Shown here one piece after another: positions 1 through 64,000 of a DNA stretch of 64,000 nucleotides. The stretch comes from Mycolicibacterium mucogenicum DSM 44124 (GTDB lineage Bacteria; Actinomycetota; Actinomycetes; Mycobacteriales; Mycobacteriaceae). Both the position numbers and the translations under genes were made by a program. The stretch is taken from assembly GCF_005670685.2 (NCBI RefSeq), contig NZ_CP062008.1:4340001-4404000 (forward strand). Reading direction: 5' to 3'. The stretch's first letter is position 1. Each line of letters opens with the position of its first letter. The notes under the pieces are model-generated. The model was given only the letters and a program-made list of their open reading frames with translations. It was not told the origin of the DNA and searched no databases.

Positions 1-147
1 GGTGACGGCCACGAGCGACTGTTCGTTCACCGCGCCGCGGCGCCGCGCCTCGTGGACGAACACGAGGACGGCGGCGAGGACCCCCAATCCCACGAACAGA
101 CCGTGGACCGGTACCTGCACCGGTCCGATCTGCCACTGCGGGATCAT
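1..147 (-). CDS. Lgt-like prolipoprotein diacylglyceryl transferase, N-terminal fragment
   Basis: Only the first 49 codons are inside the window; the gene runs off the left edge. The visible peptide starts MIPQWQIGPVQVPVHGLFVG, continues into one hydrophobic membrane segment (about residues 16-32) and then a basic stretch with three consecutive arginines. The short polar lead followed by 'HGLFVGLG' resembles the N-terminus of Lgt-family enzymes, membrane proteins that transfer diacylglycerol to the lipobox cysteine of prolipoproteins. The ATG at 147 was chosen; an in-frame GTG lies at 156. The catalytic region is not visible, so a degenerate Lgt-like paralogue is equally possible. It lies on the same strand as, and downstream of, the alcohol dehydrogenase gene. 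Confidence 0.5.
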   Translation of the reverse strand, partial: MIPQWQIGPVQVPVHGLFVGLGVLAAVLVFVHEARRRGAVNEQSLVAVT

Positions 148-182
148 CGCGATCACAGTGGCAAACCTACCGGCCGGAATCG

Positions 183-1289
183 TCAGTGCACGATGATCCC
201 GCGAATGTTCTTGCCTTCACGAAGATCTTGATAGCCCTGGTTGACCTCTTCGAGGGTGTATCGGGTTGTCACCAGGTCGTCGAGTTGCAGCTGGCCGTCG
301 TTGTAGAGCCGCAGCAGGCGGATGATGTCGTACTGCGGGTTGGCGGAGCCGAACAACGAGCCGCGAATGGTCTTCTCGAACAAGGTCAACTCGAGGCCCG
401 AGACGTGGATCGTCAGCTTCTCGGGGTTGGCCATACCGATGACGACGACCGTCCCGCCCTTGCCGATGGCGCTGAAAGCCGATGTGACGACGTCCTCGTC
501 CACGGTGCCGACGCAGATGATGGCCTGATCGGCGCCCTGCCCCCAGGACAGTTCGGTGATCTTCTCGGCGGCGGCCTCGGCGCTCGCAAAGACATGCGTC
601 GCACCGAACTTCAGCGCCGTATCGCGTTTGAACGGCACCGGGTCGACGGCGACGATGTACTTCGCGCCGGCATGCGCGGCGCCCTGGACGGCATTGATAC
701 CGATGCCGCCGATGCCGTACACGACGGTGATGTCGCCGGGCCGCACGTTGCCCGCATAGGTGGCGCCGCCCCAGCCGGTCGGCACACCACAGCCGACGAG
801 CACGGCGGTCTCCAGCGGCAGCCAGTCGTCGACCTTGACCACGGAGTGCTGCGAGATGGTGGCCTTCTTGGCGAACGTGCCCAGCATGCACATGGCACCG
901 AAATCCGTGCCGCCCCTGTGGAATCGGAACGAACCGTCCGGCATCGAGCCTTCGAGAATGGTCGCGCCCATGTCGCACAGGGCCTGCCGACCGGTCGAGC
1001 AGTATCGGCAATGGCCGCAGCTCGGGATGAAGCTGCACACCACGTGGTCTCCGGGCTTGACCTTGGTGACGCCGGGGCCGACGTCCTCGATGATGCCGGC
1101 GCCCTCGTGCCCACCGACGATGGGATAGCGCGGCGGGAGGTCACCGTCGGACAGGTGCAAATCGGAGTGACACAGTCCGGCGGCGGTGTAGTTGATCAGC
1201 ACTTCGCCCGGCCCGGGGCCGTCGAGATCGAGTTCCATGATCTCGAAGGGCTTACCTGGCTCAAGCAGGACGGCTGCGGTGGTCTTCAT
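183..1289 (-). CDS. NDMA-dependent zinc alcohol dehydrogenase (mycofactocin-type)
   Basis: A 368-residue medium-chain dehydrogenase that oxidises an alcohol to the aldehyde. Family members of this type keep a bound NAD cofactor and in vivo pass electrons to mycofactocin (family knowledge). Visible motifs: catalytic zinc ligands Cys40 and the His61-Glu62 pair, the structural zinc cluster Cys91, Cys94, Cys97 and Cys105 in a CGHCRYC context, and a glycine-rich GIGGIG nucleotide-binding turn in the second half. The reading frame is open upstream to 1595, but the family start MKTTAAVLLEPG sits at 1289 behind an AAAGGAAC ribosome site, so that start was used. It is third in the operon after the monooxygenase and the hydrolase, with a 13-nt gap. 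That order suggests it oxidises the alcohol released by ester hydrolysis. The substrate is inferred. Confidence 0.86.
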   Translation of the reverse strand: MKTTAAVLLEPGKPFEIMELDLDGPGPGEVLINYTAAGLCHSDLHLSDGDLPPRYPIVGGHEGAGIIEDVGPGVTKVKPGDHVVCSFIPSCGHCRYCSTGRQALCDMGATILEGSMPDGSFRFHRGGTDFGAMCMLGTFAKKATISQHSVVKVDDWLPLETAVLVGCGVPTGWGGATYAGNVRPGDITVVYGIGGIGINAVQGAAHAGAKYIVAVDPVPFKRDTALKFGATHVFASAEAAAEKITELSWGQGADQAIICVGTVDEDVVTSAFSAIGKGGTVVVIGMANPEKLTIHVSGLELTLFEKTIRGSLFGSANPQYDIIRLLRLYNDGQLQLDDLVTTRYTLEEVNQGYQDLREGKNIRGIIVH

Positions 1290-1302
1290 CGGTCTGTTCC
1301 TT

Positions 1303-2238
1303 TCAGGCTGAGTGGGTAACGTGGCGGTGCCCTTGAGCCGGGGCCAGATCGCGCTGCAGGAAGTCGAGCTGGTCGGCCAGAACCCGCTGCTGCCAGGGAC
1401 CGTCGTAGAAATCGAGGTGGTCTGCGGGGTACTCGCGCAGCTGCGCCCAGTACCCGGCGCGGCGGGCCGCCTTGCGGGCGGCTGCGGCCGGCGCGATGCG
1501 GTCGTCGGTGCCGGGCTGGACGAGGATCGGGCACGACAGCTTTCCGGCTTTCGTGATCGGCCGGTTGAAGGCGACGCCGAGAGCGTGCCGGCCACGCACC
1601 TCGTTGCGCCACGTCGGCCCGGCGACGGGCAGCCAGGCCTCCTCCGAACCCGAGGTGGCGATCACCGCGGACGATCCGGGTTGCCCGACCACCGGCACCA
1701 TGTGCGCGGGCCGTCCGCGCGCCGCGCTCAGCACGTCCCGCAGCGCATTCACGCTGGCGCGCACCAGATATCCGGCACCGCAGTTGCGGACCAGGTGGAC
1801 CAGCGTGGCCCTCCCGTCGACGGCCGGATTCATCGAGATGACGGCCGCGATGCGCTGGTCCCGGGCCGCCACGGCGATGACGTGGCCACCGGCGTACGAG
1901 GTGCCCCACAGCACGATCCGGTCCGGGTCCACCCCGGGCAGGTGCCGCGCCGCGGCGATGGCGGCGTGATAGTCCTGCCGCTGGCGGCCAACCGAAACAT
2001 CCTGCCGGGGAACACCTTCGGACTCACCGAACCCGCGGTAGTCGAACACCAGCACGTCCAGACCGGCGGCGGCGAACGGCGCGGCGAAGCCGAGCAACGC
2101 GGTGTCCTTGGTACCGCTGAAGCCGTGGGCCATCACCACGCACGGCCGGCCGGACTCCCCGGCCAGCGCATCGGTGGCAGCGGGCAGATGCCAAGCGGCA
2201 CAACGCACTCCGTGGCTGTAGAAGTAGAGCTGCTTCAT
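1303..2238 (-). CDS. Alpha/beta hydrolase, probable esterase of the monooxygenase operon
   Basis: A 311-residue alpha/beta-fold hydrolase. The oxyanion HGFSG motif lies at residues 38-42, the nucleophile elbow is GTSYAG with Ser114, an acidic residue follows in PGTDDRIAP, and the terminal histidine is in the ADHLDFY segment. This gives a complete Ser-Asp-His triad. No signal peptide is seen, so it should act in the cytoplasm. It begins 11 nt after the Baeyer-Villiger monooxygenase and ends 13 nt before the alcohol dehydrogenase. A Baeyer-Villiger enzyme turns a ketone into an ester, and a hydrolase next door would split that ester into acid plus alcohol. That role is inferred from context; a general dienelactone-hydrolase-like activity cannot be excluded. 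ATG at 2238 was chosen over longer in-frame extensions because those overlap the upstream gene. Confidence 0.8.
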   Translation of the reverse strand: MKQLYFYSHGVRCAAWHLPAATDALAGESGRPCVVMAHGFSGTKDTALLGFAAPFAAAGLDVLVFDYRGFGESEGVPRQDVSVGRQRQDYHAAIAAARHLPGVDPDRIVLWGTSYAGGHVIAVAARDQRIAAVISMNPAVDGRATLVHLVRNCGAGYLVRASVNALRDVLSAARGRPAHMVPVVGQPGSSAVIATSGSEEAWLPVAGPTWRNEVRGRHALGVAFNRPITKAGKLSCPILVQPGTDDRIAPAAAARKAARRAGYWAQLREYPADHLDFYDGPWQQRVLADQLDFLQRDLAPAQGHRHVTHSA

Positions 2239-2249
2239 GAACGATCTCC

Positions 2250-3746
2250 CTACGAGGCGTACGCGACGGTCTTGACGGACGAGAACCGCAGGCCGGGATC
2301 CTCGACGGGCCCGCCCCGCAGCCGCTCGGCATCCATCTCGTAGGCGTGCTTGACCAGCCACGAACCGCTGTCGCCGCTGCGGGGGAACTGCTGGATGCCG
2401 CGCTGCACGTAGCCCGACGACAGGTCCATCAGCGGGCCGCGTGCCATATCGGGGTTCTCGACCACCGGCACGACGACGTCGTGTCCATGGGCGTCCATGT
2501 GGTCGAGCATCCGGCAGAAGTGCTCGCAGACCAGGTCGACCTTCAGCGTCCACGCGATGTTGGTGTAGCCCATCGCGAACGCCATGTTGGGTACGTCGGA
2601 CACCATCATGGCCTTGTACACCGTGTGATCGGGCATGTTGAGCACCTGGCCGTCGACGCTCAGCTGTATCTTGCCGAACAGCGACATGTTCAAACCCGTT
2701 GCGGTGACGATGATGTCGGCCTCCAGCTCCTGCCCGGACTGCAGCAGGATGCCGCGCTCGGTGAAGCGCTCGATCTGATCGGTCACGACCGAGGCCTTGC
2801 CGGTCCGGAACGCCTTGAACAGGTCGCCGTCGGGCACCATGGCCAGGCGCTGCTCCCACGGGTTGTAACGCGGGGTGAAGTGGGTGTCGACATCGAAGCC
2901 CTTGGGCAGCTGCCGCGCGACGTTGGCGATCAACAGCTTTCGCATGATCTTCGGGTACTTCTGGCAGAGCTTGAACAGCCCGCGCGCCGTCGCGATGTTC
3001 TTGCGCCGCACGATCGGGAAGGCGCGCTCGTGGCCGAGCACCGTGTTCAGCGCATTGGTGATCGGGTCCGCGGCCGGCACCGACAGCACGTAGCTCGGGG
3101 ACCGCTGCAGCATGGTGATGTGGGCGGCCTTGTCGGCCATCGACGGGATCAGCGTGACCGCCGTCGCGCCGCTACCGATGACGACGACCTTCTTTCCGGC
3201 GTAGTCCAGATCCTCCGGCCACAGCTGCGGGTGGATGACCGGGCCCGCGAAATCCGCCTTGCCCGGGAAGTCCGGGACGAACGGCTTCTCGTAGTCGTAG
3301 TAGCCGGTGCCGAGGAACAGGAAGCGGCCGGTGAACGTCGTCGTGTCCTCGCCGTGCGTGGTGGTGACGGTCCAGCGTCCGGTGTCGGAGTCGAAGTTCG
3401 CGTTCTGCACGTGCTCGCCGAACCGGATGTGCTCGCCGAGCCCATTCTCGTCGACGGTCTGCTGCAGGTAGTCGAGGATGATGTGGCCGTCGGCGATCGA
3501 CTTGCGGTGGGTCCACGGCTTGAAGCCGAACCCGAAGGTGGGCATGTCGGAGTCCGAGCGGATGCCGGGGTACTTGTGCAGACTCCACGTGCCGCCGAGG
3601 GCGTCACGCCCCTCGATGACCAGGAACGACGTCCCCGGGCGGTTCGCCTTCAAGTGATACGCCGCGCCGATGCCGGAGATGCCGGCGCCGATGATCAGTA
3701 CGTCGACGTCCTGCGTCTTCGACCGCTGCGTTGAGGTGATGGACAC
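2250..3746 (-). CDS. Baeyer-Villiger flavin monooxygenase (EthA/MymA type)
   Basis: A 498-residue class B flavoprotein monooxygenase, predicted to insert oxygen next to a carbonyl using NADPH and O2. The FAD Rossmann motif GAGISG is at residues 20-25, the EthA/MymA-like YPGIRSDSDM segment at 59-68, the Baeyer-Villiger fingerprint F-A-G-x3-H-x3-W-P at 166-177, and the NADPH Rossmann motif GSGATA at 191-196. The GTG at 3746 was chosen because AGGAG lies 7 nt upstream; the open frame extends to 3893 without such a site. It heads an operon with the hydrolase and the alcohol dehydrogenase, and is divergent from a PucR-type regulator. The closest remembered relatives are EthA and MymA of M. tuberculosis. 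This gene is not their orthologue by neighbourhood, since no ethR or virS is present. Confidence 0.88.
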   Translation of the reverse strand: MSITSTQRSKTQDVDVLIIGAGISGIGAAYHLKANRPGTSFLVIEGRDALGGTWSLHKYPGIRSDSDMPTFGFGFKPWTHRKSIADGHIILDYLQQTVDENGLGEHIRFGEHVQNANFDSDTGRWTVTTTHGEDTTTFTGRFLFLGTGYYDYEKPFVPDFPGKADFAGPVIHPQLWPEDLDYAGKKVVVIGSGATAVTLIPSMADKAAHITMLQRSPSYVLSVPAADPITNALNTVLGHERAFPIVRRKNIATARGLFKLCQKYPKIMRKLLIANVARQLPKGFDVDTHFTPRYNPWEQRLAMVPDGDLFKAFRTGKASVVTDQIERFTERGILLQSGQELEADIIVTATGLNMSLFGKIQLSVDGQVLNMPDHTVYKAMMVSDVPNMAFAMGYTNIAWTLKVDLVCEHFCRMLDHMDAHGHDVVVPVVENPDMARGPLMDLSSGYVQRGIQQFPRSGDSGSWLVKHAYEMDAERLRGGPVEDPGLRFSSVKTVAYAS

Positions 3747-3776
3747 GGTGTGGCTCCTGACGGGTGGACAGCTTTT

Positions 3777-3792
3777 TGTGATGGCACTCACG
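3777..3792. promoter_or_regulatory. CRP-like operator in the monooxygenase/PucR divergent promoter
   Basis: The sequence reads TGTGA, six bases, TCACG, which is one base from a symmetrical TGTGA-N6-TCACA site. It lies 31-46 nt before the GTG start of the monooxygenase, and on the other side before the PucR-type gene. A catabolic operon under cAMP-receptor control would fit, but binding is inferred. Confidence 0.5.
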
Positions 3793-3871
3793 CTATGGAC
3801 GTCGCCGGGTGCATAACAGGTGCGACGGCCCAGTACTCGACCCGGGATATGTGCCGGGGCATACTTCGTTG

Positions 3872-5131
3872 ATGGCCGCCGAGACACCATCACCTGAGGT
3901 CATCAACCTCATGGGCGATGTCGCCGAACTGATGCTGGCCGAGCTGGACGACCTGGTCGCCGAGATGGACGCTGCCGAGATCGAGCTGTCCCCCGCCGCC
4001 GGCTCGGATGCGGCCGTGCTGGCGGACACGTCCGCCAGCAACCGGGCCAACGCCGCGAGGGTGCTGTCGATGCTGGCCCGTAGGGAAGCCAAGCCCGCCC
4101 CTATCGACATCCCGCCCGAGGCCCTCGATGTCGCCCGCACGATTGCCCGCCGCGGGTTGGAGCTCGATGTGCTGTTCCAGTCCTACCGGCGCGGACAGAA
4201 CGTGGCGTGGAGTCGCTATATGAAGCACGCCACCCGGCTCGTCCCGTCCGGCCCGCTGCTGCTCGAACTCCTGGAGGAATCCTCTCAACGCCTCTTCGCG
4301 TACGTCGACACCGTGCTCGGGTGCGTTGTCATCGCGGCGCAACGCGAACGCGAGGAGGTACTCGGCGGCGCGATCGCCCGTCGCGCCGAGACGATCCGGC
4401 TCATCCTGGACGGCGCCGCCATCGACGCGGGGCGGGCCGGCGAGCGCCTGGGCTACGACCTCCGTCAGCGCCACACCGCACTGGTCCTGTGGACGCCACC
4501 GCACGGTGACGTGCAGGGCGCGCTCGAATCCGCCGCGGCGGTGCTGGCGCGGGCCGCGGGCACCCGTCCGCCGTTGACGCTGTCGGTCGGTCCCTCGACG
4601 TTGTGGGCGTGGCTGGGCAGCAGCTCCGAGCCCGCCGTCGACGCGCTGTCCGACGCAATAGAACAGGCGCAGAACCACATTCGCGTCGCGGTGGGACCGA
4701 CGCGGCCCGGCATCACCGGCTTTCGCCGCTCGCACCAGGCGGCACTGTCGATCCAGAGTCTGCTTGCCGGGCACCCCGGCGGCGCGCGGGTTGCGCTCTT
4801 CCGCGACCTCGAAGTCACCGCGCTGGCGGCCCAGAACACCGACCGCGCAGCAGAATTCGTCGCGGCGACCCTGGGTCCGCTCGCGGAGGACACCCCGGCG
4901 GCGGCCCGCCTGCGCGACACCCTGCGGGTGTTCCTCGACGAGGCCGAGAACGCTCCCCGCGCCGCCACGCGACTGCACACCCACCGCAACACCGTCCTGC
5001 AGCGGGTGGCCCGGGCCACCGAGCTGCTCGGCTACCAGCCGGGGGAACGCCGGCTCGCGATGGAACTCGCGCTGGAGCTGGCGCACCAACTCGGTCCCCG
5101 TGTGCTCATGTCGGCGCCGCAGGGCGCCTAG
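3872..5131 (+). CDS. PucR/CdaR-family transcriptional regulator
   Basis: A 419-residue protein whose last 65 residues form the PucR C-terminal helix-turn-helix: a run rich in alanine and arginine, then THRNTVLQRVARATELLGY and a helix to the end. Regulators of this type sense a metabolite through the central region and activate neighbouring catabolic genes. It is divergent from the ketone-oxidation operon, 125 nt away, so that operon is the likely target. ATG at 3872 is used. The frame is open from 3809, but the extra residues are basic, unlike the family, and a TTG codon directly precedes the ATG. The gene ends 3 nt before the convergent histidine kinase gene. Confidence 0.8.
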   Translation: MAAETPSPEVINLMGDVAELMLAELDDLVAEMDAAEIELSPAAGSDAAVLADTSASNRANAARVLSMLARREAKPAPIDIPPEALDVARTIARRGLELDVLFQSYRRGQNVAWSRYMKHATRLVPSGPLLLELLEESSQRLFAYVDTVLGCVVIAAQREREEVLGGAIARRAETIRLILDGAAIDAGRAGERLGYDLRQRHTALVLWTPPHGDVQGALESAAAVLARAAGTRPPLTLSVGPSTLWAWLGSSSEPAVDALSDAIEQAQNHIRVAVGPTRPGITGFRRSHQAALSIQSLLAGHPGGARVALFRDLEVTALAAQNTDRAAEFVAATLGPLAEDTPAAARLRDTLRVFLDEAENAPRAATRLHTHRNTVLQRVARATELLGYQPGERRLAMELALELAHQLGPRVLMSAPQGA

Positions 5132-5134
5132 CCA

Positions 5135-6262
5135 TCACGTCGTCGGCAGCGTCACGTCCAGCCGGAATCCGCCGGGCACGTGGGCAGCCGACACCTGGCC
5201 GCCGTGCGCTTCGACGATGCCCCGCACGATGGCCAGACCGATGCCGGCGCCCGAGCCGTCGGCCTCCGGGGTGCGGGCCTGAGTACCGCGCCACCCCATG
5301 TCGAACATGCGCCCGAGATCGTGCGACTGCACGCCGGGCCCCTGGTCCAGCACGGTGAGCACGATCCGGTCGCCGTCGAGGTGGTGGGCCGAGACCTGGA
5401 TCTCGGAATCCTCCGGCGCATGCCGGATGCTGTTGACCAGCAGGTTCGCCACCACGCGGGACAGCTCCCCGGGGTCGGCGTACAGCACCTGATCGGTCAT
5501 TTCCGCGTGCGTGATGGTGATGCCGCGGGTGGCCGCGAGGGCCTGCATGTCGGACACGACATCGGAGACGAGGTCCAGGAGAACCACCGGCTCCTTGCTG
5601 AGCTTGAGCATGCCGCTCTGGATCTTGGACAACTCGAACAGCCCGTCAACCATGCCGTTGACGGCGTCCACCTGGTCGCGGATCTGCCGGATGTAGTCGG
5701 CCGGCTCGTCGACCACGCCTTCCTCGAGCGCCTCGGCCATCGCCCGCATCCCGGCCAGCGGTGTCCGCAGATCATGCGAAACCCAGGCCACCAGCTGACG
5801 GCGTGACGCGTCGAGCTGCTCGACCTCGGCGCGGGCCGCCGCCAGCTGTGCGGACGACTGCGCGAGCTGACTGGACAGTTCGGCGAACTCCCGCGAACTG
5901 TCGACGTCCGCTGTGACGACCTCGCCACTGCCGATCTGCCGAGCCGCGCGTTGCAGCCGGGCCAGCGAACGTCGCAGCCGTCGCAGCATGAACCCGGCGG
6001 CCAGGCCCGCCATGAGCGCCGAGATGGCCAGCACCGCCAGCAGCACCTGCAGGTCGTGCGACGACAGGTACATCTCGATCGAGATCGCCACCGTCGAGGC
6101 GACGATCGCGACGATCGTCGCGCAGATCAGGACCGACACCTGCGTCCCGATGGATCCGCGCCGATTGAGCTGCATGACGAGGACGGCCGCACCCGTGGCC
6201 ACGGACGTGCAGATCAGGGCCGTCACCGCGATGATGACGAGGTCGGCCGCACCGAGGATCAT
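5135..6262 (-). CDS. Membrane sensor histidine kinase
   Basis: A 375-residue kinase. Three membrane segments lie near residues 8-30, 42-60 and 72-93, followed by a HAMP-like linker with coiled-coil character. The phospho-acceptor motif VSHDLRTPL has His163, and the ATPase region has N, G1 (DQGPGV) and G2 (GSGAGIGLAI) boxes. The ATG at 6262 overlaps the stop of the upstream response-regulator gene as ATGA, so the two are translationally coupled. With almost no extracytoplasmic loop it probably senses a membrane or intramembrane signal. The divergent DM13-DoxX operon is the natural candidate target. Confidence 0.87.
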   Translation of the reverse strand: MILGAADLVIIAVTALICTSVATGAAVLVMQLNRRGSIGTQVSVLICATIVAIVASTVAISIEMYLSSHDLQVLLAVLAISALMAGLAAGFMLRRLRRSLARLQRAARQIGSGEVVTADVDSSREFAELSSQLAQSSAQLAAARAEVEQLDASRRQLVAWVSHDLRTPLAGMRAMAEALEEGVVDEPADYIRQIRDQVDAVNGMVDGLFELSKIQSGMLKLSKEPVVLLDLVSDVVSDMQALAATRGITITHAEMTDQVLYADPGELSRVVANLLVNSIRHAPEDSEIQVSAHHLDGDRIVLTVLDQGPGVQSHDLGRMFDMGWRGTQARTPEADGSGAGIGLAIVRGIVEAHGGQVSAAHVPGGFRLDVTLPTT

Positions 6263-6981
6263 GACGACCGTCCCGACGGCGTGAACCGGTACCCCGTGCC
6301 CCACTCGGTGCGCAGGTAGACGGGATCGCGTGGGTCGGCTTCGATCTTCTCGCGGAGCCGCCGGATGTGCACGGTGACGGTCGACGCGTCGCCGGCACTC
6401 CAGCCCCACACCTCGCGCAACATCTCGTCGCGTGAAACCACGCGGTCGGGGTTCTTGAGGAGGAAGAGCAGTAGTTCGTATTCGCGTCCGGTCAGCTCGA
6501 CATCGGCACTGCCGCAGGTGATCCGGCGCATCGTCGGGTCGATTCGGAACCGGCCGACGACAAACGGAGCAAGCGGTGACTGGTGGGAGACCCTGTGTCG
6601 CAACAGTTTCGAGATCCGCAATTGCAGCTCCCGCAGCGCGAACGGCTTGGCCAGGTAATCGTCGGCGCCGAGTTCGAGGCCGTCGATCCGGTGCCCACTC
6701 GCCCCGAGGGCGGTCAGCATGATCACCGGAACGTCGGAGCGGGTGCGAATCTCGCGCAGCAGGTCGTCGCCCGACAGCCCGGGCAGCATGCGGTCGAGCA
6801 CGAGCACGTCGGGCGTCGAGCGCTGCACGGCGTCCCGCGCGGTCTCCCCGTCGGAGAACTCGTCGATCCGAAAACCTTTGGCGCGCAGGTACGCCGCCAC
6901 CGCGGTCCGCACCCGCTGGTCGTCTTCGACCAGCACGACGTGCGCGCCGCCGCCGTCGTCGGAGCTCACGGGCGCATCCAT
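6259..6981 (-). CDS. OmpR-family response regulator
   Basis: A 240-residue response regulator. The receiver domain (about residues 14-125) carries the acidic pair Glu19-Asp20 with Asp21, the phospho-acceptor Asp63 in VLVLDRMLPG, and a Lys in the LAKPF loop. A winged-helix DNA-binding domain of OmpR type follows, with the typical LTGREYELLLFL and TVTVHIRRLREKI segments. It forms a coupled pair with the kinase downstream. It is divergent from the DM13 lipoprotein operon, with a 153-nt gap. Confidence 0.9.
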   Translation of the reverse strand: MDAPVSSDDGGGAHVVLVEDDQRVRTAVAAYLRAKGFRIDEFSDGETARDAVQRSTPDVLVLDRMLPGLSGDDLLREIRTRSDVPVIMLTALGASGHRIDGLELGADDYLAKPFALRELQLRISKLLRHRVSHQSPLAPFVVGRFRIDPTMRRITCGSADVELTGREYELLLFLLKNPDRVVSRDEMLREVWGWSAGDASTVTVHIRRLREKIEADPRDPVYLRTEWGTGYRFTPSGRSS

Positions 6982-7134
6982 ATCGCAGCTCTCATGATGC
7001 TGAGCCTAGACAGCCGGCGGGGTATCGGTCCGTTTCTTACGGTTCTGAAATCTTTGTCGAATGCCCGCCGGGCGCTCCCTAACTTCATCGGCGACGGGGT
7101 GATCGGCATCCCGCGACGCTCGAAGGAGTTCCAC

Positions 7135-7593
7135 ATGGTCATCAAGCCGATCGCAGCGACAGCCGCTGCGGTGTTCGCACTGACGCTCACCGCCTGCGGG
7201 GCGAACGAGATGAAGTCGGCCGGTTCGTCCAGCCCCTCCAGTTCCGCCATGACCTCCGCCATGACCTCTGCGATGGCACCCGCGAGCTCCGCCGCGCGCA
7301 CGGGTCACTTCACCGGGCTGAACGGCAAGCACGTGGCCGGCACCGCGACCGTGACCGGCACGAATCTGGAGTTCGCCGAATACTCGTCCGACGAGGGCCC
7401 GGACCTGCACGTGTACCTCACGAAGGGGTCCACCGAGGCCGATGTCGCGGCGGGCAAGGAGATCGCCGCCATCAAGTTCGACCAGGCAACGCAGTCGTTC
7501 CCGCTGTCCGGCATCGACACCATGGGCTACACCACCGTCGTCATCCACTGCGACAAGGCGAAGGCAGTCTTCGGCGCTGCCTCACTCATGTGA
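7135..7593 (+). CDS. DM13-domain lipoprotein
   Basis: A 152-residue exported lipoprotein. The signal peptide (basic start MVIK, hydrophobic core, lipobox LTAC) places the modified cysteine at residue 21. A low-complexity Ser/Met/Ala linker with SAMTSAMTSAM repeats spans about 30-55. The rest is a DM13 domain with the GLNGKHVAGTATV strand, the DLHVYL strand and a conserved Cys in VVIHCDKAKAVFG. DM13 domains are thought to be extracytoplasmic redox/cytochrome-like modules (family knowledge, weakly characterised). GGAG lies 7 nt before the ATG. The stop overlaps the DoxX start as TGATG. Confidence 0.8.
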   Translation: MVIKPIAATAAAVFALTLTACGANEMKSAGSSSPSSSAMTSAMTSAMAPASSAARTGHFTGLNGKHVAGTATVTGTNLEFAEYSSDEGPDLHVYLTKGSTEADVAAGKEIAAIKFDQATQSFPLSGIDTMGYTTVVIHCDKAKAVFGAASLM

Positions 7594-8090
7594 TGTCCGA
7601 TCTGATGACCACCCGCGCACTGACCACGCGCGACCGCGCCGACCTGGCCGCGTCGATACTCTTCGGCGCGGTCCGGGTCGGGCTGGGACTGCTGTGGCTG
7701 CACGAGGGCTACGTCAAGCTGCGGGCGCATTTCGGCAGCGCGGACATCCTGCTGGTCGTCGACGGCGCGTCGGCGAATTCACGTGTGCCGGAATACTTTC
7801 GCTTCGTCGCCGAGCACCTGCTGCGGCCGACGGCCGACCTGGCCGGCATCATGACCCCGCCGACCGAAGTGACGCTGGGTCTGGTTCTGATCCTCGGCGT
7901 GTTCAGCACGCTGTCCGCGGTCGTATCCGCGGGATTGCTCGCCGTCTACTGGAGCTCGGATCAACTCATCGCCCAATATCCGATCATGGCGCTGCTGAGC
8001 GTGGGCGTTCTTGTCGGACAAGGATATTCGAACCGCTGGTCGATCATGACGCTGGTGCGACGGCGATCGACCCACCAGGAAGAGGGCTGA
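7593..8090 (+). CDS. DoxX-like integral membrane protein
   Basis: A 165-residue membrane protein with about four hydrophobic segments and the DoxX-type opening GAVRVGLGLLWLHEGYVKL. DoxX proteins are poorly characterised and are linked to quinone or thiol redox processes in the membrane. ATG at 7593 shares its first base with the stop codon of the DM13 gene. A GTG one codon earlier is also possible. The pairing of a DM13 lipoprotein with DoxX suggests one envelope redox module; this is inference from order only. Confidence 0.72.
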   Translation: MSDLMTTRALTTRDRADLAASILFGAVRVGLGLLWLHEGYVKLRAHFGSADILLVVDGASANSRVPEYFRFVAEHLLRPTADLAGIMTPPTEVTLGLVLILGVFSTLSAVVSAGLLAVYWSSDQLIAQYPIMALLSVGVLVGQGYSNRWSIMTLVRRRSTHQEEG

Positions 8091-8091
8091 C

Positions 8092-8337
8092 ATGAAAGCA
8101 GTACTCGTCGGATCGGGAATGGCGGCGCTGGCTGCCATCGTGATGTTTCAGGCGCCGGCGGCATCGGCGGCGTCCGCCGAAGGGGCCATCAACGACCTGC
8201 GGGCCGCGGGATATCTGGTGCAGCTCAACCAGACACCCACGGCACCGCTGACGGCCTGCACGGTCGGCGGCGTGCGCACGCTGGAGGGCGGCACCCCGTC
8301 GGCTCTCGTCGACATCGTGTGCCCTGACGGCTGCTGA
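8092..8337 (+). CDS. Small secreted two-cysteine protein
   Basis: An 81-residue protein with a clear Sec signal peptide: MKAVLVGSG, a hydrophobic stretch and an Ala-rich cleavage region ending near residue 27-30. The mature part has cysteines in LTACTVGG and at IVCPDGC, enough for one disulfide, and resembles the small exported mycobacterial proteins with a 'DLRAAGYLVQLN' motif. The start lies 1 nt after the DoxX stop, so it is the third gene of the operon. I do not recognise a function. Confidence 0.7.
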   Translation: MKAVLVGSGMAALAAIVMFQAPAASAASAEGAINDLRAAGYLVQLNQTPTAPLTACTVGGVRTLEGGTPSALVDIVCPDGC

Positions 8338-8362
8338 GTACCTCGGCGCGCCCTGACCGGGA

Positions 8363-9457
8363 TCAGAGCTTTCCGCTGCGCAGGTCTTGGAGGCTCTTCA
8401 AAACGGCCGAGTCCCGTGTCCAGTTCTCCGGCTGGACGCGCTCCCAGAGCCCGCCCTTACCGGCCGCTCTGCCGAGCTCGTCCTCGCGCCGGAACCACTG
8501 CTCGGCAGTCCGAATCCGATTCGGGTGGATTTCGTCCAGCAATGCGTAGTCGCGCTTGATGATGCCGTCTTTCCACAGGTGCCAGAAGCCGGTGAAGTTG
8601 TCGCGAATTGTCATGGTGCTCGGGTCATTCGGGTCGGCGTTGTATCCGGTCGGGCTCGCGGCAGCGTGGCGGAGCGAACCCTGCCGCCAGTAGCCGTCAA
8701 TGTCGGTGTCGACGTATTGCGCGGGATGCCCGGTAACTGCTTCGAACGCCCGCGCAAGCTCGTGATACGAGATGTGGTCCACGGCGACCTCGAGGTCCAT
8801 CCCATTGGAACGGTCGGTGTTGTCGAAGAGCCACCGGACGTAGTAGCCGCAATCCTCGAGCGAGACATGGGGCACCGCGCCGTCGCCGAGTGGCACGCGC
8901 CAGGTGACGACGCCGTCCTCCACGCTGGGCGCCATGGGGGTCAGGGGCGAGATCGTCATCTCGATGTACGGCCCCGTCGTGAAGATCGCCGCGCCCATCC
9001 GAGCCGAATTCGCCTGATTTTGCAGCAGGATCCATTCGGCGATGCGCCCCTTGCCGTCGTAGTGCCCGACGCGGTACTTGGAGTCGTAGCCGGCCTTCTT
9101 CAGCCCGTAGTCGAGGTTGCCGTACACGAAGAATCTGATGCCCTCTTCGAGGGCGATCTCGTAAGCGCGCATGGCCCAATACATCTCGGTCTTCTCACCG
9201 GTGTTGAATCCGTCGATGTTGACGAACGCGCCGTCGCACCCGCGAAGACCCTCTCGCAGTAGCGCTTCGTCGGTGAACGTGCCTTCGAGTGAGGAGACGT
9301 TCGGCAGTTCGAGCAGCGATTTGGCGCGTGCACTCGTGGCATCGCGAGTGAGAAACCGGACGGCATACTTCCCGTCCGCGACGAGATCGCCGACGACCGG
9401 GATGCCCTGGGCCCCGGTCGCGCCGATCATGAAGATCTTCGACGTGGGATGTGACAT
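8363..9457 (-). CDS. NmrA-family NAD(P)-binding protein
   Basis: A 364-residue protein with a dinucleotide-binding N-terminus (MIGATGAQGIPVV, GxxGxxG) and the extended NmrA/isoflavone-reductase-like fold. It may be a redox-sensing regulator or an oxidoreductase; NmrA proteins often lack the catalytic Tyr-Lys pair, and none is obvious here. It is convergent with the secreted-protein gene and is followed upstream by a MarR regulator on the same strand. A sequence closely matching one before the MarR gene sits directly before this start, so the MarR protein probably controls it. Confidence 0.78.
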   Translation of the reverse strand: MSHPTSKIFMIGATGAQGIPVVGDLVADGKYAVRFLTRDATSARAKSLLELPNVSSLEGTFTDEALLREGLRGCDGAFVNIDGFNTGEKTEMYWAMRAYEIALEEGIRFFVYGNLDYGLKKAGYDSKYRVGHYDGKGRIAEWILLQNQANSARMGAAIFTTGPYIEMTISPLTPMAPSVEDGVVTWRVPLGDGAVPHVSLEDCGYYVRWLFDNTDRSNGMDLEVAVDHISYHELARAFEAVTGHPAQYVDTDIDGYWRQGSLRHAAASPTGYNADPNDPSTMTIRDNFTGFWHLWKDGIIKRDYALLDEIHPNRIRTAEQWFRREDELGRAAGKGGLWERVQPENWTRDSAVLKSLQDLRSGKL

Positions 9458-9471
9458 GACAGCTCCTCTAT

Positions 9472-9488
9472 TTGGTGTATATACAACA
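9472..9488. promoter_or_regulatory. MarR operator before the NmrA gene
   Basis: A perfect 10-bp palindrome, TGTATATACA, lies at 9476-9485, 15-31 nt upstream of the NmrA gene start when flanks are included. Read on the minus strand it gives GTTGTATATACACCA. The same string, with one base change, is found before the MarR gene at 9973-9987. Confidence 0.68.
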
Positions 9489-9523
9489 TTTGGGCATCGA
9501 CGGAAGCCGACCCCAACGATTTT

Positions 9524-9964
9524 TTACTCGCCGACCGACCGCACGACGTTGGTCGCGAGCGTCCGGACCGCCTCGACGCCGCCGGACCCCAGGAGTTCGG
9601 CGGCCTCCTGTTGCGCCTGTCGCCACGCCGGCATCACGGTCTCGATCTTCTGCCGGCCCGCTGCGGTCAGCGCGACCTCACGCACCCCTTTGGCGTTCGC
9701 GGAGACCGCGTCCACCCAACCGTGTTTCATCAACAGACTCAGGTTGCGGCTGACGGTCGACCGCTCCAGCTGCAGCACCTCGCCGATCCGGGCCGGCGAG
9801 CAGGGGCCCATCTTCCCCAGCGACGCCATGAGATTGATCTGGGCGATGCTGACGCCATGCTCTTCGAGGGCACGGTCGTACAGGCTCGTCACCGCCCGGC
9901 CGAGCAGCCGGACGCGAACCGCCAGGCAATTACTGGCGACCTCATCGACGGCAGAGTGGACCAT
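9524..9964 (-). CDS. MarR-family transcriptional regulator
   Basis: A 146-residue winged-helix regulator. The recognition region reads SPARIGEVLQLERSTVSRNL, followed by the wing segment and the ANAKGVREVALTAAGR turn typical of MarR proteins. These repressors normally release DNA on binding small aromatic or electrophilic compounds. It lies 66 nt upstream of the NmrA gene on the same strand. The near-identical operator before each gene argues for autoregulation plus control of the NmrA gene. Confidence 0.85.
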   Translation of the reverse strand: MVHSAVDEVASNCLAVRVRLLGRAVTSLYDRALEEHGVSIAQINLMASLGKMGPCSPARIGEVLQLERSTVSRNLSLLMKHGWVDAVSANAKGVREVALTAAGRQKIETVMPAWRQAQQEAAELLGSGGVEAVRTLATNVVRSVGE

Positions 9965-9972
9965 GTCGCCAT

Positions 9973-9989
9973 TGTTGCATATACACCAC
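9973..9989. promoter_or_regulatory. MarR operator before the MarR gene
   Basis: GTTGCATATACACCA lies 9-25 nt upstream of the MarR gene start. It matches the minus-strand reading of the site before the NmrA gene at 14 of 15 positions. It could also affect the divergent MpaB-like gene. Confidence 0.65.
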
Positions 9990-10105
9990 CGGTGGGCAAC
10001 GAACGGCCGCCGAACCGGGCGACCGATACGGTCACCGCAAACTTGACAGGCGTCAACCGGGTGCTACGTTCACTGGACGCACCGACAGGTATCGACAGGA
10101 GGACC

Positions 10106-11344
10106 GTGCCTGCACCGTCAGCATTCCGGTGGCCGGAGGCACGCGAGGCCGGGCCGCATGCCCGAATCCGCAAGGCGGTCAAACGAATCACCCGTTTCGA
10201 CCTGTTCCCCCGCGACGAGATCGTCGATGGTTACGCACGCCTGCTCACCACCGGCGACCCGGTTGCCGAGCGGTTCGTCGACGAGACCTTCCTCGGCGAT
10301 CTCGGGCCGCAGCAGTCCCGCGCGCTCCTGAACAAGGCACTCGACCTCGGCATCGATCAGGTGCCGGAGGCCCCGGATTCCATGCGGCAGCTGTTCGCCG
10401 AATTCGAGGTGATCCCCGACTGGGTGGACCCGGAACTGATCGAGCAGGGCGCCGCGGTATGGCGCCGCTGGGGCTACACCCTGGGCGCCATCGGCAATGC
10501 GGGCACCCTCGACACGTACACCGAAGGCTCGCTGGCCGTGCCGCTCTCGCTCTCGGGCGGATACGCGGGCGCGTCGGCGCTGAACCGCTACCTGGAGACC
10601 ACCCGATGGTGGATCGAGGTATGCCGCCCCGGTGCGGCCCTGACTCCGGGCTCGCTGGGCCGACGCATCTCGATGCAGGTCCGGGTGATGCACGTCAGCG
10701 TCCGCCTGCGGGTGGCGGAAAACGCGGAATGGGACAGCGCCCGCTGGGGGCTGCCGATCAGCCAGGCCGAGATGATGCTCACCCTGCTCGGCGGCAGCGT
10801 CGGCCCCGCACTGGGTCTGTACTCACTGGGCTACCTCACGTCGCCGCAGGAAATCCGCGCGGCCATGCATTTCAACCGCTACCTCGGCCATCTGGTCGGG
10901 GTGCAGTCCGAGGTGTTCCCCAAGACCGTCGCCGACGGGGTTCGGATGCTGTATCTGTTCGACGCCACCCGGTCGCATGACTCGGGCGCGGCCGGTACCG
11001 AATTGGTGGAGTCGTTCGTCCCGTCTTTCGCGCCCCGCGAGGACCAGACCGGGCTGCAGCGGTGGCGCGCCAAACTACATCTGCACATCCAGTCCGGCTA
11101 CACCCGGCTGTTCATGCTGCCCTGGAACCGCAAGCAGTACCGGTTGCCGTCGCCATGGCTGGGGTTGACGCTGCTACTGGCCCGTGCGCCCTTCATCACC
11201 GTGCTGGAGGCCGCCCGCCGGGTCAGCCCAGCCGTCGACGCGGCCTGGCAACGACGCTCGGTGCAGGCCTGGGAGCGCTGGCAACGCTGGGCCTCAGAAC
11301 ACAAGCCCGAGCAGTACATCGCCACCAACCCGTTGCGACGCTGA
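10106..11344 (+). CDS. MpaB/Lcp-family (DUF2236) oxygenase-like protein
   Basis: A 412-residue protein of the latex-clearing-protein / mycophenolic-acid MpaB catalytic family, formerly DUF2236. These are haem-b proteins, and some cleave isoprenoid chains oxidatively. Visible family features are the N-terminal FDLFPRDEIVDGYARLL region, the RVMHVSVR helix whose His is a likely haem ligand, and a FNRYLGHLVGV segment. A GTG start at 10106 is chosen because it follows AGGAGG closely; the frame is open back to 9611. The substrate is unknown. It is convergent with the yhjD-like gene, 4 nt apart. Confidence 0.75.
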   Translation: MPAPSAFRWPEAREAGPHARIRKAVKRITRFDLFPRDEIVDGYARLLTTGDPVAERFVDETFLGDLGPQQSRALLNKALDLGIDQVPEAPDSMRQLFAEFEVIPDWVDPELIEQGAAVWRRWGYTLGAIGNAGTLDTYTEGSLAVPLSLSGGYAGASALNRYLETTRWWIEVCRPGAALTPGSLGRRISMQVRVMHVSVRLRVAENAEWDSARWGLPISQAEMMLTLLGGSVGPALGLYSLGYLTSPQEIRAAMHFNRYLGHLVGVQSEVFPKTVADGVRMLYLFDATRSHDSGAAGTELVESFVPSFAPREDQTGLQRWRAKLHLHIQSGYTRLFMLPWNRKQYRLPSPWLGLTLLLARAPFITVLEAARRVSPAVDAAWQRRSVQAWERWQRWASEHKPEQYIATNPLRR

Positions 11345-11348
11345 GTTC

Positions 11349-12371
11349 CTAGCGGCGGCGGGTGAGCCGCGAAAGACCCAGTCCACCAAGCAGACCCACG
11401 GCCGCGCCGACCGCCACACTGTTCGCGTCGACACCCTCGCGCTCGCGGTAACGGGTGACGATCGCCGCCGGGCCGGGCGGCGCCACCGGCGCCAGCGCCA
11501 TGGTGTCCGCGGCCGTGGCCGCCCACGCCGTCGAGAACAGGATCAGCCGCGCGGTGACGTAGGCGAACACCATCAGGCCCAGCACGGGACCGAACGTCGC
11601 ACCGGCCGGACCGTGCATGACGGTCCGCAGATAGATCGAGGCGACCTGCTTGAACAGCTCGAAGCCCACTGCGGCGATCAGGGCCGCACGGGCCGAGCTG
11701 CGCAGGCTGACCTTCTCGCGCGGCAGCCGGGCGATGATCCAGGTGAACATCAGCCACGCCACAAGGAACGACACCGTCAACGACGCCACCCGCAGCAGGA
11801 CACCGAGACCCGGCACGTGCCCGACGCCGAACCAGTGCAGGACCGTCGTCATCAATCCGGTGTCGCCGAGGGCGGTCAGGCCGATGGTGACGACGATGGC
11901 CAGGAACGCCGAGACCAGCGCCAGCAGATCGGACAGCTTGGTACCCAGCCAGCCATCTGGTTCGCTCTGCTGCTCCCACATCTCGGTGAGGGCCTTGCGC
12001 AGATTCGCCATCCAGCCCAGGCCGGCCCACGCCGCGGTCGCCAGGCCGATGACGCCGACCGAGGTGCGTGATTTCACGGCCGAGTCCATCAGTCCGACCA
12101 GCTGGTTACCGAAGTCGCCCGCGACCGCGGACCGGATATGCACCTCGAGCTCGGCCAGCAGCTCCGGCCGGGACGCCAGCACGAAGCCACCCACCGCAAA
12201 ACCGACCATGAGCAGCGGGAACAGCGCGAATACCGTGAAGTAGGTGATGCCGGCGGCATAGAAGTCACCGTTGCACTGCTGGTAGCGGTCCTGGGCCCGC
12301 ATGATCCGATCCAGCCACGGATGCCGCTGACGCAGTCGGTCGAGTAGGCCCGGCTGGTCCGAGTCGGTCAT
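11349..12371 (-). CDS. YihY/YhjD-family inner membrane protein
   Basis: A 340-residue integral membrane protein with six hydrophobic segments and the YihY signature GITYFTVFALFPLL near residue 45, GLGWMANLRKAL, and GATFGPVLGLM. E. coli YhjD is linked to lipid A export suppression; the function in mycobacteria is unknown. ATG at 12371 is preferred, with GGGGG 10 nt upstream; a TTG at 12380 sits too close to that site. It follows trpS on the same strand, matching the M. tuberculosis order Rv3335c-trpS as I remember it. Confidence 0.83.
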   Translation of the reverse strand: MTDSDQPGLLDRLRQRHPWLDRIMRAQDRYQQCNGDFYAAGITYFTVFALFPLLMVGFAVGGFVLASRPELLAELEVHIRSAVAGDFGNQLVGLMDSAVKSRTSVGVIGLATAAWAGLGWMANLRKALTEMWEQQSEPDGWLGTKLSDLLALVSAFLAIVVTIGLTALGDTGLMTTVLHWFGVGHVPGLGVLLRVASLTVSFLVAWLMFTWIIARLPREKVSLRSSARAALIAAVGFELFKQVASIYLRTVMHGPAGATFGPVLGLMVFAYVTARLILFSTAWAATAADTMALAPVAPPGPAAIVTRYREREGVDANSVAVGAAVGLLGGLGLSRLTRRR

Positions 12372-12446
12372 TTTCGGCAAACCCCCTTGTCTGCCGAAAA
12401 GCCTAGTGTGCGCCGCCCCGGGTGTCCCGGCGCGGCGTCCGCAATG

Positions 12447-14256
<1,810 letters not shown>

Positions 14257-14283
14257 CAGATCGATTCACCTCTTGACGGCCTT

Positions 14284-14299
14284 ATTGGTATATGCCAAT
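14284..14299. promoter_or_regulatory. GntR operator 1 (distal)
   Basis: ATTGGTATATGCCAAT is a 16-bp palindrome with one mismatch, about 28 nt upstream of the regulator's own start and 58 nt before the porter gene. It has the DasR/NagR pattern TGGT-N4-ACCA with one arm change. Confidence 0.78.
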
Positions 14300-14311
14300 C
14301 TAGCACCTACC

Positions 14312-14331
14312 AAATTGGTATAGACCAATTT
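14312..14331. promoter_or_regulatory. GntR operator 2 (proximal to the porter gene)
   Basis: AAATTGGTATAGACCAATTT is a 20-bp palindrome with one central mismatched pair. Its core TGGTATAGACCA differs from the DasR consensus at one base. Its centre is 30 bp, about three helical turns, from operator 1, so dimers would bind on the same DNA face. Confidence 0.82.
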
Positions 14332-14356
14332 CCACTCCAGCGAGAGGACTCCGCGC

Positions 14357-15766
14357 GTGGGCACCACCAAAACACCGAGAACATCGAGACTGGGCCTACT
14401 CGTGGGAGTCGCCGCGGCGAGCGTCGGCGTCATCTACGGCTACGACCTGTCCAACATCGCCGGCGCGATGCTGTTCATCCCCAAGGAGTTCGATCTCGAC
14501 ACCGCGGGCGTGCAGTGGATCACCACCATGGTGGTGATCGGCGAGATCGCGGGCGCCATCGTCGGCGGCTGGCTGGCCAACAAGATCGGCCGCAAGAAGT
14601 CGATGGTCCTGGTCGCCACCACCTACGCCGCGTTCGCGTTGATGTGCGCAATGTCGGTCTCGGTGCCGATGCTGATGACAGCCCGCCTTCTACTGGGCCT
14701 GACCATCGGCGTCTCGGTGGTCGTCGTCCCGGTGTTCGTCGCCGAATCGGCACCCGCAAGCATCCGCGGGTCACTGCTGGTGGCCTATCAGGTGGCCACC
14801 GTCATCGGCATCATCATCGGCTACCTGGCCGCCTACGCGCTGGCCGGCTCCGGGAGCTGGCGGTGGATGCTGGGTCTGGCCGCCGTGCCCGCCCTCGTGG
14901 TCGCCGTCGTCCTGATGCGTATGCCCGACACCGCCCGGTGGTACATGCTCAAGGGCCGGGTCGCCGAAGCGCGGCGCACGCTGGCGATGGTCGATCCCGA
15001 CGCCGACATCGATGCCGAAATCCAAGAGATCGGCCGGGCCCTGCACGAAGAACGCGGCGGCACCTTCCGCGAGATGCTGCGTCCGCCCTACCTGCGGGCG
15101 ACGGTGTTCGTCGTCGTCCTCGGCTTCTTCATCCAGATCACCGGCATCAACGCCATCGTCTACTACAGCCCGAAACTGTTCGAGGCCATGGGTTTCCACG
15201 GCAACTTCGCCCTGCTGGTCCTGCCCGCCCTGGTGCAGGTGGCCGCCCTCATCGCGGTCTTCATCTCGCTGGTGCTCGTGGACCGGCTCGGCCGGCGGCC
15301 GATCCTGCTGGGCGGTATCGGCATGATGATCGCCGCCAACGCACTGCTCGTCGGGGTGTTCCTGGCCGGATCGAACTTCGGCGGGGCGCTGACCACGCTG
15401 GGCTTCATCGGCGTACTGCTGTTCACCGTCGGCTTCACGTTCGGGTTCGGCGCCCTGGTCTGGGTCTACGCTGGAGAGAGCTTCCCGTCCCAACTGCGCT
15501 CGATGGGCTCCAGTGCGATGCTGACCTCCGACCTCGTCGGTAATGCGATCGTCGCCGGCTTCTTCCTCACCATGCTCCAAACCCTCGGTGGCTCTGGCAC
15601 ATTCATCGTGTTCGGCGGCCTGGCCGCGCTCGCCTTCGTCTTCGTGTACCGCTTCGCCCCGGAGACCAAGGGCCGCCAGCTCGAAGAAATCCGGCACTTC
15701 TGGGAGAACGACGGCACCTGGCCGTCGGACACCGACATCGAGCAAGCTGACGCGCAGGCCGCCTGA
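14357..15766 (+). CDS. Sugar-porter MFS transporter, probable N-acetylglucosamine uptake
   Basis: A 469-residue major-facilitator protein with 12 predicted membrane segments. It has sugar-porter signatures: GYDLSNIAGAM in the first segment, the loop 2-3 motif GRKKSMV, the PESPRW-like MPDTARWYMLKGR, QITGINAIVYYSP in segment 7, DRLGRRPIL, and PETKG near the end. It starts with GTG at 14357 behind GAGAGG. It is the first gene of an operon followed by kinase, deaminase and deacetylase, with a TGATG overlap to the kinase. GlcNAc as substrate is inferred from those neighbours. An MFS porter rather than a PTS means the sugar enters unphosphorylated, which fits the dedicated kinase. Confidence 0.85.
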   Translation: MGTTKTPRTSRLGLLVGVAAASVGVIYGYDLSNIAGAMLFIPKEFDLDTAGVQWITTMVVIGEIAGAIVGGWLANKIGRKKSMVLVATTYAAFALMCAMSVSVPMLMTARLLLGLTIGVSVVVVPVFVAESAPASIRGSLLVAYQVATVIGIIIGYLAAYALAGSGSWRWMLGLAAVPALVVAVVLMRMPDTARWYMLKGRVAEARRTLAMVDPDADIDAEIQEIGRALHEERGGTFREMLRPPYLRATVFVVVLGFFIQITGINAIVYYSPKLFEAMGFHGNFALLVLPALVQVAALIAVFISLVLVDRLGRRPILLGGIGMMIAANALLVGVFLAGSNFGGALTTLGFIGVLLFTVGFTFGFGALVWVYAGESFPSQLRSMGSSAMLTSDLVGNAIVAGFFLTMLQTLGGSGTFIVFGGLAALAFVFVYRFAPETKGRQLEEIRHFWENDGTWPSDTDIEQADAQAA

Positions 15767-16668
15767 TGACCGTCATCGGACTGGACATCGGCGGTTCCAA
15801 GACCCAGGCGGTTCGGGTCGAGAACGGCAGCGTCGTCGCCGAAGCCATCGCCGGCAGCGCGAACATCTCGTCGGTCGGCGTCGAAGAAGCCGGACGCCAG
15901 CTGGACGTCATCCTGCACCGCTTGGGCGCCAAGGGAATTCAGGCGGTCTGCGCGGGCGCGGCCGGTGTCGAGACGCCGGCCGGCGAAGCTCGGCTGCGCG
16001 ACCTGCTCGCACAGCGGCTGCCGTGTGCGCGGGTCCGGGTGGTGCACGACAGCCAACTCATCCTGGCCGCCGCCGGCGTGCGCGACGGCATCGCCGTCAT
16101 CTCCGGCACCGGATCGGTGGCCTTCGGTCGGCGCGGTGGACAGCAGAGCCGCACCGGCGGGTGGGGATACCTGCTCGGCGACGAGGGCAGCGGCTACTGG
16201 GTGGCGCGGGAAGCGGTGCGGCGCAGCATCGCCCGGATCGATCGCGGCGCGCCGGCCGACCGGCTGGGCCAGCAGCTCGCGGCCGACTGCGGGCTGCAGT
16301 TCCCCGGCCAACTGCTCGATCACTTCTACGACCAGCCCGACCGGCGGTACTGGGCCGGCCGGGCCCGCGTCGTGTTCGAACTGGCCAGTGACGGTGACCG
16401 AGTGAGCCGTCAGATCGTCGACGAAGCCGGCACCGCCCTGGCCCAGCTGGCGGTGTCCGTCGGCACCCGGCTGGATTTCACCGGGCCGGTGGTGCTTGCC
16501 GGTGGCCTGGCGGTCCACCAGCCGGCCCTGCAGAAAGTGGTGCGGCAGCGCCTGATCGAGCGGCAGTTCACCGATGTGCGGGTGCTGGCCGTCGACCCGG
16601 TCCGCGGCGCCGTCGAACTCGCCCAACGACTACTACCGCATTGTGACCCAGACAAGGAGAAGAAGTGA
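15766..16668 (+). CDS. N-acetylglucosamine kinase (BadF/BadG/BcrA ATPase family)
   Basis: A 300-residue ASKHA-fold sugar kinase. The phosphate-1 motif GLDIGGSKTQAV is at residues 5-16. The catalytic-region acidic residue lies in VVHDSQLILAAAG, the phosphate-2 loop is ISGTGSVAFGRR, and GGWGYLLGDEGSGYW is the signature of GlcNAc kinases of the NAGK type. A late adenosine motif, VVLAGGLA, is present. It should phosphorylate imported GlcNAc to GlcNAc-6-phosphate. Start and stop overlap both neighbours (TGATG before, GTGA after), so the operon is tightly coupled. Confidence 0.85.
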   Translation: MTVIGLDIGGSKTQAVRVENGSVVAEAIAGSANISSVGVEEAGRQLDVILHRLGAKGIQAVCAGAAGVETPAGEARLRDLLAQRLPCARVRVVHDSQLILAAAGVRDGIAVISGTGSVAFGRRGGQQSRTGGWGYLLGDEGSGYWVAREAVRRSIARIDRGAPADRLGQQLAADCGLQFPGQLLDHFYDQPDRRYWAGRARVVFELASDGDRVSRQIVDEAGTALAQLAVSVGTRLDFTGPVVLAGGLAVHQPALQKVVRQRLIERQFTDVRVLAVDPVRGAVELAQRLLPHCDPDKEKK

Positions 16669-17705
16669 GCCCCGATCACACGTCCCCCGGCCATCTGATG
16701 GCCGCCGAAATCGCCGAACAGCCGCAGGTCTGGCGCCGGCTGCTCGATGAGGGCCGCGATCCCATCCGCGCCGCCGCCGCGCAGATCGCCGCCGCCGCAC
16801 CACGATTCGTCCTGTTCGTCGCGCGCGGCACCAGCGACCACGCGGCGCTGTACGCCAAGTACCTCGTGGAGATCAACCACGGGCTGCCCGCCGGTCTGGT
16901 GTCCCCGTCGACCATGACCGTCTACGGCGCCCAGCCCGACCTGCGCGACGTGCTGTATGTCGCGGTGAGCCAGTCCGGGGGTTCGCCGGACCTGGTGCGC
17001 TCGGTGGAAGTGGCCCGCGCGCAAGGTGCGCTGACGGTGGCCGTCACCAACAACGCCGCCTCGGATCTGGCTGCGGCGGCGGAGATCCACATCGACGTGC
17101 TGGCCGGTGCCGAGAAGTCGGTGGCCGCGACCAAGTCCTACACCGCCGAATTGCTCGCCCTGCAACTGCTGCTCGGCCAGGACGGCGACGGCGTCGACGC
17201 GCTGCCCGACCTCGGCGAGCAGGTGCTGTCCTTCGGGGAACAGGTTCGCGAGGTCGCGCAGCGCTACCGGTTCGCGCAACGACTCATCGCCACCGCCCGC
17301 GGCTACTCCTACCCCACCGCGCGCGAGGCCGCCCTCAAGCTGATGGAGACGTCGTACCTTTCCGCACAGGCGTTTTCGGGCGCCGATCTGCTGCACGGCC
17401 CCCTCGCCACCGTCGACCCCCAGGTACCCGTGCTCGCGGTGGTGCCCGAAGGTGCCGGCGGACAGGCCATGGCGCCGGTGCTGGAACGGCTCGCCGAGCG
17501 CCACGCCGACGTGTTCGGGGTCGGCGCTCCCGCGGCCCTTTCCGGCCTGGCCGGCGGCATCGCGCTGCCCAGCGGAGTCAGCGACGAGCTCTCCCCGCTG
17601 CTGGAAATCCTTCCGCTGCAACAGCTTGCGCTGCACCTGGCACTCGCCCGCGGCGGCGACCCCGACCAACCACGCGGGCTGCGGAAGGTCACGGAGACGC
17701 TATGA
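16665..17705 (+). CDS. SIS-domain glucosamine-6-phosphate deaminase (NagB-II type)
   Basis: A 346-residue protein with two SIS sugar-isomerase domains and no glutaminase domain. The first has FVARGTSDHAALYAKYLVE and VAVSQSGGSPDLVRS; the second has ATARGYSYPTAREAALKLMETSYLSAQAFSG in pieces. It is therefore like the isomerase half of GlmS or the NagB-II deaminases. In this operon it most likely converts GlcN-6-P to fructose-6-P and ammonia. GTG at 16665 follows AAGGAG and overlaps the kinase stop; the stop overlaps nagA as ATGA. Confidence 0.82.
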   Translation: MSPDHTSPGHLMAAEIAEQPQVWRRLLDEGRDPIRAAAAQIAAAAPRFVLFVARGTSDHAALYAKYLVEINHGLPAGLVSPSTMTVYGAQPDLRDVLYVAVSQSGGSPDLVRSVEVARAQGALTVAVTNNAASDLAAAAEIHIDVLAGAEKSVAATKSYTAELLALQLLLGQDGDGVDALPDLGEQVLSFGEQVREVAQRYRFAQRLIATARGYSYPTAREAALKLMETSYLSAQAFSGADLLHGPLATVDPQVPVLAVVPEGAGGQAMAPVLERLAERHADVFGVGAPAALSGLAGGIALPSGVSDELSPLLEILPLQQLALHLALARGGDPDQPRGLRKVTETL

Positions 17706-18868
17706 CGCTGATCGCCGCGGGCGCGGTCGTGACGTCCTGCGGAGTGCACCGGCCCGGCTGGGTCGAGACGTCCGCGGGCCGGATCATCGACGTCGGCGCC
17801 GGCGCCCCACCCAGGGCTCCGGACCACGGCTACGCCGATGCGATCGTGGTGCCGGGGTTCGTCGACATCCACGTGCACGGGGGCGGCGGCGCGTCGTACA
17901 CCGAGCCATCGGCGGACGAAATCGCCCGCGCGGCAGCATTCCACCGTCGCCACGGCACCACGACGACGCTCGCCAGCCTCGTCACCGCGGGCCCGGCCGA
18001 GCTGCTCACCCAGGTCCGTGCGCTCACCGCCGCAGCGCGGGCCGGGGTGATCGCCGGCATCCACCTCGAAGGGCCGTGGCTCAGTGCGGCCCGCTGCGGC
18101 GCGCACGATGCCGGCCGGCTGCGGGACCCCGATCCCGTCGAGATCGACGCACTGCTCGACGCCGCCGACGGCACCATCCGGATGGTCACCGTGGCGCCCG
18201 AACTGCCCAGCGGCATCTCCGCCATCCGGCATCTCGTTGCCGCGGGAGTCGTTGTCGCCGTTGGCCATACCGATGGCAGCTACGACCAGACCCGGGCCGC
18301 CCTCGAGGCGGGCGCCACCGTCGGGACGCACGTGTTCAACGCCATGCGACCACTGCACCATCGGGACCCCGGACCTGCGATGGCCCTGCTCGAAGACCCG
18401 CGGGCCACGGTGGAGCTGATCGCCGACGGCGTCCACGTCCATGACGCGCTGCTGCGTCATGTCGTCGAGTCCGCCGGCCCCGACCGCGTCGCGCTGATCA
18501 CCGACGCCATGGCCGCCGCCGGCCTTCCGGACGGCTCCTTCCGGCTCGGTGCGCTCGATGTCGAGGTCCGGGACGCGATCGCGCGGGTGCGGGGCCAGTC
18601 GACGATCGCGGGAAGTACCGCGACCATGGACCGTGTTTTTCGCGCGGCCGTGCCCAATTCGGCCTCCGATGCGCAGTTGTTGGCCGCCGCCGCGATGACC
18701 GCGACGACACCCGCGCGCGCGGTGGGGCTGTCGCGGGTCGGCAGCCTTGCCCCGGGCCTGGCCGCCGATCTCGTCGTGCTCGGCACGGACCTGGACGTCG
18801 TCGCCGTCATGGCCGACGGCGAGTTGGTGGTCAGTCTGGCGTCGGCGCCAGGCGTTGCAACACCTTGA
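17702..18868 (+). CDS. nagA: N-acetylglucosamine-6-phosphate deacetylase
   Basis: A 388-residue amidohydrolase. It has the metal motif HVHGGGG near residue 57, HLEGPWL with the metal-binding Glu, the histidines in VGHTDG and GTHVFNAM, the DGVHVH segment, and the catalytic Asp in LITDAM. It removes acetate from GlcNAc-6-P to give GlcN-6-P, the substrate of the upstream SIS deaminase. It completes the pathway uptake-phosphorylation-deacetylation-deamination in one operon. The 3' end overlaps the convergent MarR gene by 38 nt. Confidence 0.92.
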   Translation: MTLIAAGAVVTSCGVHRPGWVETSAGRIIDVGAGAPPRAPDHGYADAIVVPGFVDIHVHGGGGASYTEPSADEIARAAAFHRRHGTTTTLASLVTAGPAELLTQVRALTAAARAGVIAGIHLEGPWLSAARCGAHDAGRLRDPDPVEIDALLDAADGTIRMVTVAPELPSGISAIRHLVAAGVVVAVGHTDGSYDQTRAALEAGATVGTHVFNAMRPLHHRDPGPAMALLEDPRATVELIADGVHVHDALLRHVVESAGPDRVALITDAMAAAGLPDGSFRLGALDVEVRDAIARVRGQSTIAGSTATMDRVFRAAVPNSASDAQLLAAAAMTATTPARAVGLSRVGSLAPGLAADLVVLGTDLDVVAVMADGELVVSLASAPGVATP

Positions 18869-19253
18869 GGAAGACCCGTCGCTCCTCGGCGCTCAGCTCG
18901 CCGAGCCAGTGCTCCTCACCGCGCTGAACGTCGGCCTGCACCGCATCTTTGAGGCGACGCCCGGCTGCGGTTATCGACAGCAGCCGGACCCGCCGGTCGT
19001 CGGGGTCGGGTGTGCGCTCGATGTAGCCGCGGTCCTGCAGGTCGTCGAGCGTGCGGATGATGCGGGTCTTGTCGGCGCCGATCGCCTGCGCCAGCACAGC
19101 CTGCGACCGCATCGGCGTCTCATCGAGCGCCAGCAGCACGACGTAGCCCCACATGCTCACGCCGTGCTTGTCGAGAATGGGCTGCTCGGCAGCCATCAAC
19201 TCGCGCAGCAGCGGCGCGAGCATCGCAGCGAGGTCAGGGCGCTTGGCCGGCAT
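18831..19253 (-). CDS. MarR-family transcriptional regulator
   Basis: A 140-residue winged-helix protein. The helix-turn-helix AVLAQAIGADKTRIIRTLDDL and the wing with DPDDRRVRLLSITAAGR are typical MarR features. It is convergent with nagA, overlapping its end, and divergent from the DinB-like gene 51 nt away. A repeated 11-bp motif fills that gap, so the divergent gene is the likely target and autoregulation is likely. Confidence 0.83.
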   Translation of the reverse strand: MPAKRPDLAAMLAPLLRELMAAEQPILDKHGVSMWGYVVLLALDETPMRSQAVLAQAIGADKTRIIRTLDDLQDRGYIERTPDPDDRRVRLLSITAAGRRLKDAVQADVQRGEEHWLGELSAEERRVFLKVLQRLAPTPD

Positions 19254-19259
19254 CCGGTC

Positions 19260-19287
19260 ATCGTAGGCATTGCCCTATCGTACGCAT
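19260..19287. promoter_or_regulatory. Tandem motif in the MarR/DinB-like divergent promoter
   Basis: ATCGTAGGCAT at 19260-19270 and ATCGTACGCAT at 19277-19287 are direct copies 17 bp apart, 10 of 11 bases identical. They occupy most of the 51-nt gap between the MarR gene and the next gene. They are a plausible operator or overlapping promoter; no binding protein is proven. Confidence 0.45.
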
Positions 19288-19304
19288 GTGCTTATGATCA
19301 GCTC

Positions 19305-19937
19305 ATGCCTACAGTTTCCACCGATCTTCTCGATGCCCACCGCCACGCCATCCTTGCCTCCGTCGACGTCGTCAACACCGTTGGTCTTGCCGACCTGCGG
19401 CGCCCAACTCCCTGTGCCGCTTGGGATGTGGCCGAACTCCTCGCTCACATGACGGTCCAGCACCGCGGGTTCGCCGCCGCCGCGCGTGGCGGCGGCCAGG
19501 ACCTCGCACTGTGGGATCCGGCTTCCGTTCGCGACACGGACGACCCGATAGGCGACTACGCCGTGGCCGCCCGCGATGTGCTGGCTGCGTTCGCCGCCGC
19601 GGACCCCGAGAGTCAGTTCGCCCTACCGGAACTCGGCACAACGGTGCCGGCCGAGATGGCGATCGGCTTCCACCTGATCGACTACGTCGTGCATGGCTGG
19701 GACGTCGCCGCCAGTCTGGGCATCCGGTTTAGGCTGCCCGACGACGTCGTCGCCGCTGCCCTCCCCTTGGCCTTTGCCGTGCCCGACGGGGACTTCCGCA
19801 GCATGCCGAATGCGCCGTTCGGTCCGGCCCAAGCGGGTGACAGCGCAACGGATTTCGACCGGCTGCTGCGTCATCTCGGGCGCGACCCGCAGTGGCGCGA
19901 TGCGTTCGGCCACGAGTCGCACCATCCCGTCCAGTAA
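19305..19937 (+). CDS. TIGR03086-type metal-binding, DinB/mycothiol-dependent-like protein
   Basis: A 210-residue protein of the maleylpyruvate-isomerase N-terminal / DinB-like superfamily. The opening helix is followed by PTPCAAWDVAELLAHM with the first metal histidine, and a later GFHLIDYVVHGWDVA contributes the remaining histidines. Members use a three-histidine metal site, and some depend on mycothiol; many remain uncharacterised. ATG at 19305 was chosen because the family usually begins about ten residues before the first helix. It is divergent from a MarR regulator, which suggests induction by a toxic small molecule (inference). Confidence 0.72.
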   Translation: MPTVSTDLLDAHRHAILASVDVVNTVGLADLRRPTPCAAWDVAELLAHMTVQHRGFAAAARGGGQDLALWDPASVRDTDDPIGDYAVAARDVLAAFAAADPESQFALPELGTTVPAEMAIGFHLIDYVVHGWDVAASLGIRFRLPDDVVAAALPLAFAVPDGDFRSMPNAPFGPAQAGDSATDFDRLLRHLGRDPQWRDAFGHESHHPVQ

Positions 19938-20018
19938 CAGATTGGGGACTTCCGGCCCTGTTATCAGTAACTTTCGGCCACTGAGGTCAAGCGCTCCCTC
20001 ATCGATACCGTCCGTTGT

Positions 20019-20360
20019 ATGACTTACGTAATCGGACGAGAATGCGTTGACGTCACGGACATGTCGTGCGTGCAGGAGTGCCCGGCCGACTGCATCTACC
20101 AAGGCGACCGCGCGCTCTACATCAACCCGCAGGAATGTGTGGATTGCGGTGCCTGCAAGCTGATTTGCCGAGTCGATGCCATCTACTACGACGCCGACCT
20201 GCCCGAAGACCAGCTCGCGTACCTCGCCGACAATGCCGCATTCTTCGATCAGGTACTCCCCGGACGCGACGCGCCCCTGGGCTCGCCCGGCGGCGCCAGT
20301 GCGATCGGTCGCATCGGAGTGGACACCCCGCTGGTGTCGGCTCTACCCCTTCGGAGCTGA
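20019..20360 (+). CDS. 7Fe ferredoxin, FdxA type
   Basis: A 113-residue soluble electron carrier. Cysteines 9, 17 and 50 should hold the [3Fe-4S] cluster, and 21, 40, 43 and 46 the [4Fe-4S] cluster, with Cys25 as the usual free cysteine. The second cluster motif reads CVDCGACKLICRVDAI: the proline that normally follows the last cysteine is Arg51, which is unusual. The C-terminal tail is typical for actinobacterial FdxA. The upstream gap (19938-20018) holds the promoter, but I see no clear operator. A long inverted repeat follows at 20481-20538. Confidence 0.88.
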   Translation: MTYVIGRECVDVTDMSCVQECPADCIYQGDRALYINPQECVDCGACKLICRVDAIYYDADLPEDQLAYLADNAAFFDQVLPGRDAPLGSPGGASAIGRIGVDTPLVSALPLRS

Positions 20361-20480
20361 CCCGCAGACCATCGTCGATATCGCGGTCGCGACCGGTACT
20401 GGCACGCCTGGGCGGCGGCGTGTCTACGGGTGCGCCACGGTCGGCGTGTCGTGTCGTTCTGGGACGTGTTCGATCCGAAC

Positions 20481-20538
20481 CCGTCAGCTTGCGCTGACAT
20501 CTTCAGCGCGTGATGACAATGTCAGCCGAAGCTGACGG
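20481..20538. terminator. Long inverted repeat between convergent ferredoxin and LuxR genes
   Basis: Two 20-nt arms (20481-20500 and 20519-20538) are complementary at 18 positions around an 18-nt loop. The outer ten base pairs (CCGTCAGCTT with AAGCTGACGG) and the inner eight (GCTGACAT with ATGTCAGC) are perfect. A competing smaller hairpin, GCGCTGA/TCAGCGC, overlaps the left arm and loop. It lies 120 nt after the ferredoxin stop and 30 nt after the LuxR-type stop on the other strand, so it probably stops transcription in both directions. There is no T-tract. Confidence 0.6.
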
Positions 20539-20568
20539 CTCCGGGCGCGGACTGGCCCTGCGGACGCC

Positions 20569-23500
20569 TCAGGCGCGACGAGCCAATTCTTGAGCCAGTT
20601 GCACCCGCGACGTCAGACCCAGTTTGTTGTAGACGTGCGTCAGGTGCGTCTGCACGGTACGCGGTGAGACGAAAAGCCGTGCCCCGATGTCCTTGTTGGA
20701 AAGTCCCTCGTTGACGAGCCGCACGACGTCCAACTCGGTCGGCGTGAGTGACGCCCAGCCAGTCGCCGGGCGTTTACGCTCGCCGCGGCCACGTTGTGCG
20801 TAGGCGATCGCCGCGTCGGTGGAAAGCGCAGCGCCTTCGTCCCACACGGATGCAAAGTCGCTCTCGCCCAGGGCATTACGTAGCGCAGAAACCGAGGCGT
20901 CATACTCCGCCTGGTAGATCCGGAAACGCACCTCGCCCGTTCGTACGCGCATTGCCGATGCTGCGCCGAAGAGCCTCGCTGCGTCTCGATGGCTGCCGGC
21001 GTCGGCCGACAAGGTAGCCAGACAGTCGATGACGTCGGGAATGCCAAGCACGGCTTGAACTTCAACGCCACACGCCAGCCCGGCGTGGAGGTCGCGCTCA
21101 GCCTGTCCAAATTTCCTCTGCGCCGTGGCAACCCGCGCACGCACCGTCAACGCCACCATCTTGTGCCAGCCGTTTGTCGTGCCCACGGCGTCGTCGGCCA
21201 ATCGAAGTGCTGTTGTCAGATCTCCTTGCGCCATGGCCGATTGGACCATCGGGGCGATGAATGTCGCTGCGACGTCTGGTTGGAGACTCAAGTCCGGCCA
21301 GCCGGCCTTGATCGCGGTAGCCGCCGATCCGGCATCGCCCGCCGCGAGAGCAGCATAGGCCGATGCCAGGTGGGCAACGCCGGGGTAGATGCCGCCTGCC
21401 TGCATCGCAACGCGGATGGCCTCGGCGCCGACAGTGCACGCAGCGTCGGTATCGCCGTGGTAGGCCAGCGCCTGCACTTGACATTCCAGGGCAATTGTTT
21501 TCACGACGACGTCAGCGCACGCATCGGCCTCGGCCGCCACCTGACCGAACTGCGCGATCGCCGCGGTCAGCTCGCCACACCACATATGTACCCACCCGAG
21601 GTAGAAGCGGCACATCCGCGAATCGAAGGGATTTCCGATCGCATCCGCGACCTCGTGTCCTTCTTCGACCGCATCGCGCGCGAGAATCGGGTCCCCTGCG
21701 ATAAATGCGCCGAGCCCCTGCCAGGTGAGGATCTGGCCCAATGTCCACTCATCACCGAGTGCACGGACGAGATCGATCGCCTCGGCGAAGTACGGCCGCC
21801 CCACGTCTGTCGCGAAACCGCTGGTGTACGCGCAGACGGCGAGCGCACGAGCCAGCAGAGCCTGGTCGCCCACATCCCGGGCCACCGCCAAGGCCTGTCT
21901 GGCGTCGCTCTGCTCGACACCCCACTCACCCATCCAGGCATTGATCAATATCTGCTCGGCCAGCGCACGCGCCCGCACGGCCGCCGAAATGTCGGCATCG
22001 TCGCGATCGGCTTCCGTGAAGGCGGAATCGAACCAGGCGATCCCCTCCTGCAACCGCCCACGACCCATCCAAAGTCGTTGCAGCGCTGACGCCAGCACCA
22101 ATGCCAGCTCGGTTTCGCATTGTTCGCGACTCCAGGCAAACGCCGCCCGCAGGTTGTCGATCTCTCTTTCGACCTGGTCGAGCAGTGTGGCGTTACTCGT
22201 CCTGTCCGCCGTGTCGAGCCGCATGGCCATGGCCATGTAGTAGTCGCGATGCCGCACACGGACGTCATCCGCCTCGCCCGACTCTCCCAACTTCTCCAAG
22301 GCGTACTGGCGCACCGTCTCCAACAGTCGATAGCGCGTCCGCCCTTCACTGGCTTCGGCCACTACGAGCGACTTGTCGACCAGTAACGTGAGCTGGTCCA
22401 GTACCTGGTAACGCTGCAGTTCACCGCCGCCGGCAACCACCTGCGCGGCATCAAGGTCGAAGCCACCCAGAAATGCGGCCAGGCGACGGAACAGGACCCG
22501 TTCGGGCTCGGTCAGCAGTGCGTGCGACCAGTCCACCGACGCGCGCAAAGTCTGCTGACGTCGCACCGCAGTTCGCGCGCCCCCGGTTAGCAGCCGGAAG
22601 CGATCATGAAGGCTGGCAACGATTTCCGTCAGCGATAATGCCCGCACCCGGGCGGCGGCGAGCTCGATCGCCAGCGGCAAACCATCCAGGCGACGACAGA
22701 TCTCTGTCACCATGGCGGCGTTGTCGGCCGAGACGGCGAAGTCGGGGCGAGCGAGGCGAGCTCGGTCGGTGAACAGTTCGATCGCTTCATGGTCCAGCGA
22801 CAGCGACGGCACCTGTCTTGTCACCTCTCCCGGCACCCCGATCGGCTCGCGGCTGGTGGCGAGCACTGTCACTGCCGGACAGGACTCGAGGATCGCGATG
22901 ACCAGTTCCGCGCTCGCATCGAGCAGATGCTCACAGTTGTCCAGCACCACCAGCAAGTTTCGATCCGCGATGAAGCTCGTGAGGGTCTCCATCGTGGACC
23001 GGCCCGGCTGGTCCAGAACGCCCAATGGGCGGGCAGCTGCGGTGGGCACGATGTCGGCGTCGGTGATCGGCGCGAGGTCGACGTAACAGACACCGTCGCA
23101 ACAGTCCGGCATGACGCGCGCCGCGACCTCGATCGCCAGCCTGGTCTTGCCCGCACCGCCAGCACCGGTGAGCGTGACGAGCCGACTTTCGTCGAGGAGC
23201 CGCACAGCATCAGCCAGCTCCGCCTTGCGACCGACAAAACTCGTCAGCTGCATCGGAAGGCGTTGTGCACCAACTGCTTTAGCGTCGCGTAGCGGCGGAA
23301 AATCGTTGCGGAGATCTGGGTGGCCCAACTGCACCACCCGCTCGGGTCGCGGCAGGTCGCGCAACGCATGCACGCCCAGATCGATCAGGAACGTATCCCG
23401 CGGAAGCCGGTCGACGACCATGTCACTGGTAGTGCCCGACAACACCGTCTGACCACCGTGCGCGAGGTCGCGCAGCCGCGCTGCCCGGTTGATGGTGGGG

Positions 23501-23892
23501 CCGGCGTAGTTGCCTTCGTCGCGCAACTGAATGTCTCCGGTGTGCACCCCGATGCGCAGCCGGATCGGTTCCGCCGATTCACGCTGCAATTCCAGAGCGC
23601 AGGCCACCGCGTCGCCGGCGCGGGAGAACGCGGCGACGAAGCTGTCGCCCTCGCCTTGTTCGACGGGGCGTACCCCGCCATGGGAGGCGATGATCTCGGA
23701 GATCCGACGGTCGAACTGCGCCACGGCCGCGGACATCTCGTCCGGTTGGGTCTCCCACAGCCGCGTGGAGCCCTCGACGTCGGCCAGTAGCAACGTCACG
23801 GTTCCTGTCGGCAGCAACCCACTCACGGCCAGATCGCTCCAGTTCAACGGCAAATCCGCAGGTGAATCAATCTGGCTCATGCTAGCCAGCAT
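20569..23892 (-). CDS. Class III cyclase - NTPase - TPR - LuxR fusion regulator
   Basis: A 1107-residue regulator. From the N-terminus: a class III adenylate/guanylate cyclase domain (about 28-190; metal Asp38 in LLADVEGST, second acidic site in GEGDSF at 81-85), an NB-ARC/AAA-type ATPase (Walker A GAGGAGKT at 243-250, VVLDNCEHLLD, GLPLAIELAAARV), a long helical TPR-like middle, and a C-terminal LuxR helix-turn-helix (LTPTELDVVRLVNEGLSNKDIG ending in SRVQLAQELARR) over the last 60 residues. It resembles M. tuberculosis Rv0386/Rv1358/Rv2488c. The region that normally carries the Lys before the second metal Asp reads VEQGEGDSF, so ordinary ATP specificity is doubtful. Starts at 23892 and 23880 are both possible. 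Confidence 0.85.
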   Translation of the reverse strand: MLASMSQIDSPADLPLNWSDLAVSGLLPTGTVTLLLADVEGSTRLWETQPDEMSAAVAQFDRRISEIIASHGGVRPVEQGEGDSFVAAFSRAGDAVACALELQRESAEPIRLRIGVHTGDIQLRDEGNYAGPTINRAARLRDLAHGGQTVLSGTTSDMVVDRLPRDTFLIDLGVHALRDLPRPERVVQLGHPDLRNDFPPLRDAKAVGAQRLPMQLTSFVGRKAELADAVRLLDESRLVTLTGAGGAGKTRLAIEVAARVMPDCCDGVCYVDLAPITDADIVPTAAARPLGVLDQPGRSTMETLTSFIADRNLLVVLDNCEHLLDASAELVIAILESCPAVTVLATSREPIGVPGEVTRQVPSLSLDHEAIELFTDRARLARPDFAVSADNAAMVTEICRRLDGLPLAIELAAARVRALSLTEIVASLHDRFRLLTGGARTAVRRQQTLRASVDWSHALLTEPERVLFRRLAAFLGGFDLDAAQVVAGGGELQRYQVLDQLTLLVDKSLVVAEASEGRTRYRLLETVRQYALEKLGESGEADDVRVRHRDYYMAMAMRLDTADRTSNATLLDQVEREIDNLRAAFAWSREQCETELALVLASALQRLWMGRGRLQEGIAWFDSAFTEADRDDADISAAVRARALAEQILINAWMGEWGVEQSDARQALAVARDVGDQALLARALAVCAYTSGFATDVGRPYFAEAIDLVRALGDEWTLGQILTWQGLGAFIAGDPILARDAVEEGHEVADAIGNPFDSRMCRFYLGWVHMWCGELTAAIAQFGQVAAEADACADVVVKTIALECQVQALAYHGDTDAACTVGAEAIRVAMQAGGIYPGVAHLASAYAALAAGDAGSAATAIKAGWPDLSLQPDVAATFIAPMVQSAMAQGDLTTALRLADDAVGTTNGWHKMVALTVRARVATAQRKFGQAERDLHAGLACGVEVQAVLGIPDVIDCLATLSADAGSHRDAARLFGAASAMRVRTGEVRFRIYQAEYDASVSALRNALGESDFASVWDEGAALSTDAAIAYAQRGRGERKRPATGWASLTPTELDVVRLVNEGLSNKDIGARLFVSPRTVQTHLTHVYNKLGLTSRVQLAQELARRA

Positions 23893-23939
23893 CGCGCCGC
23901 CACGGGCGCATTACATCAGCGCAAGCGCGTAGAAAACTG

Positions 23940-24743
23940 TCAGCTGTACTCGACCGTCACCGGCGCGTGGTCCGACCAGCGCAGCGCATACGCCGCGGCC
24001 CGTTCCACCCGCGCCGCAACGGCTTTGGGCGCCAGTTTGGCGTTGGCCAGGTGGTAGTCGATGCGCCACCCGGCGTCGTTGTCGAACGCCTTGCCGCGCC
24101 ACGACCACCAGCTGTACGGCCCGGCGACGTCCGGGTGCAGCTCACGCACCACGTCCGTCCAGCCGGAGGCCATCAGTTCTGCCAGCCACTGCCGCTCATT
24201 CGGCAGGAAGCCGGACTTCTTGACATTGGCCTTCCACGCCTTCAGGTCCAGCTCCGTCGCGCAGATGTTCCAGTCGCCGCAGATCACCACGTCGCGGCGC
24301 TTGCGGGACAGCTCGGCCATACGGCCGGCGAGCGCCACCATGAAGCGCTCCTTCTCCACCTGCTTGTCGGTCTCGGCCTCACCGGTGGGCACGTAGACGC
24401 TGGCAACAGTGACGCCGTCGGTGTCGACCTCCACATACCGCCCGTGCGCGACGAACTCGCAGTCCGGACTCAGCCCCACCCGTACCGCGGTGATCGGGGC
24501 CCGCGACAACACCGCTACCCCGTTGCGGCCCTTGGCGGACGGTTCGGCCGACGCCAGCTGCCACCCCGCGTCCAACGCCGGCGCCAGGGCCTGCGACAGC
24601 TGCGCGTCGTCGGCCCGGGTCTCCTGCAGGCAGATGACGTCGGACTTGGTGTCCTTGAGCCACGGCAGCAGCCCGAGGTTCTCCTCCGAGCGCTCTTTGA
24701 CCGCGGCGCGGATGCCATTGACGTTGATGGTGGTGACGATCAC
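23940..24743 (-). CDS. xthA: Exodeoxyribonuclease III / AP endonuclease
   Basis: A 267-residue member of the exonuclease III family, acting in base-excision repair at abasic sites. Motifs seen: TTINVNGIRAA at the start with the metal-binding Asn, LQETRADD with the catalytic Glu, the GDWNICATELD active-site segment, and the terminal RWSDHAPVTVEYS carrying the Asp-His pair. The GTG at 24743 fits the family start (VIVTTINVNG); an open frame extends to 24827 but adds unrelated residues. It sits between the LuxR-type regulator and icd2, all on the minus strand. Confidence 0.92.
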   Translation of the reverse strand: MIVTTINVNGIRAAVKERSEENLGLLPWLKDTKSDVICLQETRADDAQLSQALAPALDAGWQLASAEPSAKGRNGVAVLSRAPITAVRVGLSPDCEFVAHGRYVEVDTDGVTVASVYVPTGEAETDKQVEKERFMVALAGRMAELSRKRRDVVICGDWNICATELDLKAWKANVKKSGFLPNERQWLAELMASGWTDVVRELHPDVAGPYSWWSWRGKAFDNDAGWRIDYHLANAKLAPKAVAARVERAAAYALRWSDHAPVTVEYS

Positions 24744-24785
24744 GAAGCAGAACCTTAACGTCGGGGTACGACAGGCCGGAAACGA

Positions 24786-24832
24786 CGAACGTGAGCCTGG
24801 GTGCCGAAAATCGACACCCAAGCTCACGTTCG
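24786..24832 (-). terminator. Hairpin terminator downstream of icd2
   Basis: Arms 24786-24803 and 24815-24832 (18 nt each) pair with a single G-T mismatch around an 11-nt loop. It begins 8 nt beyond the icd2 stop codon, as expected for a strong rho-independent-like structure without a U-tract, common in mycobacteria. It separates icd2 from xthA. Confidence 0.72.
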
Positions 24833-24839
24833 AGCGGAA

Positions 24840-27077
<2,238 letters not shown>

Positions 27078-27337
27078 GGTCACTCTCCCGGCGTCACGGA
27101 CGGTACGTACGAAAATCTATGTCGAGTCCGGCGTCTGCACATGACTACCCCGTCGCACGACGGTTACGAAGTTACCGTGACCGGCACCGCTGACTTCCGG
27201 TGGTCCGGTCTCTCGCGTGCAGAACTGGATCGATACGGACAGGCTGCGCGAAACGGACCGACGACGACACGCCGTCTCCCGCCCACCGGACGGCACCAGC
27301 TAGCAGTTGCCCAGCCTCTTGAGATACCCTCGAGTCC

Positions 27338-27459
27338 GGTCATGAGTGCCAGCGTCAAGCCCCGGCTTGCTGGCCGGCAACCCTCCATCCGCGGTGGGGT
27401 GCCCCGGGAGACGACCAGGTTGAGCAGCCGTACATCGGCTGCGAGGCAAGCGCGGGTCC
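27338..27459 (+). ncRNA. SAM-IV riboswitch
   Basis: The leader of metY contains the SAM-IV aptamer, which senses S-adenosylmethionine. The 5' arm GGTCATGAGTGCCAGCGTCA begins at 27338. Closing stem P1 pairs GGTC (27338-27341) with GACC (27413-27416). The core carries the conserved CCGGCTTGCTGGCCGGCAA and GGTGGGGTGCCCCGGG segments. P5 pairs GCAGCCG (27424-27430) with CGGCTGC (27436-27442), followed by the GGCAAGCGCGGGTC pseudoknot tail. It lies 120 nt before the metY ATG. SAM binding should lower expression of metY and metX. Confidence 0.9.
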
Positions 27460-27473
27460 GCCACCACGGACCC
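27454..27473 (+). promoter_or_regulatory. Candidate expression-platform hairpin of the SAM-IV leader
   Basis: GGGTCCG and CGGACCC form a perfect 7-bp stem with a 6-nt loop directly after, and overlapping, the 3' pseudoknot strand of the aptamer. Because it competes for aptamer bases GGGTC, it could be the ligand-dependent switch. No U-tract follows. The rest of the gap, 27078-27337, holds the icd2 and metY promoters; nothing else was recognised. Confidence 0.5.
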
Positions 27474-27578
27474 GGATGACTGGGTGAGTGGAGGCTTTCT
27501 ATGCGTCGCTGTCTGTGATTCGTGCGAGTTCGCGCACCCATTCGTCGTACCTAAAAACTCACAGGAGACACCCCTAAC

Positions 27579-28916
27579 ATGACCACTGAGGCCATCGACC
27601 CCACCGCGCGCTGGAGCTTCGAGACGAAGCAGATCCACGCAGGTCAGAGCCCCGATAGCGCCACCAATGCCCGTGCGCTGCCGATCTACCAGACGACGTC
27701 GTACACGTTCCGCGACACCGACCACGCCGCCGCACTGTTCGGGCTGGCCGAGCCGGGCAACATCTACACCCGCATCATGAACCCGACCACCGACGTGGTC
27801 GAGCAGCGCGTCGCCGCTCTCGAGGGCGGCGTGGCCGCACTGTTCCTGTCGTCCGGGCAGGCTGCCGCGACCTTCGCGATCCTGAACATCGCCGGCACCG
27901 GCGACCACGTCGTGGCCTCGCCGCGGCTGTACGGCGGCACCTACAACCTGCTGCACTACACGCTGCCCAAGCTCGGCGTCGACGTCAGCTTCGTGGAGAA
28001 CCCCGACGATCTGGACTCGTGGCGCGCCGCGGTCCGGCCGAACACCAAGGCATTCTTCGCGGAGACCATCTCCAACCCGAAGATCGACATCCTCGACATC
28101 CCGGGTGTCTCGGGAGTCGCGCACGACAACGGCGTTCCGCTGATCGTCGACAACACCGTCGCCACGCCGTACCTGATCCAGCCGCTGGCCCACGGCGCCG
28201 ACATCGTCGTGCACTCGGCCACCAAGTACCTGGGCGGGCACGGCTCGGCGATTGCCGGCGTCATCGTCGACGGTGGCAACTTCGACTGGACCAACGGCAA
28301 GTTCCCCGGTTTCACCGAGCCCGACCCGAGCTACCACGGTGTGGTGTTCGCCGATCTGGGCGCACCGGCCTACGCGCTCAAAGCGCGCGTGCAGCTGCTG
28401 CGCGATCTGGGCTCGGCGGCGGCGCCGTTCAACTCGTTCCTCATCGCGCAGGGATTGGAAACGCTGTCTCTGCGCGTTGAACGCCATGTGTCCAACGCGC
28501 AGAAGGTCGCCGAGTACCTCGAGGGCCGCCCGGACGTGCTCTCGGTGAACTACGCCGGCCTGCCGTCGTCCCCGTGGTACGAGCTGGGCCGCAAGCTGGC
28601 CCCCAAGGGCACCGGTGCGGTGCTGTCGTTCGAACTGACCGGTGGTGTCGAGGCGGGCAAGGCGTTCGTGAACGCGCTGACGCTGCACAGCCACGTCGCC
28701 AACATCGGTGACGTCCGGTCGCTGGTGATCCACCCCGCGTCGACCACGCACCAGCAGCTGACCGCCGAGGAGCAGCTGGCCTCCGGCGTCACCCCGGGTC
28801 TGGTGCGCCTGGCCGTCGGCATCGAGGGCATCGAAGACATCCTCGCCGACCTGGAGCAGGGCTTCGCTGCCGCCGGATCGGTGGGGGGTGCCGACCGAGA
28901 GGCGGCCTTGGTGTGA
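27579..28916 (+). CDS. metY: O-acetylhomoserine sulfhydrylase
   Basis: A 445-residue PLP enzyme of the Cys/Met-metabolism family, making homocysteine (or, in some hosts, methionine) from O-acetylhomoserine and sulfide. The PLP lysine is Lys216 in [13 protein letters not shown], and the phosphate/ring-binding segments [11 protein letters not shown] and [12 protein letters not shown] are present. The length and the C-terminal [16 protein letters not shown] are typical. AGGAGA precedes the ATG. The stop overlaps the metX start as GTGA. It lies downstream of the SAM-IV riboswitch, so it is shut down when SAM is plentiful. In M. tuberculosis it is called metC (Rv3340). Confidence 0.93.
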
Positions 28917-30052
28917 CGATTATCGACGTGCCCGTGTCTGACATATCCGCAGCGCCAAGGCTGCCTGCCGAAGGCGAGACCGGTGTGGTGAACATCGGCT
29001 CGCTGACGCTGGAGAGTGGCATCGTGCTGCCCGACGTGTCCATCGCGGTGCAGCGCTGGGGCGAGCTGTCCCCCACCGCCGACAACGTCGTGATGGTGCT
29101 GCACGCGCTGACCGGTGACTCCCACGTCACCGGTCCGGCCGGGCCCGACCATCCGACGGGCGGCTGGTGGGACGGCGTCGCCGGTCCCGCCGCCCCGATC
29201 GACACCGACCGCTGGTGCGCCATCGCCACCAACGTGCTCGGCGGCTGCCGCGGGTCGACCGGACCGAGCTCACTGGCTCCCGACGGAAAGCCCTGGGGCT
29301 CACGGTTTCCCGCCATCACCGTGCGCGATCAGGTGAACGCCGACCTGGCGGCCCTGGCCGCCCTCGGCATCACTCAGGTGGCCGCGGTGGTCGGCGGCTC
29401 GATGGGCGGCGCGCGGGCACTGGAATGGCTTGTGGGACATCCCGATACGGTGCGGGCCGGACTGGTGCTGGCGGTCGGCGCGCGCGCCACCGCCGACCAG
29501 ATCGGCACGCAGTGCGCACAGGTCGCGGCCATCAAGGCCGACCCGAACTGGAACGGCGGCGACTACTACCTGACGGGACGCACCCCGGACGACGGCATCC
29601 AGATCGCCCGCCGGTTCGCACACCTGACCTATCGCGGCGAGAAGGAACTCGACGACCGGTTCCGCAACACCGCGCAGAACCATGAAAAGAGTTCTGCCGA
29701 CGGCCTGTACGCGGTCGAGAGCTACCTGGAGTACCAGGGCCGCAAGCTGGCCGCGCGGTTCGACGCGGGCACCTATGTGGCGCTGACGGACGCGCTGAGC
29801 AGTCACGACGTCGGGCGCGGCCGGGGCGGGGTCGCGGCGGCCTTGTCCAGCTGTCCGGTGCCGGTGATCGTCGGGGGCATCACCTCCGACCGGCTGTATC
29901 CCATTCGGCTGCAGGAAGAGCTGGCCACATTGCTGCCGGGCTGTCCGGGTCTCGAGGTCATCGAATCCGACTACGGCCACGACGGTTTCCTGGTCGAGAC
30001 CGACAAGGTGGGTCTGCTGATCCGCCAGACACTGGATTTGGCCTCGCGGTGA
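28913..30052 (+). CDS. metX: Homoserine O-acetyltransferase
   Basis: A 379-residue alpha/beta-hydrolase-fold acetyltransferase that activates homoserine with acetyl-CoA, supplying metY. The nucleophile elbow is GGSMGG with Ser163. The LTGDSHVTG loop and the terminal [12 protein letters not shown] region with the catalytic His complete the site. GTG at 28913 overlaps the metY stop, and its own stop overlaps the methyltransferase start, forming a tightly coupled three-gene operon. Known as metA in M. tuberculosis (Rv3341). Confidence 0.94.
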
Positions 30053-30765
30053 CGGGCGAACGCTCACTGTCCTTCGGAGAGCAGGCCGCCGCCTACGAGC
30101 GGGGGCGCCCCTCGTATCCGCCGGAGTCCATCAACTGGCTGCTGCCCACCGGCGCCGTCGACGTCCTCGACCTCGGCGCCGGTACCGGCAAGCTGACCGT
30201 CCGACTGGCTGAGCGCGGTCTGGCGGTCACGGCCGTCGACCCCATCCCCGAGATGCTCGAGGTGCTCAGCGGGTCGCTGCCGTCGGTGCCGGCCCTGCTC
30301 GGCACAGCCGAGGAAATCCCGTTGCCCGACAACAGCGTTGACGCGGTCCTGGTCGCCCAGGCCTGGCACTGGTTCGACCCGGAGCGGGCCGCGGCCGAAG
30401 TGGCCCGGGTGCTACGGCCGGGCGGTCGGCTGGGTCTGCTCTGGAACATCCGCGACGAGCGGCTGGGCTGGGTCAAGGAACTGAACCGCATCATCGGCTG
30501 CGAGCACGACCCGTCGGCCGACTCGCTGTGCGGCGGCTTCACCGACATCGAGACCCACCGCTTCGAGTGGACGAGTTACCTGACGCCGCAAGCACTTCTG
30601 GACCTCGTGGCGTCACGGAGCTACTGCATCACCTCGCCCGCCGACGTGCGCCGCAAGGTGTTGGGCGAAGTGCGCGAATTGCTGAGTACGCACCCCGCGC
30701 TGGCCAACAGCACGGGATTGGCGTTGCCGTACGTCACGCACTGCGTGCGGGCGACGCTGGCCTAG
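30049..30765 (+). CDS. SAM-dependent class I methyltransferase
   Basis: A 238-residue Rossmann-fold methyltransferase. Motif I is [12 protein letters not shown] around residue 40, the acidic motif II residue follows in [11 protein letters not shown], and the post-motif region [24 protein letters not shown] is characteristic of the Rv3342 group. It is coupled to metX (GTGA overlap). The position downstream of SAM-pathway genes suggests co-regulation with methionine supply; the substrate is unknown. The last bases overlap the convergent HxlR gene by 4 nt. Confidence 0.85.
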
Positions 30766-31271
30766 GCACCCGGTTCGCCGGGGGCCAGAAATGTTCCGAT
30801 GACCGCGGTACCCGGGCCGACCCGCGCTCCAGGCCCGGGGACCGCGGTCGTCGACAGCGCCCCGAGTTCCCCGCCGCATTCGGTGCAGACGGTCTTTGCC
30901 GTTGTGACACAGCCGCATTCGTCATGGACCAGTAGCGCCGGCGGCCCGTCCTCTCCGGCAGTCCACTTGTCACCCCACGCGAGCAGCGTCACGATCACCG
31001 GGTAGAGGTCGCGCCCCTTGTCGGTGAGTACATACTCGAAACGCGGAGGCGCGCTCTGATATTGGCGCCGCGCCACGATCGCGTGGCGCTCCAGGTCGTC
31101 CAGGCGCGCGGCGAGGACGTTCGACGCGATGCCGAGATCGCGGCGGATGTCCTCGAACCGGGCCATCCCCGCGAACAGGTCCCGCAGCACCAGGGCCGTC
31201 CATCGTTGGCCCACCACGTCGAGCGTCCGCGCTATCGAGCAGGAGATGTCGCCGAAGGACTGTTTGGACAC
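30762..31271 (-). CDS. HxlR-family regulator with a cysteine-rich tail
   Basis: A 169-residue winged-helix regulator. The HxlR domain covers residues 1-100: CSIARTLDVVGQRWTALVLRDL, RFEDIRRDLGIASNVLAARLDDL, then the wing YVLTDKGRDLYPVI. Beyond it is an extra 60 residues with HDECGCVTTAKTVCTECGGE, a zinc-ribbon-like His/Cys cluster. It starts with GTG at 31271. The divergent NTF2 gene is 82 nt away, and a perfect 10-bp inverted repeat lies between them, which is a good candidate operator. The ligand or redox signal is unknown. Confidence 0.82.
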   Translation of the reverse strand: MSKQSFGDISCSIARTLDVVGQRWTALVLRDLFAGMARFEDIRRDLGIASNVLAARLDDLERHAIVARRQYQSAPPRFEYVLTDKGRDLYPVIVTLLAWGDKWTAGEDGPPALLVHDECGCVTTAKTVCTECGGELGALSTTAVPGPGARVGPGTAVIGTFLAPGEPGA

Positions 31272-31282
31272 CGCACCAGCCT

Positions 31283-31307
31283 AGTCCATTGCTTTCTGCA
31301 ATGGACT
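31283..31307. promoter_or_regulatory. HxlR operator in the divergent promoter
   Basis: AGTCCATTGC and GCAATGGACT are perfect inverted 10-bp arms with a 5-nt spacer TTTCT. The repeat lies 12-36 nt before the HxlR start and 47-71 nt before the NTF2 start. HxlR proteins bind as dimers to such repeats. Confidence 0.75.
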
Positions 31308-31353
31308 CTGATTAGGTGGGTTGCAAATAACAAGCGACCCTCAGGGGGTTCTG

Positions 31354-31773
31354 ATGACGACCAGCACCGATTCCGTCGCGATGTTCTGCGCGGCCACCCG
31401 CGGCGGCGAGGTCGACCGGTTCATCGCCGCCCTCGCCCCTGACGCCGAGCTGATCTCCCCGCTGTCCGGGCGCATGGTGTTCCGCGGCCGGGACGACCTG
31501 CGTGTCCTACTGACCGCGGTCTACGCCGGGATGCGAAACCTGGAGTGGGAGAATGTCATCGGCGACGGACACACGCGTGTCGCGGTGAGCCGCGGGCGCA
31601 TCGCGGGACTCACCATCACCGATGCCCTGGTGTTCGAACTCGACGATGCCGGGTTGATCCGGCGGCTGCGCCCACACCTGCGGCCGTGGCTCGCGGTGAC
31701 GGTCTTCGCCCTACTGCTCGGCCCCAGACTCGCCGCCCACCCGGGCGTCGCGCGCCGCGCGCTCAGGCGCTGA
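31354..31773 (+). CDS. NTF2/SnoaL-like small protein
   Basis: A 139-residue protein with the cone-fold pattern of nuclear-transport-factor-2-like enzymes: an N-terminal helix, PDAELISPLSGRMVFRGRDDLRVLL, and later strands with WENVIGDGHTRVAVSRGRIAG. Members include limonene-epoxide-hydrolase-like and polyketide-cyclase-like proteins as well as non-enzymatic scaffolds; I cannot say which here. The last 30 residues are hydrophobic and basic and may contact the membrane. It is divergent from the HxlR gene and overlaps the end of the convergent monooxygenase gene by 11 nt. Confidence 0.65.
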   Translation: MTTSTDSVAMFCAATRGGEVDRFIAALAPDAELISPLSGRMVFRGRDDLRVLLTAVYAGMRNLEWENVIGDGHTRVAVSRGRIAGLTITDALVFELDDAGLIRRLRPHLRPWLAVTVFALLLGPRLAAHPGVARRALRR

Positions 31774-33289
31774 TCTCGCCGGGACCGAACCACCGCTCCA
31801 GGGCCGCACGTAGGTCCTCGGCATCCGCCGCGGCGAATGCGTCTGCGGCCCAGGCGACATAGCCGTCAGGCCGGATCAGCATGGCAGCGGGCCCGTCGGC
31901 CATGGCGGCGACCACCGTGTCGACGCGGCGGTCCCATGGTGCGGCGACCGCGGCCACCGCACCGCCGGACAGGTCGAGCACCACGCCCCGGCCGCTGTGC
32001 AGAAGCTCGGTGAGCCGGCGCCCGTCGTCCAGCCTCTCGTCCGGCACCATGAACCCCGTCAGGCGGTGGGGGGTCCCGCCCATCTCATAGCGAACATCCG
32101 CCCCCGCCAGCAGTCCGGCCATGTGCGCGGTGACGTCGGGCAGCTGGAAGAGTTCATCGAGAAGCGTGCGTAAGGCGCGCACCTCGGGTCCCGGTGCAGT
32201 GAGGGCGATCTGGGCCAGTGAGTGCATCATGACGCGCTCGCCGACCGGATAGCGCTCGGACTCATAGGTGTCGATCAATTCCTCAGGCGCCCAGCCATTG
32301 ATGACAGCGGCCAGCTTCCAGCCCAGGTTCAGGGTGTCCTGCAGACCGAGGTTCAGCCCGGGACCGCCCATTGCCGAATGCACATGTGCGGCATCACCGA
32401 TCAGCAGAATGCGACCGGACCGGTAGGCGTCGGCCTGCCGGGTGTTCTGGCCGTCGACGCGGCGCCTGGCGAACGGACCGGGTCCGGCCGGCAGGTCGAA
32501 CGGCACGTCGACCCCGAGCACTCGGCGCAGGCTCTGCCGCAGTTCGTCATACGTCAGCTCCCCCGGCGAGTCCTCCGACAGTGAGCCGAACTCGAGGGTG
32601 CCCAGCATCGGCGGATCGCCGTGTGCCTCGAAGAAGATGACCATGCCGGTGTCATAACGGTTGTGCCCGAACGGAATCCGCCCGAATCCCGGTACGTCGA
32701 GCTCGCCGTCGGGGCAGCGGAACTCGTCGGCGATGTGCACGTGCGCCAGCCGGGCCACCGTCGGGGACGTGTGTCCGGGAAAGCCGATACCCGACTGCTT
32801 GCGAACGGTGCTTCGGCCGCCGTCGGCACCCACCAGCCAATCGGCCTGCAGCACATAGGCGCCGTCGGGCGCGGCCACGTCGACGGTGACGCCGTCAGGC
32901 CCGGCCGACAACGCGGTCACGGCGTGTCCCCACCGCACCTCGACCCCGAGAGTCTGGGCCCGCTCGTACAGCAGCTGGACCAATCGGGGCTGCTTCATCA
33001 GCAGCGCCCGCATCGGATTGCTCTCGATGCCAACAAAATTCAGCGGCAGGCCGGAGAACATCCAGCCGTAAGCGGGCTGCGGCGCGTTGGGATCGCCCGT
33101 GAATGTCTGGTAGAGGCCACGCATGTCGAGCTGCCGGATCACTTGTCCGACAAGGCCGTTGGCCTTGGGCTCGTCGCCGGGCCCGGGCAGTGCGTCGAGC
33201 ACGACGGGTTTGACGCCGGCGAGGGCGAGTTCGCAGGCCATCATCAGGCCGTTGGGTCCGGCGCCGGAGATCACGACGTCAGCGGGCAT
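31763..33289 (-). CDS. FAD-dependent aromatic monooxygenase (PheA/TfdB type)
   Basis: A 508-residue class A flavin hydroxylase. The FAD motif is VVISGAGPNGLMMACELALAG; the DG motif reads GADGGRSTVRKQSG; the GD motif is RILLIGDAAHVHSAMGGPGLNLGLQD. The C-terminal thioredoxin-like domain is retained. This family hydroxylates phenols, polyketide-derived aromatics and also antibiotics such as rifampicin (family knowledge); the substrate is not predictable here. ATG at 33289 is preferred over GTG at 33295, since AAGGAG is correctly spaced only for the ATG. The TetR gene ends 2 nt upstream, so the two are one operon. Confidence 0.85.
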   Translation of the reverse strand: MPADVVISGAGPNGLMMACELALAGVKPVVLDALPGPGDEPKANGLVGQVIRQLDMRGLYQTFTGDPNAPQPAYGWMFSGLPLNFVGIESNPMRALLMKQPRLVQLLYERAQTLGVEVRWGHAVTALSAGPDGVTVDVAAPDGAYVLQADWLVGADGGRSTVRKQSGIGFPGHTSPTVARLAHVHIADEFRCPDGELDVPGFGRIPFGHNRYDTGMVIFFEAHGDPPMLGTLEFGSLSEDSPGELTYDELRQSLRRVLGVDVPFDLPAGPGPFARRRVDGQNTRQADAYRSGRILLIGDAAHVHSAMGGPGLNLGLQDTLNLGWKLAAVINGWAPEELIDTYESERYPVGERVMMHSLAQIALTAPGPEVRALRTLLDELFQLPDVTAHMAGLLAGADVRYEMGGTPHRLTGFMVPDERLDDGRRLTELLHSGRGVVLDLSGGAVAAVAAPWDRRVDTVVAAMADGPAAMLIRPDGYVAWAADAFAAADAEDLRAALERWFGPGEISA

Positions 33290-33291
33290 GC

Positions 33292-33927
33292 TCACTCCTT
33301 CGTTCTGTTCGGTTCAGGCAGCCCGGCGATCACGGCATCGAAACCCGCGCGCATCAGCTGCGTGATGGACACCGGCGGATCAGCGTTGGCGTACGCCTCC
33401 ATCGCGGTATCTCCGACCGCGCGGACCACGGCCACCACCAGGCGCGGGTACATGTCGTCGGGGCCGAGGCCCGTTCGCTCGGCGATGGCCGCCACCCAGT
33501 CCCGATAGAGGATCTGCGGCACCGCGTTACGAACCTCGGTGCGCATCAGCAGTTTTCGGACTTCGACGAGTTCGCGGCGGTCCGGGATGAGGTCGGCACC
33601 CGTGATGTCGACCATCTCTTCTTCCAGCGTGCCCGTCACGGCCACGATGATCGACGTCCACAGCGGTTCGTCGGCCGGCCGCGACCGGAATGTCGCGACA
33701 CTGCGCTGCATCCGCTCGGCAATGCGATAAGCCAGCGCCTCGTACTTGCCGCTGAAGTAGTTGTTGAACGTCCGTAGGGACACTCCCGCCAGCGCCGCGA
33801 TCTCCTCGCGAGTGACGGCATCCAGCCCGCCGCGGTCGAACGCCAGCTGCAGCGCCGCGTCACTCAGCGCCCGACGGGTGTCGAGCTTCTTTCGTTCGCG
33901 CAGACCAGTTTCGGCTGATTCGGCCAT
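33292..33927 (-). CDS. TetR-family regulator of the adjacent monooxygenase
   Basis: A 211-residue TetR protein. The N-terminal helix-turn-helix reads VTREEIAALAGVSLRTFNNYFSGKYEAL; the C-terminal ligand domain is unremarkable. ATG at 33927 gives the common MAESAETGLRERKK start, and the extra 12 upstream residues are discounted. It is immediately upstream of the flavin monooxygenase on the same strand, and a 14-bp palindrome sits 31 nt before its start. It therefore probably represses both genes, with release by the monooxygenase substrate (inference). Confidence 0.85.
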   Translation of the reverse strand: MAESAETGLRERKKLDTRRALSDAALQLAFDRGGLDAVTREEIAALAGVSLRTFNNYFSGKYEALAYRIAERMQRSVATFRSRPADEPLWTSIIVAVTGTLEEEMVDITGADLIPDRRELVEVRKLLMRTEVRNAVPQILYRDWVAAIAERTGLGPDDMYPRLVVAVVRAVGDTAMEAYANADPPVSITQLMRAGFDAVIAGLPEPNRTKE

Positions 33928-33957
33928 GCCGCTACCGTACCGACAATTTTGCCCACC

Positions 33958-33971
33958 AGGCAAGTTTGCCT
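33958..33971. promoter_or_regulatory. TetR operator candidate
   Basis: AGGCAAGTTTGCCT is two perfect 6-bp arms with a 2-nt spacer, 31-44 nt upstream of the TetR start. A second overlapping arm TTGCC lies at 33949-33953, so the half-site occurs three times in this stretch. Confidence 0.65.
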
Positions 33972-34019
33972 AGCGTGCAATTTTCTGCGAGTTGGCTGCC
34001 GCCACGCTGGTCACCCCTA

Positions 34020-34072
34020 GGGATTTGTGCACGATTTTCCGCGGCGACCGCGGAAAATCGTGCACAAATCCC
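34020..34072. terminator. Perfect 25-bp hairpin downstream of the DoxX gene
   Basis: Arms 34020-34044 and 34048-34072 are perfectly complementary over 25 bp with a 3-nt loop (CGA). The left arm starts GGGATTTGTGCACGATTTTC. It lies 7 nt beyond the DoxX stop codon on the minus strand and about 90 nt before the TetR start, so it is best read as a very strong terminator. Such a perfect structure could also be a small repeated palindromic element. Confidence 0.7.
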
Positions 34073-34078
34073 CGCGGA

Positions 34079-34453
34079 TCAGAAGGCGTAGGCGCCGAAC
34101 CGGCCCCAGGCGACGAACAACGCCAGACCGAGCAGCACCACGTTGACCGCAACGTTGGGGTACTCCTTGCGACGGCCGTGCGTGACGATCGCGCCGACCA
34201 TGACCGCCGCGAGGCCGACGGCGGCCAGCGGGGTGAGCACCGGGAGAATGTGCACCAGCGGCGGCACGATCAGGCCGATCGCACCGGCCACTTCGGCCGC
34301 GCCGATCCCGCGGATGGCGTTCGGGTCCACGTCGTCAAGTCCGCCCAGGCCCTGCGCAACCAGCTTCTCCTTGGACAGGACCAGCTTCATGACACCGCTT
34401 CCGACGAAGACGAAAGCCAGTACGCCGGCGACGATCCACAGCGCAGTGTTCAT
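34079..34453 (-). CDS. DoxX-family membrane protein
   Basis: A 124-residue protein with four hydrophobic segments and the DoxX pattern: N-terminal FVFVGSGVMKLVLSKE, a central GAAEVAGAIGLI, and a final VVLLGLALFVAWGRFG. It is unrelated in detail to the DoxX protein at 7593. The function is uncharacterised. It is a single gene with its own promoter region carrying the palindrome CGGACTTTAGTCCG, and it ends in the 25-bp hairpin. Confidence 0.75.
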   Translation of the reverse strand: MNTALWIVAGVLAFVFVGSGVMKLVLSKEKLVAQGLGGLDDVDPNAIRGIGAAEVAGAIGLIVPPLVHILPVLTPLAAVGLAAVMVGAIVTHGRRKEYPNVAVNVVLLGLALFVAWGRFGAYAF

Positions 34454-34492
34454 GTTGAGCTCCTCGGGTGATGTGGGGGCAAGCCTGAAACC

Positions 34493-34519
34493 AATAAACG
34501 GACTTTAGTCCGATTTATT
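34493..34519. promoter_or_regulatory. Palindrome upstream of the DoxX gene
   Basis: CGGACTTTAGTCCG (34499-34512) is a perfect 6-2-6 palindrome, extended outward by AATAAA on the left and ATTTATT on the right to a nearly symmetrical 27-bp site. It lies 40-66 nt before the DoxX start in the 87-nt gap. It is a likely operator; no regulator gene is adjacent that clearly matches it. Confidence 0.6.
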
Positions 34520-34540
34520 CCCACATCGCATGCCGAGGAA

Positions 34541-34834
34541 CTAGGCAGTCCCCAACGGGTTGATGGTCCACGCCACGTACAACATGACGGCACTGACCGA
34601 CGCCGTCGTCGCGACGTCGATGATCCGGCTGCGCACGACGAGCAGCCCGGCGCGGTCATCGGTCAGCAGCAGGCGCATGACCGCGGCGATACCGACGCCG
34701 ATCGCCATGACCAGCGCACCGCGGCGCCAATAGCCGCCGACCACCAACGCGAACGCCACCACGAAGAACACGCCCACCGACAGGATCGGCCATTGGCCGG
34801 CGAACACCTTGCGGGCGAATTCCTTTGCGGTCAA
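34541..34834 (-). CDS. DUF3017 small membrane protein
   Basis: A 97-residue protein with two or three hydrophobic segments ([42 protein letters not shown]). It belongs to the DUF3017 proteins that follow folD in mycobacteria. It has no ATG near the N-terminus; the TTG at 34834 overlaps the folD stop as TTGA and fixes the start. The frame is open further upstream but inside folD. The role is unknown. Confidence 0.75.
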
Positions 34835-35682
34835 GACAGTTTCGCCTCTTCCGCCTCGACCACATTGGCCAGCAGGAAAGCGCGGGTCAGCGGTCCGACG
34901 CCTCCCGGATTGGGCGACACGTGACCGGCCACCTCCCACACGTCGGGGTGGACGTCGCCGGCGAGCTTGCCGTCGACACGGCTGACGCCCACGTCGACGA
35001 CGGCCGCGCCCGGCTTGACCATGTCGGCGGTCAGCATGTGCGGGACGCCGACGGCCGCGATGATGATGTCCGCCTGCCGGGTCAGCGCCGGCAGATCACG
35101 GGTTCCGGTGTGGCACAACGTCACTGTCGCGTTCTCCGAACGTCGCGTGAGGAGCAGGCCCATCGGCCGGCCCACGGTGACGCCGCGGCCGATCACCACG
35201 ACGTGCGCGCCGGCGATCGGTACCTCGAAGCGACGCAGCAGGTGCACGATGCCGCGCGGCGTGCACGGCAGCGGTGCGGGCTCGTTCAGCACCAGCCGAC
35301 CCAGGTTGGTCGGGTGCAGACCGTCGGCGTCTTTGTCAGGGTCGATGCGCTCCAGCGCGGCGTTCTCGTCGAGGTGCTTGGGCAGCGGCAACTGCACGAT
35401 GTAGCCCGTGCACTCCGGGTTGGCGTTCAGCTCGTCGATGACGGCGTTCAACTCGGCCTGGCTGATGTCGGCAGGCAGGTCCCGGCGGATCGAGTTGATG
35501 CCGACCTTGGCGCAGTCGGCGTGCTTGCCGCGCACGTAGGCGTGAGAGCCGGGGTCGTCACCGACCAGGACTGTGCCGAGACCCGGCGTCCGGCCGGCGG
35601 CGGTCAGCGCCGCCACCCGCTTCGTCAGGTCAGTGAAGATCTCGTCGCGTGTGGCCTTGCCGTCCAGCGTGATTGCACCCAC
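34831..35682 (-). CDS. folD: Methylenetetrahydrofolate dehydrogenase / cyclohydrolase
   Basis: A 283-residue bifunctional enzyme interconverting methylene-, methenyl- and 10-formyl-tetrahydrofolate. The substrate-binding [14 protein letters not shown] with its catalytic Lys, the [14 protein letters not shown] and [13 protein letters not shown] motifs, and the NADP-binding [13 protein letters not shown] are intact, as is the terminal [16 protein letters not shown] at 35682 aligns with the mycobacterial start ([16 protein letters not shown]); an ATG at 35691 is an alternative. It is translationally coupled to DUF3017, as in M. tuberculosis Rv3356c-Rv3355c. Confidence 0.94.
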
Positions 35683-35753
35683 GGCGAACATTGTGTCAGG
35701 CCCGCGGGAACACCCGTTGACACCACCCAAGACAGCGTGGTCAGCTGCCGAAT

Positions 35754-36944
35754 GTGAACACCCAGCCCAATGTGTCCACTGACGTTTTCAGTGAAGCCAA
35801 GCTCGGTCCGATCACGTTGCGTAATCGGATCATCAAGGCGGCGACGTTCGAGGCTGCGACCCCGGATGCGCTGGTCACCGACGATTTGATCCGCTATCAC
35901 CGGTTGCCGGCCGCGGGTGGGGTGGGGATGACGACGGTGGCCTATTGCGCGGTGTCCCCGGGTGGGCGTACCGATGGGTGGCAGTTGTGGATGCGCCCGG
36001 AGGCGATCCCCGGCCTCCGAAAGCTCACCGACACCATTCATGGCGAGGGGGCGGCGATCAGCGCGCAGATCGGGCATGCCGGCCCGGTCGCCAACGCGCG
36101 CACCAACAAGGCCACCGCGCTGGCGCCGGTGCGGTTGTTCAACCCACTGTCGATGCGCTTCGCGCGCAAGGCCACCCGCGCCGATATCGACGCGGTGATG
36201 GCCGCGCACGCGGGCGCCGCCCGGTTGGCGATCGAGGCCGGGTTCGACGCTGTCGAGGTGCACCTGGGCCACAACTACTTCGCGTCCTCGTTCCTGTCGC
36301 CGCTGATCAACAAGCGCCGCGACGAGTTCGGTGGCTCGCTGTACAACCGCGCCAAGGTCGCCCGCGGCACGGTGCAGGCGGTGCGCGAGGCCGTCGGGGA
36401 TCAGATCGCGGTGATCGCGAAACTCAACATGAGCGACGGCGTGCGGGGCGGCATCCCGATGGAGGAGTCGCTGCAGACCGCGAAATGGCTGCAAGAGGAT
36501 GGCGCGCTGGATGCGCTGGAGCTGACCGCGGGCAGTTCGTTGGTCAATCCGATGTACCTGTTCCGCGGTGATGCGCCGGTCAAGGAGTTCGCGGCGAACT
36601 TCACACCGCCGATCAGCTGGGGCATCCGGATGAGCGGGCACAGGTTCTTCCGCGAGTACCCCTATCAGGAGGCCTACCTGCTGCAGCAGGCTCGCCAGTT
36701 CCGCGCCGAACTCACGATGCCGCTGATTCTGTTGGGTGGCATCACCAACCGGGAAACCATGGACCTGGCCATGGCCGAGGGTTTCGAGTTCGTCGCGATG
36801 GGCCGGGCCCTGCTCGCCGAACCGGACCTGCTCAACCGGATTCAAGCCGACAGGACGGTGAAATCGGGCTGCACACACTGCAATCTGTGCATGCCCACCA
36901 TCTACAGCCAGACCCACTGCGTCGTGACCGGCAAGCCCTACTGA
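35754..36944 (+). CDS. NADH:flavin oxidoreductase (old yellow enzyme family)
   Basis: A 396-residue TIM-barrel flavoprotein of the OYE / 2,4-dienoyl-CoA-reductase class. Visible are [49 protein letters not shown] with the substrate His-Asn pair, [10 protein letters not shown] and the FMN phosphate-binding [14 protein letters not shown]. The C-terminus has a CTHCNLCMP motif and a late Cys. This resembles the Fe-S ligands of the longer dienoyl-CoA reductases, but the second flavin domain is absent. GTG at 35754 was used. It corresponds in position to Rv3359. The substrate is an unknown electrophilic alkene or nitro compound. Confidence 0.85.
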
Positions 36945-36993
36945 TCCGGCTGGTCCCCAGGAAAGTCCCCGGCAACGGATAGAGTTGCCCTCG

Positions 36994-39711
36994 ATGACTG
37001 GACCAGCCGCACTGCCAGCGCTCACCGTTCGCCATGACGCCACCACGCGCACGTTCGCCCCGGGAAACGATGTCGTCGTCGGCCGCGATCTGCGGGCCGA
37101 CTTCCGCGTCGCCCACCCCCTGATCTCGCGCGCGCACCTGATGCTGCGTTTCGATCACGGCCGCTGGGTCGCGGTCGACAACGGCAGCCTCAACGGCATG
37201 TACGTCAACGGGCAGCGTGTCCCGGCCGCCGATCTGCACGACGGCTCGGCGGTGAACATCGGTAACCCCGACGGGCCGCTGCTGACCTTCGAGGTCGGCC
37301 AGCACCTGGGGCCCGCCGGCACGCCGCCGACGACGTCCATGCCCGTCACGCCGACGCCGTCGACCAACAACCGGCCCAGCGCGACCTGGCCGAGCCAGCA
37401 GCCGTACACGCCGCCGTCGGCGGCACAGCAGCGCTACCCGAGCGGCCCCCAGACGTTCAGCCCGTCAGGTCCACAGCCGCAGTACCCGAGCGGCCCGCAA
37501 CCGCAGTATCCGAGCGGGCCGCAGTCGCAGTACGGCCAGCAGCCGCCGCGCTACCCGACGGCACCCCAGCAGTACGCGCCGCCGTCTGCGCCGATGTCCC
37601 GGCCGGCGCCGGCGGGGGTCGCTCCGGAAGAGTCGAGCTCGCCCGCCACCCAGTTCGGGCCGACCGCGGTCGCGCGGCCGAGCGAGAACAACCTCGGCAC
37701 GACGATGCTCAAGATCCTGCGGCCCGGTCGTAACGCCGAGGTGCCGGCCGGAGCCATCAAGATCGGTCGCGGCACCGACAACGACATCGTCATCCCCGAC
37801 GTCCTGGCCTCACGGCACCACGCCACCTTGATCCCGTCTCCGGCCGGCGGCGCGCAGATCATCGACAACCGGAGCATCAACGGCACGTTCGTCAACGGCC
37901 AGCGGGTCGAAGAGGCGATGCTCCGCGACGGCGACACCGTCACCATCGGTAACGTCGACCTCGTCTACAGCGGCGGCACTCTGGCCCGCCGCACCGTCAC
38001 CACCGCCGACACCCGCACCGGCGGGCTCGAGGTCCACGGCCTGACGTGGACCATCGAGGGCAACAAGACGCTGTTGAACAACATCTCGCTGGACGCCCGC
38101 CCCGGCACGCTGACCGCGGTGATCGGCCCGTCCGGTGCCGGCAAGTCGACGTTCTCCAAGCAGGTGGCCGGCCTGACCCATCCGACCAGTGGCACCGTCA
38201 CGTTCGAGGGCCACGACATCCATGCCGAGTACGCCTCGCTGCGGTCCCGAATCGGCATGGTGCCGCAGGACGACGTGGTGCACGGTTCATTGACCGTGCG
38301 GCAGGCCCTGATGTACGCCGCCGAGCTGCGGCTGCCGCCGGACACCACGAAGGAAGACCGCGAGCAGGTCGTCATGCAGGTGCTCGAAGAGCTCGAGATG
38401 ACGAAGCACCTCGACACCCGCGTGGAGAAGCTCTCCGGTGGTCAGCGCAAGCGGGCGTCGGTGGCGCTCGAGCTGCTGACCGGTCCGTCGTTGCTGATCC
38501 TGGATGAGCCGACGTCCGGCCTGGACCCGGCGCTCGACCGTCAGGTGATGACGATGCTGCGGGACCTGGCCGACGCCGGTCGTGTGGTCCTGGTGGTCAC
38601 GCACTCGCTGACCTACTTGGACGTCTGCGATCAGGTGCTGCTGTTGGCACCGGGCGGCATGACGGCCTTCTGCGGGCCGCCGAGCCAGATCGGTCCGGAA
38701 CTGGGCACCACCAACTGGGCCGACATCTTCTCGTCGGTCGCCGGCGATCCGGAGGCGGCGCACCAGCGATTCCTGGAGCGCTCCGGCCCGCCGCCACCGC
38801 AGCCGCCCGCGGCAGCACCGGCTGATCTCGGCGCGCCGGCGAAGACGTCGCTGCTGCGACAGTTCTCCACCATCGCCCGACGACAGGTGAAGCTGGTCCT
38901 GGCCGACCGCGCCTACACCGCGTTCCTGTTGTTCTTGCCGTTCATCATGGGCGTGCTGTCGCTGTCGGTGCCCGGTGGCGGACCGAACAAGTCGAGTGTG
39001 GGCTTCGGTAAACCACTCCCGGCCGGCCCGCCCGATTTCGGCGCCGCGCCGAGCGAACCGGGCCAGATCCTGGTGATGATGAACGTCGGCGCGATCTTCA
39101 TGGGCACCGCGCTGACCATTCGCGCCCTGATCGGCGAGCGGGCGATCTTCCGTCGGGAACAGGCCGTCGGCCTCTCGACCACCGCGTACCTGGCGGCCAA
39201 GATCGCGGTGTTCACCGCATTCGCGGTTGTCCAGTCCTCGATCGTGGTGGCCATCACGATCCTGGGTAAGGGCTGGGGCGCGGGCGCGGTCACCAACGGC
39301 GCGGTGATACCGAGCCGCAACATCGAGATGTTCATCGACATCTCGATGACGTGTGTGGCTGCGGCCATGACGGGTCTGGCGTTGTCCGGCTTGGCCAAAT
39401 CAGCCGAGCAGATCATGCCGCTGCTGGTGGTAGCCGTGATGAGCCAGTTGGTGTTCTCCGGCGGCTTGATTCCGGTGACCGGCCGCGTCGTGCTCGATCA
39501 GTTGTCGTGGCTCACCCCCGCGCGCTGGGGTTTTGCCTCGTCGTCGTCGACCATCGATCTGACACGACTGGTACCCGAGCCGCTGCTGCCCAACGACAAG
39601 TTCTGGCACCACACCACCGGCGCCTGGTGGTTCGACATCGGCGCCCTGGTGCTGCTGTCGGCCTGCTATCTCGGCTTCGTGCGCTGGCGGATCCGCCTCA
39701 AGGCCGACTAA
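36994..39711 (+). CDS. FHA-domain ABC transporter (Rv1747-like)
   Basis: A 905-residue half transporter. The first FHA domain (about 12-99) has GRDL at 30-33 and SRAH at 45-48; a Pro/Gln/Thr-rich linker (105-230) contains near-perfect QPQYPSGP repeats around 160-177; the second FHA (237-327) has GRGTDND and SRHH at 273-276. The ATP-binding domain has Walker A GPSGAGKST at 378-386, LSGGQRKR at 480, Walker B LLILDEP at 500-506 and the H-loop VVTHS; six hydrophobic segments follow from about 640. In Rv1747 FHA domains bind phosphothreonines made by PknF, which is next to it in M. tuberculosis; here no kinase gene is adjacent. It is implicated in lipid export by analogy. Confidence 0.9.
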   Translation: MTGPAALPALTVRHDATTRTFAPGNDVVVGRDLRADFRVAHPLISRAHLMLRFDHGRWVAVDNGSLNGMYVNGQRVPAADLHDGSAVNIGNPDGPLLTFEVGQHLGPAGTPPTTSMPVTPTPSTNNRPSATWPSQQPYTPPSAAQQRYPSGPQTFSPSGPQPQYPSGPQPQYPSGPQSQYGQQPPRYPTAPQQYAPPSAPMSRPAPAGVAPEESSSPATQFGPTAVARPSENNLGTTMLKILRPGRNAEVPAGAIKIGRGTDNDIVIPDVLASRHHATLIPSPAGGAQIIDNRSINGTFVNGQRVEEAMLRDGDTVTIGNVDLVYSGGTLARRTVTTADTRTGGLEVHGLTWTIEGNKTLLNNISLDARPGTLTAVIGPSGAGKSTFSKQVAGLTHPTSGTVTFEGHDIHAEYASLRSRIGMVPQDDVVHGSLTVRQALMYAAELRLPPDTTKEDREQVVMQVLEELEMTKHLDTRVEKLSGGQRKRASVALELLTGPSLLILDEPTSGLDPALDRQVMTMLRDLADAGRVVLVVTHSLTYLDVCDQVLLLAPGGMTAFCGPPSQIGPELGTTNWADIFSSVAGDPEAAHQRFLERSGPPPPQPPAAAPADLGAPAKTSLLRQFSTIARRQVKLVLADRAYTAFLLFLPFIMGVLSLSVPGGGPNKSSVGFGKPLPAGPPDFGAAPSEPGQILVMMNVGAIFMGTALTIRALIGERAIFRREQAVGLSTTAYLAAKIAVFTAFAVVQSSIVVAITILGKGWGAGAVTNGAVIPSRNIEMFIDISMTCVAAAMTGLALSGLAKSAEQIMPLLVVAVMSQLVFSGGLIPVTGRVVLDQLSWLTPARWGFASSSSTIDLTRLVPEPLLPNDKFWHHTTGAWWFDIGALVLLSACYLGFVRWRIRLKAD
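37483..37532 (+). repeat. In-frame 24-bp repeats in the FHA linker
   Basis: Two adjacent 24-bp units encode QPQYPSGP, with a partial third copy (QSQY) and a related RYPSGPQ unit earlier. The codons vary at third positions only (CAG/CAA, TAC/TAT), which points to duplication followed by drift. They sit between the two FHA domains. Confidence 0.6.
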
Positions 39712-39730
39712 GGCATGTAGACGACGACGG

Positions 39731-40300
39731 TCAGGACGACAAATCCAGGCCGTGGGCGACGGCGTAGGCGATGGCCTGGTCGACGTCGATACGGGCGCCG
39801 CGCAACCCGGCCGTGGTCCAGAACGTCGCGTCCATGCGGGCCGCGCGCAGATCCGCCTGCTCGAACTTCGCGTTCTGCACGCGCGCGCCGCGCAGATCGG
39901 CGGCGCGCAGCACGGCCTTGCGCAGGTCGGTGCCGACGAGCGAGGCTTCCGACAACCGGCAGTCGGTCAAATCCACCGCACGCAGATCGCAACCGGCCAG
40001 CACCGCGAGCCGCAGGTCCACCTCGACCATGGTGATGGGCCGCATCAAGCACTCGGTGAACGTCGACCCCAGCAAGGTGCAGTGCCGGAATGTGCTGTGT
40101 GCCAGCGAGGTCCTCCGGAAGGTGCAGTTGCGGAACGCCGAGCCGGAATGCTCGGATTCGGTGAGATTGACGCCGCTGAAGTCGCAGTCGGTGAAGACAA
40201 CCCGGTCGGTGCGCAGCCGGCTCAGGTCACCGTCATACTCGTCGCGAAAGACGACTCCGGTGAATTCTGTGTCTTGCCAGTGCTCGTCGGGAACCGTCAC
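39731..40300 (-). CDS. mfpA: MfpA-type pentapeptide-repeat protein (gyrase-protecting)
   Basis: A 189-residue right-handed beta-helix protein of the MfpA group; the repeats run from about residue 25 to 165 with the A(D/N)LXX-like pattern (CDFSGVNLTESEHSGSAFRNCTF in pieces, DLRAVDLTDCRL, DLRKAVL, ADLRGA). M. tuberculosis MfpA mimics B-form DNA and binds gyrase, giving low-level fluoroquinolone resistance. The C-terminal IDVDQAIAYAVAHGLDL matches the MfpA dimerisation end. GTG at 40300 is preferred; an ATG at 40336 would lie inside the divergent gene. In contrast to M. tuberculosis it is not contiguous with the GTPase gene: a divergent DUF1906 gene lies between, so it needs its own promoter. 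Confidence 0.88.
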   Translation of the reverse strand: MTVPDEHWQDTEFTGVVFRDEYDGDLSRLRTDRVVFTDCDFSGVNLTESEHSGSAFRNCTFRRTSLAHSTFRHCTLLGSTFTECLMRPITMVEVDLRLAVLAGCDLRAVDLTDCRLSEASLVGTDLRKAVLRAADLRGARVQNAKFEQADLRAARMDATFWTTAGLRGARIDVDQAIAYAVAHGLDLSS

Positions 40301-40305
40301 GAGTT

Positions 40306-40321
40306 CGTACGATAGCCGCCA
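40306..40321. promoter_or_regulatory. Bidirectional leaderless promoter for mfpA and the DUF1906 gene
   Basis: Only 20 bp separate the two starts. On the plus strand TACGAT (40308-40313) is a TANNNT -10 hexamer 7 nt before the DUF1906 ATG. On the minus strand TATCGT is a -10 hexamer 8 nt before the mfpA GTG. The two hexamers overlap across the palindrome TCGTACGA, and no ribosome-binding site precedes either start. Both transcripts would be leaderless. This is inferred from sequence alone. Confidence 0.45.
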
Positions 40322-41121
40322 TGGCAGACATGGCACGCCCCGCTGACCGCCTGTCGAGACGTGGTTTCCTCACGCTGACCGCCGCCGGACTCACCGCATC
40401 ACTGAGCACCCCGATTGCCCTGGCCGACAACGGCAAACCCGTCGGCCCCGCCGACAACGGCAAACTGATCGACTTCACGCATCTCCAGGTGCCCGTGGAC
40501 CAGGTGGTCGCCGCCGGCTACACCGGCGTCATCGTCTATGTGTCGGAGCTGCGGCCGGGTGCCACATTCGACTTCAAGCCCGTCAGCCGCGGCTACACCG
40601 ACGCGCTGCGGGCGGCGGGTCTGCACGTGGTGAGCGTCTACCAGTACGGCAAGCCGGGCTGGGTGAACAGCCCTTCGGACTTCACCCGTGGCTTCGACGG
40701 CGGGGTGGCCGATGCCCGCACCGCGCTGAGCCTGCATGGTGCGGCCGGTGGGCCGGACACCGCACCGATCTTCTTCAGCGTCGACGAGGACGTCTCAGCC
40801 GACACGTGGAAAAACGTTGCGCTGCAATGGTTCAAGGGCATCAATTCGGTGCTCGGGGTGCAGCGTACCGGCATCTACGGCGGGGCCCGCCAGGTCACCT
40901 GGGCGGCCGATGACGGCGTCATCGGCCGCTCCACCACCCCGGGGCATCGCTGGGCCTGGCAGACGCGGGCCTGGTCGGGCGGCGCCCGCGCGCCGATGGC
41001 GGTGCTGTATCAGTCGACGGTGGTGACGGCTTCCGACCCGGGCACGATGATCGGTGATTTCCACGTCGACGAGGACGACATCCTGGCCGCTGACTACGGC
41101 CAGTGGGACCTGGTTCGTTAG
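40321..41121 (+). CDS. Secreted DUF1906 glycoside-hydrolase-like protein (Tat signal)
   Basis: A 266-residue exported protein. The N-terminus has a twin-arginine signal (RLSRRGFLTLTAAGL) and an Ala-rich cleavage site near residue 36. The mature part is a DUF1906 TIM-barrel, similar to glycoside hydrolase family 25-like lysozymes: IDFTHLQVPVDQVVAAGYTGVIVYVSE, the acidic IFFSVDEDVSADTW, and FHVDEDDI near the end. A cell-wall hydrolase role is plausible but the catalytic residues are not certain. It is divergent from mfpA and overlaps the end of the convergent GTPase gene by 4 nt. Confidence 0.78.
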   Translation: MADMARPADRLSRRGFLTLTAAGLTASLSTPIALADNGKPVGPADNGKLIDFTHLQVPVDQVVAAGYTGVIVYVSELRPGATFDFKPVSRGYTDALRAAGLHVVSVYQYGKPGWVNSPSDFTRGFDGGVADARTALSLHGAAGGPDTAPIFFSVDEDVSADTWKNVALQWFKGINSVLGVQRTGIYGGARQVTWAADDGVIGRSTTPGHRWAWQTRAWSGGARAPMAVLYQSTVVTASDPGTMIGDFHVDEDDILAADYGQWDLVR

Positions 41122-41696
41122 GCCGGGGCGCCCAACCGCGTCAGCGCGTATTCGGTGACGGTGATCAGTGCGTCGCGCGCCGACTGCCGCTGCCGCGCAT
41201 CGACGGTGACGACCGGGATGTGGTCGGCCAGCGCCAGCGCCTTGCGGACCGCGTGGCCGGGATGCCTTGGCGCGCCGTCGAATTCGTTGACCGCGATGAT
41301 GAACGGCAGACCGCGCGCCTCGAAGAAGTCGACGGCGGCGAAGCTGTCCTGCAGCCGCCGGACGTCGACCAGGATGATCGCGCCGATGGCGCCGCGCACC
41401 AGGTCGTCCCACATGAACCAGAACCGGCGCTGCCCCGGTGTGCCGAACAGATAGAGCACCAGGTCGTCAGCGAGGGTGATGCGGCCGAAGTCCATGGCGA
41501 CCGTGGTGGTGTTCTTGTCGGGGGTACCGGCAAGCGCGTCGACGCCGACCGAGGCGTTGGTGACGATGGCCTCGGTGCGCAGCGGCATGATCTCGGAGAC
41601 CGCGCCGACGAACGTCGTCTTACCGGCACCGAACCCACCCGAGATGACGATCTTCGTCGACGCGGGGGCGTGCCGATTAGAGAGCCCGTAGGCCAC
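41118..41696 (-). CDS. mfpB: Small Ras-like GTPase of the mfp conservon (MfpB)
   Basis: A 192-residue GTPase of the Rv3362c/CvnD family. The P-loop is GGFGAGKTTF at about residues 20-29, the switch II region has LFGTPGQRRFWFMWD, and the guanine specificity motif reads NEFDGA, a variation on NKxD. MfpB is reported to cooperate with MfpA in protecting gyrase. GTG at 41696; it overlaps DUF742 by 20 nt. It is the last gene of the four-gene minus-strand operon. Confidence 0.87.
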   Translation of the reverse strand: MAYGLSNRHAPASTKIVISGGFGAGKTTFVGAVSEIMPLRTEAIVTNASVGVDALAGTPDKNTTTVAMDFGRITLADDLVLYLFGTPGQRRFWFMWDDLVRGAIGAIILVDVRRLQDSFAAVDFFEARGLPFIIAVNEFDGAPRHPGHAVRKALALADHIPVVTVDARQRQSARDALITVTEYALTRLGAPA

Positions 41697-42063
41697 GCAG
41701 TGTCCTCCCGATCAAGTCACGCCGGTCGTCGATGCTCGCCGTGGTGCCGAGCGTGGCGTGTACTTGAAGATAACCCTGCGTGACGAGGTCGCCGATCAGC
41801 ACACGCGCAACACCGAGTGGTATTGCTAACTTTGCCGCGACCTCGGCCACCGAGGGCCGGGTGGAACCGAGTTTGAGAATCTCGCTGCGTACGTCGTTGC
41901 CCGGCCAGTGCGACGCCGGGGCAGCCGCCAGCGGGTAGATCGGCGCCTCCATGGGCAGCTCGATCTCGGTGGTGGTCCGGCCCGCGGTCAGCGTGTAGGG
42001 CCGCACCAGGCTGGGCTGCTCCGCGGTGAATGCGGACTCCCAGGCGTCAGATGTCGGCTCCAT
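41677..42063 (-). CDS. mfpC: DUF742 protein of the mfp conservon
   Basis: A 128-residue DUF742 protein, the CvnC-like component. The N-terminal third is variable with SLVRPYTLTAGRT; the rest is a winged-helix-like domain with LKLGSTRPSVAEVAAKLAIPLGVARVLIGDLVTQGYL. In Streptomyces conservons these proteins are thought to link the kinase-like membrane protein to the GTPase. It overlaps mfpB and lies 9 nt after mfpD. Confidence 0.88.
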   Translation of the reverse strand: MEPTSDAWESAFTAEQPSLVRPYTLTAGRTTTEIELPMEAPIYPLAAAPASHWPGNDVRSEILKLGSTRPSVAEVAAKLAIPLGVARVLIGDLVTQGYLQVHATLGTTASIDDRRDLIGRTLRGLRAL

Positions 42064-42072
42064 GATGTGTCC

Positions 42073-42471
42073 TTATCGGGTCCTGCGGGCGGACTGCACG
42101 ACGGTCCCGACGCGTTCGACGAGAATCGCCATCTCATAGCCGATCTGGCCGATGTCGCACGACCGGGTCGCCAGCGTCGCGAGGTTCGAACCGTCGCCGA
42201 CGCGCATCAGCAGCAGGTATCCCTGCTCCATCTCGACCACGGACTGCAGCACGTGACCGCCGTCGAACAGCTGGGAGGCGCCGGTGGCCAGGCTGGCCAG
42301 CCCGGAGGCGACGGCGGCAAGTTGGTCGGCACGCTCGGTCGGCATCCGCGAACTCGCGGCCATCAGCAGACCGTCGGCGGACACCAGGATGGCGTGCGCC
42401 ACCCCCGACACCTCGTCCGCGAACTTCGTGACGAGCCAATCCAGTGACTCGCGCTGAGTGGCCCGGGTCAT
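42073..42471 (-). CDS. mfpD: Roadblock/LC7 protein of the mfp conservon
   Basis: A 132-residue Roadblock/LC7 domain protein, the CvnB component and a likely GTPase regulator. [31 protein letters not shown] and [14 protein letters not shown] are the typical fold elements. It overlaps the sensor gene stop (ATGA at 42471-42468) and is followed by the DUF742 gene. Confidence 0.9.
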
Positions 42472-45158
42472 CGCCGCTCCCCCGCGTCCGGGGACTGCGA
42501 CCGACCGGCATGCACACCACCGAAGTGGCCGCTGATGCTGGCCCGCACCGCCGCGGGATCGCGCCGTGGTGCGCCCTCGCCGGAGGCTTCGGGCTGGGCG
42601 CCCTCGTCAGGCGCGCCGGGTACCAGCCGGGCACCGGGCTGCCGGACGGGCAGGCCCGCCTCGGTGTGTTCGACGACCGGCGCGTCCTGCGCGGCGGCCG
42701 CCGCCGACCACCCCTGGTCCCACACGGTCTGCCAGTCGAGGTCGGAGCTGTTCGCCAACTGCGTGGGATCGTCGATCAGCCATTCCGAGAGCATCTTCTG
42801 GTAGATGGCGTCCTCACTTCCGGCGGTGGCGCTCGGCTGCGGTGTCGGGGCGGGGCGGACGGGCGGCGCTGGTGGGGCTGGTGGACGGACCGGCTCGGGC
42901 GCCGGACGCACCGGCTCGGGTACCGCGGACGGCGTCTGGGCCCGGGCCGCGAAGAACGATGACGTGTCGGTCGGCGCCTGGGCGGGTCGCTCGACGGGTG
43001 ACTCGGCGCGGCCGGCGATGCCGCTGGCGCCCGGATTGCGCTGCGGCAGGTTGAGGCCGCTGAGGTCACCCGCGTCAACGGGGCCGGCACCGAAGCCGTT
43101 GCGCGCCTCGGCCTCCACGAACGCCGGCTCCACCGATGGCGCGGGCGGCGCCGGGGGCTGGGCCACGGCGCCGAACGTCGCGAATCCGCCGGTGTCGGGG
43201 CCGAGGCCCGGTAGGTCCGTCACGCCGGTCTCCGCGGTCGACGAACCGTCCCAGTAGGTGCCGAAGTCAGGGATCGCGGGCAGCCCGGCCTGCAACTCGA
43301 CCGGGACATAGATGCCGGCGGTGGTGCCCGATTCGGGATCGCCTTCGACGGTGTCGCGCAGCCGGACGACCAGGCCGTGCTGGGTGGCCAGCCGGCCGAC
43401 GACGAACAGGCCCATGTGCCGCGCGGTGTACGTGTTGACCTCGCCGCCGGAGCGCAGACGGCTGTTGGCCATGCGGAGATCGGCTTCGGTCATGCCGAGA
43501 CCGCTGTCGCTGACCTCGATCACCAGTGCACCGTTGGGCGCGTGCACCGCGGAGACCTGTACCTCCGAACTCGGCGGCGAGTACCGCAACGCGTTGTCCA
43601 GCAACTCGGCCATCATGTGCACCAGGTCGCCGGCGACCGAACCGTGGATCTCGGTGTCGGGCGCGGCCACGATGGCCACCCGGGTGTAGTCCTCGACCTC
43701 GGACGCCGCGGCGTTGATCACCGCGGTCACGGGCACTGGCTCGCCCTGTTCGTGCGGCACGTTGGTGCCGGCCAGCACCAGCAGGTTGGCGCCGTTGCGC
43801 CGCATCCGCGCGGCCAAGTGGTCCAGGCGGAAGAGTTTGGACAGGCGCTGCGGGTCCTGTTCGTCACGCTCCAGCTGGTCGATGACGGTCAGCTGCTGGT
43901 CGATCAACGACCGGCTGCGCCGCGACAGCGTCTCGAACATGTCGCTGACCTGGAGCTGCAGCCGGGCCTGCTCGCCGGCCAGCAGCACGGCCTGTTCGTG
44001 CAGCTCGTCGACGGCATGTGCCACCTGCCCGATCTCCTCGGTGCTCTGCACCGGCAGCGGGCGAACGGTCACATCGGCGCCGGACCGGACCTCGTCGAGC
44101 TCACGGACCAGATCCTCGTGCGCGACCTTGAGGGCGCTGGTGCGCAGCCGCCGCAGCGGCCGGATCAGTGTCCGGGCCATGTACAGCACGATGAGCAGGG
44201 CCAGCACCATGACGGCGCCGACGATCGCCGAATCACGGATGGCTTCGGTGCGCTTGGCGGTGGCCTGATCGTCGACCGCCGACACGACGGTCGCGGACAC
44301 GCTGTCGAGCAGCTTCCCGGCGATGCCGCTGGTGGTCTGGATCGACTGGCTCAGGTCGGGGTTGTTGACTAGTTGCACGTTCGGGTCGGACATCATCGAC
44401 ATCCGTTTGACCATTTCCTGGGCCAGCTTCTGCGCTTCGGGCGAGCCGACACCCAGTACTTCACTCATGCCGAACAACGTCGACGGCTCCGTGCCGGCCA
44501 GGGTGGTCATCGAGCTGCGCAGTTCGTTGTCCGGCAGCTCGCCGCCGAGAGTGACGAGCAGCTGCTGCATCATCATCTGGCCCCGGGCGCCGACGGCCCG
44601 GCTCAGGCCCTGCGTCTGGGCGCGGATCTTCTCGTCATCGATGCGCACCGAACCGGTGATCGTGTCCTCGGCGGTCAGCAGGATCGGCGCATACAGCGTC
44701 ACGCGCTCCCGCAGTCCGATGCTGTTGGCCGCGACCTTGTTGAGCAGCCCCTGACCACCGTCGAGCAGGGTCTTGACGCCGGTGCCGACGTCCGTCGCGA
44801 CGTCGGTCTCCGTCAGCCGGTGCTGCAGACGTCGTTTGCTCTCGTCGTAGGCGCTCAGTGCCTGTTGCGCGTCGCCGCCGGTGGACGTGGCCAGCAGCGC
44901 GGCGTCGAACGTCGCCATGTAGTTCTCGATGGCGGGCACCATTTCGGCGCGGTCCGCCGCGCGCCGCAAATCCGCGGCGTCCGTCCAGCCCGAATAGATA
45001 CGCATTCCGCCGAACGTGCCGGCCAGTACCAAAGGCACAAAGGCAATGGCGAAAACTTTCCAGGCGACCGGCCAATTCGACGGCGCGAATCGGGATGGGC
45101 GTTTCGCGGGCGCGCGGGAGACCTGATCAGCTGCCGAAAACTGTTGCGCAGCAGTCAT
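42468..45158 (-). CDS. mfpE: Nitrate-sensor-like membrane histidine kinase of the mfp conservon
   Basis: An 896-residue membrane sensor, CvnA-like. One membrane segment is at 31-53 and a second at 309-331, enclosing a large extracytoplasmic nitrate/nitrite-sensing-type domain. A HAMP linker, a degenerate dimerisation region with [22 protein letters not shown] and [13 protein letters not shown], then an ATPase domain ([33 protein letters not shown]) follow. The last 270 residues are Pro/Ala-rich and disordered. Conservon kinases often lack ordinary phosphotransfer. ATG at 45158 is used; the open frame extends to 45194. It is the first gene of the minus-strand operon. Confidence 0.88.
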
Positions 45159-45324
45159 CGCGGCTCGGCTTTCCCGCCGGCCATGGGTCCGCAATCGGTT
45201 ACAGGCGCTTGGTTCATATTGGTGTTCCCCGCCGGATTATCAGCCCACTCGGGCACGGGAAATCCGCCTGGCAATCTGTCGCAGTATGACAGCGATGAGC
45301 AGCCGTTTCCATGCTTCACATCCA

Positions 45325-45339
45325 ACGAACAGCGTTCGT
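45325..45339. promoter_or_regulatory. ACGAAC-N3-GTTCGT palindrome upstream of the TetR gene
   Basis: ACGAACAGCGTTCGT is a perfect 6-bp inverted repeat around a 3-nt spacer, 64-78 nt before the TetR start. It is a plausible TetR self-operator. The spacer is 3 rather than the 4 nt of a mycobacterial SOS box. The rest of the 244-nt gap 45159-45402 shows nothing else clear. Confidence 0.45.
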
Positions 45340-45402
45340 GACCTATGTGTTGCACAGTTGTGTGGTAAAAGCGCGCGGCCATTGGTGTTTTAGAGTGCCT
45401 AG

Positions 45403-46026
45403 ATGGCACGGAGCCGGCTGACCCCCGACCAACGTCGGGACCAGATCCTCGATCTCGGGATGGCGGCATTCTCTGTCCTGCCGTTCGAGCAGGTGGCGAT
45501 GGAAGACATCGCGGCGCAGGCCGGAATCTCGCGGGCTTTGATCTACCACTACTTCCCCAGCAAGAAGGAACTGTTCGCGGCGCTCTGGGCGCGGGCCCAC
45601 GAGAAACTGGCGCACGACTCGCACTTCACGGCCGTCGACACCGTGCGCGCCCAGATCCGTGCTGCGCTCGTCGCGCACTTCACGTTCTACGAGCAGAACC
45701 TGACGCTGATGATGATCGCCAATCGCAGCGCCATCGCCGCCGATCCCGCAGTGCGCAGCCCGATCACCTTCGAACTCACCCGGTTGCGTGACCACGCGCT
45801 GGATGCCCTGGACCTCGCAGGGTCCGGTCGTGATCTGGTGTCGGTCGCGTTGTCGGGGTGGCTGGCGCTGGTTCGCGAAGTGGCGTTGGAATGGCTTGAG
45901 TTGCAAAGCTTTTCTCGTGACGCCGCCGTCGACCTGTGCATGACCGCGCTCGACGCACTGGTGTCACCGCACGCCGACCTGAACCAGCTGCCCCATGGCG
46001 CCGGCAATTCCGCCGCAGCACAGTAA
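45403..46026 (+). CDS. TetR-family regulator
   Basis: A 207-residue TetR protein. The helix-turn-helix has QVAMEDIAAQAGISRALIYHYFPSKKELF near residues 30-58. The ligand domain is of the common mycobacterial TetR_C type. It is divergent from the mfp sensor operon and precedes the trmL-like gene, 42 nt apart. The target is not evident from the sequence. Confidence 0.83.
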   Translation: MARSRLTPDQRRDQILDLGMAAFSVLPFEQVAMEDIAAQAGISRALIYHYFPSKKELFAALWARAHEKLAHDSHFTAVDTVRAQIRAALVAHFTFYEQNLTLMMIANRSAIAADPAVRSPITFELTRLRDHALDALDLAGSGRDLVSVALSGWLALVREVALEWLELQSFSRDAAVDLCMTALDALVSPHADLNQLPHGAGNSAAAQ

Positions 46027-46068
46027 CCTACTTCGGCCCCACCTAGACCCAGACAGAGAGGCGGCAGG

Positions 46069-46536
46069 GTGGCACTGAAGGTGCTGTTCTACTCACCCCG
46101 GATCGCGCCGAACACCGGCAATGCGATCCGAATGGTCGCAGCCACCGGCGCCGAGCTGCATCTGGTCGAGCCGCTCGGCTTCGACTTGTCCGAACCGAAG
46201 CTGCGTCGCGCCGGGTTGGACTACCACGACCTGGCGTCGGTGACGGTGCACCCCGATCTAGAGACCGCGTGGCAGGCACTCATGCCGGCGCGGGTGTTCG
46301 CCTTTACCGCGCACGCGAATTCGTCGTTCGCCGACGTGACCTACCAGGCGGACGACGTGTTGATGTTCGGGCCCGAGCCCACCGGGCTGGACGCCGAGAC
46401 ACTCGCCGACCCGCACATCACCCAGCAGGTGCGAATCCCGATGATCCCGGGGCGGCGGTCCTTGAACCTGTCCAACGCCGCGGCTGTCGCGGTGTACGAG
46501 GCGTGGCGTCAGCTCGGCTTCGCCGAGGGCATCTGA
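46069..46536 (+). CDS. trmL: tRNA (cytidine/uridine-34 2'-O)-methyltransferase, TrmL/SpoU type
   Basis: A 155-residue SPOUT-fold methyltransferase. It has the short-form TrmL signatures: IAPNTGNAIRMVAATGAELHLVEPLGF, the middle VLMFGPEPTGL and the knot end RIPMIPGRRSLNLSNAAAVAVYEAWRQLGF. It should methylate the ribose at the wobble position of some leucine tRNAs. GTG at 46069, with AGAGGCGGCAGG before it. It corresponds to spoU (Rv3366). It is followed closely by the convergent nitroreductase gene. Confidence 0.88.
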   Translation: MALKVLFYSPRIAPNTGNAIRMVAATGAELHLVEPLGFDLSEPKLRRAGLDYHDLASVTVHPDLETAWQALMPARVFAFTAHANSSFADVTYQADDVLMFGPEPTGLDAETLADPHITQQVRIPMIPGRRSLNLSNAAAVAVYEAWRQLGFAEGI

Positions 46537-46554
46537 CCGAGCTGACGCCTGAGC

Positions 46555-47196
46555 TCACCAGCTGTCCCAGTGCGCGAGCTGCTCGGCCGGCAGCCGCTGG
46601 GCCTTCTTGAAGTCGGTGCCCTTGGTGTAGGCGATCGGGAACAGTCCGCCCTGCGTGACCTTGTCGAACGGGATTCCCAGCAGCTCTGCAGCCTGCTTCT
46701 CCCCTTCGCCGATCAGGTGCAGCGTCGTCCACGCCGAGCCGAGACCGCGCGAGCGCAGCGCGAGCATGAAGCTCCACACCGCCGGCAGCAGCGAGCCCCA
46801 GTACGACGCCTGCATACCGGCGTCCATCCCGTCGGGCCGGCCCTCCAGGCACGGGATCATCAGGACCGGCGCCTTCTCGAAGTTCTCGTTGAGGTACTTG
46901 GCCGAGCCCATCACGGCGTCCATCTGCTGGTCGCGGATATCGCCGCGCTCGGGCTTGGGCAGGTCCAGGTACGGGGTGGCGTTGGCGCGGTAGATGTCGG
47001 CCAGTGCCTTCTTCTTGGCCTCGTCCTCGACGAAAACGAACTGCCAGCCCTGAGCGTTGGAGCCGGTCGGCGCCTGCAGCGCCAGATCCAGACACTCCAT
47101 GATCACCTCGCGCGGCACGGGCTTCTCGAAGTCGAGTCGCTTGCGCACCGATCGGGTGGAGGTCAGCACTTCGTCAGCGGTGAGGTTCAGCGTCAT
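46555..47196 (-). CDS. Nitroreductase-family flavoprotein (Rv3368c-like)
   Basis: A 213-residue FMN-dependent oxidoreductase. The N-terminus has STRSVRKRLDFEKPVPRE and LDLALQAPTGSNAQGWQFVFVED, the FMN-binding loop; later GLGSAWTTLHLIGEGEKQAAELLGIP is typical. The substrate is unknown, with nitroaromatics or quinones possible. It matches Rv3368c by position. It is convergent with trmL, with only 18 nt between stops. Confidence 0.86.
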   Translation of the reverse strand: MTLNLTADEVLTSTRSVRKRLDFEKPVPREVIMECLDLALQAPTGSNAQGWQFVFVEDEAKKKALADIYRANATPYLDLPKPERGDIRDQQMDAVMGSAKYLNENFEKAPVLMIPCLEGRPDGMDAGMQASYWGSLLPAVWSFMLALRSRGLGSAWTTLHLIGEGEKQAAELLGIPFDKVTQGGLFPIAYTKGTDFKKAQRLPAEQLAHWDSW

Positions 47197-47213
47197 AGCC
47201 GCACATTACCGCC

Positions 47214-47242
47214 GGCCCGCCGTCGCCCCGTGGCGGCGGGCC
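47214..47242 (-). terminator. GC hairpin terminator of the succinate-semialdehyde dehydrogenase gene
   Basis: GGCCCGCCG and CGGCGGGCC pair perfectly over 9 bp around an 11-nt loop. The structure begins 10 nt beyond the dehydrogenase stop (47252) on the minus strand. Confidence 0.6.
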
Positions 47243-47251
47243 CGCATCTGC

Positions 47252-48805
47252 CTAGTGCCGGGGCAGCTTCGTCACGGCACGCACGATCGGCACCAGCGAC
47301 TTCTGCCACAGCGACTTCGACAGGCCGAACGGCGGGTCGAGGTTGAGCACCTTCGACGTCGAAATGGTCTGGGACTCGGTGTATTTCAGCAGACCTTCAG
47401 CGCCGTGCCGGCGGCCCACACCCGAGATTCCCATGCCGCCCATGGGCGCGCCGAGGCTGCCCCAGGCCAGGGCGTAGCCCTCGTCGACGTTGACCGTGCC
47501 GGACCGCAGGCGCGACGCGATCTGCTCGCCCTCCTCGATCGAGGCGGCCCACACGCTGGCGTTGAGGCCGTACTCGGTGTCGTTGGCCTTGGCGATGGCC
47601 TCGTCGACGTCGGCGACCGGGTAGATGGACACCAGCGGACCGAAGGTCTCGTTGTTGGCGCACTCCATGTCGGGGGTGACGTCGGTGAGCACGGTCGGCT
47701 CGTAGAACAGCGGACCGATGTCCGGGCGGGCGTTGCCACCGGCAATCACCTTGGCACCCTTGACCTTTGCGTCGTCGACGTGACCGGAGACGGTCTTGAG
47801 CTGGCCCTCGGAGATCAGGCTGCCCATGTCCACGCTGAAGTCGTAGGCGGTGCCGAGCTGCATCTTGCGCACCTGGTCGCCGAACTTGCGGGTGAACTCA
47901 TCGGCGATGTCCCGCTCGACGTAGATGCGCTCGATCGAGATGCACAGCTGGCCGGCGTTGGAGAAGCAGGCGCGCGTGGCGGCCTTGGCGACCTTGTCGA
48001 GGTTGGCGCCCTGGGCGACGATCATGGCGTTCTTGCCACCGAGTTCGGCAGAGAACCCGATGAGACGACGGCCGGCGTGCTCGGCGAGGTGGCTGCCGGT
48101 GGACGAGGAGCCGGTGAACATCAAGTAGTCGCAGTTGTCGGCGATCGCGGTGCCGACCACCGAGCCCGGTCCGGGAACCACGGCGTAGAGCGCGCGCGGC
48201 AGACCAGCGCGGTAGAGCAGCTCGGCGCAGGCCAAGGCGCAGTACGGGGTCTGGCTGTCCGGCTTGAGCACCACCGCGTTGCCGGCGAGCAGGGCGGGCA
48301 CGGCGTCCGAGGCCGTCAGCGTCATCGGGTAGTTCCACGGCGAGATGACGCCGACGACGCCCTTCGGCTGGTAGGCGACGGTGGTCCGGTTCAGGCCCGG
48401 CAGCAGCGGCGCCACGCGGCGCGGCTTGAGCAGCTTGGCCGCGACCTTGGCGTAGTAGTCCGCGTTGGCGAACAGGTCGATGATCTCTTCCTGGGCCGCC
48501 CATCGCGCCTTGCCGGCCTCGGCCTGCAGCAGGTCCATGAGGAACTCACGGTTCTCCAGGACCAGGTCGCGGTAGCGCGCGATCACCGCAGCCCGCTCGG
48601 CAACCGGCCGCTTGACCCAATCACGCTGGGCGGCACGCGCTTTGGCGAACGCCTTCTCGGCGTCTTCGGCGGTCGCGACCGGGATGGTGGTCAGCGGCTT
48701 ACCGGTGAAGACCTCGTCGATGGTGCGGGTCGGCCGGGCGTCGATGTCCTCAATGGCGGCCAGTTGACGCAGACGATCGAAAACCTGCGCTGACGGTGCG
48801 GGCAT
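47252..48805 (-). CDS. gabD2: Succinate-semialdehyde dehydrogenase (NADP)
   Basis: A 517-residue aldehyde dehydrogenase. The catalytic cysteine is in CFSNAGQLCIS, and the general base Glu is in FSAELGGKNAMI. ISPWNYPMTL and FTGSSSTGS bind the nucleotide. The length and the N-terminal DRLRQLAAIEDIDARP fit GabD2 of M. tuberculosis (Rv1731). It oxidises succinic semialdehyde to succinate. ATG at 48805 is chosen because AGGAG is well placed; the open frame to 48883 lacks this. It is a single gene. Confidence 0.87.
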   Translation of the reverse strand: MPAPSAQVFDRLRQLAAIEDIDARPTRTIDEVFTGKPLTTIPVATAEDAEKAFAKARAAQRDWVKRPVAERAAVIARYRDLVLENREFLMDLLQAEAGKARWAAQEEIIDLFANADYYAKVAAKLLKPRRVAPLLPGLNRTTVAYQPKGVVGVISPWNYPMTLTASDAVPALLAGNAVVLKPDSQTPYCALACAELLYRAGLPRALYAVVPGPGSVVGTAIADNCDYLMFTGSSSTGSHLAEHAGRRLIGFSAELGGKNAMIVAQGANLDKVAKAATRACFSNAGQLCISIERIYVERDIADEFTRKFGDQVRKMQLGTAYDFSVDMGSLISEGQLKTVSGHVDDAKVKGAKVIAGGNARPDIGPLFYEPTVLTDVTPDMECANNETFGPLVSIYPVADVDEAIAKANDTEYGLNASVWAASIEEGEQIASRLRSGTVNVDEGYALAWGSLGAPMGGMGISGVGRRHGAEGLLKYTESQTISTSKVLNLDPPFGLSKSLWQKSLVPIVRAVTKLPRH

Positions 48806-49196
48806 ACTGGCTCTCCTGAGTCGATCCTGGATGCGCGGTAATTTTGCGGTACCGGCGGTCTCGGTAACACTACTCGACAGCACGCGGCTGCCATAGATCC
48901 AGCTTTTTACAAATCAGCCATTATGTCAATGAACTGGGCAAAATTACCCACTTCGTCTGGTCGCCGGCCAGTCATCAGGGTGATCCAGCTGCGGGTATGC
49001 CGTCGAGATACCCGGCTTCCACGTTGACCCGGCAGCCACGGCGCATTTGTTCGAGTGGGGTGGGCCCTCACGTCAGGGTCAGTGGTTCTGGGCGCGGAAA
49101 TCGCGTTGACCCTGAATCCTGGGCGCAATCGTGCGAGTAGACCTCGGCGAGGACGCACACTCAACCGCGCCAACGCACCGCCCTGCCGAACCCCTC
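48806..49196. other. 391-bp gap between gabD2 and dnaE2, no gene recognised
   Basis: I see no supportable coding region. The stretch near 48900-48955 is AT-richer than the surroundings, and the dehydrogenase promoter must lie near 48810-48900. The only strong structure is TCAGGGTCA (49073-49081) pairing with TGACCCTGA (49107-49115), a 9-bp perfect stem with a 25-nt interior. It lies 82 nt beyond the dnaE2 stop. It may be a terminator or a repeat fragment. Confidence 0.5.
49073..49115 (-). terminator. Inverted repeat beyond the dnaE2 stop
   Basis: Perfect 9-nt arms TCAGGGTCA and TGACCCTGA enclose 25 nt. It may end dnaE2 transcription; the loop is long for a classical terminator and there is no T-tract. 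Confidence 0.4.
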
Positions 49197-52100
49197 TCAC
49201 TGGAAGTCCCGGGACTTGGCCGCCACCCGCAGGTCGAGCCGGCCCATCCGGTCCGCGATCACGGTGACCGCCCCGCTGGCGTTCTGCACGATGCCGCGCA
49301 CCAGCAGTGCCGGTGCGGTCTGCGCCAGTTTCCGGTGCCGGGACCACACCCCCGGCGCGCACAGCACGTTGACCATGCCGGTCTCGTCCTCCAGGTTGAT
49401 GAACGTGACCCCCTGCGCGGTGGCCGGGCGCTGGCGGTGCGTCACCGCGCCGGCCACCACGATGCGGGTGCCGTCGGGCACCTCCAGCAGCCGGTTCGCC
49501 GGCACCACGTCCAGCGCATCGAGATCCTCCCGCAGGAATTGGGTCGGGTAGCTGTCCGGCGAGATGCCCGTGGCCCACACATCGGCGGCCGCCAGTTCCA
49601 GTTCCGTCATGCCGGGCAGCGCCGGTATGACGCCGGCCGACCCGACGCCGGGCAAGCGGTCGGGCCGTTCCGCGGCCGCCGCCCCGGCCGCCCACAATCC
49701 CTCCCGCCTGGTGATGCCGAAACATCCCAGCGCGCCTGCGGTGGCCAGCGCCTCGGCCTGCGGTACCGACAGCTGCACCCGGCCGGTCAGGTCGAGCAGA
49801 GAAGCGAACGGCCCGTTGGCATTTCGTTCGTCGACGATGCGCTGGGCCAACTCGTCCCCGATATGCCGGACCGTCCCGAGCCCCAGCCGCACCTCGGTGC
49901 CGCGGTTCTCGCACGTCGCGTACGCCAGGCTGGCGTTCACATCGGGCCCGTGCACCAGCACCCCGTGCCGGCGGGCGTCGGCCACCAGCGACTGCGGCGA
50001 GTAGAAGCCCATGGGCTGAGCCCGCAGCAACGCCGCACAGAACACCGCAGGGTGGTGCAGCTTGAACCACGACGAGGAGAACACCAGCGACGCGAAGCTC
50101 AGCGCGTGACTCTCCGGGAAGCCGAAATTGGCGAAGGCTTCGAGCTTTTCGTAGATCCGCTCGGCCGTCGGGCCGGTGATGCCGTGCAGGTCCCGCATAC
50201 CGTCGTAGAACCGTCCGCGCAGCTGGCGCATCCGTTCGGTGGAGCGTTTGGACCCCATGGCCCGCCGCAGTTGATCAGCCTCGGCCGGGGTGAACCCGGC
50301 ACAGTCGACGGCCAGCTGCATGAGCTGTTCCTGGAACAGCGGCACGCCCAGGGTCCGGTCCAACGCGGGCTTCATCGACTCGTGTTCGCAGATCGCGGCC
50401 TCCAGTCCGTTGTGCCGCCGGATGTACGGATGCACCGAGCCGCCCTGGATCGGGCCGGGCCGGATCAGGGCCACCTCGACCACCAGGTCGTAGAACTTCT
50501 TGGGTTTCAGCCGTGGCAGCGTGGCCATCTGGGCCCGGGACTCCACCTGGAACACCCCCACCGAGTCGGCACGCTGCAGCATCTCGTACACCGCCGGCTC
50601 GGTCAGATCCAGCTTGGCCAGATCCACCTCGATGCCCATGTGTTCCCTGGCCAGGTCAATCATGTAGTGCAGGGCCGAGAGCATGCCCAGCCCCAGCAAG
50701 TCGAACTTCACCAAACCGATTGCGGCACAGTCGTCCTTGTCCCACTGCAGCACGCTGCGGTTCTCCATCCGCGCCCACTCCACCGGGCAGACGTCGGCGA
50801 TCGGCCGGTCGCAGATCACCATGCCGCCGGAGTGAATTCCCATGTGCCGCGGCAGATTCCTGATCTGCAGCGCCAGGTCGATCACGGCCGCGGGGATGTC
50901 CTCGACGTCCGGGGAGTCGGCGAGTCCGTTCCACCGGCTGATCTGCTTGCTCCAGGCGTCCTGCTGCCCCTGCGAGAACCCCAGGGCCCGAGCCATGTCC
51001 CGCACCGCGCTGCGACCGCGGTAGGTGATGACGTTGGCCACCTGTGCCGCGTAGTCGCGGCCGTACTTCTCGTAGACGAACTGGATGACCTTCTCGCGCA
51101 GGTCCGATTCGATGTCGATGTCGATGTCCGGTGGGCCGTCGCGCGCCGGGGACAGGAACCGCTCGAACAGCAGCTCGTTGGCCACCGGGTCGACGTTCGT
51201 GATGCCCAGGGCGTAGCAGACCGCCGAGTTGGCGGCCGATCCCCTGCCCTGACACAAGATGTCACTGTTCCGGCAGAACTCGGTGATGCTGTGCACCACC
51301 AGGAAGTAGCCCGGAAACTCCAGCTGTTCAATGATTTTGAGCTCGTGCTCGATCTGCCGGTACGCCTTCTCCCGGTCCTCGTCCGGCTTCCAGCCGTAGC
51401 GGCGGGCCGCTCCCTCCGCCACCAGTTCGCGCAGCCAACTGATCTCGGTGTGCCCTTCCGGCACGTCGAACGGCGGCAATTTCGGTGCGATCAAACGTAA
51501 TTCGAACGCACACTGCTCCCCCAGTTCGGCGGCGGCCGCAACCGCACCCGGATGATGGGCGAACAGCCGGGCCATCTCCGCCCCGGACCGCAGGTGCGAC
51601 CCACCCAGCGGAGCCAGCCAGCCTTCGGCCTCGTCCATCGAGTTGCGAGCGCGAATGGCGCCCATCGCCATCGCCAGCTTTCCCCGCGACGGCGCGGCAA
51701 AATGCGCGGCAGTGGTGGCAACGACGTCGAGGCCGAAACGCGGCGCCAGAGCCGCCAGCGTCGCATTGCGTTCATCGTCGAGCGGATGTCCGTGGTGGGT
51801 CAGTTCGATGGTCACCCGGTCGGCGCCGAACCGGTCCACCAAATCAGCCAGCGCCTTGTCCGCCGCTTCCGCACCACCTGACGACAAGGCCTGGCGCACA
51901 TGGCCTTTACGGCAGCCGGTCAGGATCTGCCAGTGTCCGCCGGCGGCTTCGGTGAGGGTGTCCAGGTCATAACTCAGCACGCCCTTCTCACCGCCGGCCA
52001 GATGCGCCCGGGCCAGTTCCCGGGACAGCCGCCGATACCCCTCGGGCCCGCGGGCCAGGACCAGCAGATGCGGGCCGGGCGGGTCGGGCAACTCGGTGCG

Positions 52101-52496
52101 CGGAGTGTTGCTGAGCGACAGTTCGGCGCCGAACACCGTCGCCATGTCGAGTTCTTTGGCGGCCTCGGCGAAACGCACGACGCCGTAGAGCCCGTCGTGG
52201 TCGGTCAGTGCGATGGCCCGCAGATCCAGCCGGACGGCCTCCTCCACCAGTTCCTCCGGAGTGCTGGCACCGTCGAGGAAGCTGTACGCCGAATGGGCGT
52301 GCAGCTCGGCGTACGGCACCGAACCGCCCGCCCGCGCCGGGCGGTTCACCGGCTGATAGTCACCGCGCTTACGCGACCACGCCGGACTGTCACCGCCGTC
52401 GGCCGGCGACTCCGGAGAAGCGCCGGCCACCCGAGGTTTACCCTCGAGCACCCGCTGCATCTCCGCCCAGCTCGGCGGCCCGTTGTGCCAACCCAC
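49197..52496 (-). CDS. dnaE2: Error-prone DNA polymerase DnaE2
   Basis: A 1099-residue C-family polymerase of the translesion DnaE2 group, which works with ImuA'/ImuB in damage-induced mutagenesis. The PHP domain starts with ELHAHSAYSFLDG (HAHS at 66-69). The catalytic aspartates are in PDIDIDIE at 456-463, after GQGSAANSAVCYALGIT-like residues, and the C-terminal OB fold is retained. The N-terminus is short and unstructured, as in DnaE2. The GTG at 52496 sets the start: an ATG at 52501 is out of frame. A LexA box lies 14-29 nt before the start, so SOS control is expected. An IS481-family element lies only 57 nt upstream of the start. Confidence 0.95.
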   Translation of the reverse strand: MGWHNGPPSWAEMQRVLEGKPRVAGASPESPADGGDSPAWSRKRGDYQPVNRPARAGGSVPYAELHAHSAYSFLDGASTPEELVEEAVRLDLRAIALTDHDGLYGVVRFAEAAKELDMATVFGAELSLSNTPRTELPDPPGPHLLVLARGPEGYRRLSRELARAHLAGGEKGVLSYDLDTLTEAAGGHWQILTGCRKGHVRQALSSGGAEAADKALADLVDRFGADRVTIELTHHGHPLDDERNATLAALAPRFGLDVVATTAAHFAAPSRGKLAMAMGAIRARNSMDEAEGWLAPLGGSHLRSGAEMARLFAHHPGAVAAAAELGEQCAFELRLIAPKLPPFDVPEGHTEISWLRELVAEGAARRYGWKPDEDREKAYRQIEHELKIIEQLEFPGYFLVVHSITEFCRNSDILCQGRGSAANSAVCYALGITNVDPVANELLFERFLSPARDGPPDIDIDIESDLREKVIQFVYEKYGRDYAAQVANVITYRGRSAVRDMARALGFSQGQQDAWSKQISRWNGLADSPDVEDIPAAVIDLALQIRNLPRHMGIHSGGMVICDRPIADVCPVEWARMENRSVLQWDKDDCAAIGLVKFDLLGLGMLSALHYMIDLAREHMGIEVDLAKLDLTEPAVYEMLQRADSVGVFQVESRAQMATLPRLKPKKFYDLVVEVALIRPGPIQGGSVHPYIRRHNGLEAAICEHESMKPALDRTLGVPLFQEQLMQLAVDCAGFTPAEADQLRRAMGSKRSTERMRQLRGRFYDGMRDLHGITGPTAERIYEKLEAFANFGFPESHALSFASLVFSSSWFKLHHPAVFCAALLRAQPMGFYSPQSLVADARRHGVLVHGPDVNASLAYATCENRGTEVRLGLGTVRHIGDELAQRIVDERNANGPFASLLDLTGRVQLSVPQAEALATAGALGCFGITRREGLWAAGAAAAERPDRLPGVGSAGVIPALPGMTELELAAADVWATGISPDSYPTQFLREDLDALDVVPANRLLEVPDGTRIVVAGAVTHRQRPATAQGVTFINLEDETGMVNVLCAPGVWSRHRKLAQTAPALLVRGIVQNASGAVTVIADRMGRLDLRVAAKSRDFQ

Positions 52497-52509
52497 CCCA
52501 TCAGGATAT

Positions 52510-52525
52510 TCGAAACTTTGTTCGA
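52510..52525. promoter_or_regulatory. SOS (LexA) box of dnaE2
   Basis: TCGAAACTTTGTTCGA matches the mycobacterial LexA consensus TCGAAC-N4-GTTCGA at all but one position. It lies 14-29 nt upstream of the dnaE2 start, where LexA would block transcription until DNA damage. Confidence 0.85.
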
Positions 52526-52537
52526 ACGCCAGGAGTG

Positions 52538-52552
52538 CCGGGTCTGCGGGAA
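52538..52552. repeat. Target-site duplication, left copy
   Basis: CCGGGTCTGCGGGAA, 15 bp, is repeated exactly at 53978-53992 on the far side of the IS element. It marks the insertion site. Confidence 0.85.
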
Positions 52553-53977
52553 TGTGATGTATCGGGACATCGGTGACAGTTCTGCATCAGCACATCGGTG
52601 ACAGTTGGTGTATCAGGACATCGGTAACGTTTCCTCTGGTTTGGGGTGTGAGCCGCGGGGCTTTCCGTTGCCGACGTAGGTCACTCCTGGTGCGGCCCGG
52701 GTGTGCTCGATGAGGATCTCGCCGTCGAGGTCGGCGACGATGATTTTGTCGCCGTCGGTAGCGACCAAGACCTCTTGGAGGCCGTATCGGCCCCGACTTT
52801 GTAGATGACCCCGGCGAGCATGAATGTGCCGGCGGTGGTCAGCGTGCGGATGCTGGTGCTGGCCGGTAGCGCTGGTACGGGCTGAAGCTGCTTGATTGTG
52901 GCCGCGATGAGCAACGGCGCGTCGGGCTGCGGGCGGGGCGGGGCGGCCTTGGCGGTCGCTTCCCACGCGGTCTGCGGGGTGACGCGGCCGGGGAGACCTT
53001 GGTGGGGTCGTTCGGTGTTGTAGATGTGGTCGAATTTGTCGACCTGGGCTTGTAGTTCGGCGAGGCTCTCGGCGAGGGGCTGTTGGTCGAGGTAGCGGAA
53101 CAGGGTTTGGTGGAATCGTTCGTTTTTGCCCTGGGTGGTCGGCTTGTAGGGCTTGCCGGTGATCGCTTCGGTTCCCAGCGCCGCAACGTGTTTGACGAGT
53201 TTGCCGACCAATCCACGGCGCGAAAGGTTCAGCGCCGCCCCGTTGTCAGTGAGTAGTCGTTGGGGTACCCCGTGAGCGGCCACGGCCTTGTCGAAGACGG
53301 CGATCGCGGCTTCGGCGGTCTCGCTCCGGGCAACGTGCGAGGCCACGGCATAGCGGGAGTGATCATCAATGAGCTGGAAGATCACGCACGTACGTCCACC
53401 GACCAGGACGTACTCGGTGGCATCGAGTTGCCAGCAGGCGTTGGGGGCGGGATAGACGAACCGTCGCCACGCCGAGCGGGGTTTCTTCTTCGGCTCCTTA
53501 CGGGCCACTCCAGCTTGGCGGAAGACGCGGGCCAGGGCTGCTGTGGAGGGGACCTGGTCCAGGCCCATCGCGCGCATCTTGTCGTGCACACTGATCGGCC
53601 CGCAGTCCAAACCGGAGGATTCCAGAGCCTTACGCACCGCGATGGCCTGCTCCTTGACCTCATCACCAAGTGTCGACGGACTCGACTTCGGTCGCCGGGT
53701 CCTCGGTTCAAGCACCGCAGCCTGACCATCTGTCACGGCCCGTTTACGTAACGCGTAGAACGACTTTCGAGAAATTCCATGCTCGACGCAGAACGTCGAG
53801 ACCGCCCCACGAGGCGCGTCATCGGGCCACTGCGCGATCGCCAGACGGACACGAGGATCGATGGGTTCATTGACAGCCACCGCCCGAGCCTGGTGGCAGA
53901 AGTGTCACCACCAAGACCACCGGAACTGTCACCGATGTCCTGATGCAGAACTGTCACCGATGTCCTGAGACATAACA
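52553..53977 (-). mobile_element. Complete IS481-family insertion sequence with terminal inverted repeats
   Basis: A 1425-bp element that begins TGT and ends ACA, as IS481 elements do. The termini pair over about 50 bp with few mismatches; the inner part is ACATCGGTGACAGTT repeated. The left end carries three copies (52567, 52592 and a diverged copy at 52618), 25-26 bp apart, and the right end two good copies plus a weaker one. These are likely transposase-binding sites. Exact 15-bp duplications flank it. It is inserted in the former divergent promoter between dnaE2 and the BlaI-like gene. It carries one transposase gene with a frameshift near its end. Confidence 0.9.
52613..53880 (-). pseudogene. 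IS481-family transposase, C-terminus frameshifted
   Basis: A DDE transposase read from ATG 53880. An N-terminal helix-turn-helix region (about 10-60, with FCVEHGISRKSFYALRKRA) precedes a catalytic core with Asp153 (LDATEYV), Asp212 (LLTDNGAALN) and Glu254 (GKNERFHQTL), all present. The main frame ends at 52681 after 399 residues. After Val362 (codon 52795-52797) the family-like sequence RYGLQEVLVATDGDKIIV continues in another frame down to a stop at 52613. One base appears lost near the CCCC run at 52791-52794. The core is intact, so it may still work, or the shift may be a sequencing error or programmed; annotated as broken on current evidence. Confidence 0.75.
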
Positions 53978-53992
53978 CCGGGTCTGCGGGAA
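53978..53992. repeat. Target-site duplication, right copy
   Basis: The exact 15-bp partner of 52538-52552, immediately after the ACA end of the IS element. Confidence 0.85.
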
Positions 53993-54046
53993 CTCGGGCG
54001 ACTCCCATGCGACTAGATCCCAAAGGGCGCCAGAGAGGGACGGACG

Positions 54047-54451
54047 ATGGCTATGCTGAGGCACTTGGGCAATCTGGAACGCGAGGTGATGGATCACCTG
54101 TGGGACGCGGACGGGCCACTGACCGTTCGCGAGGTCCATCACGCCATCTGCGCCGAACGCAAACTCGCGTACACAACCGTCATGACGGTGCTGCGCAGAC
54201 TCGCCGGCAAGGGCGTCGTCCACCAACTGCGCGACGACCGGGCGCACCGTTACGTCGCGTCGCGCAGCAGCGATGAGCTGGTGGCCGGTCTCATGGTCGA
54301 TGCGCTCGGACAGGCTGCCGACCGAAGTGACCGGCACGCGGCCCTCGTCCACTTCGTCACGCAGGTCGCGGCCGACGAGGTCGATGTCCTGCGCCAGGCG
54401 CTGGCCGCCGTGGACCCCGCGGTGCGCCTGGTATCCAGGCGCACCGCGTAG
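54047..54451 (+). CDS. BlaI/MecI/CopY-family repressor
   Basis: A 134-residue winged-helix repressor. LRHLGNLEREVMDHLWDADGPLTVREVHHAI and LAYTTVMTVLRRLAGKGVVHQLRDDRAHRY form the BlaI-type DNA-binding domain; the second half is helical. BlaI repressors are normally cleaved by a BlaR-type membrane protease, and none is next door here. GAGAGGGA precedes the ATG. The gene before the IS insertion faced dnaE2 head to head. The next gene, eis, is convergent with a 3-nt gap. Confidence 0.82.
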   Translation: MAMLRHLGNLEREVMDHLWDADGPLTVREVHHAICAERKLAYTTVMTVLRRLAGKGVVHQLRDDRAHRYVASRSSDELVAGLMVDALGQAADRSDRHAALVHFVTQVAADEVDVLRQALAAVDPAVRLVSRRTA

Positions 54452-54454
54452 TCA

Positions 54455-55696
54455 CTAGAAGTCGTCGGGCACACCCGGGGCGACAGGCCAGCCGAAGGCG
54501 ACGGCGGCACGGTGCACCGAACCCGGCGTGAGCTCGCGAACCAACCCGGCACTCGCCAGCGCCTGCAGATTCACCCCGCCGAGGTATACCGCACCGAGCT
54601 CACGCACCGAGATCGCGATATCGGCCGGTGCCGTGGTGGTTTCACATTCGGCGCCGTCAGGACCCCCACGCAGACGCACCCGACCGGTGTTCCACGGGCA
54701 CAGTCCATCCGTGACCTCCAGCACCACGTCGACCGGAGCGGCGTAGCTGCGCAAGCCCAGTGCGCGCGGCACGTCGACCAGCCTGACGTAGACGCCGTCT
54801 CTGACTTCGCACGCCAGCGCACGCCGGTCTGCCACCAGACTGAGGAGCGGCTCATCGACGGCAGCGCCGTCGTAGGCAAACGTCCTGACCAGATCCATGT
54901 CCAGGAGATAGCGCCAAATCTTCGCGTACGCACGAGGATTGGTGGCCACTACTTCTTGAACGTGGACTTCACTGTTGGGCTGGCCGCGGTCCGTCCAGCT
55001 GTTCTTCGGCCGGTAGATACCGAATCCGCTGACGGTGCCGTCGGGCTCGTGGTGCAGGAGGAAGCGAAGCTTGCCGGAGTCCTTGCGTCTCACCTCGTTG
55101 TCATGGATCCAGTTGTCCCACCACGGGCGCGGCCGCTCCATCAAACCGGGGCGTTGCAGCATGGCCTGCTGGTGAATCTCGGGTCCACTGGCCAACAGCG
55201 TCTCGGCGTCGACGTGCGTCACCGAACCGTCGCCGAGTTCGACGTCGTCGCGGAATCCCAGCTCACGTACGTTGCCGGAGAGCTCTGCCACCGGTACTGC
55301 CATCCCGTAGCCGAAGCGCCCATAGATGGCCGCCTCCGACGCGAACAGTATTGCCAGAGCCTCGGTTCCACGCGCGCGGACATCCTCGAGCTGGTGGCGC
55401 ATCATCGCCGTGAGCAGGCCGCGGCGCCGGTGGCTGGGCGACACGGTCACCGCGGTGACGGCGGCCACCGGCGCGGTCCCGCCGCCGGGCAGCACCACGT
55501 CCTTGCCGAAAGCGCCGGCAGTGGCGACCCAACGGGTGCCGTCGTGGAAGCCGAACATGCGGTCGTACTCGGTGAAGGCGCGCATCAGGTCGATCTCGTC
55601 CTGCTGCGGATCCTGCAGGAAAACCCCGTACGACGTAGCCATGAACGCATCGAAATCATCACTGTCGCTCACAGAGCGCAGCGTCAAATCAGTCAT
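54455..55696 (-). CDS. eis: GNAT acetyltransferase of the Eis family
   Basis: A 413-residue protein with two GNAT domains and a sterol-carrier-like C-terminal domain. The acetyl-CoA loop is VSPSHRRRGLLTAMMRHQLE near residue 85; FGYGMAVP follows. The chain ends in Phe, and the terminal carboxylate is a catalytic base in Eis proteins. M. tuberculosis Eis acetylates aminoglycosides at several positions and DUSP16 lysines. ATG at 55696 is used. Only the family is certain, since mycobacteria may encode more than one. Confidence 0.88.
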   Translation of the reverse strand: MTDLTLRSVSDSDDFDAFMATSYGVFLQDPQQDEIDLMRAFTEYDRMFGFHDGTRWVATAGAFGKDVVLPGGGTAPVAAVTAVTVSPSHRRRGLLTAMMRHQLEDVRARGTEALAILFASEAAIYGRFGYGMAVPVAELSGNVRELGFRDDVELGDGSVTHVDAETLLASGPEIHQQAMLQRPGLMERPRPWWDNWIHDNEVRRKDSGKLRFLLHHEPDGTVSGFGIYRPKNSWTDRGQPNSEVHVQEVVATNPRAYAKIWRYLLDMDLVRTFAYDGAAVDEPLLSLVADRRALACEVRDGVYVRLVDVPRALGLRSYAAPVDVVLEVTDGLCPWNTGRVRLRGGPDGAECETTTAPADIAISVRELGAVYLGGVNLQALASAGLVRELTPGSVHRAAVAFGWPVAPGVPDDF

Positions 55697-55854
55697 GTAC
55701 CAACGGATATCACGCAGGCGCCACAGGAGTCATCTGATTATTCCGGGGGCAGACGAAAAGCCAAGGCCATCAACCGTTTCGGTCAAATGGCCGGAGCAGA
55801 TGCCCTCCCGCGGCGGCAGTCACCAATGTCCACCCGGCCGTCCGGCATCCCTGC

Positions 55855-56232
55855 TCAATGACCATGAGAACGACTCGGAGTCCGACTGGGCCGGCGCCAC
55901 AGCCCGATCCACGACGCCAAAATTGCTGCGATCACCACGATTTCAGCCACGGCTCCCCAACCGTGTGGATACAGCACGCCCGCGACGTGGTGATCGATGA
56001 ACCCGGCCCGAGGCAACGGCGACATGCCGGCGCGGTCGCGGGCCCACCGCTCGACCGTGGTCAGCGGACATTCGACGACACCGGTGAGGATGATGGCGGT
56101 CCAGCCGACGACGAGGGCGTGCACCCAGATGGTCACCGGCCAGCGCCACGCCAGGAATCCGCCGCCGATGAGGTAGCCGAGGAAGGCGAAGTGTGCGGCA
56201 ACTGCCGCTGCTGCGATCGCGGAATACGGCAT
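55855..56232 (-). CDS. DUF2784 membrane protein
   Basis: A 125-residue membrane protein with four hydrophobic segments and the DUF2784 pattern: FAFLGYLIGGGFLAWRWP, GWTAIILTGVVECPLTTVERWAR, FIDHHVAGVLYPHG. ATG at 56232 is the family start; the frame is open to 56442 but the extra region is coding in no known family. Function unknown. It is divergent from the iron alcohol dehydrogenase, and the palindromic operator lies in the gap, so it may share that control. The gap 55697-55854 shows no gene. Confidence 0.75.
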   Translation of the reverse strand: MPYSAIAAAAVAAHFAFLGYLIGGGFLAWRWPVTIWVHALVVGWTAIILTGVVECPLTTVERWARDRAGMSPLPRAGFIDHHVAGVLYPHGWGAVAEIVVIAAILASWIGLWRRPSRTPSRSHGH

Positions 56233-56305
56233 CGGCCTGCCTCTTCGAACTGGCGTAGCTGCTGGGACCTGGATACCCGGGGTGGAAACCGGCAAACCGT
56301 CGGCG

Positions 56306-56327
56306 TACCTACCCGATCGGGTAGGTA
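56306..56327. promoter_or_regulatory. Palindromic operator before the iron alcohol dehydrogenase
   Basis: A perfect 22-bp palindrome, whose core CTACCCGATCGGGTAG is at 56309-56324. The right arm is used again in a second inverted pair, GGTAGGT-AGCG-ACCTACC (56320-56337), so three half-sites alternate over about 32 bp. It lies 80-100 nt before the dehydrogenase ATG. A 16-bp sequence of the same form occurs at 60938-60953. Confidence 0.75.
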
Positions 56328-56405
56328 GCGACCTACCCACGTGCACATTGGTCCTGACGGCGGCGCGCCGTAGGCTGGGCGTGTTACCTGGATCACGGAT
56401 GAGGA

Positions 56406-57626
56406 ATGGGTCTGGTGAGACTCGACGTGATGGCGCCCGCACAGATCGCGGCGACGACGGCGGCGACGGCCGCGCCGACGCGGCTGTTGAAGTTCCATGC
56501 CCCGGAGATCGTGTTCGGTATCGACTCGATGGCGGAGGCTGCGCACGCCGCCGTCCGCCTGGGCGGGCTGCGGCCCATGCTGGTCACCGACCCCGGGCTG
56601 ATCGAGGCCGGCTGGGTGGCCGAGCTGGTGGGGCACCTGCGCGCCCAGTGCGTCGAGGCGCACGTGTGGAGCGCGCTGACCCCGAACCCCAAGGACCACG
56701 AGGTAACGGCCGGCCACGAGTTCTACCGGTCGCACGGCTGCGATGTGCTCATTGCCTTGGGCGGCGGCTCGGTGATCGACGCGGCCAAAGGCATCGCGAT
56801 CCTGGCGGCCAACGGCGGCCACATCCTCGACTACGCCGGAGTCGACAAGGCGACGGCGCCGATCCCGCCCCTCGTGGTGCTGCCGTCCACGTCGGGTACC
56901 GGCGCCGACGTCTCTCAGTTCTGCATCGTCACCGACACGACCCACAACACCAAGATCACCATCCTGGGCCGTGCCCTGGTCCCCGACATCACCGTCATCG
57001 ACCCCCGACTGCTCACCACCATGCCCGAATGGCTCAACGCGGCAACAGGTCTGGATGCGCTGACGCACGGCATCGAGGCGTTCGTGTCGCTCGGGCACAA
57101 CCAGCTGACCGACCACCACGCATTGCGGTCGGTTGTGATGGTCACCGAAAACCTGGTCACGACCATCGAGCGACCGCAGGACATGCCGGCCCGCGTGCTG
57201 ATGGCGCAAGCCGCGCTGGAAGCGGGTCTCGCGTTCACCAACGCCATCCTGGGCGCCGCGCACGCCATGAGCCACCAAGTGGGTGGGCTCCTCGACTTGC
57301 CGCACGGCGTCATCAACGGCGTGCTGCTGCCCCATGTGGTGCGGTTCAACGCCGAGGCCGACCCGGCTCCTTTCGCCACCATCGCCGCCTGCCTCGGGAT
57401 CGCCGACAAGCGCGCTCCAGAGCTGGAATCCGCACTGGCACTTGCCGACCGACTCCAAGAGCTGGCCAGACAGGTGGGCGTGCCACGCGGGCTCGCCGAG
57501 TTGGGAGTGCGTGACGCCGACGTTCCGGTGTTGGCCCACAACGCCCTTCAGGATGCGTGCCTGACCACCAATCCCCGCCCTATCGACGATGCACAGCTGC
57601 GCGCGCTGTTCCGGGCTGCGCTATGA
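56406..57626 (+). CDS. Iron-containing alcohol dehydrogenase (1,3-propanediol-dehydrogenase-like)
   Basis: A 406-residue group III (iron) alcohol dehydrogenase. GGGSVIDAAKGIAI is the nucleotide-binding segment, PSTSGTGADVSQF the substrate/nucleotide loop, TGLDALTHGIEAFVS and GAAHAMSHQVGGLLDLPHG carry the metal histidines. It matches the DhaT group and fits the M. smegmatis MSMEG_6239 1,3-propanediol dehydrogenase, which I remember next to the same kinase-regulator pair. ATG at 56406; downstream starts at 56415 and 56430 are possible. The stop overlaps the kinase start as ATGA. Confidence 0.86.
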   Translation: MGLVRLDVMAPAQIAATTAATAAPTRLLKFHAPEIVFGIDSMAEAAHAAVRLGGLRPMLVTDPGLIEAGWVAELVGHLRAQCVEAHVWSALTPNPKDHEVTAGHEFYRSHGCDVLIALGGGSVIDAAKGIAILAANGGHILDYAGVDKATAPIPPLVVLPSTSGTGADVSQFCIVTDTTHNTKITILGRALVPDITVIDPRLLTTMPEWLNAATGLDALTHGIEAFVSLGHNQLTDHHALRSVVMVTENLVTTIERPQDMPARVLMAQAALEAGLAFTNAILGAAHAMSHQVGGLLDLPHGVINGVLLPHVVRFNAEADPAPFATIAACLGIADKRAPELESALALADRLQELARQVGVPRGLAELGVRDADVPVLAHNALQDACLTTNPRPIDDAQLRALFRAAL

Positions 57627-59005
57627 CAACCCTGCCCGGCAACCCGGTCGTGCCGCGACGCGCGGCCGCCCCGGATCTGGACCAGCTCACCGGCGTGCGT
57701 TCCGGCAAAGGCACGTTCTATCCCGAGTTCCGGGTTGCCGCGCAACGCACCGAACGGGTGGTCGCAGCGCTCGACGCCATCTCACGCGCTCTGGTGCAGA
57801 CCGTCAACGGCCCCGAGAATCTGGTGCGTGCCGTCGCCGAGGCGGCCCGCACTCATCTCGGTGCCGAATGGGTGCTGTTGGCGCTGGCCGACGGCGCCCT
57901 GCCGGAGGCACGACCCCGTCACCTCATCCTCGACGCGGAGGGGCACGCATACTCCTTCGAAGGCCTGTCGGGCACCAAACATCCGGTAGCGCACCTGCCG
58001 GATGCCGTCCTGAACCGGCTCAACGACGTCCTTCGGGGTCAGCTCGCCCAGTTCCGGGTACCCGTCATCGAAAACCACCACTCGCACGTCCCGATCGAAC
58101 TCGACGGCGGGGTCGTCGGCGCATTCGCGGCCTGGACGCCACCGCACCGGCTGCTCGACGGTATCGACGAGGCGGTGATGCGCATCCTCGCCAGTCAGAC
58201 CGCGGTGGCGCTACAGAACTGTGAACTGTTCCAGCGCTCGCAAACCCTGCTGGCCGAGTCCGAGGCACGCAATGCGCAGCTGCTGGCGACGCAGCGCGAA
58301 CTCGGTGCGGCACAACGCCATCAGGTACTGGACTCCGAGCGGCACCGCATTGCCCGGGAACTGCACGACAGCGTCACACAGACCGTCCTGTCGGCCGGCA
58401 TGCAGATCGAGGTGTGCCGAAGTGAGGTCGAATCACGTTCCGGTCCAACAGGTCTGGCCGAACGTCTGGACACCGCCAAAGCACTGACCCGATCGGCGAT
58501 CGACCAGCTACGGTCGGCCATCTATGCGCTCAACCATTCCTCCGACGCCGACCGCTCCAGCCTCCCCGAGCTGCTCGAACAGCTCGCCACGGTGCACATG
58601 CCGAAAGACCTGCGGGTGACGCTGCGGGTCGACGGGGATGTCGCCGAATTGCCCAGTGCTGTCGAACGGAGCCTGCTTCGGATCGCCGGCGAGGCACTGT
58701 TCAACACCGCGATGCACGGCCGCGCCTCACGGGCCATCGTGCGATTGAGCTACCGCGCCGCCGGGGTCACCCTGTCGGTGTCCGACGACGGCATCGGTGA
58801 CCCGGACAAACTCCGGATCCGGCTCCAACTCGCCGATGTCGCGGACCTCGACGGACACCATCGCGGGCTGGCCAACATGCTGGCACGGTGCCGCGAATAC
58901 GGTGGCACCTTCACCGTCGGCCGCTCGCGTATCGGGGGCGTGCGGGTTGTCGCCACCATCCCGCGGGATCCACAAGAAGCTCCGGGCGAAGGAGTCGTGC
59001 CATGA
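57623..59005 (+). CDS. GAF-domain histidine kinase, NarL-type partner (MnoS-like)
   Basis: A 460-residue soluble kinase. The N-terminal half contains a GAF-like sensor (about 47-200), then a coiled coil (205-235), a HisKA_3 dimerisation motif SERHRIARELHDSVTQTVL with His248, and a HATPase domain. In that domain the N-box region reads FNTAMHGRAS and the G-boxes are VSDDGIGD and HHRGLANML. It lacks membrane segments, so it senses a cytoplasmic signal such as the alcohol or aldehyde. It is coupled to both neighbours by 4-bp overlaps. Order and domain make-up resemble MnoS of M. smegmatis (methanol and 1,3-propanediol use); orthology is inferred. Confidence 0.86.
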   Translation: MTTLPGNPVVPRRAAAPDLDQLTGVRSGKGTFYPEFRVAAQRTERVVAALDAISRALVQTVNGPENLVRAVAEAARTHLGAEWVLLALADGALPEARPRHLILDAEGHAYSFEGLSGTKHPVAHLPDAVLNRLNDVLRGQLAQFRVPVIENHHSHVPIELDGGVVGAFAAWTPPHRLLDGIDEAVMRILASQTAVALQNCELFQRSQTLLAESEARNAQLLATQRELGAAQRHQVLDSERHRIARELHDSVTQTVLSAGMQIEVCRSEVESRSGPTGLAERLDTAKALTRSAIDQLRSAIYALNHSSDADRSSLPELLEQLATVHMPKDLRVTLRVDGDVAELPSAVERSLLRIAGEALFNTAMHGRASRAIVRLSYRAAGVTLSVSDDGIGDPDKLRIRLQLADVADLDGHHRGLANMLARCREYGGTFTVGRSRIGGVRVVATIPRDPQEAPGEGVVP

Positions 59006-59658
59006 CCGTTGACACCAGCACCGGGACCATCCGCCTTGCACTGGTGGACGACCACGCCATCCTTCGCCAGGGGCTGCGGTCATTGCTGGAACGCGAAGAC
59101 GACCTCGTGGTGGTCGGCGAGGCCTCCAGCGAGCCGGAAGCCGTGGCCATGGTCGCAGCGACGCAACCCGATGTGGTGCTGGTCGACCTCAAACTCTCCG
59201 CGGGGTCGGACTTCGAGGGATTATCGTTGTGCACCAAGCTTTCCGGCGCCCACCCCGACCTCGGCCTGCTCGTGCTGACCACGTTCCTCGATGAGGATCT
59301 GGTGGTACGTGCGGTGCACGCCGGAGCGCGTGGCTACGTGGTCAAGGACGTCGACACCACAGAACTGGTGCGGGCGATCCGTGCCATCTCCGCCGGACAG
59401 AGCGCGTTCGACTCGCGCAGCGCCGCTGCCGTGGTCCGCTCGCTCAGCGGCCGCGGCGATCAACGCGAGAAGCTCACCGACCGGGAGATCGAAGTGTTAC
59501 GGCTGCTCGCGGCGGGGCTGTCGAACCACAAGATCGGTGAGCAGCTGTACATCTCGGCGACCACCGCCAAGTTCCACGTCAGCAACATCATGCGCAAGCT
59601 CGACGTCAGCCGGCGCGCCGAGGCCGTGTACGCGGCCAGTAAACGCGGACTGATCTAG
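59002..59658 (+). CDS. NarL-family response regulator (MnoR-like)
   Basis: A 218-residue response regulator. The receiver has acidic residues Asp16-Asp17 and the phospho-acceptor Asp62 in VLVDLKLS, with Lys in the VVKDVD loop. The LuxR helix-turn-helix LTDREIEVLRLLAAGLSNHKIGEQLYISATTAKFHVSNIMRKL (shown in its parts) is near 155-215. It is coupled to the kinase. The palindromes at 56306 and 60938 are the natural binding sites. The gene is followed by a strong terminator. Confidence 0.9.
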   Translation: MTVDTSTGTIRLALVDDHAILRQGLRSLLEREDDLVVVGEASSEPEAVAMVAATQPDVVLVDLKLSAGSDFEGLSLCTKLSGAHPDLGLLVLTTFLDEDLVVRAVHAGARGYVVKDVDTTELVRAIRAISAGQSAFDSRSAAAVVRSLSGRGDQREKLTDREIEVLRLLAAGLSNHKIGEQLYISATTAKFHVSNIMRKLDVSRRAEAVYAASKRGLI

Positions 59659-59685
59659 GCCGACGATCTTCGTCGGCCTAGATCA
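59651..59685 (+). terminator. Strong terminator after the alcohol-sensing response regulator
   Basis: A perfect 16-bp stem with a 3-nt loop: TGATCTAGGCCGACGA (59651-59666) pairs with TCGTCGGCCTAGATCA (59670-59685). The stop codon TAG lies inside the left arm. It may stop transcription from both sides, since the zinc dehydrogenase gene ends 36 nt further on. Confidence 0.8.
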
Positions 59686-59720
59686 GCTGGTGTGGATGTG
59701 CGGGTTGACCCTATGAGCCG

Positions 59721-60788
59721 CTAGGCATTCCGGTAATCGATGACGATGCGGCCGTCGATCTGTCCATGTTCCATCCGCGCGAACACATCATTGATCTCGT
59801 CGAGGCGCGCGCTGGTGACGGTCGGCTTGATCAGGCCGCGTGCGTAGAAGTCCAGTGCCTCGGCCATGTCTTGCCGCGTTCCGACAATCGACCCGCGGAT
59901 GGTGAGTCCCTTGAGGACGATGTCGAAGATCGGGGCCGGGAAGTCGCCCGGCGGAAGTCCGTTGAACACGATGGTGCCACCGCGACGGGCCAGTGCGATC
60001 GCCTGACCGAACGCCTGCGGGTGCACGGCGGTGACCAGGACACCATGGACGCCTCCCGTGGCCTGCTGCACCGACTCCACGACGTCGGTGGTACGGGCGT
60101 TGATGGCGACCTCGGCGCCGAGGCGGGTGGCGAGCGCGAGCTTGGCGTCGTCGACATCGATCGCCACCACGCGAAGCCCCATCGCGCGGGCGTACTGAAC
60201 TGCGATGTGTCCCAGCCCGCCGATGCCGGAGATCGCCACCCACTGGCCGGGCCGGGTGTCGGTGACCTTGAGGCCCTTGTACACGGTGACGCCGGCGCAC
60301 AGGATCGGCGCGATCTCCAGTGGGTCGGCGCCGTCGGGGATCCGCGCGGCATAGTCCGCGTTGACCAGCATGTAGGTGCCGAAGCTTCCGTTGACGGAAT
60401 ATCCACCGTTGCGCTGACTTTCGCACAAGGTCTCCCAGCCCGTCCGGCAGTATTCGCAGCGGCCGCAGGCCGACCACAGCCAGGCGTTGCCAACCTTGTC
60501 TCCGACCGCCAGGTCGACCACGCCCTCGCCGAGTGCTACGACCGTTCCGTAGCCTTCATGCCCCGGTACGAACGGCGGCTGCGGTTTCACCGGCCAATCA
60601 CCGTGCGCCGCATGTAGATCCGTGTGGCAGACACCGGATGTCTCGAGCTTGACCAGGGCTTCGCCATAGCCTGGCGTCGGCAGTTGCAGGTCGTGCACCT
60701 GCAGCGGCATGCCGAAGTCGGTGACGACCGCGGCCCGCATGGTGTCGGCGTGTCCCGCCACAGTTTCAGTGGCCAGTGTCTGTGTCAT
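59721..60788 (-). CDS. Zinc alcohol dehydrogenase (AdhP-like)
   Basis: A 355-residue zinc-dependent alcohol dehydrogenase of the AdhP/AdhA group. Catalytic zinc ligands are in SGVCHTDLHAAHG and GHEGYGTV; structural zinc cysteines are in CGRCEYCRTGWETLC; the Rossmann turn is ISGIGGLGHIAVQYA. It should oxidise primary alcohols with NAD. ATG at 60788; upstream in-frame residues to 60860 are discounted. It is convergent with the response-regulator gene and divergent from the permease gene. The gap carries the second copy of the operator, so it probably belongs to the same regulon. Confidence 0.88.
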   Translation of the reverse strand: MTQTLATETVAGHADTMRAAVVTDFGMPLQVHDLQLPTPGYGEALVKLETSGVCHTDLHAAHGDWPVKPQPPFVPGHEGYGTVVALGEGVVDLAVGDKVGNAWLWSACGRCEYCRTGWETLCESQRNGGYSVNGSFGTYMLVNADYAARIPDGADPLEIAPILCAGVTVYKGLKVTDTRPGQWVAISGIGGLGHIAVQYARAMGLRVVAIDVDDAKLALATRLGAEVAINARTTDVVESVQQATGGVHGVLVTAVHPQAFGQAIALARRGGTIVFNGLPPGDFPAPIFDIVLKGLTIRGSIVGTRQDMAEALDFYARGLIKPTVTSARLDEINDVFARMEHGQIDGRIVIDYRNA

Positions 60789-60894
60789 CGATTCACTCCA
60801 TTCGTGAGAATTGTTGTGGGAAAGGTTTTGAGGTTCTGATTGGCGCAAAGCTGATAGCACACAACGCTATTGACAGTGACGTGCCGCCACATGC

Positions 60895-60953
60895 CCCGAT
60901 CGGGCCGAGTACCGGACCTGCCCGGGCGGGCCGGGTACTGCCCAATCGGGCAG
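60895..60953. promoter_or_regulatory. Operator region between the zinc dehydrogenase and the permease
   Basis: CCCGATCGGG (60895-60904) and CTGCCCAATCGGGCAG (60938-60953) flank a third looser half-site pair near 60917-60932. The second has the form C-T-R-C-C-C-R-A-T-C-G-G-G-Y-A-G, identical to the core at 56309-56324 at 13 of 16 bases. It lies 107-165 nt from the dehydrogenase start and 121-179 nt from the permease start. The rest of the 285-nt gap shows nothing else clear. Confidence 0.65.
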
Positions 60954-61073
60954 GGCCGTCGGGCGCCGACCGAACGCTCCCGGACCGACGAAGCCGTTCC
61001 GCAAAGGCGCCACCCCGACGCCACGCACCCGCCATGATGGGTGCCGTAACCAGACACGGCGAAGGTGGATCAC

Positions 61074-62522
61074 GTGGCAACGAGCGAACATCCGAAGGGC
61101 ACGAGCGCGGACACCCAGCCCGAACGCCGCGGCGTCATGCAATCCCTGACGGCACTGTGCGTCCGCTACGTCGAACGCCTGATGCCCGACCCGTACCTGT
61201 TCGCCGTCATCCTGACCGTCCTGGTCGCCGCGATGGTCGCACTTCTGGTCCACGGCGCCACCCCCAGCGGCATGCTCAAGGCCTGGTACGGCGGCGTGTG
61301 GGGTTCGCAGAACATCTTCACGTTCGCCTTCCAGATGGTGCTGATCCTCGTGACGGGTTACACGCTCGCCGAGGCGCCCGTCCTCAAGCGCGCCATCGTC
61401 CACATCGCGAGCAAGCCGAACAACCAGGTGCAGGGCGCCCTGCTGTGTTTCAGCGTCAGCGCTGTGCTGTCCCTGCTGAACTGGGGACTGGGACTCGTCG
61501 CCGGCGCGCTGGTCGCCCGGCAGGTCGCAAAGCGTTTCACCGACGCGCATTTCGGCTACCTGATCGCGGCGGCGTTCATGGGCTTCATCGTCTGGACGCA
61601 GGGACTCTCGTCATCGATCGCGCTGGCCAACACCGACAGCAGCAGCCCCATCAACGTGATCCACAAGCTCACCGGCATCGCTGTTCCGTTGAGCCAGACC
61701 ATCTTCCAGCCGTACAGCTGGCTGTCGGCGATCGCGGTGCTGGCGCTGCTCGCCCTGGCGGTCTGGCGCATGGCTCCGACGCAGAGTCTGGCGCCGGATC
61801 CGGCGGTGTTCGAAGACGAAAACCAAACGGACAGCGAGGCTGCGGCAGGATTGCCGGCGCCCGGCAAGAAGTCCTTCGCCGAATGGCTCGAGAACCTCTG
61901 GATCCTCAACGTCCTCGTATTCGCCGCCGGCATGGCCTATTTCGTGCTCAGCGGATTCGCGCTGAACATCTCCTCGATGATCATGCTGTTCACGATCACC
62001 AGCGCACTGCTGCACCGCACGCCGATCCGCTTCATCCGGGCGTTCACCGGCGCCGCCAAGGTGTCCGGCCCACTGCTCCTGCAGTACCCGCTGTACGGCG
62101 GCCTCGTCGGCCTGCTCGGTTACCAGGCGACGAAGACCGACAAGCCGCTGCAGACGCTGCTGGCGGAGGCCGTCGTCAATGGCGCCACGGAGCACACGCT
62201 GCCGTTCCTGACCTTCATCGGGTCGTTGATCATCAGCCTGTTCGTCCCGTCGGGCGGCGGGCACTGGGCCGTGCAGGGCCCCATCGCGGTCGACTCGGCG
62301 CTGGCGATCGGCCAGCGTTCACCCGAGTACCTGGGGCTGATCTCCATGGCGGTCGCTGTCGGCGAAGGCGTCGCGAACATGATCCAGCCGTTCTGGCTGC
62401 TGCCGCTGCTGGCGATCGCGAAGTTGAACGTCCGTCAGGTCATGGGTTTCACGGTCGTCGCGTTCCTGATCGGCGTCGTGGTGCTGGGTGCCACCACGCT
62501 CATCGCCCCGTACGTGCTCTGA
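61074..62522 (+). CDS. Short-chain fatty-acid permease (AtoE/TIGR00366)
   Basis: A 482-residue transporter with about 11 membrane segments: MPDPYLFAVILTVLVAAMVALLV, GLVAGALVARQVAKRF, GLVGLLGYQATKT, PSGGGHWAVQGP. The family takes up short-chain fatty acids such as acetoacetate or butyrate. GTG at 61074 is preferred (AAGGTGG 5 nt before); GTG at 61065 is alternative. It sits across the divergent operator from the zinc alcohol dehydrogenase, so it may import the acid or export products of alcohol oxidation. A PucR-type regulator follows. Confidence 0.82.
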   Translation: MATSEHPKGTSADTQPERRGVMQSLTALCVRYVERLMPDPYLFAVILTVLVAAMVALLVHGATPSGMLKAWYGGVWGSQNIFTFAFQMVLILVTGYTLAEAPVLKRAIVHIASKPNNQVQGALLCFSVSAVLSLLNWGLGLVAGALVARQVAKRFTDAHFGYLIAAAFMGFIVWTQGLSSSIALANTDSSSPINVIHKLTGIAVPLSQTIFQPYSWLSAIAVLALLALAVWRMAPTQSLAPDPAVFEDENQTDSEAAAGLPAPGKKSFAEWLENLWILNVLVFAAGMAYFVLSGFALNISSMIMLFTITSALLHRTPIRFIRAFTGAAKVSGPLLLQYPLYGGLVGLLGYQATKTDKPLQTLLAEAVVNGATEHTLPFLTFIGSLIISLFVPSGGGHWAVQGPIAVDSALAIGQRSPEYLGLISMAVAVGEGVANMIQPFWLLPLLAIAKLNVRQVMGFTVVAFLIGVVVLGATTLIAPYVL

Positions 62523-62531
62523 CGCCCAACA

Positions 62532-62567
62532 CGCCGCGCGTGCGTGAGAAGAATGCGCGGCGCTTTT
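62532..62567 (+). terminator. Intrinsic terminator of the permease gene
   Basis: CGCCGCGC (62532-62539) pairs with GCGCGGCG (62555-62562) over 8 bp with a 15-nt loop, followed by CTTTT. It lies 10 nt after the permease stop and separates it from the regulator. Confidence 0.7.
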
Positions 62568-62620
62568 GGTGCCGGAAACAAAACTTCGACCGATTTGTCC
62601 CCGAATCTTCCGTCGCCGCG

Positions 62621-62636
62621 TTGTGATGGATCACAA
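62621..62636. promoter_or_regulatory. Palindrome overlapping the start of the PucR-type gene
   Basis: TTGTGATGGATCACAA has perfect 7-bp arms around two bases. It contains the annotated ATG. It resembles a CRP site but its spacer between TGTGA and TCACA is 4, not 6. Either an operator or chance. Confidence 0.4.
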
Positions 62637-63927
62637 TCGGCACGTGTCGTCCCCCTCCCAACTGCCGCCCATCCCGGCGGACGCACCGTTGCGGAAGGTG
62701 ATCGAGGACCGGATCGACGAGATCGCCACGACGCTGCTCCACGAGGCGGTCCAATCCATCGAGTGGCCATCCCCCATGCCCCTCGAGCATTTCGACGGCG
62801 AGGTCACCCCGTACATCATCAGCGGATTTCTGTACGGGCTTGACCTGATCACCGAAGGGCGCAGGGTGACGCGTGCCGAGGCGGCCACCTTTGTCCTGCC
62901 GGTCGCAGAACGGCACGCCGAAGACGGGATTCCACTGCCGTTCCTGTTCACCGCACTGCACGCGGGCGTCCGCAAGCTGTGGGAGATCGTGCTGGAATCG
63001 GCCACCGAGGGCGACTCGGAAACCATCGCCGCGCTGGGCATCTACCTCGCCGACCTCACCGGGACCATCAGCGTGCTGCTGACCGAGGTCTACCAGGACT
63101 CGGATTTTGCGCTGCGGGCCACCACTCGCCGGCAGTTGAGCGCCGTCTGCGCCGGCCTCATCGACGGCGACCCCGGCGTCGACGTGATCGCCAAGCAGGT
63201 CGGCATCAAGCTCAGCGATCACTACGACGTGTTGGCGATCCGGGTGGACGTCGACGAACCGCGTACCACCCATGAGACATTGGCGGCGCGCCGGCGGTTA
63301 CGGCTGGCCAACCAAGTGTTCTACGGGCGCGGCGCCGGTGAAATCCTCAACACGTTCGACGGCCACACGGGCGTCATCTTGCTGCCCGCACCCATCGTGG
63401 AACCGCGCGACGACTCGGCCATCGCCAGCCACCTCAGCACGCTGATCGCCGCGCTCAGCGAGCGACTCGATGGCGCGATCTACGCCGCATATCATCCCGA
63501 CGCCACATTGGCCGCCATTCCCGCGGCGGTCTCGGAAGCCGACGAAATCACCCGCCTGGCAAGGCAACTGAAACGGGAACCTGGCATCTATCAACTGGCC
63601 GATGTCCTTTTCGAGTACCAGTCGACGCGCCCGGGGCCGGCGCGTGACCTGCTCGCCCGCCACATCGCGCCGCTGAGGGATCACCCAGGGTTACTCCAGG
63701 CGCTCCAAGCGCACCTACAGCACGGTGCTGACCGGAAGGCCGCCGCGGCAGAGCTTTTCATTCATCCGAACACCCTGACCTACCGCTTGCGGCGCATCCA
63801 GGACATCACCGGATACGACCCCACCGATCCCCATCAATCACGATTGCTCGCCGCGGCGATGACCATCTACGCCATCGACCATGCGGGTACGGCGGTCGCC
63901 GCCATGGCCCCCGGCGATCCCGACTAG
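62626..63927 (+). CDS. PucR/CdaR-family transcriptional regulator
   Basis: A 433-residue regulator with the helix-turn-helix near the C-terminus: RKAAAAELFIHPNTLTYRLRRIQDITGYDPTDPHQSRLLAAAMTIY (quoted in parts). The N-terminal half resembles CdaR-like sensor regions, with LPVAERHAEDGIPLPFLFTALHAGVRKL. ATG at 62626 is used; GTG at 62647 is an alternative, and neither has a clear ribosome-binding site. A palindrome TTGTGATGGATCACAA overlaps the ATG, which would make autoregulation possible. It follows the permease and its terminator, so it is likely independently transcribed. Its target is probably the permease or the alcohol block. Confidence 0.8.
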   Translation: MDHNRHVSSPSQLPPIPADAPLRKVIEDRIDEIATTLLHEAVQSIEWPSPMPLEHFDGEVTPYIISGFLYGLDLITEGRRVTRAEAATFVLPVAERHAEDGIPLPFLFTALHAGVRKLWEIVLESATEGDSETIAALGIYLADLTGTISVLLTEVYQDSDFALRATTRRQLSAVCAGLIDGDPGVDVIAKQVGIKLSDHYDVLAIRVDVDEPRTTHETLAARRRLRLANQVFYGRGAGEILNTFDGHTGVILLPAPIVEPRDDSAIASHLSTLIAALSERLDGAIYAAYHPDATLAAIPAAVSEADEITRLARQLKREPGIYQLADVLFEYQSTRPGPARDLLARHIAPLRDHPGLLQALQAHLQHGADRKAAAAELFIHPNTLTYRLRRIQDITGYDPTDPHQSRLLAAAMTIYAIDHAGTAVAAMAPGDPD

Positions 63928-64000
63928 CTGTACTGACCTGAGAGGTTAGGTACGCGGCTGGCGGGTGGTTGACCTTTGAGTGCTGTGTGGCCGCGATGGT
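63928..64000. other. Right edge of the window, no gene recognised
   Basis: A small inverted repeat ACCT-GAG-AGGT lies at 63936-63946, and TTGACC follows at about 63970. These could be the start of a promoter region or of a further mobile element, but the window ends too soon to tell. Confidence 0.3.

Follow-up and report, generated by a model that had tools for sequence, protein, structure and literature searches.

Described alcohol-utilization systems

The best described counterpart of the locus analysed here is the MnoSR/mno system of Mycolicibacterium smegmatis (MSMEG_6236, 6238; 6239-6242). MnoR binds a palindrome in the mno promoter, 137 bp upstream of mno, and deletion of mnoS/R abolishes both the expression of mno and 1,3-propanediol dehydrogenase and growth on methanol or 1,3-propanediol (PMC11303327). 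The dissociation constant of MnoR is 2.37 µM for the perfect site and 11.7 µM, i.e. five times weaker, for a site with two mismatches. A probe with four mismatches exhibited no affinity by thermophoresis, and in gel shifts probes carrying two to four mismatches were bound only when polyA took the place of salmon-sperm DNA as competitor (PMC11303327). The same paper finds the site in a single copy and infers control of a single operon by MnoR; neither MSMEG_6235 nor MSMEG_6237 is mentioned in its text. NCBIfam defines a Mad set, formed by MadB (ATPase), MadC (VWA protein), MadS and MadR.

Organization of the M. mucogenicum locus

The window, i.e. the whole stretch of 64,000 nucleotides of Mycolicibacterium mucogenicum DSM 44124 DNA that was analysed, hosts an alcohol-utilization block made of the following features (window coordinates):

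56306..56327, no strand: operator 1, perfect 22-bp palindrome TACCTACCCGATCGGGTAGGTA, predicted operator located 5' of the iron-dehydrogenase operon
56371..56376, plus strand: TAGGCT, predicted -10 element for the iron-dehydrogenase operon, with 54 bp to the centre of operator 1
56406..57626, plus strand: iron-containing alcohol dehydrogenase (Pfam match)
57623..59005, plus strand: MadS family sensor histidine kinase (NF047786, 635.5 bits, cut-off 500)
59002..59658, plus strand: MadR family (NarL type) response regulator, proposed site binder (NF047785, 357.1 bits, cut-off 300)
59650..59686, no strand: terminator-like perfect hairpin of 17 bp, located where the regulator and zinc-dehydrogenase genes converge (-31.9 kcal/mol, z -6.1)
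59721..60788, minus strand: zinc-dependent alcohol dehydrogenase, AdhP type (NF006940, 385.8 bits, cut-off 344)
60862..60872, minus strand: CAATAGCGTTG box with TAGCGT as predicted -10 element for the zinc dehydrogenase
60892..60907, no strand: array element C (CCCGATCGGG core), differing from the 20-base consensus at 8 positions
60918..60933, no strand: array element B, at 20 bp from element A, differing from the 20-base consensus at 4 positions
60938..60953, no strand: element A of the array, identical to site 2 of the preliminary description, 4 mismatches to the 20-base consensus

Start and stop codons overlap among the iron dehydrogenase, kinase and regulator genes, which therefore probably form one operon. 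Kinase and regulator, both encoded between the two sites, are identified as MadS and MadR by the curated NCBIfam models, and gene order and kind make them the counterparts of M. smegmatis MnoS and MnoR. In both species the genes for a NarL-type regulator and its kinase adjoin that of an iron dehydrogenase of the 1,3-propanediol type, a palindromic site is located upstream of the operon (a likeness in position), and a role in alcohol use is assigned. The window differs in lacking mno, in having the operator directly before the iron dehydrogenase, and in featuring a second promoter, with an operator array, that would serve the zinc dehydrogenase. In many relatives iron dehydrogenase, kinase and regulator are found without mno in the fetched stretch; mno is thus a frequent partner, and not a part, of the two-component system.

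Several genes of the known systems are missing. Nothing in the genome exceeds the TIGR04266 cut-off for mno, the best match being the iron dehydrogenase of the window (159 bits vs 625), which itself matches no NCBIfam equivalog above its cut-off. Likewise, no gene genome-wide reaches the cut-off of the mftM (mycofactocin methyltransferase) family (best 43 bits vs 200), and mftM is absent from this locus. The mycofactocin enzyme MftC is present in the genome (661 bits, cut-off 265). Neither MadB nor MadC was found adjoining the operon, and a DUF2784 gene sits upstream instead. In relatives MadC is found above cut-off, and the one MadB tested scores just under it (461.7 vs 475). Close to the block, an integrase-like (transposase) reading frame, judged from its translation, spans positions 52681-53880 on the minus strand.

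Operator 1 and its conservation

The preliminary description had signalled two cores fitting one consensus, one at each end of the block. Both are found exactly, at 56309-56324 and 60938-60953, and the former extends to the 22-bp palindrome listed above. Conservation of operator 1 was evaluated in 80 regulator-bearing loci, fetched out of 335 relatives found. Iron dehydrogenase and kinase genes adjoin the regulator in all 80 loci. An operator with at most 2 mismatches, located at most 400 bp 5' of the iron dehydrogenase, is found in 55 of the 80 relatives, and none is found within the same limits in the other 25. Promoter layout is similarly maintained, as TANNNT occurs at offset 65-67 in 52 of these 55 relatives, within 1 bp of the 54-bp spacing from the operator centre seen in the window.

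Longer upstream sequences were available for 18 regions, partly overlapping the 80 loci (same species or records) and hence not an independent set. An operator scoring more than 24 bits precedes the iron dehydrogenase in 8 of them, and a site of at least 12 bits precedes an mno-like gene in 11; sites of either type are found in 15, and neither in 3. The mno-like genes were identified by similarity (59-98% identity) to the C-terminal piece of the L024 protein, which scores 580.7 bits against TIGR04266, and not each by the family model. The expectation, formulated in the preliminary description, that the motif should mark NDMA methanol dehydrogenase genes is thus borne out in relatives, and finds no object in this genome, which has no mno above cut-off.

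Additional elements were observed around operator 1. An extra half site, CTACCC (56333-56338), follows the operator and pairs with the right operator arm as a further inverted repeat (GGTAGGT-AGCG-ACCTACC); relatives show similar half sites at the same place. Immediately 3' of the iron-dehydrogenase -10 element, positions 56382-56397 host the element TGTTACCTGGATCACG, which we take to belong to the CRP/GlxR-like family. The pattern GTWA..TCACA, composed after inspecting the leaders, is matched in the leaders of 53 of the 55 relatives. This element may mediate carbon-source repression of the iron-dehydrogenase operon.

Distribution of the motif and of the regulator

Exact matches to the consensus of the preliminary description are restricted, in the 6.10-Mb genome, to the two sites. 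Allowing at most 2 mismatches, no excess is seen in the whole genome (26 forward and 27 reverse matches vs 25 and 27 for a reversed control); the motif alone could thus not carry the claim, and the scan has not been used as evidence. The 11 matches found in the window at up to 3 mismatches (shuffle mean 5.3) are similarly unremarkable, 10 of 100 shuffles reaching the same number. Two other near matches (L003 and L004; 1 mismatch, outside the window) were discarded, as they fall within NUDIX hydrolase-like and acyl-CoA dehydrogenase-like frames, named from reading their translations.

The motif tracks with the regulator gene. The regulator was found in 20 of 148 genomes of the genus, and the 20-base operator ACCTRCCCGATCGGGYAGGT, at no more than 1 mismatch, in 16 of 148. 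Fifteen of the 16 operator genomes also have the regulator (hypergeometric p 2e-15, uncorrected for kinship). The remaining one, G008, is a genome of 70% completeness, whose operator adjoins an iron dehydrogenase. Five genomes have the regulator and no operator at this threshold; the reversed control pattern is found in 1 of 148 genomes. Operator places are 18 in all, and each of the 17 examined neighbours either an iron dehydrogenase gene or an mno-like one. The NarL-type regulator, pointed to in the preliminary description as the natural binder, is upheld as the predicted one by this co-occurrence, and by the binding of MnoR to a palindrome upstream of mno reported in PMC11303327.

The array upstream of the zinc dehydrogenase

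The second site is an imperfect palindrome with centre AATC. It had been described incompletely, since it is one of the three tandem elements denominated A, B and C in the list above. Because the earlier consensus came from both sites, site 2 was scored by a matrix derived from site 1 of the relatives alone. The resulting score, 9.3 bits, is reached at none of 89,788 background positions in the same genome; when the 288-bp intergenic region was dinucleotide-shuffled 2000 times, 2 shuffles reached it. An exact CAATAGCGTTG box, oriented toward the zinc dehydrogenase, is located 65 bp from site 2, and the corresponding distance is 65 bp in L019 and 64 bp in L021; the stretch compared for L020 ended before its site. 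The centres of A, B and C are placed approximately 76, 56 and 30 bp, respectively, from the -10 element of the zinc dehydrogenase. Operator 1 and element B share the -10 spacing, which suggests that one activator acts alike at both. Elements, spacing and box are all retained in the four zinc-dehydrogenase loci of the clade, and the array is the best conserved intergenic segment among the window, L019 and L021 (0.72 of columns).

Probable descent of the promoter from mftM

In most mycobacterial relatives the gene converging on the regulator is mftM, as established by the NF041255 model in the three relatives tested (362, 379 and 376 bits, cut-off 200). Palindromic elements, with CAATAGCGTTG after them, are found upstream of mftM. 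Of 42 stretches taken from this side of mftM, 27 have the box with no more than 2 mismatches and at the expected distance from the first element, 41-43 bp in 5 loci and 64-66 bp in 22. In the other 15 no such box is found at the expected distance; some stretches are cut short.

A promoter HMM was built from 17 mftM promoters, picked for having the box, leaving out the clade of the window. Searched over 359 kb, it matches positions 60860-60959 of the window at E=2.3e-12, with values between 2.2e-15 and 8.9e-13 for the three sister loci; operator-1 regions come next, at 0.016 and 0.02. A second HMM, derived from all 42 unselected mftM stretches, matches the window at 1.6e-15, and at 1e-6 upon removal of the box. 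The promoter of about 100 bp preceding the zinc dehydrogenase of the window can therefore be assigned, by sequence comparison, to the mftM promoter class. It shares tandem elements and the CAATAGCGTTG box with the mftM promoters located beside madR in relatives, and differs from them in fronting the zinc dehydrogenase and not mftM. The preliminary description had missed that site 2 belongs to this inherited promoter.

That the promoter was brought in by the zinc dehydrogenase could be rejected. A close orthologue of the enzyme is found in 26 of 148 genomes, and 24 of the 25 other loci have been examined (L187 was dropped, its upstream sequence being too short). None of the 24 has an operator (best score -5.6 bits) or a box (at least 3 mismatches), and the promoter thus fits mftM and not the zinc dehydrogenase. 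In L151 and L184 (genomes G009 and G098; more distant regulators, of 65% and 63% identity, respectively) the zinc dehydrogenase is found a few kb from an mno-like gene, with neither operator nor box before it. These two loci feature a second, looser association of the zinc dehydrogenase with an mno-like gene.

A tree based on iron dehydrogenase and regulator sequences was obtained by a quick method. It includes the window, the 80 named loci, L151 and L152, leaves out L135-L150, and is labelled for mftM or zinc dehydrogenase according to matches inside the fetched locus. The four zinc-dehydrogenase loci make up one group (support 94), nested in a set of 16 loci (support 99) whose other members are 10 mftM loci and 2 loci lacking both genes. 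As mftM is also found at the locus in Rhodococcus, the zinc dehydrogenase is to be regarded as the newcomer. In the clade of the window, mno, madB, madC and mftM are all missing at the locus, and the zinc dehydrogenase stands behind an mftM-type promoter. Plausibly, the promoter persisted after the gene it had served was lost, and was taken over by a different alcohol-metabolism gene.

Regulatory model and alternative explanations

On the whole, the block is probably a derived mad/mno alcohol-utilization locus, in which MadR controls operator 1 and the array, the latter being the inherited mftM promoter, and the permease gene lying beyond the array is a bystander. According to this model MadS, as supposed from MnoS/MnoR of M. 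smegmatis, would sense an alcohol-related signal and phosphorylate MadR. By binding operator 1, 54 bp 5' of the -10 element, MadR would activate the iron dehydrogenase-madS-madR operon and, since madR is part of it, also itself. MadR would in addition bind the three-element array, and activate the zinc dehydrogenase; the cooperative binding of the phosphorylated regulator to elements A to C is an assumption. Array and -10 box would together represent the ancestral mftM promoter. Of the regulon of five genes envisaged in the preliminary description, iron dehydrogenase, kinase, regulator and zinc dehydrogenase are retained as predicted members, and the permease is set aside.

A single MadR regulon that takes in the permease, site 2 serving both divergent genes and thereby coupling alcohol oxidation to the transport of short-chain acids, would be in keeping with the 123 bp separating site 2 from the permease start, with the same place being held by the permease in L019 and L021, and with the divergent mycofactocin genes found on that side of the array in some relatives. 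In M. llatzerense (L020), however, the permease lies 5' of the iron dehydrogenase; the site, by contrast, remains by the zinc dehydrogenase. Moreover, the permease is found in 36 genomes and only that of the window is among the 20 regulator genomes, and no operator-like site was detected at the 29 examined of the 35 other permease loci. The site-2 promoter is directed away from the permease, no TANNNT occurs between site 2 and the permease start, and the permease side is less conserved than the array (0.53 vs 0.72 of columns in the window, L019 and L021). Hence this explanation is quite improbable, the proposed link to acid transport is not supported, and the permease is best seen as a mere neighbour of the alcohol block. 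A gene for a PucR-type regulator (62632-63927) follows the permease, whose own regulator it may encode; at the 29 other permease loci inspected no such gene was seen.

Alternatively, operator 1 could be a MadR site and the array (60892-60953) either the target of another regulator or an unresponsive relic of the mftM promoter, the zinc dehydrogenase being controlled otherwise. The degeneration of A, B and C (4, 4 and 8 mismatches, respectively) counts against MadR binding to the array, as does the lack of MnoR binding to a probe with 4 mismatches in the published thermophoresis assays (PMC11303327). Yet all four loci of the clade retain the elements, their spacing and the box, no other intergenic segment is as well conserved as the array in the three loci compared, and similar elements precede mftM beside madR in mycobacteria. 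A relic, or a site for a different protein, is consequently rather unlikely. That the two sites are unrelated GC-rich palindromes, occurring by chance in a GC-rich genome, would agree with the lack of a genome-wide excess of the consensus at up to 2 mismatches, but is scarcely credible in view of the conservation of operator 1, of the co-occurrence with the regulator, of the rarity of the site-2 score in background and shuffled sequences, and of the match to the promoter HMM.

Mycofactocin genes as candidate targets

The derivation of the array from mftM has a broader implication, toward which we incline with some reserve. MadR/MnoR may also govern mycofactocin finishing via the multi-element mftM promoter, perhaps together with adjoining mft genes in some actinobacteria, so that one alcohol sensor would set both the dehydrogenases and their cofactor; in the clade of the window the promoter would have gone to the zinc dehydrogenase after mftM loss. 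The mftM gene is thus predicted to be controlled by MadR/MnoR; if so, the reach of a regulator with a single reported target would extend to the cofactor of the enzymes it controls. The change of gene under a retained promoter can also be traced, the promoter having survived its original gene and standing now before a different one of alcohol metabolism. No papers treating both mycofactocin and MnoR were found in the open-licence literature.

MSMEG_6237 of M. smegmatis is presumably mftM, as its annotation and gene number also suggest. It is annotated as a SAM-dependent methyltransferase, and is numbered between mnoR (6236) and mnoS (6238) (PMC7174638). In that paper (Tables 3 and 5), change values of -6.9 for MSMEG_6237 and -24 to -28 for MSMEG_6240-6242 are given upon zur deletion, -5.4 and -4.6 to -6.4 upon smtB deletion, -4.6 and -8.4 to -8.7 in the double deletion, and -11.2 and -3.0 to -4.6 with zinc. 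With TPEN, MSMEG_6237 goes up 7.4-fold and no change is listed there for the mno operon; no Zur site is marked for MSMEG_6237 or MSMEG_6240-6242 (PMC7174638). A shared MnoR site would explain the joint fall of MSMEG_6237 and MSMEG_6240-6242, and offers a reason for MSMEG_6237 falling with the mno operon in zinc-regulator mutants; the rise of MSMEG_6237 with TPEN speaks against it.

No operator within 3 mismatches was found before the mycofactocin cluster of the M. mucogenicum genome. A MadR operator between mftM and mftB is not claimed for Rhodococcus, where best scores are mostly below 0. Clear sites on that side are found in two Antrihabitans loci (L066, 20.8 bits; L086, 8.1 bits) and in Tomitella (L085, 17.7 bits). 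In Antrihabitans stalagmiti (L066:7651-8199) the 20.8-bit site is located between mftM and a divergent mftB (TIGR03967, 108 bits, cut-off 33), and the mycofactocin genes of this species may thus be MadR-controlled.
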